A stretch of DNA of 41,401 bases from Prochlorococcus sp. AG-402-A21 (GTDB taxonomy: Bacteria; Cyanobacteriota; Cyanobacteriia; PCC-6307; Cyanobiaceae): contig QCHI01000012.1 of the NCBI GenBank assembly GCA_003279655.1, forward strand, positions 1 to 41,401. Direction: 5' to 3'. Under the pieces are notes generated by a model that was not told the origin of the DNA, did not search any database, and was given only the letters and a program-made list of their open reading frames with translations. Of the stretch, positions 1 to 41,401 are shown piece after piece. Position 1 is the stretch's first letter, and the number at the start of each line of letters is the position of its first letter. The position numbers were made by a program, and so were the translations under genes.

Positions 1-1
1 A

Positions 2-241
2 ATAAATCAATTAAAACAACAAAGTAAAAAGTTATTACCAAAAAATCTAAACTACAATGATATAGAAACACTATCTAAAGAAGCCAGGGAAAAATTAACA
101 ATTTCTAAGCCAACAAGCCTCGGTCATGCTGCTCAACTTCCAGGCGTGAGCAAAGCCGATCTCACTGCACTGCTCGTATGGTTAAAAATAGAGCAAATGA
201 AAAAAGCTGAAAGAAAAGATTCACTTCAAAAAACAAGTTGA
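2..241 (+). CDS. mnmG: tRNA uridine-5-carboxymethylaminomethyl modification enzyme MnmG (GidA), C-terminal part
   Basis: Only the last 79 codons are in the window; the gene starts upstream. The visible part reads LSKEAREKL, then a stretch close to the family signature R/KP-TSLGHAAQLPGVS, then KADLTALLVWLK. This matches the helical C-terminal domain of MnmG, which binds MnmE and tRNA. MnmG with MnmE installs the carboxymethylaminomethyl (or related) group on wobble uridine 34 using FAD, NADH and methylene-THF. The TGA stop overlaps the TTG start of the next gene (TTGA), which suggests co-transcription. The last ten residues are a short charged tail beyond the usual end. Partial only because of the window edge. 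Confidence 0.9.
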   Translation: MNQLKQQSKKLLPKNLNYNDIETLSKEAREKLTISKPTSLGHAAQLPGVSKADLTALLVWLKIEQMKKAERKDSLQKTS

Positions 242-837
242 TCATAGTGAATTCTCCTCAATCTCAATTACCTTCTCCTGAGGTAATTTGGAAAGCATCA
301 AAAGAAAGTGTTCTTTCAGGACGAGGGAATCATAAGCTCTCTGGAGCTTGGCAGTTAATGCTATTAGGTGATGGGAGCCCGACAAGACATCTCAAGCTAT
401 TAACAGGTCATGAAGTTGCCATAAAGGTTATTTCAATGGCAACAGAAAATAATAATGAAATGGATAATATGCCAGAAGAAGTCAATGAGCTAGAACCACC
501 TTTGATACGCAGACAAGTTTGGCTGACATGCGGAGACTTAACCCTGGCATGGGCTGAAAGTTGGTGGAATTCTCAAGAAGCAGAAAAACATCTGCTCAAC
601 AAGGATCAACCTATATGGAAAAGCCTCACCCAAGGACGCTCAGAACTTTTTAGAGAGGTAGATGGATTGAGTTTAGTAAATGCAAATTGGCTGAAATTAG
701 AATTCAATGAAGATGGTCCTTTTTGGAGCAGGCATTACCGTTTTTTTCGTCAACAAAAAGAATTAACTGTAATCAGAGAAGTTTTTAGCCCAAAGTTAGA
801 AAAATGGCTAGGACCAATCCCAAGGAAGGCTTTTTGA
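238..837 (+). CDS. Chorismate lyase (DUF98 / cyanobacterial UbiC-like)
   Basis: A 199-residue protein resembling the cyanobacterial chorismate lyase family, which removes pyruvate from chorismate to give 4-hydroxybenzoate, the head-group precursor of plastoquinone. The recognisable core is at about residues 88-111: PLIRRQVWL followed by LAWAESWWN, a block I associate with this family and its active-site arginine. A second Arg-rich block, FWSRHYRFFR, lies near residue 160. The TTG at 238 overlaps the mnmG stop; GTG at 247 is the other possible start, and neither has a clear Shine-Dalgarno. The overlap suggests translational coupling to mnmG. Family assignment is by motif memory; the reaction is known for cyanobacterial relatives and inferred here. 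Confidence 0.75.
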   Translation: MIIVNSPQSQLPSPEVIWKASKESVLSGRGNHKLSGAWQLMLLGDGSPTRHLKLLTGHEVAIKVISMATENNNEMDNMPEEVNELEPPLIRRQVWLTCGDLTLAWAESWWNSQEAEKHLLNKDQPIWKSLTQGRSELFREVDGLSLVNANWLKLEFNEDGPFWSRHYRFFRQQKELTVIREVFSPKLEKWLGPIPRKAF

Positions 838-842
838 GATAA

Positions 843-1376
843 CTAATACTTTCTTCGACTAGATCTTGGTATGTTTTTTCTTCTTTGAGGAGTTCGCTTA
901 TCTATAAAAGATTCATTTAAATCGGGTTCACTTTGCTTTATTAAATTATCTTTTCTTTCCCACTTATTCAACTTAAAAGATTGATCATCTGGCCATTCAT
1001 CCAGCTCATCTGAATTGTTTCTCCTTCTCTCAATCTGGGGTGGTAGGGCTTTAGGAACTCTTAAGGAAATAGCACTTAAAGGTCTTTTTATATTTGTTGT
1101 ACTTTCTTGAAATGGTTCAACATCTAAGTCTTCATTATTTAACCAATCGTCATCATCCTCAAAAAACCAATCAATTTTCTCTTCCATCCAACGACCAACT
1201 TTTTCGAAATTTGCTGAAGTCTCCTTATCTTGCCACCCTCCCCTTCGTTGACCAGGCCGATTACCTGCAACACCATCTACTACCTGTTTGCCAGTTTGTA
1301 TCCATTTATCCATTCTGCGATCAAGGGGCGCTCGAGATCGCTGACGAATTTGATTGCGATTGTTATATGAGCTCAT
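843..1376 (-). CDS. Conserved-type hypothetical protein, strongly charged
   Basis: I do not recognise a characterised family. The 177-residue product starts at ATG and has a basic, Arg-rich N-terminus (RNQIRQRSRAPLDRRMDKW). A region with VDGVAGNRPGQRR looks like a conserved core. It is followed by WMEEKIDWFFEDDDDW, an amphipathic acidic segment, and a low-complexity, very basic C-terminus rich in Arg and Lys. No signal peptide or membrane segment is visible. The alternation of basic and acidic blocks is typical of flexible RNA- or protein-binding proteins, but that is a guess. It faces the chorismate lyase gene tail to tail with only a few bases between, and runs in the same direction as the SprT-like gene upstream of it. 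Confidence 0.7.
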   Translation of the reverse strand: MSSYNNRNQIRQRSRAPLDRRMDKWIQTGKQVVDGVAGNRPGQRRGGWQDKETSANFEKVGRWMEEKIDWFFEDDDDWLNNEDLDVEPFQESTTNIKRPLSAISLRVPKALPPQIERRRNNSDELDEWPDDQSFKLNKWERKDNLIKQSEPDLNESFIDKRTPQRRKNIPRSSRRKY

Positions 1377-1468
1377 CTTTTAAATTTAACTCTTTCAAAC
1401 CAACAAGTGAAACTCCGTAAAGATGAAATTATTCAAAAATTAAAATAAAAGCCAGTTAAAAAAATTGT

Positions 1469-2017
1469 TTATGTACTTCTGGAAAAAGGTTGAAATTCAA
1501 GTACGCATTTTTGATCCCATCGACCTCCAAAATAATTATTACAACAACTACGACAGGCAGCGCCTTGAACAATACGTCGATAATTAAAGCTTCTTTTACA
1601 TGAAGGGCAAGTGGCCACCCATTTAGGGATTCTTTTTGATAGTGGGAACGAATGACGAACTGTTACTTGGAAATCAGTTTGAGCGGAATTGATCTCAACC
1701 ATACGTTTAAGAAAATTAGGCCCATGTGCCTCTTCAACTTTCAGGACAAGATCAATCCAAGCATGAATCATTTCGTGGCACAAGGTACTCTTTAATGCCT
1801 TTTGAGGAAGATTCTCTAATACTGGTCTAGACAAAATTATTTCACTAGCTTTAACTCCGAAGAAATTCGTTTTTCTTTTATAAATCCCAGCCGTAGTGCG
1901 CATGCGGCCATCACTCCAACGAACAGAAACTCTCGGAACTCCATTCTCGACCAAAGAGTTCTGAAAATATTGCCTGTTTAATTCAAGAAATAATGGTAAA
2001 ACAGGTATTAAAGACAT
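1469..2017 (-). CDS. SprT-like zinc-dependent metallopeptidase domain protein
   Basis: The protein carries the zincin signature LCHEMIHAWID; His, Glu and the second His are about residues 81, 82 and 85 from the chosen start. A C-terminal zinc ribbon follows (CPSCKR ... ACRSCC). This layout is the SprT/Spartan-like domain. In eukaryotes Spartan degrades DNA-protein crosslinks; the bacterial role is poorly known. I chose the ATG at 2017 (MSLIPVLPLFLELNRQYF) because cyanobacterial relatives begin at about this point. An in-frame TTG at 2083 would add 22 residues with no family resemblance. It lies head to head with the gene at 2136. Confidence is high for the fold and low for any cellular role. 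Confidence 0.85.
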   Translation of the reverse strand: MSLIPVLPLFLELNRQYFQNSLVENGVPRVSVRWSDGRMRTTAGIYKRKTNFFGVKASEIILSRPVLENLPQKALKSTLCHEMIHAWIDLVLKVEEAHGPNFLKRMVEINSAQTDFQVTVRHSFPLSKRIPKWVATCPSCKRSFNYRRIVQGAACRSCCNNYFGGRWDQKCVLEFQPFSRST

Positions 2018-2135
2018 TGATGCCGAGAACTCATTAGCATTATTATTCCGATAACATTCTGTCTGACTATCAATAACAAACAAGCTAATCTCATGGCTAA
2101 TAAGTCAGAATCTTTAACTAAACGGAATTAAAAAA

Positions 2136-2558
2136 ATGGATAGTGCTCTTATCAAAGCAATTGGATTAAAAGCTCTCTTGGTTGGAGTTGGCGCACTTCT
2201 CCTTTTTTGGACTTTTAACGCAATTAAACTTGTCATAAGTGCTAGAGGCATTAATCCTCTTGTGAAAAAGTTTTTTGATCAGATTGCAGCTGGCCGAATA
2301 GATGGAGCTTATAGACTTACGACAAAAGCTTATAAATCACATGTCAATAGACAAGACTTCATCAAATTTTTGGGTAGCTTGCAATTAAATCGATATAGAA
2401 ACTTGAAGTCAGGGCGTCCAAGGATAGAAGACAATCAAATAATGCTCACACTAAGCTTGAAATCAGAAGATAAGAAAAATGAAATGCCGTTGGACTTCAC
2501 TTTTATTAAAATCAACGAAAATTGGCAAATAGATCGTATTGCGAAAGCCAATACATAA
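2136..2558 (+). CDS. Membrane-anchored hypothetical protein, possible NTF2-like fold
   Basis: A 140-residue protein from an ATG. One hydrophobic segment at about residues 8-33 (IKAIGLKALLVGVGALLLFW) would act as an uncleaved N-terminal anchor. The rest is soluble: NPLVKKFFDQIAAGRIDGAYRLTTKAYK resembles the start of small NTF2-like/DUF4878-type domains, in which a helix-rich N-terminus is followed by a curved sheet. The closing FTFIKINENWQIDRI is typical of the last strands of such folds. The likely location is the cytoplasmic or periplasmic membrane face. It sits 18 bases before ligA and on the same strand, so may be co-transcribed with it, but nothing links the functions. The fold is an impression, not a tested match. 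Confidence 0.7.
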   Translation: MDSALIKAIGLKALLVGVGALLLFWTFNAIKLVISARGINPLVKKFFDQIAAGRIDGAYRLTTKAYKSHVNRQDFIKFLGSLQLNRYRNLKSGRPRIEDNQIMLTLSLKSEDKKNEMPLDFTFIKINENWQIDRIAKANT

Positions 2559-2576
2559 TGAAGGCAAATGTGATAA

Positions 2577-4649
<2,073 letters not shown>

Positions 4650-4668
4650 AAATAATTAGAATATCAAA

Positions 4669-4827
4669 ATGGATAAAAATCCAATCTTTGCTTTAATTAA
4701 GACAGAATGTGGACGCGCAAAATATGAGATACTAGCTTCTAAAAAAGGGATATTTAATCGCATAAGACTTTATTGGTTCATCGTATTTGCAACGATTGAA
4801 GATTGGAATATAAAAACTGATGATTAA
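4669..4827 (+). CDS. Small hypothetical protein (52 residues)
   Basis: An ATG-started frame of 52 codons fills the gap between ligA and the converging TVP38 gene. The product is rich in aromatic and basic residues (FNRIRLYWFIVFATIEDW in the second half) and shows no motif I know. It begins 20 bases after the ligA stop and its TAA overlaps the stop codon of the opposite-strand gene (4824-4826). The codon choice looks like that of its neighbours, and short genes of this sort are common in Prochlorococcus. Even so, evidence for expression is absent and chance is possible. Confidence 0.45.
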   Translation: MDKNPIFALIKTECGRAKYEILASKKGIFNRIRLYWFIVFATIEDWNIKTDD

Positions 4828-5447
4828 TCTAAGGATTTAGAATCCTGATTTATTCTTCTTATTGAGCGTAAAACCAAAATAACAATTAATATAGTTGATA
4901 AAATACTAATTAAACTCCAAATAAATGAACTAGTATCAGATCTTCCTGAGAGTACTTCACCAAAATTTGAAACTTTGAGTGCTAAGGAACCTAAGCTGCA
5001 ATATAAAATTGTGCCAGGTAATATACCAATCATTCCAAGAGTAAAATCACGGACTTTTACCTCACTCAAACCATACGTAAAATTAAGTAAACCAAATGGA
5101 AAAAGAGGAGAAAGTCTTGTGAGAAGAATGACTTTTAGACCCTCGCGTTTCACAGCTTTCTCCATTATTTGAACTTTTGGAAAATTTGAGACCTTTTTTT
5201 GAGCCCATTCTTTTAACAAAGTTCTCCCTAAATAAAAAGTTAGATGAGCTCCAATAAAAGCACCTACAAACACAACTGAACTTCCAAGCCAGGTGCCATA
5301 AAGAAAGCCAGAAAACATGGAAAGCCATGAGCCTGGCAATAAACAAGACACCCAAAAAACATAAACCAAAGCAAAAACCAAAATTCCAAAAGGACTACTT
5401 AAAAAAGGAATAAAATTATTAACCAGAGTTTCTAAGTTGAAAGACAT
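4824..5447 (-). CDS. TVP38/TMEM64 (VTT/DedA-like) membrane protein
   Basis: A 207-residue polytopic protein with the VTT domain. Hydrophobic segments occur near residues 18-45, 48-75, 130-160 and 175-197. The diagnostic features are GFLYGTWLGSSVVFVGAFIGAHLTFYLGR and, later, RLSPLFPFGLLNFTYGLSEV, which correspond to the conserved re-entrant/loop region with F-x-x-G and R-x-S/P motifs. Members are implicated in lipid scrambling or ion/lipid transport across membranes; the precise role in cyanobacteria is unknown. It begins at ATG 12 bases downstream of the valS stop, so the two are probably co-transcribed. It overlaps a small convergent frame at its 3' end by a stop codon. Confidence 0.88.
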   Translation of the reverse strand: MSFNLETLVNNFIPFLSSPFGILVFALVYVFWVSCLLPGSWLSMFSGFLYGTWLGSSVVFVGAFIGAHLTFYLGRTLLKEWAQKKVSNFPKVQIMEKAVKREGLKVILLTRLSPLFPFGLLNFTYGLSEVKVRDFTLGMIGILPGTILYCSLGSLALKVSNFGEVLSGRSDTSSFIWSLISILSTILIVILVLRSIRRINQDSKSLD

Positions 5448-5459
5448 AGTTTAGAGAGT

Positions 5460-8261
5460 TCAATCCAATCCCATTAGACGCTCTTTGACTAGGCGGACTT
5501 GCGCTTCTGACTCCGTTAAGTTTGCTCTGCATTCCTCAACAACCTCTTTGGGAGCTTTATCAACAAAATTATTATTTGCTAGACGTCCAGAGAGACTTTC
5601 TATTTCCTTTTGTGCTTTATTTAAATCTTTTTCAAGCCTTGATCGTAAAGAAGCTATATCTATCAATCCTTCAATAGGAAGAACCACCTCTAGCTCTCCA
5701 CTAACGCCTGCTAAAGCTTTCATAGAAGGTAATGATTTTGCTTGCTCTGGAGATAATATTTGGACTTCCTTAGCCTTAGTCAAAACAGCAATATCATTAA
5801 TTGATGTTTTTAGAGTGTTTTGTAAGACTTCCTTACTAGAGACCAACATGACAGGAACTTGTTGAGAGGGTTTCAACCCAGCAACTGCTCTTAGATTGCG
5901 AATCAATCTAATAGATAAAAATAAATCAGAAAAAGAACTCTCTAAATCAATATTCAAATCTTGTTCATTTAATTTGGGCCAAGGCTGCAAAGCTAGAAAT
6001 TGATCTTCACTTAAACCTGTTAATCCATGCCAAAGCTCCTCTGTCAAATGAGGCATTAGAGGATGAAGCATAATCAAAAGATCACTTAAAACTTTGTATA
6101 AGATACTTTTCGCTATTTTTTGATCTAATAATTCATCTGGAGAAAGATTTGGTGCACTATTCAATCGACGTTTAATTAGTTCTAAATACCAATCACAAAA
6201 ATCATTCCAGGCAAATTCATACAATCCCTTAGCGGCCTCTCCTAAAGCATAATTTTCATATCGAATAGCAGTCTCACGATTGACTCGGGCAAGTCTGGAT
6301 AAAATCCACTTATCTGATAATTGCAACTTCGATAAATCATATTTCTCCAAATTTTCATAATCTTGATCCTCAAGATTTATAAGCGCAAATCTTGTTGCAT
6401 TCCAAAGCTTGTTAGCAAAATTTCTAGAGGCCTCAACCGTTGCTGATGTTTGATTTTTACGATCAAAGTCAAGACGTATATCTTGGCCAGCACCAGCAAC
6501 TTCCCGAACAAGAGCAAACCTCAAAGCATCAGTTCCATACCTTTCTATTAGTAAAAGAGGATCAATACCATTTCCTGCACTTTTACTCATCTTTCGATTT
6601 TGCTCATCTCTAACAAGTCCATGAATATAGACGTCCGAAAATGGCATCTTCTCCGTAAAGACTCCAGCCATCATTGTCATTCTTGCTACCCAAAAGAAGA
6701 TAATGTCAAAGCCAGTAACTAGGGTATTTGTGGGATACCAACGTTGAAAATCAGGCTGAGTTTCATCAGGCCAACCTAATGTGGAAAAAGGCCATAATCC
6801 GCTAGAGAACCACGTATCTAGAACATCTTCATCTTGCTCAATTTTGACTGAATCTCCATATTGTTCACGTGCTAATTTCTTAGCTTCATCTTCTGTTCGA
6901 GCAACAATATACGGTGTTTCATTAACAACTTTATTATCTGTTTGACTAATCACAAACCAAGCCGGAATACGATGTCCCCACCACAATTGTCTACTAATAC
7001 ACCAATCTCTAATATCAGTTAACCAATCTCGATAAACTTTTGACCATCTTTTAGGAATAAATTCAGGTTGTCCTTTCTCAAAAAATTCAGAACAACTCTT
7101 TGCTAAAGGATCCATTTTGACAAACCACTGAGTTGACAGCAATGGCTCTACTGGTACTTTCCCTCTGTCAGAGAAAGGCACACTATGTTTATAAGCTTCT
7201 ATTTTCGTTAAAAGACCAATCTCCTTTAAAGAATCAATAACAGCTTCACGAGCTTCAAAACGATCCAAGCCTTCAAATTGACCGGCATTGTGATTCATTG
7301 TTCCTTTTTTAGTCATGACTGTTATTTGAGGTAAGTCATGTCTCTGACCTATCTCAAAATCATTAGGATCATGAGCTGGAGTGACTTTGACACATCCAGT
7401 TCCAAAATCTTTATCTACATGAGAGTCTCCAATAATTGGAATGGTTCTGCCAACTAGAGGCAAAGTCAGTTTCTCTCCTATAAGATCTTTATACCTTTCA
7501 TCAGATGGGTTCACAGCAACTGCGACATCACCAAGCATCGTCTCAGGACGTGTAGTCGCTACTTCTAAGTAACTAATTTGTTTCGCACTTGATACAGATG
7601 ATGTGACTAAGGGATATCGAAAATGCCATAGATGTCCATCTACTTCTTTCATTTCAACTTCTAAATCACTCACAGCCGAACCAGAGGCAGGGCACCAATT
7701 CACTAAATATTCTCCTCGATATATCAATCCCTTCTCATATAAACGAACAAATGCCTCGGAAACAGCTTTACTTAGGCCCTCATCCAATGTAAATCTCTCT
7801 CTGCTCCAATCTACGGAATATCCCAAACGCTTTAATTGATCAACAATTCTTCCTCCACTTTTTTCTTTCCACTCCCAAGCTTTTTTCAAAAAAGAAGCCC
7901 TACCAAGATCGCGACGATTTTTGCCTTCCTCCTTAAGTTGTCTCTCGAGAATAGTTTGAACCGCAATTGAAGCATGGTCTGTTCCTGGAAGACAAAGAAC
8001 ATTATTTCCTTTTAATCTCTTATACCTGACAACTGTATCGATTAAGGCAGTATTAAAAGCATGCCCCATATGCAAACTACCTGTGACATTTGGAGGAGGA
8101 ATAACTACGGAGAATGGATCTCCAGGGGCTGATGGATCAGGTTTAAAAGCTCCTTTTTCTTCCCAAGCTTTCTGCCAGCGATTTTCAGTACCAACTGGAT
8201 CATATGTTTTAGGAAGCCCCTTGGCTTCGGATAATTTTGTAGTTTTTGCCCGCTCTATCAC
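5460..8261 (-). CDS. valS: Valyl-tRNA synthetase ValS
   Basis: Charges tRNA-Val with valine. The 933-residue class I synthetase has its HIGH-type motif at residues 64-67 ([15 protein letters not shown]). The CP1 editing domain follows ([17 protein letters not shown] and the [19 protein letters not shown] block). Next are the anticodon-side [15 protein letters not shown]-like region, here [15 protein letters not shown], and the KMSKS loop at 557-561 ([13 protein letters not shown]). The anticodon-binding domain is followed by the C-terminal coiled-coil arm ([22 protein letters not shown]), which is specific to ValRS. The start is GTG at 8261; family N-termini (LPKTYDP) follow closely. A tRNA-Val gene lies about 1.2 kb to the right, probably by coincidence. 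Confidence 0.98.
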
Positions 8262-8334
8262 AGAAAAAAAATGTGTTTAATTTAATTTACTCATTCCCGA
8301 CAAAAGTTTTACATCATTCTTGCTTTTCCTAAAT

Positions 8335-8799
8335 TCAAATGTCACTTTTAACGCTCCAAGGAATCGAAACTATTGCGTCATGCCTTTCCCATGCAGCCGA
8401 AGATAAAGAAACCTTGTCATTTAAACCGATCATTTCTAAGGCTTGAACTACGTCGTTATCATTAATCCTCTTATCTAAAGCTATGGACATAATCAAAACT
8501 TGCGCTTCTGCAGGATCAGCCATCACATGTAATGACAAATCTTCTAAAGCTCTTTCAAAAAATATTTTTCTCATTCGACTTGTTAAAGCAGAACCCATAG
8601 CTTCCGCAAACATTTCCAGGCTTTCTTTTTCTCCAGAAAGCCCACAATTTAAACTTAACCAAATTAAAAATTTAACCCAGCTATCTACGCTCCACAATGG
8701 CTGAAAGCTATCTCGCCTACTGTAAATTAATTCCAACAATGCAAACTCAAAGGCTTTTGCTTGAATAGACGTGCGAGATATTTGTTCCATAGAAGACAT
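8335..8799 (-). CDS. Conserved-type hypothetical protein, mostly helical
   Basis: About 154 residues, predicted all-alpha, with no membrane segment and no motif I can name. Recognisable blocks are SWVKFLIWLSLNCGL, MGSALTSRMRKIFFERALEDL and DPAEAQVLIMSIA. Their even spacing and lack of low complexity suggest a genuine, conserved soluble protein. A TTG at 8808 is in frame upstream; I prefer ATG at 8799, and a further ATG lies at 8790. A GGAG sits just upstream but rather close (about four bases). It runs in the same direction as valS, 73 bases ahead of it, and is divergent from the small gene at 8854. Function unknown. Confidence 0.7.
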   Translation of the reverse strand: MSSMEQISRTSIQAKAFEFALLELIYSRRDSFQPLWSVDSWVKFLIWLSLNCGLSGEKESLEMFAEAMGSALTSRMRKIFFERALEDLSLHVMADPAEAQVLIMSIALDKRINDNDVVQALEMIGLNDKVSLSSAAWERHDAIVSIPWSVKSDI

Positions 8800-8853
8800 T
8801 TTCTCCAATTACAGCCAAACTAGTATTTATTGTTCATTATCTGTTTATTTGTC

Positions 8854-9105
8854 ATGGATCTGAACGACCCTGAACTTGAGTTCTCCGATCTTGTTTACGC
8901 ATATCAAAGCTGGATAATCGCTGTAATCAACGATGAAAAGTTAAGTAATCAAGAAAAGTTGCTTACAGAGGAAATATCAGATGATGCTTTAAATGCTATG
9001 AGATTCTTACCAGGTGAAGTAACTAACGCAATTGAGACAAGTTTAGCTCGCGTCTATGAAGTTGATTCCGATGAGCTCTCTGCGATCTTGTTTCCAGAAG
9101 AATAA
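8854..9105 (+). CDS. Small acidic conserved-type hypothetical protein
   Basis: An 83-residue acidic protein starting MDLNDPELEFSDLVYAYQSW, chosen over an in-frame TTG at 8830 whose added residues are hydrophobic and look like untranslated leader. It contains LLTEEISDDALNAMRFLPGEV followed by AIETSLARVYEVDSDEL and an acidic end. The family looks familiar from marine picocyanobacteria, but I know of no assigned function. There is no cysteine pattern, membrane segment or DNA-binding motif. It ends 26 bases from the convergent IscA-like gene, and an A/T palindrome lies between them. Confidence 0.75.
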   Translation: MDLNDPELEFSDLVYAYQSWIIAVINDEKLSNQEKLLTEEISDDALNAMRFLPGEVTNAIETSLARVYEVDSDELSAILFPEE

Positions 9106-9131
9106 ATTCAATTCTCTAATAATTTTAAAAA

Positions 9132-9482
9132 TTATTGAACTTTTGACAGTTTCCTAAAACCTGATCCACATGGAGAAGGTTCAGCCCCTTGTGGCGTGCT
9201 AATCAGAAATCCACCTCCACTTAGATCACCAAAATAATTCAGCTTGAGACCTTGAAAAAATAGAATTTGATCTTGGCGAGCATACAAAGTAATCCCGTCA
9301 GCTCTGGCGAGTGGAACACCATCATTTTTTCCCGGTCTAATTCTAATAAATTTCCATCCCTCTCCACACTTATCATCCAATAAATCAATATGCATAACTC
9401 CAGGAGTTCCTGTAAAAGCAGCTTGCCTGTTTAACTCTGCGACTGCTGTTGCTGATATTTTTAATCCAGGGCCATTTTGCAT
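9132..9482 (-). CDS. IscA/HesB-like iron-sulfur assembly family protein
   Basis: A 116-residue protein with the HesB/IscA layout: ISATAVAELNRQAAFTG at the N-terminus, a central GVMHIDLLDDKCGEGWKF, and a C-terminal SPCGSGFRK. Canonical A-type carriers use three cysteines: one central and a C-terminal C-G-C. Here only C39 and C105 are present, because the last motif is C-G-S-G-F. Iron or cluster binding may therefore differ. A longer frame to 9530 runs into the tRNA-Val gene and is rejected; ATG at 9482 gives the usual N-terminus. The gene lies 18 bases downstream of the tRNA on the same strand and could be read through from it. The family is convincing and the exact role is not. Confidence 0.75.
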   Translation of the reverse strand: MQNGPGLKISATAVAELNRQAAFTGTPGVMHIDLLDDKCGEGWKFIRIRPGKNDGVPLARADGITLYARQDQILFFQGLKLNYFGDLSGGGFLISTPQGAEPSPCGSGFRKLSKVQ

Positions 9483-9500
9483 AAATAAAGATAATTTAGA

Positions 9501-9572
<72 letters not shown>

Positions 9573-9713
9573 ATACAATTTTTAGTCCTTTGACTAATTC
9601 ATTTACTTTATACCTCAAGCTGCTCTGTTGTTGAGAATTAATCATAATTAGATCAACGATTCAAAAAATAATCGTTTTTGAGCTTAGTCAAAGCTCTCTC
9701 AAAACAACTAGAA

Positions 9714-10526
9714 ATGACAAACACAAACAAAATAAATACAGAAGATCCAATGAATAAACTCCTTGAAGTAGTTTCAGATCTCAGAGATCCAATCAATGGC
9801 TGTCCTTGGGACCTAAAGCAAACTCATCTTTCGTTGGTCCCATATCTTCTAGAGGAAGCCTATGAAGTTGCTCACGCAATACGAGAAGACAATCCTGATG
9901 AATTACAAGAAGAGCTTGGAGATCTCTTACTACAAATAATTTTGCATGCTCAAATAGCAAAAGAAAAAAATTTATTTGATATAACAGACATCATTGACAT
10001 AATTACTGAAAAACTAATTCGAAGGCATCCACATGTATTTCAAAATAAAGCAAAAGTTAGTATTAAAGAAGTGGAAGACTCTTGGGAACAAATTAAAAAT
10101 AATGAAAAACCATTAAGTAATTCAAAAACACCAATTAGTGACCGCTTAAAATTAAAGATAAGACCACAGCCTTCTACAAAAGCAGCACTAATTATCTCCA
10201 AAAGAGCTTCAAAAAACGGATTCGAATGGGAAAAAATTGATCAAATCTGGGATAAGTTATATGAAGAATTAGAAGAATTAAAAGATGCATTAAAAAAAGA
10301 AAATACTTCCGAGGCTGAAGCTGAAATAGGAGACGTTTTATTTACATTGATAAATATTGCAAGATGGAATAAAATCTCGATAGAAGAAGGATTAGCAAAA
10401 ACTAATAAAAGATTCCTAGAACGATTAACATATATAGAAAAAAATATAGATGGCGAATTGCATTCGCAATCAAAAAAGAAATTAGAAAAATACTGGGAAT
10501 TAGCAAAGATCAATCTCAAGCATTAA
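9714..10526 (+). CDS. mazG: Nucleoside triphosphate pyrophosphohydrolase MazG
   Basis: Hydrolyses (d)NTPs to monophosphates plus pyrophosphate; proposed to clear damaged nucleotides and, in cyanobacteria, to influence stringent-type signalling. The protein has the tandem MazG architecture. The first domain carries [22 protein letters not shown] and [17 protein letters not shown], with the metal-binding E-E-x-x-E and E-x-x-D pattern. The second domain is marked by [20 protein letters not shown] and [16 protein letters not shown]. An ATG at 9714 gives 270 residues; the longer TTG start at 9678 adds 12 residues with no family support. It precedes speE by 10 bases on the same strand and probably shares a transcript with speE-speB. 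Confidence 0.93.
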
Positions 10527-10536
10527 TATTATAATT

Positions 10537-11403
10537 ATGAATTACAAACTAACAACAAGTTCAGCATGGCTTGATGAGTATCATCAAGGAGTTAGATATG
10601 GACTACAAGGAAAATTAATACTAGAAGAGTCTACTCCTTTTCAAAAAATTACCATATATGAAAGCAAAAGATATGGGAAAGCACTATTACTTGATGATTG
10701 TTGGATGACAGCAGAAAAGTCTGAAAAGTGTTATCACGAATCTCTAATTCATCCTGCCTTGTGTTGTTCTACACAAATAGATAATATTTTAATTATTGGA
10801 GGAGGTGATGGGGGTAGTGCAAGAGAATGTTTAAAATATAAAGAGGTTAAATCTATCGATTTAGTTGAAATCGATATAAGAGTTGTTGAATTAAGTCAAA
10901 AATTTTTACCTACTATTGGAGGAAATGCATGGTCTGATTCAAGATTGAATTTACAAATTAAGAATGGAATTGATTGGGTAAAACATACAAAAGAAAATTC
11001 ATATGATGTTATTATTATTGATGGCGCAGATCCTATTGGACCATCCAAAGAATTATTCAGCAATTCTTTCCTCAAAAATTGCAAACGAATACTTAAACCA
11101 GAAGGGGTTTTAGCAACACAAAGTGAATCGCCAGAATCTTTTCAGCAAATTCATATAAATATTGTCAAAATTCTTCGTGAAATTTTTGATTACGCAGATC
11201 CAATGTATGGATCTGTATCGATATATCCAGGCGGTTTATGGAGCTGGACATTTGCATCTATGGAGAAGCCAAAATATATGCATCCAAAAAAAAGTCGCGT
11301 AAAAGAGATCTCCGCAAATTGTCAGATTTGGAGTGAGCGATGGCAACAAGGTGCATTTAATACTATTCCTGCATTCATAGAAAGGGAGCTAGCAAGAAAA
11401 TGA
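10537..11403 (+). CDS. speE: Spermidine synthase SpeE
   Basis: Transfers the aminopropyl group of decarboxylated S-adenosylmethionine to putrescine. At 288 residues it has the family length. An N-terminal beta domain ends in [26 protein letters not shown]. The Rossmann-like methyltransferase fold has the nucleotide loop [16 protein letters not shown], then [16 protein letters not shown]. The catalytic loop reads [17 protein letters not shown], where family members have D-x-x-D-P-x-G-P. The TGA stop overlaps the speB ATG in an ATGA junction, so translation is probably coupled. With SpeB the pair makes putrescine from agmatine and converts it to spermidine. No decarboxylase gene is in this window. 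Confidence 0.95.
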
Positions 11404-12299
11404 CTAAATCCAACCTCAAAGATCTATCACTATTTAATCATGATGGTGCAATATTTATGGGTGCACAAAGAGGCATAGATCAATGCAGAGTATCGCTTTT
11501 AGGAGTTCCTTATGATGGAACTTGTTGCTTTAGACCTGGTGCAAGATTTGGTCCTGCTGCTGTCAGAGAAGATAGTTATGGAATTGAAACATATTGTCCG
11601 CAATTAAATTTGGATTTAGAGGATATAAACTTTGCTGATATAGGTTCATTAGATGTTCCCCTTGGAGATGCAAAGTTAACAATTGATTATATAAAAAATG
11701 CTACAGATATTTTACTTAACAATAATTTAAAGCCTCTTATTATTGGTGGAGAGCATTCAATAACAAGTGGTGTTATTAAATCAATAATTACTAATTATCC
11801 TGAATTAATTATGCTTCAATTAGATGCGCATGCAGATCTCAGAGATGAATGGTTAGGTAGTAAATTTAGTCATGCATGTACTATGAAAAGATGTTTAGAA
11901 ATACTACCTAGCAAAAAGATCTTTCAAATAGGAATAAGAAGTGGAACAAAGTCAGAATTTCTTGAAATGAATAATACTAAAAGGTTAATTAAACATACTC
12001 TTGGAGAGAATGCAAAATCTTTAGAAGAAGCTCTAAAAAGTTTTAAAGGGACACCAATCTATTTAACTTTTGATTTAGATTGGTTTGATCCATCTATAAT
12101 GCCAGGAACAGGTACTCCTGAACCCGGAGGCTATTTGTGGGGAGATTTTGCAGCAATAATAGATGTGATTAAGTCTCATAACTTAATTGGTGCTGATGTA
12201 GTTGAATTATCTCCCAAATTAGATAACACAGGTATTAGTAGCATCCTTGCTGCAAAAGTTATACGTTCATTAATTTTGTTATTGGACAAATCATCCTAA
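11400..12299 (+). CDS. speB: Agmatinase SpeB (ureohydrolase family)
   Basis: Hydrolyses agmatine to putrescine and urea with a binuclear manganese centre. The metal-binding motifs are intact: [20 protein letters not shown] and TFDLDWFDP. The family loop [11 protein letters not shown] follows the third motif. The N-terminal [23 protein letters not shown] is the standard ureohydrolase substrate-loop region. At 299 residues it is full length. The overlap with speE and the short mazG-speE gap point to one operon. Arginase or another ureohydrolase specificity cannot be excluded from motifs alone, but pairing with speE favours agmatinase. The urea it releases could feed a urease elsewhere in the genome. 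Confidence 0.92.
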
Positions 12300-12312
12300 A
12301 AAACTTGAATTT

Positions 12313-12528
12313 TCATTCAACTAATACCTTTCCAAAATCAAGTTGTTGATGAACAAATTTTTCAGAAATCTTTGGGAAATGAGATTCTTTTTTTATCCAA
12401 TGACCACAAGAAACAAATGAGGATATCTCAGAATGTATTTTTATCTTTCTAAGTTTGCACCATGAGAATGAATCAAAATGAGTTGAAACACACTGATTGC
12501 AGCTCCTACAAGATCTTTTTGCAGTCAT
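12313..12528 (-). CDS. Small cysteine-rich protein, possible zinc ribbon
   Basis: A 71-residue protein starting MTAKRSCRSCNQC. Cysteines at about 7, 10, 13, 24 and 41 are arranged as C-x2-C-x2-C, then WCKLR and SCGHW. This looks like a small zinc-binding or metal-binding fold, and I believe similar short proteins occur in marine Synechococcus and Prochlorococcus. The remainder is basic with no membrane segment. ATG at 12528 is preferred to a TTG at 12543. It converges on speB, with 13 bases between the stops, and lies divergent from gcvT across about 130 bases. No function is assigned. Confidence 0.65.
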   Translation of the reverse strand: MTAKRSCRSCNQCVSTHFDSFSWCKLRKIKIHSEISSFVSCGHWIKKESHFPKISEKFVHQQLDFGKVLVE

Positions 12529-12658
12529 TAAGTCTGAACCCAAGACTCATAGAGTAGTAAAACTTTCCGGATCGAGCCACAAAGCATTAAATTTAGTTTT
12601 AGAAGTTCTTATAGGTTCAAGTTATTACTTGTGAATTTCTTTTACCGTTCAAAAAACA

Positions 12659-13777
12659 ATGAAATTGCTGCAAACTCCTCTTTATCAAGAATGCAAAAAA
12701 TTAGGCGGTAAAATGGTCCCTTTTGCAAATTGGGAAATGCCTGTTAGTTTTTCTGGATTAATAGAAGAACACAATGCAGTAAGAAAAAATGTTGGAATGT
12801 TCGACATATCTCACATGGGTGTTGTTCAATTAAAAGGTAAAAATATCAAGAGCGCTTTACAAAATTTAGTTCCCTCAGACGTCTTTCGAATAGGACCTGG
12901 TGAAGCGTGTTATACAGTTTTTTTAAAAGAAAATGGAGGAATTCAAGACGACCTAATCATTTATGATCAAGGAATTATAGATAAAAATGAAGAAAGTATA
13001 GTTCTAGTTATTAATGCCGCAAGAAAAGAATCAGACATTGAATGGTTGAGTTCAAATCTTTCTAAAAAGGAAATCACAATATCCGAATTCATGCCAGAGG
13101 GTGCATTAATTGCCATACAAGGTCCAGAATCAATCCATAGTTTGGAGAAAATTCTTCAAGAGCCTTTATCTGATTTACCACGTTTTGGTCACAGAACTAT
13201 TACTTCTAATTCCAATATAATCAATTCACAAGAATCAATTTTTATTGCACGAACTGGTTATACAGGAGAGGAAGGTTTCGAATTTTTGTCATCGCCAGAA
13301 ACAGCCAAGTCCATCTGGGAAAGTCTAATTGCATTGGGAGTTACTCCATGCGGGCTTGGAGCAAGAGATACACTGCGATTAGAAGCTTCTATGCATTTAT
13401 ATGGCAACGATATTAACTTAGATACAACTCCCTTTGAAGCTGGCTTGGGTTGGTTAGTTCATTTAGAAATGCCTAATGATTTTATAGGTAGGAAAGCTCT
13501 AGAAAAACAGGCCGAATATGGAACACGAAAAAAACTTGTTGGTATTAAGGTGCAAGATAAAGGAATCGCAAGAAAAGGATATCCAGTTTTACACAACAGC
13601 GAAACTGTTGGACAAGTAACTAGCGGAACTTGGTCTCCAACATTGAAAGAACCTATAGCTCTTGCTTATGTACCTAGCGAAATTGCAAAACTAAATACTC
13701 AATTAGAAGTAGAAATTAGAGGGAAAAAACATCCTGCAATAATCGTAAAAAGACCTTTCTACAGAAAAGATTTTTGA
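12659..13777 (+). CDS. gcvT: Glycine cleavage system T protein (aminomethyltransferase) GcvT
   Basis: In the glycine cleavage complex this protein takes the aminomethyl group from lipoylated H protein and transfers methylene to tetrahydrofolate, releasing ammonia. At 372 residues it has normal length. The N-terminus is MKLLQTPLYQECKKLGGKMVPFANWEMPV, and the folate-binding and catalytic region includes VRKNVGMFDISHMG. GLGARDTLRLEASMHLYGND and the C-terminal GQVTSGTWSPTL block complete the family pattern. No P, H or L protein gene is adjacent, as is common in cyanobacteria. I saw no convincing glycine riboswitch in the roughly 130 bases upstream. Likely role: photorespiratory glycine handling and one-carbon supply. 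Confidence 0.95.
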   Translation: MKLLQTPLYQECKKLGGKMVPFANWEMPVSFSGLIEEHNAVRKNVGMFDISHMGVVQLKGKNIKSALQNLVPSDVFRIGPGEACYTVFLKENGGIQDDLIIYDQGIIDKNEESIVLVINAARKESDIEWLSSNLSKKEITISEFMPEGALIAIQGPESIHSLEKILQEPLSDLPRFGHRTITSNSNIINSQESIFIARTGYTGEEGFEFLSSPETAKSIWESLIALGVTPCGLGARDTLRLEASMHLYGNDINLDTTPFEAGLGWLVHLEMPNDFIGRKALEKQAEYGTRKKLVGIKVQDKGIARKGYPVLHNSETVGQVTSGTWSPTLKEPIALAYVPSEIAKLNTQLEVEIRGKKHPAIIVKRPFYRKDF

Positions 13778-13851
13778 GCAAGTAGAAACTGTGTTGTGCA
13801 TAAAAGCCGGTCTTTGTGGGAAACTCATTATTCATGATGATTGAGAATTTC

Positions 13852-15672
13852 ATGCGCAATAAGACTTGTGGAGAACTACGAGCTTCCGCAATTGGCGCAA
13901 ATGTTCAACTGTGTGGTTGGGTTGATCGCAGGAGGGATCACGGCGGAGTAATTTTTATTGATCTAAGAGACCGCTCTGGAACAATTCAAATAACAGTTGA
14001 TCCAGATCAAGGTCAGAATCTTTTTAGCATCGCTGAAAGTCTAAGAAATGAAACTGTTCTTCAAATTAATGGATTAGTAAGAGCAAGACCTGAAGAAGCT
14101 ATTAATACAAAAATCCCAACCGGTGAAGTAGAAGTCTTAGCCGAAAATATAAAAATCCTGAATACTGTCACTAGTACACTCCCCTTTTCAGTTTCAATTC
14201 ATGATGAAGAGAGTGTTAAAGAAGAAATCAGGCTGAGGCATAGATATTTGGATCTAAGAAGAGAGAGAATGAATAAAAATCTTAGATTGAGACATAACAC
14301 AGTCAAAGCGGCTAGAAGTTTTCTTGAAAACGAAGGATTTATAGAAGTTGAAACACCTATCTTGACTCGATCAACTCCTGAAGGCGCAAGAGATTACTTA
14401 GTCCCCTCACGTGTATGCGGTGGCGAATTTTTTGCATTGCCGCAATCACCACAATTATTCAAACAATTATTGATGGTTGGTGGGATTGAACGTTACTACC
14501 AAATTGCACGCTGTTTTCGTGATGAAGATTTACGCGCAGACAGGCAACCAGAATTTACTCAATTAGATATTGAAATGAGTTTTATGGAGGAAAAAGAAAT
14601 AATTGAGTTAAATGAGAAATTAATCACAAACATCTGGAAAAAAATTAAAGGGATTGATCTCCCAACTCCATTTCCAAGGATGACTTGGCAAGAGGCTATG
14701 GATCGATTTGGAACTGACAGACCTGATACTCGATATGGAATGGAACTGGTTAACACAAGTGATTTATTTTCTAACAGTGGATTTAAAGTTTTTTCAAATG
14801 CTATTTCTTCTGGTGGATGTGTCAAATGCATCACCATTGAGGATGGAAATAATTTAATTAGTAATGTCAGAATAAAACCAGGTGGAGATATTTTTAGCGA
14901 AGCCCAAAAGGCGGGCGCGGGCGGGCTAGCATTTATTAGAGTTAGAGAGAATGAAGAAGTCGATACTATTGGAGCCATAAAAGATAATTTAACTACCTCA
15001 CAAATAAAAGAACTCCTATCAAAAACCCAAGCAAAAGCTGGTGATCTGATCCTTTTTGGTGCAGGACCCACAAATATTGTTAATAGAACCTTAGATAGAG
15101 TTCGTCAATTTATAGCTCAAGATCTAAAAATCATTTCCGACAACGAACTAAAAACACAATGGAATTTTCTTTGGGTCACTGATTTTCCTATGTTTGAATT
15201 CAATTCTGATGAAAATCGTCTTGAAGCAATTCATCATCCCTTCTGCGCTCCTAAGCCTGAAGATATTGGTGAATCAGAGAACTTATGGAAAGACAAATTA
15301 CCCAAGTCCAATGCTCAAGCTTATGATCTAGTGCTAAATGGACTAGAAATTGGTGGAGGATCTCTAAGAATTCACAACTCGGAACTTCAAAAAACTGTAC
15401 TTGAAGTAATTGGTCTATCTAGAAATGAAGCAGAAGAGCAATTTGGTTTTTTAATTGATGCACTTTCAATGGGTGCTCCTCCACATGGTGGGATTGCATT
15501 TGGACTTGACAGAATAGTTATGCTTTTAGCTAATGAAGATTCAATTAGAGATACTATTGCTTTTCCAAAAACACAACAAGCTCGCTGTTCCATGGCTAAA
15601 GCCCCTGCAAACGTGGAAAATCAACAACTAGAAGACCTCCACATAGCCTCAACTTGGATCGAACCTGATTGA
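13852..15672 (+). CDS. aspS: Aspartyl-tRNA synthetase AspS (bacterial type)
   Basis: Charges tRNA-Asp; if the genome lacks AsnRS it may also feed the amidotransferase route. The start [15 protein letters not shown] matches family N-termini; upstream in-frame GTG at 13816 and ATGs at 13834 and 13837 are less likely. The OB-fold anticodon domain ([24 protein letters not shown]) is followed by class II motif 1, then motif 2 ([23 protein letters not shown]), the bacterial GAD insertion and motif 3 ([13 protein letters not shown]). It is about 606 residues, the size of bacterial-type AspRS. One oddity is a short, very G+C-rich run in the GAD domain at 14910-14930, encoding KAGAGGLA in an otherwise A+T-rich gene. 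Confidence 0.96.
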
Positions 15673-15775
15673 ATTGATAGAAATTAGCGGCAAAAACATT
15701 ATCCTAAAGAGAAAATATGTAAATTTCTTGGCGTTTAGCTGGATCAAGGTAGCTTAAAGAATGATTGAAAAGTAA

Positions 15776-17443
<1,668 letters not shown>

Positions 17444-18085
17444 ATGGAACCATCTCTACCAGTAGTGGAATGTTTTCATTCTCTACAAGGAGAAGGAGAA
17501 CATGCTGGTAGAAGCGCTTACTTCATCAGATTAGCTAGTTGTAAAGTTGGATGTCCTTGGTGTGATACGAAAAATTCATGGAATTCCAAACTTCATCCAC
17601 AACAAAGTTTGATAGATTTATCAAGTAGCACAGCTAAAGCCCAAAAAGAAGGTGCAGCTTTTGTTGTAATCACTGGAGGTGAGCCATTACATCATGATTT
17701 AGATCATCTATGCAGAGAAATTAGAAAATCTACACTCAACCTAGAAAAAAAATCTATTCCAATTCATCTCGAAACCAGCGGCGTAGATAGACTAAGCGGC
17801 AACCCCGATTGGATAACATTATCTCCTAAAAGGCATTCTCCTCCACTGCTTGATAATCTCTTATCTTGCCAAGAATTAAAAGTTGTTATACAGAATGCTG
17901 AAGATTTACTTTTTGCTGAACAAATGGCTGATTTAATAAAAAACAATGGAAAGATTCAACCTCAATTATTTTTGCAAGCAGGATGGGAAAATGAAGAGGG
18001 ACAAACACTCGCTATCAAGTTTGTAAAAAACAATCCTAATTGGAGATTAAGTATGCAAACTCACAAATGGCTAGGTGTACTCTAA
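17444..18085 (+). CDS. queE: 7-carboxy-7-deazaguanine synthase QueE (radical SAM)
   Basis: Radical SAM enzyme that forms the 7-carboxy-7-deazaguanine ring from 6-carboxytetrahydropterin in the preQ0/queuosine pathway. The cluster cysteines are C33, C37 and C40 (SCKVGCPWCD), the CX3CX2C form. N-terminal VECFHSLQGEGEHAGRSAYFIRL and the glycine-rich ITGGEPL loop are diagnostic, and TSGVDRL and WITLSPKRH complete the set. Its 213 residues fit the family. The start abuts the pyrG stop. QueC follows 46 bases downstream, so two consecutive steps are made together; queD and queF are not in the window. Confidence 0.95.
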   Translation: MEPSLPVVECFHSLQGEGEHAGRSAYFIRLASCKVGCPWCDTKNSWNSKLHPQQSLIDLSSSTAKAQKEGAAFVVITGGEPLHHDLDHLCREIRKSTLNLEKKSIPIHLETSGVDRLSGNPDWITLSPKRHSPPLLDNLLSCQELKVVIQNAEDLLFAEQMADLIKNNGKIQPQLFLQAGWENEEGQTLAIKFVKNNPNWRLSMQTHKWLGVL

Positions 18086-18131
18086 CCATCTAGATAAATG
18101 AGATTTTGCTTCATTAGATTTAAAAAAAATA

Positions 18132-18809
18132 ATGATTGAACAGGCAACAATTGCATTACTTTCCGGAGGAATTGATTCAGCCACAGCTGCTTGTATCGCT
18201 ATGGAAGCTGGGCAAAAAGTGATTGGATTATCCTTTGATTATGGCCAACGACATCTTAAAGAGTTACAAGCAGCAGCCGATTTAGCAAAAGATTTAAATC
18301 TTGAGGATCACATAACAATCAAGATTGATTTATCGTCTTGGGGTGGGTCCTCCTTAACCGACACGTCACAAATAGTACCCACTAAAGGCATACAAAAAAA
18401 TACTATTCCTAACACTTACGTTCCAGGTAGAAATACCATCTTTGTTGCTATTGGGTTGAGTCTTGCAGAAGCTCGTGGAGCCAATCGAATAGCATTAGGC
18501 ATCAATGCAATGGATTATTCTGGATATCCAGACTGTAGACCGGATTATTTAGAGGCATATCAAGAATTAGCTAACTTATCCAGCCGAGTAGGACGCGAGG
18601 GGAAAGGTATAAAACTCTGGGCTCCACTACTAGATTGGGAAAAAACAAAAATCTTTAAAGAGGCATTACGCTTAAAAATTCCTATAGAAAAAACCTGGAG
18701 TTGCTATCAAGGTGAAAGTAAACCTTGTGGTATATGTGATAGTTGTCGTATTAGAGATAAAGCATTAAAAGAAATAGGTCGGGAAGATCTATGTAGTCAA
18801 AATATCTAA
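18132..18809 (+). CDS. queC: 7-cyano-7-deazaguanine (preQ0) synthase QueC
   Basis: Converts 7-carboxy-7-deazaguanine to preQ0 with ATP and ammonia. The PP-loop is [12 protein letters not shown] (residues 10-20). [11 protein letters not shown] and [21 protein letters not shown] follow, and the zinc site is at C191, C199, C202 and C205 ([15 protein letters not shown]). All catalytic elements seen are present; 225 residues is normal. Its stop overlaps the pabB start (TAATG, sharing base 18809). It acts right after QueE and its position confirms the pathway. Confidence 0.96.
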
Positions 18810-20149
18810 TGAATAACATTAAGCAACTACTATGTCAGTGGGAATCACCTGAACTAGTCGCTCACAAATTAATTCAAGAATGGGGAGAGGCAGGATTTAT
18901 ATGGCTTGATGGCGATGGGAGTGATTTAGGTCGATGGGTTACCTTAGGAATTAATCCTGTAGAGCAATTTTGTTCTAGAGAATTGAAAATTTCAAAAAAG
19001 AATTCAAATCCTTTTAAAATTTTACGCGAACTACCGCCAGGGCATTGGACTGGTTGGCTGAGTTATGAAGCTGCATCTTGGACAGAGCCACAAAATCCAT
19101 GGCAAACAGGTTCTATGGCAACTTTATGGATAGCCTCTCATGACCCTATATTAAAATTTGATCTTCAAAATAAAGAGCTATGGCTAGAAGGCAAAGATGA
19201 AAAGCGCATCTCAATTATGGAAAATTTTCTAAAAAGTACTTTTCATCAAAAGCTTTCCAAACCAGACAGTGAAGCAACAAAACAGGTAGAACGCAAACAT
19301 AGTATTCCCCTAGAATCTTGGGACTGGAGGTTAACAAGTCAAGAATATTCTGAAAGAGTTGATGAGATCAAAGAATGGATTGCGAACGGTGATATTTTTC
19401 AGGCTAATCTAACTACCTCATGCCAAGCACCATTGCCAGAATCCATGCGTCCAATAGACGTATATTCAAAACTTAAACAATGCTCCCCTGCTCCATTTGC
19501 TGGAGTAATTATCGGCGATGAGATGGCAAAAGGAGAAGCTATTATATCAACTTCACCAGAAAGGTTTTTAAAAGCTTTCCCCACTGGAGAGGTCGAAACG
19601 AGACCAATCAAAGGAACTAGACCCAGAGATAAAGATCCAGAAAAAGATGCTGATTGGGCAGCAGAGCTTATTTGTAGTCCAAAAGATCATGCTGAGAATG
19701 TAATGATTGTAGATCTACTAAGAAATGATCTTGGAAGAGTATGCCAACCTGGTTCAATCAAAGTCCCTCATCTACTAGTTTTAGAAAGCTATTCACAAGT
19801 TCATCATCTCACTTCAGTAGTTAAAGGTACACTCAATACAAATAAAACTTGGGTTGACTTGCTTGAAGCCTGTTGGCCAGGTGGCTCCGTAACAGGAGCA
19901 CCCAAGCTTAGGGCATGTAAAAGATTGTATGAGCTTGAACCAACAGCGAGAGGTCCATATTGTGGATCAATATTAAATATAAATTGGGATGGAGTCCTTG
20001 ATAGCAATATTCTCATTCGATCTTTAATGATTAAAGAATCCTCTATTACTGCTAATGCTGGATGTGGAATTGTTGCAGATTCAGATAGTCAAAAGGAAGC
20101 TGAGGAAATGAATTGGAAATTAATGCCACTTTTAAAAGCATTAACATGA
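18809..20149 (+). CDS. pabB: Aminodeoxychorismate synthase component I PabB (chorismate-binding)
   Basis: Chorismate-binding enzyme of the TrpE/PabB family, 446 residues, probably converting chorismate to 4-amino-4-deoxychorismate for p-aminobenzoate and folate. The C-terminal domain has the conserved set IANGDIFQANLTTSC, ETRPIKGTRPR, DHAENVMIVDLLRNDLGRV, GGSVTGAPKLRA and GPYCGSI. The PIKGT motif favours PabB over TrpE, and the pabC-like gene overlapping its end (ATGA) settles the assignment well. The glutaminase partner (PabA/TrpG) is not fused and not nearby. Start ATG overlaps the queC stop. Anthranilate synthase is the main alternative. Confidence 0.87.
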   Translation: MNNIKQLLCQWESPELVAHKLIQEWGEAGFIWLDGDGSDLGRWVTLGINPVEQFCSRELKISKKNSNPFKILRELPPGHWTGWLSYEAASWTEPQNPWQTGSMATLWIASHDPILKFDLQNKELWLEGKDEKRISIMENFLKSTFHQKLSKPDSEATKQVERKHSIPLESWDWRLTSQEYSERVDEIKEWIANGDIFQANLTTSCQAPLPESMRPIDVYSKLKQCSPAPFAGVIIGDEMAKGEAIISTSPERFLKAFPTGEVETRPIKGTRPRDKDPEKDADWAAELICSPKDHAENVMIVDLLRNDLGRVCQPGSIKVPHLLVLESYSQVHHLTSVVKGTLNTNKTWVDLLEACWPGGSVTGAPKLRACKRLYELEPTARGPYCGSILNINWDGVLDSNILIRSLMIKESSITANAGCGIVADSDSQKEAEEMNWKLMPLLKALT

Positions 20150-20973
20150 CTGAAAATAAGAAAGAAAAATTAGGCTGGATTAATGGTCATTGGGGAATCT
20201 TCAAAGATTTAAAAGTGCCAATTAATGATCGAGGTCTCAACTTTGCAGATGGAATCTTTGAAACGATTTGCATTTTGAATGGAGTTCCGCAGCTTCTTAA
20301 TGAGCATTTAAATAGATGGGAAAAAAGTGCAAGTATTTTAGAAATGAATCCTCCACCATCAAAAGAATGGTTGATTTCACTCGTTGAAGATGGCATTAAC
20401 CGATCACAATTAAATAATGTCAATGGAGTAATTCGTATTAATTGGACCAGAGGAGAATCCGAACAACGTGGAATTGATATCAGCAAGACAAGCCTTCATA
20501 GTTTTTGGTTGGAGATAAATTCTTATCAACCAAATTTTGAATCTATATCTACAATAATCAGTCAGACCGAAAGAAGAAATTCTTTTAGCCGATTGAGTTC
20601 TTGTAAAACATTTTCCTATAACCAAGGGATTCAAGCACGTATTGAAGCAAAAAATCTAGGCTTTAATGATGCACTATTATTAAATAGTCAAGGTGAAATA
20701 TGTTGCGCCACGACAGCAAATATATTAGTAAAAAGAGACAATAATTGGTTAACTCCACCATCTAATAGTGGTTGTCTACCTGGCATAATGCGTCAACGAG
20801 GACTTGAGTTGAATATAATAAAAGAAGCTCTCATTGAAGCGACACCACAAGATAATGATGAATGGTTTTTAATCAATAGTTTAAGTTGTCGTCCAATTCA
20901 AAAAATAAACAAAAAAGAATTAAAAATATCAACTAACCCCAAAGAATTTTGGCTGAGTTTGTTAAAAATCTAA
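20146..20973 (+). CDS. pabC: Aminodeoxychorismate lyase-like class IV PLP enzyme (PabC)
   Basis: Class IV aminotransferase fold protein, 275 residues from ATG 20146, which overlaps the pabB stop as ATGA. It has the N-terminal INDRGLNFADGIFETICILNG, with the family D-R-G-x-x-F/Y-G-D/S-G-x-F-E pattern. A Lys in SSCKTFSYNQGI fits the PLP-binding site, followed by GFNDALLLNSQGEICCATTANI. It probably releases pyruvate from aminodeoxychorismate to give p-aminobenzoate. Branched-chain or D-amino acid aminotransferase activity cannot be excluded from the fold, but the overlap with pabB argues for PabC. A longer frame from 20113 lies inside pabB and is unlikely. Confidence 0.85.
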   Translation: MTENKKEKLGWINGHWGIFKDLKVPINDRGLNFADGIFETICILNGVPQLLNEHLNRWEKSASILEMNPPPSKEWLISLVEDGINRSQLNNVNGVIRINWTRGESEQRGIDISKTSLHSFWLEINSYQPNFESISTIISQTERRNSFSRLSSCKTFSYNQGIQARIEAKNLGFNDALLLNSQGEICCATTANILVKRDNNWLTPPSNSGCLPGIMRQRGLELNIIKEALIEATPQDNDEWFLINSLSCRPIQKINKKELKISTNPKEFWLSLLKI

Positions 20974-20995
20974 AAAATAATATCGGACAGACTAT

Positions 20996-21781
20996 CTATA
21001 TAGGAATTGGAAATGTCACTTCAGCTGGCTTTGGAGAGCAAGCTTCTACTTGAAAATCCACAACTGAACCTATTACAACAATCGCAGGAGACCTTAAATT
21101 TTCTTCTTGAACTCGGTCAAAAAGCTTTACCAAAGGGCTCTTAATATAACGTTGACCAATTACAGTCCCCTGCTCAATGACTGCCGCAGAAGTCTCAGGA
21201 TTCATACCACCAGCAATCAACTCTGCTGAGATAAATTTTAAATTATGAACACCCATATATATAACGATTCCATCACTGGATTTCGCTAAAGACCGCCAAT
21301 TTACAGCTGGGCGTTTTTTATCAATCCCCTCATGTCCAGTCACAAAAGTGACTGAAGATCCAGCAAGTCTATGAGTAATAGGTATCCCAACATAAGCAGG
21401 AGCAGCTATACCTGATGTAACTCCAGGTACTACTTGTACTGGAACCCCTTTTTTATGAAGATAAGAAGCTTCTTCCGCACCTCTACCAAACAAAAATGGA
21501 TCACCACCTTTTAATCTAACAATACAAGAATAACTCTTTGCTAAATCAAACAAAATATCATTCGTTGTCCTCTGAGGAACCGAGTGATGACCACGCCTCT
21601 TACCTACTGAATGAAGTTGACAATTTGAAGAAACTAATTCAAGTAGCTCTAAAGGAACTAAAGAGTCGTATACAAGCGCATCACATTTACTAATTAGTTT
21701 TTGCGCTTTAACTGTTAATAAATCGGGATCACCAGGACCTGCTCCGACAAGATGCACAGTGCCAAACTGATTTGGATTCAT
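20996..21781 (-). CDS. cobA: Uroporphyrinogen-III C-methyltransferase CobA (SUMT)
   Basis: Methylates uroporphyrinogen III at C2 and C7 to precorrin-2, the branch point to siroheme and cobalamin. The 261-residue protein has the SAM-binding loop VHLVGAGPGDPDLLTVKA (GAGPGDP at 13-19), RRGHHSVPQ, VRLKGGDPFLFGRGAEE, VPGVTSGIAAPAYVGIPITHR and the C-terminal SPAIVVIGSVV. It is not fused to CysG or HemD domains. Its ATG overlaps the stop of the cbiX-like gene (ATGA), and the pair is divergent from nirA across NtcA boxes. That context implies a supply of siroheme for nitrite reductase as well as corrinoid synthesis. Confidence 0.94.
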   Translation of the reverse strand: MNPNQFGTVHLVGAGPGDPDLLTVKAQKLISKCDALVYDSLVPLELLELVSSNCQLHSVGKRRGHHSVPQRTTNDILFDLAKSYSCIVRLKGGDPFLFGRGAEEASYLHKKGVPVQVVPGVTSGIAAPAYVGIPITHRLAGSSVTFVTGHEGIDKKRPAVNWRSLAKSSDGIVIYMGVHNLKFISAELIAGGMNPETSAAVIEQGTVIGQRYIKSPLVKLFDRVQEENLRSPAIVVIGSVVDFQVEACSPKPAEVTFPIPI

Positions 21782-22590
21782 GGCAAGTTACCCAAAATAT
21801 TAACAAGACCACGATGAATAATATCAATCTCAAGCAAAGATTTAAGCTGCTCTCCTTTACTATCAATTTCTACATTTTTGTTTGGAGTCAAAAGATAGGG
21901 AATAGGAAGATAATTCTTCTCCTTTTTAACAGTATCTTGATTCCATCTAGACCATGAAAAAAGAGGAATATTTAGGAATTTTTCTAAGGACTTAAGAAAA
22001 ACACTTGAAGTATCTGAAGAGACAGGGTGATGAATCAATGCAGGTTTAACAAAAGGACTCTGACTAATTATCAGATCATCTATTAATGATAGCCATGGCA
22101 TAAAAGAACCTAGGAAAGGAAACAATTTTATATTTTGTCCATCTTCTTGCAAACGTTTAAATATTTTTGGTACATCAATACAAACATGACTTCCAGGTAA
22201 CAAAAAAAGAGGAACTAAAAACACTGACCTATTACCGATGTCAATTTGTTCTGGATTGTCATCAGTTAAAGCCTCTATTGAAACAGAGCGATTTTTAAGC
22301 GTTTTTAATTGGTCAACCAAAGAAAGAAGAGATGGATGTATCTCACCACCTCGAGAACCATGAACTAGTAAATGTAAATGGTGAGGAGGCTCACAATTAA
22401 TTCTATTTGGTAACAAAGACAACTTTTGATGGACATCTGAAGATGTATTAGTACTTTCAACTAATTTATTAAAATTGAGATGATGAGAAATTCTAGATAC
22501 TCGAGAACCAATAATTTCAGGCGAGGAGAGGGAGTTGACCGAAGAAACACTCAATACAGAGGAAGAAAAAGATTCAAAAGTACTTTTCAT
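21778..22590 (-). CDS. CbiX/SirB-like class II chelatase with N-terminal extension
   Basis: Resembles the CbiX/SirB class II chelatases that insert cobalt or iron into sirohydrochlorin. The first metal-binding His is in LLVHGSRGGEIHPSL (His 77 from the chosen start) and the second is in VPLFLLPGSHVCIDVP. A second, degenerate half follows (FLGSFMPWLSLIDDLI, PALIHHPVSSD). Adjacency to cobA and nirA supports a role in siroheme. I chose ATG 22590 because AGAGG lies five bases upstream on the minus strand (22596-22600); an in-frame TTG at 22671 is weaker. The first roughly 70 residues before the chelatase core are rich in serine (FESFSSSVLSVSSVNSLSS) and are unusual for the family. Cobalt versus iron cannot be told apart here. 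Confidence 0.75.
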   Translation of the reverse strand: MKSTFESFSSSVLSVSSVNSLSSPEIIGSRVSRISHHLNFNKLVESTNTSSDVHQKLSLLPNRINCEPPHHLHLLVHGSRGGEIHPSLLSLVDQLKTLKNRSVSIEALTDDNPEQIDIGNRSVFLVPLFLLPGSHVCIDVPKIFKRLQEDGQNIKLFPFLGSFMPWLSLIDDLIISQSPFVKPALIHHPVSSDTSSVFLKSLEKFLNIPLFSWSRWNQDTVKKEKNYLPIPYLLTPNKNVEIDSKGEQLKSLLEIDIIHRGLVNILGNLP

Positions 22591-22595
22591 CGAGA

Positions 22596-22600
22596 CCTCT
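22596..22600 (-). promoter_or_regulatory. Shine-Dalgarno AGAGG deciding the cbiX-like start
   Basis: On the minus strand AAAGAGG lies five bases before the ATG at 22590. The match and spacing are good, and rarer in this genome than weak sites, so they favour this start over TTG 22671. Confidence 0.6.
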
Positions 22601-22724
22601 TTGCTATGAAAGAGGTTTGGGAAATGCTCAAAAGTGGAGCGATTAGAAGCCTCGGAGAAATTGGACGCCAATACTAAATAAGAAATTTAGCAACCAATTA
22701 ATCAATTAAATGGATAGATATGAT

Positions 22725-22738
22725 GTATTGAATGATAC
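22725..22738. promoter_or_regulatory. NtcA box GTA-N8-TAC (left of pair, probably for cbiX-cobA)
   Basis: The sequence GTATTGAATGATAC is a perfect GTA-N8-TAC match to the binding site of NtcA, the global nitrogen regulator of cyanobacteria. It is palindromic and can serve either strand. It lies between divergent cbiX-cobA and nirA. Counting the usual distance leftwards, a start would fall near 22690, with an A/T-rich -10 region around 22697-22702. This suits the cbiX-cobA transcript and its roughly 100-base leader. The assignment to one direction is inferred. Confidence 0.75.
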
Positions 22739-22758
22739 CAAAATGAATAAGTAATTTG

Positions 22759-22772
22759 GTAAAAACTGATAC
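22759..22772. promoter_or_regulatory. NtcA box GTA-N8-TAC (right of pair, probably for nirA)
   Basis: GTAAAAACTGATAC is a second perfect GTA-N8-TAC, centred 34 bases from the first. For a class II NtcA promoter the centre sits about 41.5 bases before transcription start, which predicts a start near 22807, 18 bases before the nirA ATG. The -10 position (about 22796-22806) reads TTAATTATAAA, A/T-rich but not a perfect TAN3T. The left half-site is also part of an inverted repeat TACCAAA/TTTGGTA (22736-22742 and 22755-22761) joining the two boxes. Confidence 0.85.
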
Positions 22773-22824
22773 ACCTGAAGTTTAGATTTTAAAGGTTAAT
22801 TATAAATGTCAAAACTCAATACAA

Positions 22825-24486
22825 ATGGTTCAATACTATCTCGAAGGCAAAAAACTAAATCAAGTTGAAAAAAATAAAGCTGCTAAGGATGGACTCGAAA
22901 TCGGAAAGGATATAGACAAATTTGCTGAAATGGGATGGGAGCAAATGGATAAAACTGATTTAGAATTAAGATTGAAATGGTATGGAATGTTTTGGAGACC
23001 CAAAACCCCCGGAAAGTTTATGTTAAGGTTAAGAATACCTAATGGAATAATCAATGCAGAACAATTAAAGGTAATTGCATCAATTGTTGCGAGATATGGA
23101 GAGAATGGAAGTTGTGATATAACAACCAGACAAAATATACAACTTAGAGGTGTTTTGATTAGTGATTTGCCTGAGATATTAAATAGATTAAAAAAAGTAA
23201 ATATATCAACAACTCAATCTGGATTTGATAATCCAAGAAATGTTACTGGAAATCCCATCGCTGGAGTTGATCCAGAAGAGATTATAGACACAAGGATATA
23301 TACATCAAAAATGCAAGATCATTTAACTAATGATGGTAAAGGAAACTCAGAATTTTCAAATCTTCCAAGGAAATGGAATACAGCTATAGCAGGCTCTAAA
23401 GATAATTTTCTTTTACATAACGATTTAATTTTTCATCCAGTTAAAATTAATGGGGTTTTAGGTTTTAGTGTTTGGATTGGAGGTGTACTTTCATCAGTAA
23501 TGAATGAATATGCAGTTCCGTTGAATGCCTGGGTTGAAGAAGAAAAAATTTATGAATTAACATCAATTATTTTATCCCTCTGGAGAGATAATGGGGAACG
23601 TAATATAAGACCTAAAGGTAGGTTTAGATTTTATTTAGATAAAATTGGCATTGAAAAATTTAGAGATCTTATCGAAAAACAATATGGAACATTAAAAGAA
23701 GATCCAGGTTCAATATTTTCAGATAAACCAAGGTCATTTTTTGGAATTCATTCTCAAAAACAAGAAGGTAAATATTTTGCAGGAATTCATGTGCCAGTAG
23801 GCCGTCTTTTGGCTGAAGATTTACAAGATCTAGCAAATATATGTGAGAATTTTGGTGATAAAGAAATAAGACTTACCGAAGACCAAAATATTATTATTAC
23901 TGGTATAGATACAAATCTAATTGAAGAATTTAAGGAGCAATCTATCTTACAAAAGTTTCCATTAGAACCAGAAAATATTGCCGCAGGTACTGTTTCTTGT
24001 ACTGGAAATACCTATTGTGGTTTCGCTCTGACAAATACAAAAGATCAAGCTTTAAAAATCTCGCATGAATTAGACAAAGAATTAGATTTGAAAGACGAAT
24101 TAAAGATTCATTGGACCGGGTGTCCTAATAGTTGTGGTCAAGCCTATATGGGAGGAATTGGTTTAACGGGTAAAAAAGCTAAAGACAAAGAAGGAAAAAC
24201 TGTTGAAGCTTATGATATAAGCATTGGTGGATCACAAGGGCCTAATTATAAATTAGGAGAATTAATAAAAAAATCTGTCCCTCAAGATGAATTAAAAGAT
24301 GTACTAAAAGATTTACTTATTTCAAATTTTGATGCAAAAGAAAAAATATTTTTAAGTAAAAAATCTGGTTCATTATCTCGATTTATGAATTGGTTTAGTC
24401 CTCTTGGCAAAGATAAACCGCTGATTAATCGAGCTAATGGCAGCCCCGACATCTTTTCCAAATTTATGAATCGAATTAGTAATTAA
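22825..24486 (+). CDS. nirA: Ferredoxin-nitrite reductase NirA
   Basis: Reduces nitrite to ammonium with six electrons from ferredoxin, using a 4Fe-4S cluster and siroheme. Cluster cysteines are C392, C398, C433 and C437 (SCTGNTYCG and GCPNSCGQA), the CX5C...CX3C pattern. DITTRQNIQLRG and the two ferredoxin-like half-domains are normal. The N-terminus LEGKKLNQVEKNKAAKDGLEI resembles marine cyanobacterial NirA, supporting ATG 22825; an out-of-frame ATG at 22806 lies at the predicted transcript start. Length 553. The context (NtcA boxes, cobA/cbiX, focA) favours nitrite over sulfite reductase. Its last 34 codons and stop are duplicated downstream (24588-24689), a striking oddity described separately. 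Confidence 0.95.
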   Translation: MVQYYLEGKKLNQVEKNKAAKDGLEIGKDIDKFAEMGWEQMDKTDLELRLKWYGMFWRPKTPGKFMLRLRIPNGIINAEQLKVIASIVARYGENGSCDITTRQNIQLRGVLISDLPEILNRLKKVNISTTQSGFDNPRNVTGNPIAGVDPEEIIDTRIYTSKMQDHLTNDGKGNSEFSNLPRKWNTAIAGSKDNFLLHNDLIFHPVKINGVLGFSVWIGGVLSSVMNEYAVPLNAWVEEEKIYELTSIILSLWRDNGERNIRPKGRFRFYLDKIGIEKFRDLIEKQYGTLKEDPGSIFSDKPRSFFGIHSQKQEGKYFAGIHVPVGRLLAEDLQDLANICENFGDKEIRLTEDQNIIITGIDTNLIEEFKEQSILQKFPLEPENIAAGTVSCTGNTYCGFALTNTKDQALKISHELDKELDLKDELKIHWTGCPNSCGQAYMGGIGLTGKKAKDKEGKTVEAYDISIGGSQGPNYKLGELIKKSVPQDELKDVLKDLLISNFDAKEKIFLSKKSGSLSRFMNWFSPLGKDKPLINRANGSPDIFSKFMNRISN

Positions 24487-24533
24487 TTCGATTTTATAAA
24501 AAATTATTTTTCTTACTTTTTAAATTTATGACT
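24385..24533 (+). repeat. Direct repeat, copy 1 (149 bases, nirA 3' end to focA-like start)
   Basis: Begins at the ATG codon (Met-Asn-Trp-Phe-Ser-Pro) inside nirA, runs through the nirA stop and a 41-base A/T-rich spacer, and ends just after the ATG-ACT of a FocA-like start. It is identical over 149 bases to 24588-24736, by base-by-base comparison. Outside the core, both flanks resemble their counterparts but with substitutions. Confidence 0.97.
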
Positions 24534-24689
24534 CAAAGTACTTCTCAAATGAGCTACGTCTTACCTAAAGATTCTATTTCTCGTTTCATGAATTGGTTTA
24601 GTCCTCTTGGCAAAGATAAACCGCTGATTAATCGAGCTAATGGCAGCCCCGACATCTTTTCCAAATTTATGAATCGAATTAGTAATTAA
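24528..24689 (+). CDS. Chimeric 53-codon frame: FocA-like N-terminus joined to NirA C-terminus
   Basis: An intact ATG-to-TAA frame of 53 codons between nirA and focA. Its first 15 residues (MTQSTSQMSYVLPKD) resemble the FocA start downstream (MTSSASQMDYVLPNE). The remainder (SISRFMNWFSPLGKDKP onward) matches the NirA C-terminus and is identical from Met-Asn-Trp to the stop. It arose from tandem duplication across the nirA-focA junction. It has the same 5' context as focA, so ribosomes that start focA should also start here. No functional domain remains: the FocA part has no membrane segment, and the NirA tail has no cofactor ligand. It could be a harmless relic, a translated leader for focA, or a small protein in its own right. 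Open reading is certain; expression is not known. Confidence 0.5.
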   Translation: MTQSTSQMSYVLPKDSISRFMNWFSPLGKDKPLINRANGSPDIFSKFMNRISN

Positions 24690-24736
24690 TTCGATTTTAT
24701 AAAAAATTATTTTTCTTACTTTTTAAATTTATGACT
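24588..24736 (+). repeat. Direct repeat, copy 2 (149 bases)
   Basis: Identical to 24385-24533 with an offset of 203 bases. It contains the chimeric frame's NirA-like tail and stop, the same A/T-rich spacer, and the first two codons of focA. The 54 bases between the copies hold the diverged FocA-like start and the diverged SISRF codons. Confidence 0.97.
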
Positions 24737-25642
24737 TCGAGTGCTTCTCAAATGGACTACGTCCTACCAAATGAATTGGTAGATGGAATGATTGCTGCAG
24801 GTGGCAAGAAATCATCTGTAAGCGTAAAAAACTTGCTAATAAGAGGCTTCTATTCAGGAGCAATTTTAGGTTTAGCGACATGTCTTGCAATTACTATAGG
24901 TATTCAATCTGGGATGCCTTGGTTAGGATCTTTTATATTTCCTTTTGGTTTTGCAAGTATCGTTCTTTTCGGTATGGAGCTTGTTACTGGTAATTTTGCG
25001 TTACTACCAATGGCCGTATGGGCTGGAAAGAGTTCTTGGTCTGCAACTGTAAGGAATTGGCTATGGGTTTGGATCGGTAATTTTCTAGGTACAGCATTTG
25101 TTGCCGTACTACTTTCAATTAGTTTATCTAGTGCTGGAAATGTAGATCCATTAACTGCTGCTGAAGGTGGAAAAGGATGGGCAGTTGTTGCAGCAAAAAT
25201 AATAGCTATACACAAAGCAAACACAGTTGTTAAATATGAAGCACTTGGAAGTACTGGTTTTTTCCTGGCATTTTTACGTGGAGTAATTGCAAACTGGCTG
25301 GTTTGTTTAGGTGTAACAATGGCACTTGTAAGTAAAAGTGTTCCAGGAAAGATACTTGCTTGCTGGCTACCTATAACTGCATTCCAAACAATGGGAATGG
25401 AGCACATAGTAGTTAATATGTTTTTGCATACAACTGGCCCTCTACTTGGTTCGGGTATTCCTTTTACAAAAGTAATTTTTTGGAATTTCTTACCAGTGAC
25501 GATTGGAAATATTGTTGGAGGAATGGTATTTATTGGAATGCTTTTCTATAGCACCCACAAAACTCCTATCTCTAATGTTTTACCAGACGTAAAAGATGAA
25601 AAATTAGAACGAGAGCTCGAAGCACAACTTGGTGCAAGATAA
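24731..25642 (+). CDS. focA: FNT-family nitrite (formate/nitrite) transporter FocA
   Basis: A 303-residue membrane channel of the formate-nitrite transporter family. Six hydrophobic segments are visible. Family features include NLLIRGFYSGAILGLATCLA, FGMELVTGNFALLP (the M-x-L-x-T/S-G-N motif in the second half of TM2), GNFLGTAFVAVLL, LRGVIANWLVCLGV and GMEHIVVNMFL. Position next to nirA means nitrite uptake is the probable role. Prochlorococcus FocA is generally thought to be of proteobacterial type, acquired in place of the cyanobacterial nitrite/nitrate permease. Start ATG 24731 lies at the edge of the duplicated segment, so its leader is duplicated. It is followed by a strong hairpin terminator. 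Confidence 0.93.
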   Translation: MTSSASQMDYVLPNELVDGMIAAGGKKSSVSVKNLLIRGFYSGAILGLATCLAITIGIQSGMPWLGSFIFPFGFASIVLFGMELVTGNFALLPMAVWAGKSSWSATVRNWLWVWIGNFLGTAFVAVLLSISLSSAGNVDPLTAAEGGKGWAVVAAKIIAIHKANTVVKYEALGSTGFFLAFLRGVIANWLVCLGVTMALVSKSVPGKILACWLPITAFQTMGMEHIVVNMFLHTTGPLLGSGIPFTKVIFWNFLPVTIGNIVGGMVFIGMLFYSTHKTPISNVLPDVKDEKLERELEAQLGAR

Positions 25643-25671
25643 AATTAAAAAAAATTAAATTTTAAACTAAA

Positions 25672-25710
25672 TTAAGAAAGCCTAGAAAGTTGTATTCTAG
25701 GCTTTCTTAA
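25672..25710 (+). terminator. Intrinsic terminator hairpin after focA
   Basis: A perfect 16-bp stem, TTAAGAAAGCCTAGAA pairing with TTCTAGGCTTTCTTAA, encloses the 7-base loop AGTTGTA. The 3' arm is U-rich in the transcript, although no long separate U tract follows. It lies 29 bases after the focA stop and is the clearest hairpin in the window, so nirA-focA probably end here. The remaining bases to 25861 are A/T-rich with no other feature that I can support. Confidence 0.8.
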
Positions 25711-25861
25711 TATGTCTACTATTTAATAGTTATTAATAGGGTTTTAAAAGATTTTCCATTAATCTCTACACAAATCAGATACTTGACTTGATCAATCAAC
25801 AAATAGTAAATTAAAAAATTACTCTGACTAATTATTTTCTAATCCACTAAATTTAAATTCT

Positions 25862-26572
25862 ATGATTATTGAAGAAAGCAATATATGGGATACCATTAAT
25901 AACGCAAAAAAAACCAAGCCTAGCGCTGAATGGCTTAAGAATGCATACAATCCAAATATTAACTTTGAGCTCAGGCAAGAAATCGCAATTCGCTTAGGAC
26001 AATTATCAAAAGTAGGATGGATAAAAATAAAAGATCTACTTAAGACGTATGGAAATAAAGATGAACTAATCCTTGCTGCAGGACTTACTTATCAAGATGA
26101 TGCCAAAGAATGGCTCTTAAACCATCTTTATAGTGATGACACAATGAACATCCAAGTCGTAGAAGCTTTGGCTTGCTGGGGAGGAACCTTACCGATTGAG
26201 CTTATTAAAAAAACATTAGAAGAAAAAAGTGCACAAATGAAAATAGCTGGTTTAGAATTATTAAAATTCAAAGCTCATTTACTTTCTGATTTTGATTTAC
26301 TTGACATAGCAAAATCTCCTTTAAATGATTTCAGAGAAGAGATAGTGATCAAAACACTGACAATAATTCAAAGACGTGAAAGCTTAGATATCTGTGAAGC
26401 CATCCGCGATGTAATAGAAAAAGGCTCGGATAAATCTGCATACTATGGACTAATGGCTCTTGGTTCAATCGGTACTGAAATTAGTAAAAATATCCTATTT
26501 GATTTAGTTAAAAATTTAAAGAATGCTGAGCGCAAAGAACTTGCAAAAAAACAACTTAACTTTGAAATATAA
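25862..26572 (+). CDS. HEAT-repeat-like helical protein of the nitrite cluster
   Basis: A 236-residue, wholly helical protein from ATG 25862. Repeated helix pairs resemble HEAT/PBS-lyase repeats: ELRQEIAIRLGQLSKVGWIKI, DTMNIQVVEALACWGG, EIVIKTLTIIQRRESL and SAYYGLMALGSIGTEISKNIL. Such proteins scaffold partners or help attach cofactors. No catalytic motif is visible. It lies after the focA terminator and seven bases before the TrpD-like gene, so the two probably form a unit. I recall that a gene called nirX accompanies nirA in some Prochlorococcus, but cannot say from sequence that this is it. A role in NirA maturation or activity is conjecture from position. Confidence 0.72.
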   Translation: MIIEESNIWDTINNAKKTKPSAEWLKNAYNPNINFELRQEIAIRLGQLSKVGWIKIKDLLKTYGNKDELILAAGLTYQDDAKEWLLNHLYSDDTMNIQVVEALACWGGTLPIELIKKTLEEKSAQMKIAGLELLKFKAHLLSDFDLLDIAKSPLNDFREEIVIKTLTIIQRRESLDICEAIRDVIEKGSDKSAYYGLMALGSIGTEISKNILFDLVKNLKNAERKELAKKQLNFEI

Positions 26573-26578
26573 ACTCCA

Positions 26579-27637
26579 ATGACAAATAAATATGAAGAAT
26601 TTAAAACCTATTTAAAAAAAATAGGTAGTGGTGAGTTTACAGGAAAAAGTCTTACTCGCGAAGAATCTAAGTCAGCTTTCAAGCTGATGCTAAAAGAAGA
26701 AGCAAGTGCAGCACAAATTGGTGGCTTCATGATTGCGCATAGAATTAGACGTCCTATCCCTGAAGAATTAGCTGGGATGATTGATGCCTATATAGAACTA
26801 GGACCCAAAATTCAATCACCCAGCAATCAACATCAACCTATATTTTTTGGGATGCCTTTTGATGGTCGAAAAAAAACAGCACCTATTTATCCTCTAACAA
26901 CTTTACTTTTACTTACTCAGAAACAGCCTGTTATTTTGCATGGTGGTTCTCGTATGCCAGTTAAATACGGTGTTACCCATAACGAACTATTTCAAGCCTT
27001 AGGAATAAATTTAACCGGTCTATCCATCGAACAACTGCAAAGTTTTTTCAACCAGAACGATCTTGCCTTAATACATCAGCCAGATCATTTTCCACTAGCT
27101 GAAAATTTAATTCCTTATAGAGATCAAATAGGTAAGCGCCCACCTCTAGCAAGTATGGAATTAATCTGGACATGTCATCAAGGCAGTCATCTACATATAA
27201 GTGGCTATGTTCATTCTCCTACTGAAGAGAGACATTGGAAGACCTTAGAGCTTATGGGAGAACAAAATGTGATTACTGTCAAAGGACTTGAAGGTGGAAT
27301 AGATCTTTCAATAAGTCGTTCATCAACAATTGGACAGTACAAAAATCAGCATGGCACTAGAAAAGTGTTTCATCCCAAAGACTATGCATGTTCAGGAAAA
27401 GATATTGAGTGGAACGACATCGAAGAATGGCAGAGATTTGCTTTGCAAGCTCTTAATGGCGAGGGGCCTTTGACTAAAGCACTAGAGTGGAATGCTGGTA
27501 TTTACTTTTTTTATACAGGTATAAGCTCTGATATTAAAGAAGGAATTAATAAAGCTAAAGAAGTAATCAATTCAGGATTTGCTTTCAAGCACTTAAAAAA
27601 ATTAATTGATTGGAGACAAGAAAATATCGATTCATAA
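26579..27637 (+). CDS. TrpD-like (anthranilate phosphoribosyltransferase family) protein lacking PRPP motifs
   Basis: A 352-residue protein with the overall TrpD fold. The N-terminal helical part has LTREESKSAFKLMLKEEASAAQIGGFMIAHRIR, and the catalytic domain has THNELFQALGINL. In true TrpD enzymes the PRPP site reads GTGGDG with a K-H-G-N-R loop. Here the equivalent positions are FGMPFDGRKKT (about 90-100) and ILHGGSRMPVKYG (about 119-131), so the phosphoribosyl chemistry has probably changed or been lost. Similar genes are, to my memory, often near nitrate/nitrite genes in cyanobacteria. It follows the HEAT-like gene by seven bases. This is a paralogue rather than the tryptophan-pathway enzyme; its substrate is unknown. 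Confidence 0.72.
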   Translation: MTNKYEEFKTYLKKIGSGEFTGKSLTREESKSAFKLMLKEEASAAQIGGFMIAHRIRRPIPEELAGMIDAYIELGPKIQSPSNQHQPIFFGMPFDGRKKTAPIYPLTTLLLLTQKQPVILHGGSRMPVKYGVTHNELFQALGINLTGLSIEQLQSFFNQNDLALIHQPDHFPLAENLIPYRDQIGKRPPLASMELIWTCHQGSHLHISGYVHSPTEERHWKTLELMGEQNVITVKGLEGGIDLSISRSSTIGQYKNQHGTRKVFHPKDYACSGKDIEWNDIEEWQRFALQALNGEGPLTKALEWNAGIYFFYTGISSDIKEGINKAKEVINSGFAFKHLKKLIDWRQENIDS

Positions 27638-27656
27638 GAGCTTTTTATAAATACAT

Positions 27657-28145
27657 TTAATACAAAGTTTTTTCCATTAAATAACGAGAAAAATGCACAC
27701 CACCTATTTGGATTTCCTCGGGAGCAATAATTGTCCATCCATGCCGTAAAAGTAGTTGATAACTACATAAACTAGCCTCTGTCTTTAAAGTAATAGGTCT
27801 ATCTTTGAGAGTATCTTCCTCAATTTGCTCTAATAGAGCCGTAGCATGCCCCTGTCGTGATGAACGCCCTCGGCAATAGAGCAATGCCAAGCGATTATGG
27901 GGATATTTCAAAGCAAATGCTTCAATCGTTTTATTAACACAACTCACCCAGCCCTCGCCTTGCTTCAAAGGTTTATCTAAAATCCCAGGCAGATATGCTA
28001 ATGCTGACCATGCTTCAATCTGTTCTGGGCTGTACAGGGATTTATCGCAAGTTCGAATAGCATCTTCATAAACTTCTCTGAGAGCAATTTCGTCAGAACT
28101 CTCACAAGGTCGCAAATATCGATTTAAACTGCTAAAAGAAGCCAA
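27657..28145 (-). CDS. GNAT-family N-acetyltransferase
   Basis: A 162-residue protein with the GNAT acetyl-CoA loop as LLYCRGRSSRQGHATALLEQIEED (the R/Q-x-x-G-x-G/A region at about residues 89-101). An N-terminal helix block (LREVYEDAIRTCDKSLYSPEQIEAWSAL) resembles YafP-type acetyltransferases. The end, SYQLLLRHGWTIIAPEEIQIGG, matches the usual beta6-beta7 closing. The substrate is unknown; small-molecule detoxification is common among relatives. It converges on the TrpD-like gene and is divergent from the MFS gene across about 45 bases. Confidence 0.82.
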   Translation of the reverse strand: MASFSSLNRYLRPCESSDEIALREVYEDAIRTCDKSLYSPEQIEAWSALAYLPGILDKPLKQGEGWVSCVNKTIEAFALKYPHNRLALLYCRGRSSRQGHATALLEQIEEDTLKDRPITLKTEASLCSYQLLLRHGWTIIAPEEIQIGGVHFSRYLMEKTLY

Positions 28146-28177
28146 GTTCTCTGACAGTATGAGAGGGTGAATAAATT

Positions 28178-28195
28178 ATGAGCTATTTGCTTTGA
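28178..28195 (+). promoter_or_regulatory. Five-codon mini-ORF overlapping the MFS start
   Basis: ATG-AGC-TAT-TTG-CTT-TGA, placed 10 bases after GAGAGGG. Its stop overlaps the TTG start of the transporter (TTGA). It may be a coupling leader; it could also be accidental. Confidence 0.35.
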
Positions 28196-29436
28196 GAAGG
28201 CTAAAAATTCCCACACTTTTAGGAGCTTTCATAACACTTCTAGATGATCGGTTAGGTGAAACTATTGTTTTACCTTTATTACCTTTTTTATTAGAACAAT
28301 TCACCACAAGCGCGACCACTCTCGGTTTTCTAACTGGAACGTATGCAATATCGCAGTTTGCTGCAGCCCCATTAATAGGAGCGATGAGTGATCGTTTCGG
28401 TCGCAAGCCGATAATGATCACATGTGTATTAGGTTCAGTAATAGGTATATCCTTATTTGCATTAACTGTAAGCCTAAATTGGGATACTTATTTACCTTTA
28501 TGGGCCTCAACTGTACCTTTATCTTTACTATTTTTAGCCAGAATAATTGATGGTATAAGTGGCGGTACAGCAGCTACTGCTACTACGATACTTGCAGATA
28601 TCTCAACCCCCGAAAATCGCGCAAAAACCTTTGGTTTAATTGGAGTAGCGTTTGGGTTGGGTTTTATTCTCGGACCAGGATTAGGAACAGCTCTAGCTAA
28701 ATTTAGTGTTACTTTACCGGTATGGGTCGCAAGCGGATTTGCAATATTTAATCTTGTTTTTGTCATTTGGTTTCTACCTGAAACACTGCCAAAAAACAAA
28801 AGAAATTTCCTACCAAGAAAAAGAGATTTGAATCCAATTAGTCAGCTACTAATTGTATTCAAAAACCCCTTAGCTAGAAGACTTTGCTTATCATTTTTTG
28901 TTTTCTTTATGGCATTTAATGGCTTTACAGCTGTTTTAGTCCTTTATTTAAAAGAAAAATTTGGATGGAGTCCTGAATTATGTAGTGCTGCTTTTATTGT
29001 CGTTGGAGTTATCGCAATGATTGTTCAAGGAGGCCTAATTGGTCCTCTTGTAAAAAGATTTGGGGAGTCGAGATTAACTTTTGCTGGTATTGGCTTTGTA
29101 ATGACAGGATGTATTCTTTTAACGCTCGCAAATATAGATACGTCAATTCCTCTTGTATTTTCTGGCGTCGCAATACTTGCAATGGGAACTGGACTAGTAA
29201 CTCCTAGTTTAAGAGCACTAATTTCAAGAAGACTAAGTTCTATAGGTCAAGGAGCAGTATTAGGAAATCTGCAGGGTTTACAAAGTCTGGGAACTTTTCT
29301 TGGAGCAATAGCAGCAGGACGCTCATATGATCTTTTGGGTCCAAGAAGTCCATTCTTTGGGACAATATTGCTTCTACTATTTGTTATGTTTTTAATTTCA
29401 GGTACAAGTCTTACCAAGCAAAAAGTAATCTCCTAG
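28192..29436 (+). CDS. MFS transporter, TCR/multidrug efflux type
   Basis: A 414-residue major facilitator with about 12 membrane segments. Motif A is at about residues 63-73 (GAMSDRFGRKP). Motif C-like G-x-x-x-G-P-x-x-G is in FGLGFILGPGLGTALA, which points to drug/H+ antiporters of the tetracycline-resistance type. The substrate is unknown. The only in-frame start after the last stop is TTG 28192, unless a rare ATA is used. Just ahead, a good purine-rich GAGAGGG (28161-28167) precedes ATG 28178 of a five-codon frame (MSYLL) whose TGA overlaps this TTG. Coupled reinitiation could therefore drive the transporter. Confidence 0.85.
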   Translation: MRRLKIPTLLGAFITLLDDRLGETIVLPLLPFLLEQFTTSATTLGFLTGTYAISQFAAAPLIGAMSDRFGRKPIMITCVLGSVIGISLFALTVSLNWDTYLPLWASTVPLSLLFLARIIDGISGGTAATATTILADISTPENRAKTFGLIGVAFGLGFILGPGLGTALAKFSVTLPVWVASGFAIFNLVFVIWFLPETLPKNKRNFLPRKRDLNPISQLLIVFKNPLARRLCLSFFVFFMAFNGFTAVLVLYLKEKFGWSPELCSAAFIVVGVIAMIVQGGLIGPLVKRFGESRLTFAGIGFVMTGCILLTLANIDTSIPLVFSGVAILAMGTGLVTPSLRALISRRLSSIGQGAVLGNLQGLQSLGTFLGAIAAGRSYDLLGPRSPFFGTILLLLFVMFLISGTSLTKQKVIS

Positions 29437-29496
29437 ACTGATAGATGATCAAGATATTAAACTAATAATTAGAAATTGAATGAATTGGTTATAGAT

Positions 29497-31626
29497 ATGA
29501 CTAGTCCAAAAATCAATAATGAAACTTATATTAATCGTGAACTCAGTTGGATAGATTTTAACAAACGCGTTTTGGAACTTGCTACAGAAGAAGAAACGCC
29601 ATTACTAGAAAAAATTAAATTCAGTTCAATTTTTAGCAATAATTTAGACGAATTTTTTATGGTTAGAGTTGCTTCATTAAAATCGCAAGTAGAAGGTGGA
29701 ATCTCAAAAAGAAGCCAAGATGGAAAATCACCTGAAGAGCAACTTATCGAAATTCGAAATTATTTAGACCCTATTTTAAAGACGCAGCAATATAAAACAA
29801 AACAATATATCGAAGATGACTTTAAAAAAGAGAATATATTTATTCTTGAATATAAAGAATTAAATGAAAGACAAAAAGTTTGGATAGATAATTATTTTAC
29901 AACTGCAATTTTTCCGATACTAACTCCCTTAGCAGTTGACCCTTCTCATCCATTCCCGTTTATAAGTAATCTTAGTTTAAATTTAGCTGCAATTATCGTC
30001 GATAGGGAATCAGATAAAGAGCAATTTACCCGTATAAAAATTCCTGGAGAAAGTATTTCCAGATTTATAAGTATTCCAGTTGAACTACATAATAATGAAT
30101 CAACAAAATACACAGGAATTGCCATTGAACAAATCATTGCAAATAATCTATCTATGCTTTTTCCTGGAATGGGTGTTCAAGAATATTCGTTCTTTCGGGT
30201 TACAAGAGATGCTGATCTAGAACTTCGAGACATTGAAGCTGATGATTTAATGAGCGCACTAGAAGAAGGTTTACGAAAGCGTCGCAAAGGAGGTGAGGTA
30301 GTGAGGCTAGAAGTCTCTACGAATACGCCAAAAGTAATTCTTGATCTTTTACAAGAAGGGATGAATATTGATAAAGAAAATTTATATCAAATTGAGGGGT
30401 TACTAGCATTAGATGAATTACTAGAATTAACAACTTTCAATCTTCCGAAATTAAAGTTTAAAGAACATCAAGGTATTACTCATAATGCACTCAAAAATAG
30501 TCAATTGCGAGAACAAGAAGAATTAGATACTAGAAATAAAAGCAATTTTAAAAGTATATTCTCCATTATTCGCAGTCATGATTTACTAGTCCATCACCCG
30601 TACAATCTTTTCTCGACCTCAGTGGAAGAGTTTATTAATCAAGCTGCAGAAGATAAGCAAGTCATGGGAATCAAAATGACCTTGTATAGAATTTCCAAAG
30701 ACTCATTAATTATTGATGCACTAATAAGAGCTGCTGAGAAAGGAAAACAAGTAATGGCTCTCGTTGAACTAAAAGCAAGATTTGATGAAGATAATAATAT
30801 CCAATGGGCAAAACAATTAGAGCAAGCTGGAGTTCATGTTGTCTATGGAGTCATTGGACTAAAAACTCATACAAAAATCGCTTTAATAATAAGAAAAGAA
30901 AAAAACAGATTAAGAACATACTTTCATATTGGGACTGGTAATTATAATTTAAAAACGTCTAAAACATATACAGATCTTGGTTTGCTATCTTGTCAACCCG
31001 AGCTTGGTCAAGATCTTATTGAACTATTTAATTATCTGACTGGATTTGCTAAACAACAATCCTACAGAAAATTATTAGTTGCACCGCTAACTCTTAGAAA
31101 TGGAATAGAAAAACTAATAAAAAGAGAAATCAATTATGCAAAAAATGGCTTACCAGCGAAGATAATAGCCAAAATGAATTCCCTAGTAGATCCAGAAATT
31201 ATAAAACTACTATATTTAGCATCACAGGAAGGAGTAAAAATTGAACTTATAATTCGAGGAATGTGCTGCCTATATCCCCAGAAAAAAGGCTTAAGCGAAA
31301 ATATCAAAGTAACAAGCATTATTGGTAGGTTTTTGGAGCATTCAAGGGTCTTTTGGTTTAATAACGATGGAAATGCAGAAGTATTTATTGGCAGTGCAGA
31401 TTGGATGAGGCGTAATTTAGATAGAAGAGTTGAAGCAGTTACACCTATTGAAGATAATAAAATTAAAAAAGAAATTAAACATTTATTAGATTCTTATTTA
31501 GAAGAAAATCAAGACTCTTGGAATATGCAAAGTGATGGTAGCTACAGCAAAAATCAAATAATGAATGACAAGAAAAAATATATTCAAGAAAAAATTATAA
31601 AGCTATACAAAAAAGAAGAAAACTAA
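29497..31626 (+). CDS. ppk: Polyphosphate kinase Ppk1
   Basis: Makes long-chain polyphosphate from ATP, reversibly; a phosphate store. The start MTSPKINNETYINRELSWIDFNKRVLELA fits the family N-domain, so I chose ATG 29497 over TTG 29476. Key parts are FSNNLDEFFMVRVASL (N-domain), PLAVDPSHPFPFISNLSLN, the catalytic His block GLKTHTKIALI with the autophosphorylated His, and FHIGTGNYNLKTSKTYTDLG. The second conserved His is in FLEHSRVFWF, and GSADWMRRNLDRRVE lies near the end. At 709 residues it is full length. The C-terminal tail is Lys-rich. No ppx is adjacent. It stands alone between the MFS gene and the sigma factor. Confidence 0.97.
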   Translation: MTSPKINNETYINRELSWIDFNKRVLELATEEETPLLEKIKFSSIFSNNLDEFFMVRVASLKSQVEGGISKRSQDGKSPEEQLIEIRNYLDPILKTQQYKTKQYIEDDFKKENIFILEYKELNERQKVWIDNYFTTAIFPILTPLAVDPSHPFPFISNLSLNLAAIIVDRESDKEQFTRIKIPGESISRFISIPVELHNNESTKYTGIAIEQIIANNLSMLFPGMGVQEYSFFRVTRDADLELRDIEADDLMSALEEGLRKRRKGGEVVRLEVSTNTPKVILDLLQEGMNIDKENLYQIEGLLALDELLELTTFNLPKLKFKEHQGITHNALKNSQLREQEELDTRNKSNFKSIFSIIRSHDLLVHHPYNLFSTSVEEFINQAAEDKQVMGIKMTLYRISKDSLIIDALIRAAEKGKQVMALVELKARFDEDNNIQWAKQLEQAGVHVVYGVIGLKTHTKIALIIRKEKNRLRTYFHIGTGNYNLKTSKTYTDLGLLSCQPELGQDLIELFNYLTGFAKQQSYRKLLVAPLTLRNGIEKLIKREINYAKNGLPAKIIAKMNSLVDPEIIKLLYLASQEGVKIELIIRGMCCLYPQKKGLSENIKVTSIIGRFLEHSRVFWFNNDGNAEVFIGSADWMRRNLDRRVEAVTPIEDNKIKKEIKHLLDSYLEENQDSWNMQSDGSYSKNQIMNDKKKYIQEKIIKLYKKEEN

Positions 31627-31779
31627 AAATTTCAAAGTTTTTTCAAAACATTTAATCTATTTTTTTGATGCGCTTTATACCTAATTAGGCAAAAAGTCAT
31701 AAATTTTTCGTTTCAATTAGTCAACTTCTCCTTATAAGTGCTAACTTCTTAATAAATCTAATTTCAAGAGGCCAGGGTG

Positions 31780-32802
31780 ATGGGGATCCCGCTGGAATCT
31801 GCCAAGGAAATTTCTGATGTTTCATCAGAGAACTCCAATTCGGCAAGCACAAATGAAAAGCTATCTACCTCAAGTGTAAGTAGTCAAAAATCTCGAAGTT
31901 CTAGAAGACAAAGTAATCGCTTAGCAACTGATGCGATTGGTTTCTATCTCACAAGCATTGGACGAGTCCCACTTCTTACTCCTGCAGAGGAAATTGAACT
32001 TGCTCATCACGTGCAACAAATGAAAAATTTGTTGAGTCTTCCTCTTGAACAACGCTCTACCCGTCAGAAACACAAAATAAAAATGGGTAAACGAGCAAGA
32101 GATCGCATGATGGCTGCAAATCTGAGACTTGTTGTAAGCGTTGCAAAAAAATATCAAAATCAAGGTCTCGAATTACTTGATTTAGTTCAAGAAGGTGCAA
32201 TAGGGTTAGAAAGAGCTGTTGATAAATTTGATCCTGCAATGGGTTATAAATTCTCAACCTATGCTTACTGGTGGATAAGACAAGGGATGACCCGTGCCAT
32301 TGATAACAGTGCTAGAACTATTCGACTACCGATACATATCAGCGAAAAACTTTCAAAAATGCGACGTATATCGCGTGAATTATCTCATCGATTTGGTAGG
32401 CAGCCAAATAGACTAGAGCTAGCAAATGCAATGGGAATCGAACCTCAAGACCTAGAAGATCTAGTGTCGCAAAGTGCCCCATGTGCCTCTCTTGATGCTC
32501 ATGCACGAGGCGAAGAAGATCGTAGTACTCTTGGAGAACTAATTCCAGACCCAAATTCTGATGAGCCCATGGAAGGGATGGATAGAAGTATTCAAAAAGA
32601 ACACCTTGGAGGATGGTTATCTCAATTAAATGAGAGAGAACAAAAAATCATGAGACTTCGCTTTGGCCTTGATGGAGAAGAGCCACTTACTCTTGCTGAA
32701 ATTGGAAGACAAATAAATGTTTCGAGAGAGCGTGTAAGACAACTTGAGGCAAAAGCAATTTTAAAATTGAGGGTAATGACTACTCATCAAAATGCTGCTT
32801 AA
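31780..32802 (+). CDS. RpoD-family group 2 (type II) sigma factor
   Basis: A 340-residue sigma-70 family protein. A Ser-rich, low-complexity N-terminus of about 45 residues replaces the long region 1.1 of the principal factor. Region 1.2 is ATDAIGFYLTSIGRVPLLTPAEE. Region 2 holds NLRLVVSVAKKYQNQGLELLDLVQEG and YAYWWIRQGMTRAI, nearly the same as the housekeeping factor, so -10 recognition should be similar. Region 3 follows, and region 4 has LTLAEIGRQINVSRERVRQLEAKA. Its size and similarity put it among the non-essential cyanobacterial group 2 factors. AAGAGG (31766-31771) lies eight bases before ATG 31780; GTG 31777 is the alternative start. Confidence 0.92.
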   Translation: MGIPLESAKEISDVSSENSNSASTNEKLSTSSVSSQKSRSSRRQSNRLATDAIGFYLTSIGRVPLLTPAEEIELAHHVQQMKNLLSLPLEQRSTRQKHKIKMGKRARDRMMAANLRLVVSVAKKYQNQGLELLDLVQEGAIGLERAVDKFDPAMGYKFSTYAYWWIRQGMTRAIDNSARTIRLPIHISEKLSKMRRISRELSHRFGRQPNRLELANAMGIEPQDLEDLVSQSAPCASLDAHARGEEDRSTLGELIPDPNSDEPMEGMDRSIQKEHLGGWLSQLNEREQKIMRLRFGLDGEEPLTLAEIGRQINVSRERVRQLEAKAILKLRVMTTHQNAA

Positions 32803-32805
32803 ACA

Positions 32806-33459
32806 TTGCCTATTCAAATAGCTATTTTTGTTATTGCGTTATGGATAATTATAATTTTATTAATTGCATTTTTATGTAAAAGATATTTTCCTAAAAAAGA
32901 AGAGTTAAGTCGAAAAATTATTCATATTGGAACAGGACCAGTCATTCTTTTGGCATGGTTATTTGATATTCCAAAAAATATAGCTTTCTTAACTGCATTA
33001 TTGATTACCATAGCCTTAGGTGTTAATTATCAATATCGTTTATTACCTGCCATTGAGGATATCGAGAGAAAAAGTTTTGGAACAATTGCATATGGTATCA
33101 GTATCACACTTTTACTTTTACTTTTCTGGCCTCGATATGCATCATCTATTTCCATAGGAGTAATGTCAATGGCTTTTGGTGATGGATTAGCAGGTTTAAT
33201 CGGAAGATCTATTAACTCTCCTAAATGGTCAATACTGGGTCAAACGAAATCGATTGTTGGAACATTAACGATGGGATCAGTAGTAGCTATAACGACTTCA
33301 ATTATCTCTTCAACTAATAATTTAGGGATACAGCCTCTAGAAATTTTAGTCATTTCGCTAATAGCAACTTTTTTAGAACAAATAAGTCCTTGGGGTATTG
33401 ACAATTTAACTGTTCCTATAGGAGTAACTTGTATAGGGATATGGTTGGTAGGAATATAG
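32806..33459 (+). CDS. Phytol/dolichol kinase-like integral membrane protein
   Basis: A 217-residue polytopic protein with about seven membrane segments. The family signature is the basic loop LSRKIIHIGTGPVILLAW after TM1, then FGTIAYGISI and the Asp/Gly block MAFGDGLAGLIGR with KSIVGTL. These are shared by phytol kinases, dolichol kinases and bacterial CTP-dependent lipid kinases. In cyanobacteria the likely role is recycling phytol for tocopherol or chlorophyll, but diacylglycerol or dolichol-like substrates are possible. The TTG start lies three bases after the sigma factor stop, so translation is likely coupled. It converges on aroG-type DAHP synthase with 14 bases between the stops. Confidence 0.8.
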   Translation: MPIQIAIFVIALWIIIILLIAFLCKRYFPKKEELSRKIIHIGTGPVILLAWLFDIPKNIAFLTALLITIALGVNYQYRLLPAIEDIERKSFGTIAYGISITLLLLLFWPRYASSISIGVMSMAFGDGLAGLIGRSINSPKWSILGQTKSIVGTLTMGSVVAITTSIISSTNNLGIQPLEILVISLIATFLEQISPWGIDNLTVPIGVTCIGIWLVGI

Positions 33460-33475
33460 AAAACTAACCAGTTTT
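33460..33475. terminator. Possible short bidirectional hairpin between convergent genes
   Basis: AAAACT and AGTTTT pair around an AACC loop exactly between the two convergent stop codons, followed by TATTT. The stem is only six A/T-rich base pairs, so it would be weak. Its position is the best argument for a shared terminator. Confidence 0.35.
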
Positions 33476-34544
33476 ATTTGACTGATTCAGCTAGTTCCTC
33501 TAATAGAACTTCAGTTGTAGAAAAATTTATGCATGCATCCGTAACACTTTGCCCATAGGTAAGTTTTGACAAATCTGAATTTAATTTCTGATTACCCTCA
33601 ACAAGATGACTTTCAATCATTACGCCCATTACATTCTTTGATCCACCTTTTAACTGTGAGGCAACATCCCGTAAAACTTCTGATTGTCTTCGAAAATCTT
33701 TGTTTGAGTTACCGTGACTACAATCAACCATAACTCTTCCAGGCATCTTAAATTGTGCTAATTCATCTGCGATTAAATTAATTGCATCAAGATGATAATT
33801 AGTTCCATTCTTACCACCTCTTAAAACAAGATGACCATCTGGATTACCTGTGGTACTGACTATCGAAGCGTGACCATCACTATTAATTCCTAAAAAATGA
33901 TGAGGTTTTGAAGCCGCTTGCATTGCATTAATTGCTATCGTTGCTGTCCCATCAGTACCATTCTTATAACCAACCGGCATTGATAATCCAGACGCCATTT
34001 CACGATGAGTCTGACTCTCGGTCGTTCTTGCTCCAATAGCAGTCCAACTAATTAAATCAGCAATATATTGAGGAACAACAGGATCAAGTAATTCAGTTGC
34101 TGCCGGCATTCCTTTTTTTGCTAAATCAAGTAATAGACCTCTTGCCTTTCTTAAACCAGTATTAATATCGTAAGAATCATCAAGGTGAGGGTCATTAATA
34201 AGTCCTTTCCAACCAACAGTTGTACGTGGTTTCTCAAAATAAACACGCATGACAATCTCTAGCTTTTGACTATATTTCTCCCTCAATGGGGCTAAACGAT
34301 TTGCATATTCAATGGCAGCATCAACATCATGAACCGAACATGGTCCAACAATCACCAAAATTCTTGGATCATTACCATGAAGAATTGATTGAATCTTGTT
34401 TCGAGTAGTAGAGACAACTCCAGAGGCTGCCTTATCTAAAGGCAAATCTCTATGAATTAACGCCGGTGACATTAACGGACGAGTCTCGACCACATGAAGG
34501 TCAGAGGTGCTATCCACCATTGAAAAATATGATGAGGTGGACAT
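33474..34544 (-). CDS. 3-deoxy-7-phosphoheptulonate synthase (class I, AroG/AroF/AroH type)
   Basis: Condenses phosphoenolpyruvate and erythrose 4-phosphate, the first step of the shikimate pathway. At 356 residues it matches the E. coli AroF/G/H type. Motifs include ILVIVGPCSVHDVDAAIEYA, VMRVYFEKPRTTVGWKGLINDP, TELLDPVVPQYIADLISWTAIGARTTESQTHREMASGL and MVDCSHGNSNKD. The metal-binding Cys (in VGPCSVHD) and His (in CSHGN) are intact. The feedback-inhibition type (Phe, Tyr or Trp) cannot be told by eye. Start ATG 34544. It is divergent from acnB across 152 bases that probably hold both promoters but show no operator I recognise. Confidence 0.95.
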   Translation of the reverse strand: MSTSSYFSMVDSTSDLHVVETRPLMSPALIHRDLPLDKAASGVVSTTRNKIQSILHGNDPRILVIVGPCSVHDVDAAIEYANRLAPLREKYSQKLEIVMRVYFEKPRTTVGWKGLINDPHLDDSYDINTGLRKARGLLLDLAKKGMPAATELLDPVVPQYIADLISWTAIGARTTESQTHREMASGLSMPVGYKNGTDGTATIAINAMQAASKPHHFLGINSDGHASIVSTTGNPDGHLVLRGGKNGTNYHLDAINLIADELAQFKMPGRVMVDCSHGNSNKDFRRQSEVLRDVASQLKGGSKNVMGVMIESHLVEGNQKLNSDLSKLTYGQSVTDACINFSTTEVLLEELAESVK

Positions 34545-34696
34545 TTAAAGCGTGATCATAGATATAAGATTAGAGAAGTATCAGTCATAGGGGGGTAATA
34601 AGTTGCATTATCTGAATGTTTGTTCAAAAAACTTGCGGTTGTAACAATGCAAACAATAGTCCCTCACTTAAATACATTCTCTATTGAGATTTAAAA

Positions 34697-37297
34697 ATGC
34701 TAAAAAATTACTTATCACATGTTTCAGAAAGAGAAGCGCTAGGGATCCCTCCTCTTGCTTTAGATGCGCAACAGACTAAAGATTTAACAGAATTATTAGA
34801 AAAACCAGATAAAGAATTCGATCAAAACTTATTACTGGATCTTCTTATCAATCGAATTCCTCCTGGAGTTGATCAAGCCTCTTATGTCAAAGCGACTTGG
34901 CTTAGCTCAATTGCTCAAGAAGAATCAAAAAGTCCATTAGTAACTCCTTTAAAAGCAACTCAACTTTTGGGTACTATGATTGGCGGATATAATGTGGCAG
35001 CATTGATAGAAATACTAAAATCTAATAATAAAGAATTAGCAGCTACAGCATCTGAGGCATTGAGTAATACTCTTTTAGTTTATGATGCTTTAAACGACAT
35101 TTTAGAATTAGCAAAAGATAATATTTATGCAGAAAAAGTTATAAATAGCTGGGCCAATGGAGAATGGTTTACTAATAAAAAACCCTTAGCTCAAGAAATA
35201 ACAGTCACAGTATTTAAAGTTGAAGGAGAAACAAATACAGACGACCTCTCTCCAGCAACCCATGCCACAACAAGGCCAGATATTCCTTTACATGCTCTAG
35301 CGATGCTAGAGACTAGAGACCCAAATGGTTTAAGCACTATTAAAGAATTAAAAAAGAAAGGATATCCAATTGCTTATGTTGGCGATGTAGTTGGAACAGG
35401 AAGCTCTAGAAAGTCAGCAATAAATTCTGTCCTGTGGCATACAGGACTGGACATACCTTATGTACCAAACAAAAGAGGGAGTGGGATTGTAATAGGAGGC
35501 AAAATTGCTCCTATTTTCTTTAATACCGCTGAAGACTCAGGTGCACTTCCAATTGAATGCGATGTAAGCAATCTCAAAACAGGAGATGTAATTACTATTT
35601 TTCCTTACAAAGGAGAAGTTAGAAGAAGTAAAAACGAGACAAATAGTGGTGAGCTTCTATCAAAATTTGACTTAAAGCCACAAACTATTACTGATGAAGT
35701 AAGAGCAGGTGGACGAATTCCTTTAATGATTGGAAGAGCTTTGACAGACAAAGTTAGAACAAAATTAAAACTTCCTCCCTCTACTCTTTTTATTCGTCCT
35801 GGTCAGCCTCCTGCATCAAAATATGGGTTTACACAAGCTCAAAAAATGGTTGGAAAAGCTTGCGGTTTAGAAGGCGTGCTCCCAGGTGCAAGTTGTGAGC
35901 CAATAATGACGACAGTTGGTAGTCAAGATACGACTGGTCCAATGACTAGAGATGAAATGAAAGAATTGGCCTGTTTAGGATTTTCTGCTGATTTAGTTAT
36001 GCAGAGTTTCTGTCATACGGCAGCATATCCAAAGCCCGTTGATATCAAAACTCAAAAAGAACTCCCAGATTTTTTTGCTGAAAGAGGAGGAATAGCATTA
36101 AAACCTGGTGATGGAATTATTCACAGTTGGTTAAATAGGATGCTTTTGCCGGACACAGTCGGGACAGGTGGCGATAGTCATACTCGGTTCCCATTAGGCA
36201 TCTCATTTCCAGGAGGTTCGGGAGTTGTGGCATTTGCTGCAGCCATTGGTTCAATGCCTTTAGATATGCCAGAGTCAGTTCTGGTACGTTTTAAAGGGTC
36301 ATTACAAACTGGCGTTACTTTAAGAGATGTAGTTAATGTCATTCCGTGGATGGCTATACAACAAGGTCTTCTGACCGTCGCAAAAGAGAACAAAATTAAT
36401 GTATTTAATGGAAAAATATTAGAAATTGAAGGTCTACCAAACCTAAAATTAGAGCAAGCCTTTGAGTTGACTGATGCAAGCGCAGAAAGATCTTGTGCTG
36501 GATGTACTATTCAACTTTCTGAATCAACAATCAGTGAATATTTAAAAAGCAATATTGTTTTACTTAAAAATATGATTGCTAGGGGATATAAAGACGCAAG
36601 AACAATAAGTAGAAGAATTAAAGAAATGGAAGATTGGTTAAAAAAACCAGATTTACTATCTGCCGACTCAAATGCTCAATACTCAGAAATCATCGAAATA
36701 GACTTGAATGAACTCAAAGAACCTGTTTTAGCTTGTCCTAATGATCCTGATAACGTCAAACTTTTAAGTGACGTCGCAGGCACTCCCATTCAAGAAGTTT
36801 TTATTGGTTCGTGTATGACTAATATTGGTCATTATCGAGCCGCTGCAAAAATTCTCGAAGAAGAAGGAAAGATAGCGGCACGGTTATGGGTATGTCCGCC
36901 AACAAGAATGGACGAAGAAATTTTGAAAAAAGAAGGATACTACGAGATCTTTGAAAAAGCTGGTAGCCGAATGGAAATGCCTGGTTGTTCTTTATGCATG
37001 GGCAATCAAGCTCGTGTAGAAGATAATTCAACTGTTTTCTCAACCAGTACAAGAAATTTCAACAACAGACTAGGGAAAGGAGCTCAGGTTTTCTTAGGAA
37101 GTGCAGAACTGGCCGCTGTTTGCGCTTTGTTGGGCCACATACCCACAACTGATGAATATCTTTCAATAGCTTCCAAAAAAGTTTCCCCGTTAACTGATGA
37201 AATATACAGATACTTAAACTTTGATGAAATACCGAATTTTATAGACGATGGCCGTGTAATAACAAAAGAACAAGAGGCCTCTATTTTACAAACCTAA
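34697..37297 (+). CDS. acnB: Aconitate hydratase B AcnB
   Basis: Isomerises citrate to isocitrate through cis-aconitate. At 866 residues it nearly equals E. coli AcnB (865). It has the AcnB-specific order: an N-terminal helical HEAT-like domain (residues 1-150), then the swivelling domain with [22 protein letters not shown], then the catalytic core. 4Fe-4S ligands are the Cys in [15 protein letters not shown] and both Cys in [34 protein letters not shown] is the substrate loop. It feeds 2-oxoglutarate synthesis, the carbon skeleton for ammonium assimilation and the signal read by NtcA. Start ATG 34697; stop 10 bases before the ClC gene. Confidence 0.98.
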
Positions 37298-37307
37298 ATT
37301 GAATTAA

Positions 37308-38666
37308 ATGATCAAAAGTCAAAGTCAAAATCTCGTTAAAAAAAAATCAAGTCAAAGCATAAAAAAACTCCTTCAAAAGAAATGGCTGAATGTAATTCTT
37401 GCTCTCATACTTACAGGTTTAGGAGCAGCATTAACAGGAATATTATTTAAAACTGGAATTCATGCATTAGAAGATTATCGATCAAATCTTCTTGAATATA
37501 TGCCGAGATGGATAGTTTTACCAATCTTAGGAGGATTAGGAGGCTTGATTTCAGGATCGCTCATTCAAAATTTTGCACCTGCAGCAAAAGGAGCAGGAGT
37601 AAGTCACATCATTGCATTTCTTCGTCATAAGCCAGTCCCTATGGGATTAAGAGTTGGAATCGTCAAACTATTTGCTGGAATAATTGCTATTGGAAGTGGA
37701 TTTCCGCTTGGGCCTGAAGGCCCAGCAGTACAAATGGGAGGATCTGTTGCCTGGAAAATGGCTCAATGGCTAAAAGCCCCTATTTCATTTCGCAGAGTCA
37801 TAGTTGCAGCAGGAGGAGGAGCGGGAATTGCAGCAATTTTCAGTGCACCTATTGGAGGCTTTGTCTATGCAATTGAAGAACTTCTAAATTCAGCAAGACC
37901 AGTAGTCCTCTTACTAGTAGTAGTAACAACATTCTGGGCTGATAGCTGCGCTGATATTTTGCAAGCAATTGGACTTGATCAAAAAGCTGGTGGATTTGTA
38001 AATAATTTAGGTTTCCAATTAGAGAGAGCATATACACCAGTAATCGAATTCTTTCCTATAGATTTTTTATACTTAATAGTCTTAGGAGTCTTAGTTGGAT
38101 TCTTAGCAGAAATGTATTGCAAATATGTTTTAACGATGCAAGTCAAAGGAAATAAATGGTTTAAAAATAAAACAATTCAAAGAATGAGTTTATCCGGATT
38201 ATTACTTGGCTCAATGTATTCAATAATTCCAGAAAGTTTTCATAATATCGAAGGATTACAAAAGATTATTGTGAATGAAAGTAGTAATTTTACACTTGCA
38301 ATAAGTATATTTTTAGTTTTATTTTTTGCTTCTGGTTTGGCAGCCGCCTCGGGAGCGCCGGGTGGTTTATTTTATCCAATGCTAACCTTAGGTGGTGCTA
38401 TAGGATTAGCCAGCGGGATAGGAGTAGAAACATTGACGGGCCATGTGCCAACAACTTATATTTTCGCAGGAATGGGAGGTTTCGTCGCAGGATGCTCTAG
38501 AACTCCATTAACAGCAATGTTTTTAGCCTTCGCATTAACTAAAAATCTTTTAATACTCAAACCTCTTTTAATTACATGTATAGCTAGCTTTTTAACTGCT
38601 AGAATATTTAATGAACATTCAATATATGAAAGACAAATTACAATTGAAGAAGGGGAATTAATATAA
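37308..38666 (+). CDS. ClC-family chloride channel or Cl-/H+ antiporter
   Basis: A 452-residue ClC protein with about ten long helices. The three selectivity-filter motifs are GSGFP (129-133), GPEGP (135-139, including gating Glu 137) and GAPGGLFYP near residue 350. A Glu pair in YAIEELLNSARP (190-191) matches the place of the internal proton Glu of ClC-ec1, which favours exchange over pure channel activity. A basic N-terminus (Lys-rich, residues 1-25) precedes the first helix, and there is no C-terminal CBS domain. ATG 37308, 10 bases after acnB. Anion specificity (chloride or nitrate) is not decided, but the G-S-G form with Ser suits chloride. Confidence 0.92.
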   Translation: MIKSQSQNLVKKKSSQSIKKLLQKKWLNVILALILTGLGAALTGILFKTGIHALEDYRSNLLEYMPRWIVLPILGGLGGLISGSLIQNFAPAAKGAGVSHIIAFLRHKPVPMGLRVGIVKLFAGIIAIGSGFPLGPEGPAVQMGGSVAWKMAQWLKAPISFRRVIVAAGGGAGIAAIFSAPIGGFVYAIEELLNSARPVVLLLVVVTTFWADSCADILQAIGLDQKAGGFVNNLGFQLERAYTPVIEFFPIDFLYLIVLGVLVGFLAEMYCKYVLTMQVKGNKWFKNKTIQRMSLSGLLLGSMYSIIPESFHNIEGLQKIIVNESSNFTLAISIFLVLFFASGLAAASGAPGGLFYPMLTLGGAIGLASGIGVETLTGHVPTTYIFAGMGGFVAGCSRTPLTAMFLAFALTKNLLILKPLLITCIASFLTARIFNEHSIYERQITIEEGELI

Positions 38667-38678
38667 AAATTTTTAAAA

Positions 38679-39977
38679 TTATTTTAATTCAATATTCTGG
38701 CTTCTAGAATTATATATCATGCATCTAAGACCTATCAATAATATCCAACCTAGGAGATTTACTCTGCTATCAAATAGTGGAATATCTGTCGCATGAAAAC
38801 AAATAAGAATTAAAATAGATGTCCACCAAGCTCGATCAACGATTCTATATTTTTGAATATTTAAATTATTAAATATTCTATAAAAAGAAGAAATTAATAA
38901 TAAGCTAAACACAAATATATTTATTAACAACGAGACTACTACGCCATGGCTGATAGCTAATTCTAAAGGCAAATTATGAGAGTGGCCATGAGATAAACCT
39001 GTCCTTAAAGGATAAAGAATGGAAAAAGCTGCGGCCCCCCAACCCAACCATGGTTTTTCAAAAATTAAATTAAGTGCTATTTTCCATTGACCAATGCGTG
39101 TTGCTTCAAAAGTTCTAGTTTCAACGAACTTCATATCATTTAGTCTCATCCAAATAGATTCAGGCACAACAGTCCTGGCAAATTGTTGAATTCCAAAATC
39201 AAAAATTGGTAAGACCGCAATAATTACTGGAAGAAAACAAATAAACATTAAAGGTATTAACCAACCCCATGATGCGGAACCAAAAACTAATGGCAGTCCT
39301 AAAACAATTGCACCCCATGCATTTCGAGAGTCAGTCAAAATCATTGCTGAGACAAAAGAAACCAAAAGAACACAGGGAATCACTCGGTTTCTTCCAACAA
39401 TAAAAGGATGCAGAACGGAAGCTAAACAGAACGGCCACACTCCCGATAACCATGCAGCAGTGATATTCGCGTAATCGAACAACCCAGACAATCTACCTAC
39501 AGGGTCTCCTCCTGGAGAAATAAACCAAATTATTAAACCATCAAAAATCTCCCAAGGACCCTCCCATCCAAGCCATAACTGACCAAAGCCTGTTATTAAA
39601 ACGGGAAGACTTCCTAATACAAGCCAAGAAGCGCATTTTTTTCTTCTTGCAGGAGTTAACAAATATGGCTGCAATCCCCAAAAACACCAAAAGAATGGCA
39701 ACCAATTAAAAAGACCAATCCAAGCTAGCCATCCGGTATGAGAACGAATACAACTAAGTATCATAAAAAAAGTTATCAATACTAGCGGATAATTCCAATA
39801 TTCATTCCAATAGAGATCCCTTCGTTTAAAACTGCCGTCAAAAAGAGCTACTAACAAAAATACATAAGAAATTAATGCACTGGATGGCAAGCAAAATACT
39901 CCTAACTGAAAACAATTCCAGCCAATATTTTCAAAAAAATTATTTTTTAGATTAAATAAATAAGCATTATTAATCAT
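38679..39977 (-). CDS. O-antigen ligase/WaaL-like polytopic protein (IctB-related)
   Basis: A 432-residue membrane protein with about 11-12 hydrophobic segments. The O-antigen-ligase-type domain is marked by a long non-membrane loop near the last third, GRLSGLFDYANITAAWL earlier, and KPWLGWGAAAFSILYPLRTG with SHGHSHNLPLELAISHG. The His-containing HSHN loop is typical of WaaL/Wzy proteins. The cyanobacterial IctB protein, once proposed to move bicarbonate, belongs to the same family, but motif reading cannot separate that from glycan ligation. Its ATG overlaps the purU stop (ATGA), so it is translated from the purU transcript, although no functional link is apparent. Confidence 0.8.
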   Translation of the reverse strand: MINNAYLFNLKNNFFENIGWNCFQLGVFCLPSSALISYVFLLVALFDGSFKRRDLYWNEYWNYPLVLITFFMILSCIRSHTGWLAWIGLFNWLPFFWCFWGLQPYLLTPARRKKCASWLVLGSLPVLITGFGQLWLGWEGPWEIFDGLIIWFISPGGDPVGRLSGLFDYANITAAWLSGVWPFCLASVLHPFIVGRNRVIPCVLLVSFVSAMILTDSRNAWGAIVLGLPLVFGSASWGWLIPLMFICFLPVIIAVLPIFDFGIQQFARTVVPESIWMRLNDMKFVETRTFEATRIGQWKIALNLIFEKPWLGWGAAAFSILYPLRTGLSHGHSHNLPLELAISHGVVVSLLINIFVFSLLLISSFYRIFNNLNIQKYRIVDRAWWTSILILICFHATDIPLFDSRVNLLGWILLIGLRCMIYNSRSQNIELK

Positions 39978-40828
39978 GTAAATACAGCAGTTCTACCTCT
40001 ATAAACAATAACTTGTCTTCTTAAATGCAATCTTAAAGCCCTTGCTAAAGCAACACGCTCCAAATCTCTACCCTTTCTTATTAAATCTGATACTTCATCA
40101 CGATGACTGACATTAGATATAGTCTGTTCAATTATGGGACCAGCATCAAGATCCTTAGTGACATAATGAGCTGTTGCACCAATTAATTTTACCCCTCTTT
40201 CCCAAGCTTGATGATATGGTTGAGCACCTTTAAAAGCAGGAAGAAAAGAATGATGAATATTGATAAGATGAGGAAACTTCTCTAAAAATGTACTACTTAA
40301 AATTTGCATATATTTAGCCAAAACCCCTAAATCAATATTGTACTCATTTAATAAATCTAAAATTTTACTTTCAGAATCTGCTTTATTTTTTTTATCTACT
40401 GCTATACGTTTAAAAGGGATCGAAAAACTTGAGCAAATTTCCTCTAAATCTGAGTGATTTGAGATAACTAAAGGGACATTCATACATAATTCACCTGACT
40501 TAACTCTCCATAAAAGATCAACTAAACAATGGCTCTGCTTGCTAACAAAGATTGCAACATTAGGAAAATCATCAGAGAAACTCAATACGGCTTTTCCATT
40601 CAATCGCTGCTCGAGTAAAATTACTTCAGATTTTATTTCATTTTTATCAAGCAAAAATCCATCTAAATCCCACTCAATGCGACTGAGAAACAATTTTGCA
40701 TCTGCATCTGTATGGTGATCAGCATGTCGAATATTACCATTGTTACTTGCTATCCAACTTGCCAAATCACTTACAAGTCCTGGCTTATCAGGACAAATGA
40801 ACTGTAAGATAACTGTTTTGATGCTCAC
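39974..40828 (-). CDS. purU: Formyltetrahydrofolate deformylase PurU
   Basis: Hydrolyses 10-formyl-THF to THF and formate, balancing one-carbon units, often with photorespiratory glycine. The 284-residue protein has an N-terminal ACT domain (ICPDKPGLVSDLASWIASNNGNI) and a C-terminal formyltransferase-type domain. This holds LINIHHSFLPAFKGAQPYHQA, including the catalytic Asn and His, and GATAHYVTKDLDAGPIIEQ with the catalytic Asp. Start ATG 40828. It overlaps the WaaL-like gene by four bases and is divergent from the FAD-dependent oxidoreductase across 80 bases. GcvT elsewhere in the window acts in the same one-carbon network. Confidence 0.95.
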   Translation of the reverse strand: MSIKTVILQFICPDKPGLVSDLASWIASNNGNIRHADHHTDADAKLFLSRIEWDLDGFLLDKNEIKSEVILLEQRLNGKAVLSFSDDFPNVAIFVSKQSHCLVDLLWRVKSGELCMNVPLVISNHSDLEEICSSFSIPFKRIAVDKKNKADSESKILDLLNEYNIDLGVLAKYMQILSSTFLEKFPHLINIHHSFLPAFKGAQPYHQAWERGVKLIGATAHYVTKDLDAGPIIEQTISNVSHRDEVSDLIRKGRDLERVALARALRLHLRRQVIVYRGRTAVFT

Positions 40829-40908
40829 TATAGCTATATCCTTAAACTATTCTCTTTTTTAGACCACTCATTGAAAATTAACAAGCAAATTTCATAGCAT
40901 CTGTGCAA

Positions 40909-41401
40909 ATGAATAGCCAAAAAGCAGAAAAAAAGGAAACTGAAATCTCAATTATTGGTAGTGGGATAGCAGGAATTACAACTGCCTTTCACCTAGGAAA
41001 AAAAGGTTATAAAGTAAATTTAATCGACTCAACTGTAAACTCAGAAACAAATAATTTAAGTCCAAAAAATGGAACACAAGCTAGTTTGGGTGTTCTCATG
41101 GGAAATGTATACAAAAAGTCACAAGGAAGAGCCTTTTTACTTAGAAAAAAAAGCATGAAGTTATGGAAAGAATGGCTGACTCAAATAAACTATTCTAAGT
41201 CAAATTTTATATTTAAAAAACCATTAATTAAATTAGCATATTCTGAAAAAGAATATCAATCTATGATTGAATTAAGCAATAAAAATAAAAAATATGGAAT
41301 TGAACTTTTAGATAAAAATTCATTAGATTTATGGAATTCTATATTTGAGACAAAATTAATCGGGGGATTAATATCTCATGAAGATGGTCGATTAGATCCG
41401 A
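40909..41401 (+). CDS. FAD-dependent oxidoreductase (DAO family), 5' part
   Basis: The window ends within this gene, with 164 codons visible from ATG 40909. The N-terminus has the dinucleotide-binding fold ISIIGSGIAGITTAFHLGKKGY (G-x-G-x-x-G) followed by VNLID at the end of strand 2, the Asp/Glu position that holds the ribose. NGTQASLGVLMGNVY resembles the second FAD-binding loop of glycine/D-amino-acid oxidase-like enzymes. It is Lys- and Asn-rich, and its codon use looks like its neighbours. The substrate is not knowable from this piece. It lies divergent from purU. Confidence 0.85.
   Translation, partial: MNSQKAEKKETEISIIGSGIAGITTAFHLGKKGYKVNLIDSTVNSETNNLSPKNGTQASLGVLMGNVYKKSQGRAFLLRKKSMKLWKEWLTQINYSKSNFIFKKPLIKLAYSEKEYQSMIELSNKNKKYGIELLDKNSLDLWNSIFETKLIGGLISHEDGRLDP

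Follow-up and report, generated by a model that had tools for sequence, protein, structure and literature searches.

The nirA-focA junction of Prochlorococcus sp. AG-402-A21 carries a direct repeat, and within it a small open reading frame (ORF) stands between the genes for nitrite reductase and a formate/nitrite channel. The question raised by this locus is whether the frame is a by-product of duplication or a gene in its own right and, if the latter, what its product might do. The window analyzed here is the whole stretch of 41,401 nucleotides (contig QCHI01000012.1), and the features at its junction are as follows.

22825..24486, plus strand: nirA, ferredoxin-nitrite reductase, 553 aa (NF007125.0, E 1e-264, residues 2-507)
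24364..24483, plus strand: NirA C-terminal tail matching residues 14-53 of the small protein (E 4.6e-22, 93% identity)
24369..24571, plus strand: repeat unit, copy 1 (203-bp self-comparison)
24572..24774, plus strand: repeat unit, copy 2 (203-bp self-comparison)
24385..24533, plus strand: identical 149-bp core, copy 1 (exact match)
24588..24736, plus strand: identical 149-bp core, copy 2 (exact match)
24528..24689, plus strand: small gene, 53 aa, ATG to TAA (ORF; row 1 of family alignment A1; profile E 3.2e-25)
24731..25642, plus strand: focA (nitM), formate/nitrite channel, 303 aa (PF01226, E 1.3e-62)

The predicted identities of NirA and FocA in the window are firm, and the last 46 residues of NirA fall outside the NirA model NF007125.0. 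Comparison of the window sequence with itself confirmed the perfect 149-bp direct repeat that the first-pass annotation had described at this junction: the two cores are identical, with a mismatch directly beyond both ends. They belong to a full tandem unit of 203 bp whose two copies adjoin with no base between them and share 189 of 203 positions, the 14 differing positions all sitting near the unit edges; no second repeated 40-mer was found elsewhere in the window. Each 203-bp unit runs from the tail of one coding sequence with its stop codon, across 41 bases of spacer, into the opening codons of the gene that follows. The gene order reads nirA, the 53-codon ORF and focA, and in the same orientation focA follows the small gene after a gap of 41 bp. 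The intermediate frame, 53 codons from ATG to TAA, is as it had been described. The nirA tail also lies in the repeat as claimed, but its true content there is 33 codons plus the stop rather than the last 34 codons.

An assembly error had been raised as a possibility, and short-read assemblies are indeed error-prone at tandem repeats; the junctions of other genomes were therefore examined. In the genus, the small protein was matched in 22 of 41 genomes and FocA in 23. Setting aside G020, in which the FocA match covers residues 79-303 only, and the divergent outgroup G011, 21 complete junctions are left, of which 17 hold the small gene (two copies in G006) and four do not (G013, G027, G029 and G031). 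Five one-contig genomes (G002, G003, G005, G006 and G007) contain both the small gene and the repeat structure, with genome-specific variants in both repeat copies. Because the same structure is present in other genomes of the genus, these five included, the repeat cannot be put down to chance or to an assembly artefact, and the latter explanation retains a negligible probability for the repeat itself. The four zero-copy junctions, on the other hand, match contigs (L093, L094, L095 and L097) from AG-named cells, which are taken as single-cell assemblies and in which the repeat could have collapsed. In the flank tree, whose G011 branch is implausibly long (3.6) and whose rooting is unsure, the zero-copy G029 joins the one-copy G014 (support 100) and the zero-copy G013 joins G016 and G005 (support 59), a placement that fits deletion between the repeats. 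The clade of the window is presumably low-light clade I (LLI), following the label of the first-pass annotation.

The perfect identity of the cores had suggested either a very recent event or active retention. Comparison of the copies in 17 genomes speaks against the former. Over the linker, motif B (described below) and stop codon (71 bp), the NirA-tail copy and the small-gene copy differ by 0.71 positions on average within a genome, with zero difference in 14 of 17 genomes, whereas the same copy differs by 4.5-4.6 positions between genomes; in a 42-bp spacer window, the corresponding values are 0.65 and 2.6-3.7. Random cross-genome pairing of copies never gave a difference as low as that observed within genomes (0/10,000). 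Motif A (40 bp), in contrast, is copy-specific, with 5.9 differences within a genome and 3.0 for the same copy between genomes. Copies that are alike within genomes and different between them imply an older duplication homogenized by gene conversion, not a recent one. This pattern indicates that copy identity is maintained by gene conversion, which ends where each copy keeps its own sequence. A recent duplication was thus rejected, given the wide occurrence of the structure in the clade and the co-evolution of its copies, and the suggested retention of the intact segment is supported.

Outside this clade, the small gene is found without the duplication. In the outgroup G011, NirA has only a short terminal tail, FSSFMNWFSELGESSTG, and focA is preceded by a separate ORF of 47 aa; such an ORF is held by all 21 fetched outside-clade junctions with focA (L052, L062-L071 and L074-L083), and no small ORF was found at the fetched loci L072 and L073, which are without focA. 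The free-standing gene outside the clade mostly encodes 44-49 aa and occupies the same place before focA. The consensus of a 28-row alignment is MQSxSxxxDxFSRFVNWLSxLGxDKPxINRxxGSxDxFSRLMNRISx. The window protein, itself one of the 28 profile rows, matches the family profile with the E value listed above and is 47-60% identical to the rows from outside its clade. In view of this alignment, the window protein is a relative of an older gene. In the predicted small protein, two copies of an 11-residue motif, DxFSRhhNxhS, are joined by a linker, and in the window they are located as follows.

24570..24602, plus strand: motif A of the small protein, DSISRFMNWFS (two-motif analysis)
24651..24683, plus strand: motif B of the small protein, DIFSKFMNRIS (two-motif analysis)

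Two motif copies are present in 64 of 69 distinct ORFs and agree on average at 5.5 of 11 positions, against a mean of 1.1 and a maximum of 4.9 with permuted columns; it should be considered that the test pattern itself selects for both motifs and that the five ORFs not fitting it were dropped. As helices, the family forms of motifs A and B are amphipathic (shuffle P 0.007 and 0.006), and the window forms are less so (P 0.02 and 0.03). The pN/pS ratio is 0.41 for the 47-aa type (15 pairs), 0.25 for the 44-aa type (5 pairs) and 0.17 for the whole ORF in the clade of the window (6 pairs), with a significant synonymous excess in each set; the ratios come from non-identical pairs of equal length with pS of no more than 0.72. 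These ratios indicate purifying selection on the small gene as a protein, although its first 15 codons in the clade of the window carry 6 changes (P 0.33), too few to prove selection. The earlier suggestion that a small protein is encoded is likely to be right.

Two traits of the small gene are specific to the clade of the window. Its opening 14 codons, MTQSTSQMSYVLPK, are similar to the start of focA, MTSSASQMDYVLPN, in agreement with the initiation context that the two genes had been said to share, and its 3' half doubles as the end of nirA. In the outgroups, the small gene stands free and NirA shows one short motif or none, so that the long tail of NirA is the derived piece. The description of the frame as a chimeric mini-gene therefore holds for the start shared with focA, but the C-terminal part was not copied from an ancestral nirA tail. 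Judged from the sequence comparisons, the ORF is the clade version of an old conserved microprotein gene of the focA (nitM) locus, with parts exchanged with both neighbors. A likely path is that recombination at motif A fused nirA with the small gene, and that a tandem duplication of the segment from the motifs through the stop and spacer to the focA start then restored a free-standing small gene, now with a start of the focA type.

At E up to 1, neither Pfam nor NCBIfam assigned a family to the window protein; PHROGs gave no match for it and a best E of 0.065 among the 28 family members, and the best PDB match (E 0.34) concerned unrelated molecules. Across 299 genomes of the order, 80 matches were obtained, all labelled family f1 (the f1 share of the 299 is not given). 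Second small-gene-like matches on other contigs were seen at G136:C90:3698-3829, G138:C9:65695-65802 and G069:C26:16681-16794, the last with two internal stops. A phage origin was rejected: tblastn of one relative gave no match among 50,697 phage records. An intact 48-aa small gene is carried by two viral contigs of IMG/VR (L143:5977-6123 and L144:5977-6123) that have the same ORFs as each other; one of their ORFs is PsbA-like by eye, and neither nirA nor focA is among the ORFs of the fetched 12 kb. Two such contigs are not enough to claim a phage origin.

The distribution of the family was then compared with that of the channel. Among 201 family genomes, the small-gene profile matched 85 and FocA was found in 98; both occur in 84 genomes, the small gene only in one (G159), focA only in 14 and neither in 102 (Fisher p 2e-40, kinship ignored). 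One of the 84, G089, is matched in its NirA tail only. Each of the other 83 small genes, all placed by coordinates, immediately precedes focA in the same orientation, with a median gap of 41 bp; the gap of 244 bp in G006 spans its second small-gene copy. In G111, G122, G137, G158 and G165, a divergent NirA (44-47% identity) is encoded at least 1.7 kb away, and the small gene still adjoins focA (junctions were read in four of the five, where the ORF of G111 was missed by the search pattern). In G159, a 74% complete genome, the small gene is at L184 (G159:C21:22693-22809), with no focA among the adjoining listed ORFs. In general, the predicted small gene tracks focA. FocA without a small-gene match was found in ten g9 genomes by profile search (junction read in five) and in G063, G094, G115, G369 and G427, the nirA-focA spacer of the last being 4 bp. 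G403 and G419 have a partial or no match and broken spacers, and G409 has no match and no NirA in the upstream region.

The same motif is met at the end of NirA. In G191 and G203, NirA ends in GGTDFFSRFMNRISN, and a free small gene is also there; in G414 and G089, it ends in GGTDFFSRFMNHISN and GGKDPFSRFMNAISG, respectively, and the free gene is absent. The G414 protein looks related to those of G191 and G203, perhaps through one origin. Counting that of the window, at least three lineages thus have predicted NirA proteins with the motif in a C-terminal tail, and in G089, G414 and four genomes of the clade of the window, the NirA-borne motif is present in the absence of a free gene. A single FSxFMNWFSxLG forms the end of several other NirA of the Prochlorococcus type, and in eight genomes, the profile found the single NirA motif alone (E 5.8e-6 to 2.7e-4). 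On the other hand, most Synechococcus-type NirA that were read lack the motif despite the presence of FocA and the small gene. An extension of NirA is present in 58 of 86 genomes with FocA versus none of the eight fetched genomes without it, in which NirA ends no more than about ten residues past the conserved core; these lists were made by eye from non-random loci with kinship ignored, omit the divergent NirA of G111, G122, G137 and G165, and count the borderline G269 as without. G004 and G017, with no focA, no small gene and no NirA tail, resemble the LLI genomes with type II NirA and no focA that have been described (PMC6370341).

Published work on the channel suggests what this association may mean. 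NitM of MIT9313 and CC9311 is reported to be inactive when expressed alone and active minus its C-terminal 21 residues, which are missing from the active NitM of CC9605, and the authors proposed an activating mechanism on this C-terminal region (PMC4390861, 2015). The equivalent codons of the window are located as follows.

25577..25639, plus strand: last 21 focA codons (by position; autoinhibitory in relatives according to PMC4390861, and putatively here by analogy)

These alpha-cyanobacterial channels are of the same family as the one studied here, and the small gene is not mentioned in the available portion of that report. In G242 and G370, FocA ends without the C-terminal segment and no small-gene match was found at E up to 1; the joint loss probably represents one event in one lineage. 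Their 244-bp nirA-focA spacers (L171 and L172) contain, by eye, out-of-frame pieces resembling the small protein. The five g9 FocA C-termini that were read have the segment in altered form, and G063, G094, G115 and G369 have an ordinary segment and no small-gene match. A strict rule linking the segment to the small gene was therefore rejected, since the segment persists in several genomes that are without the gene.

Based on the results presented above, the best-supported mechanism is one in which the microprotein would help the FocA/NitM channel by docking NirA, by relieving the C-terminal autoinhibition, or both, which would couple nitrite import to its use; because the support is genomic association, we give this reading an even chance. 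The main evidence against it is the set of FocA-bearing lineages that have no small gene; the small gene of G159 and of the two viral contigs, with no focA beside it, and the Synechococcus-type NirA without the motif also count against it. The motif would dock on the pentameric FocA channel at its cytoplasmic face, so that the microprotein, together with any NirA that has the motif, would bind the channel. Binding would relieve the reported autoinhibition, and the bound channel would couple nitrite entry to nitrite reduction, much like the gating of FocA by PflB in E. coli. In that model, a formate/nitrite channel is gated by the enzyme that handles its substrate, but PflB is a large enzyme acting on the N-terminal helix of FocA, and no microprotein is involved (PMC11841067). 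A fuller version, which we put forward tentatively and hold to be doubtful, is that the microprotein is both an activator of the autoinhibited channel and a channel-reductase adaptor, that the motif is a transferable FocA docking tag which NirA would acquire repeatedly by recombination with the adjacent gene, and that gene conversion in LLI would keep the NirA tag and the microprotein matched as a self-updating pair.

The small protein might instead act on NirA only, as an inhibitor or stabilizer like NirP1, the linkage to focA merely reflecting the operon. The presence of the motif on NirA in several lineages agrees with such a role, as does the reported absence of NirP1 from Prochlorococcus and most marine picoplanktonic Synechococcus (PMC10907346). 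This account is nevertheless unlikely: the small gene occurs without FocA in G159 only among the 201 genomes, yet NirA without FocA exists (e.g., G004, G017 and G065), and the small gene stays with focA where nirA is divergent and elsewhere. NirP1 is alike in being a small protein of cyanobacteria with a link to nitrite reductase and nitrite; it differs in being mostly 76-86 aa, with a predicted beta structure, an invariant Cys and three Trp (PMC10907346, in the part available), and membership of the window protein (53 aa, no Cys, one Trp) was rejected. Membership in PirN was likewise rejected, as DUF1830, the PirN content according to the accessible text of PMC13205821, is not found in a protein without any Pfam family at E up to 1.

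Apart from a function of the peptide, the ORF might work as a translated leader or as a spacer and thereby govern the translation of focA or the processing of the mRNA, with an inert peptide as its product. Possible regulatory signals of the locus are listed below.

22725..22738, plus strand: NtcA-type site GTAN8TAC upstream of nirA (pattern match)
22759..22772, plus strand: second NtcA-type site GTAN8TAC upstream of nirA (pattern match)
24469..24493, plus strand: hairpin across the nirA stop codon (10-bp inverted repeat; -11.2 kcal/mol, z -2.5)
24672..24696, plus strand: hairpin across the small-gene stop codon (same 10-bp inverted repeat; -11.2 kcal/mol, z -2.1)

With 6 GTAN8TAC sites observed in the window against 4.0 expected, the two before nirA are only a hint. 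A pattern scan of the nirA-focA spacer detected neither a sigma-70-like nor a GTAN8TAC site, and an internal promoter between the two genes was rejected for this reason. A terminator-like hairpin of 17 pairs lies downstream of focA (25671-25711), where the scan gave the minus strand. The stop-codon hairpins, equalled by 5 of 200 (nirA) and 8 of 200 (small gene) shuffles, together with the 5' context common to the small gene and focA in the clade of the window, favor a leader, and in WH7803 the small ORF and nirA differ in time course on one mRNA, which was read as RNA processing (PMC9430850). However, pN/pS lies below 1 with a synonymous excess in three sets, the motif is in frame on NirA, and a comparable hairpin is absent at three outgroup junctions (z -0.2 to -0.9), which makes an inert leader quite unlikely. 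There is a slimmer chance that the duplication in the clade of the window is a passive relic, its copies alike only through tandem-repeat recombination. The copy number of 0, 1 or 2 among relatives, the extension of conversion over the non-coding spacer and the few changes in the first 15 codons would suit a relic, but motif A stays copy-specific, pN/pS is 0.17 across the whole ORF, and the outgroups have the gene without the duplication.

Returning to the reading of a microprotein that serves the channel, some members of the family may have been encountered before. In WH7803, SynWH7803_RS12335 is a 44-aa ORF between nirA and nitM, co-transcribed with both and raised 194- and 239-fold; it was described as similar to NirA of NATL2A and CB0101 and as perhaps evolved from nitrite reductase (PMC9430850). 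Its place and length class are those of the family, to which it is likened by position and length, and 44-aa relatives were found at the same nirA-focA position; capture of the NirA tail would explain its similarity to the NATL2A and CB0101 enzymes. The helices predicted for it at residues 5-17 and 34-43 fall about where motifs A and B would lie. The available part of that account presents an induced ORF and gives no family, motif, focA link or mechanism. An uncharacterized gene between nirA and focA is also co-expressed in MIT9313, and a cyanophage scaffold has an unknown gene between the two, with the gene order inverted (PMC8115048); both are likened to the small gene by their position beside focA. 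In the open-licence literature, to the extent that its texts were available, no published function was found for the small gene, which is known there only as an induced, uncharacterized ORF, nor was an answer found to how autoinhibited NitM is switched on.

Nitrite release and uptake in Prochlorococcus are reported to vary by strain, the absence of FocA being one proposed reason (PMC10470740); as WH8102 is without FocA yet does not release nitrite (PMC10470740), this link is not strict. The microprotein encoded beside the autoinhibited channel is a concrete and testable candidate for its activator, and the locus describes concerted evolution between an enzyme tail and a free microprotein. The conservation of such a tiny gene beside the channel suggests that nitrite import may be tied to nitrite use in many marine picocyanobacteria.
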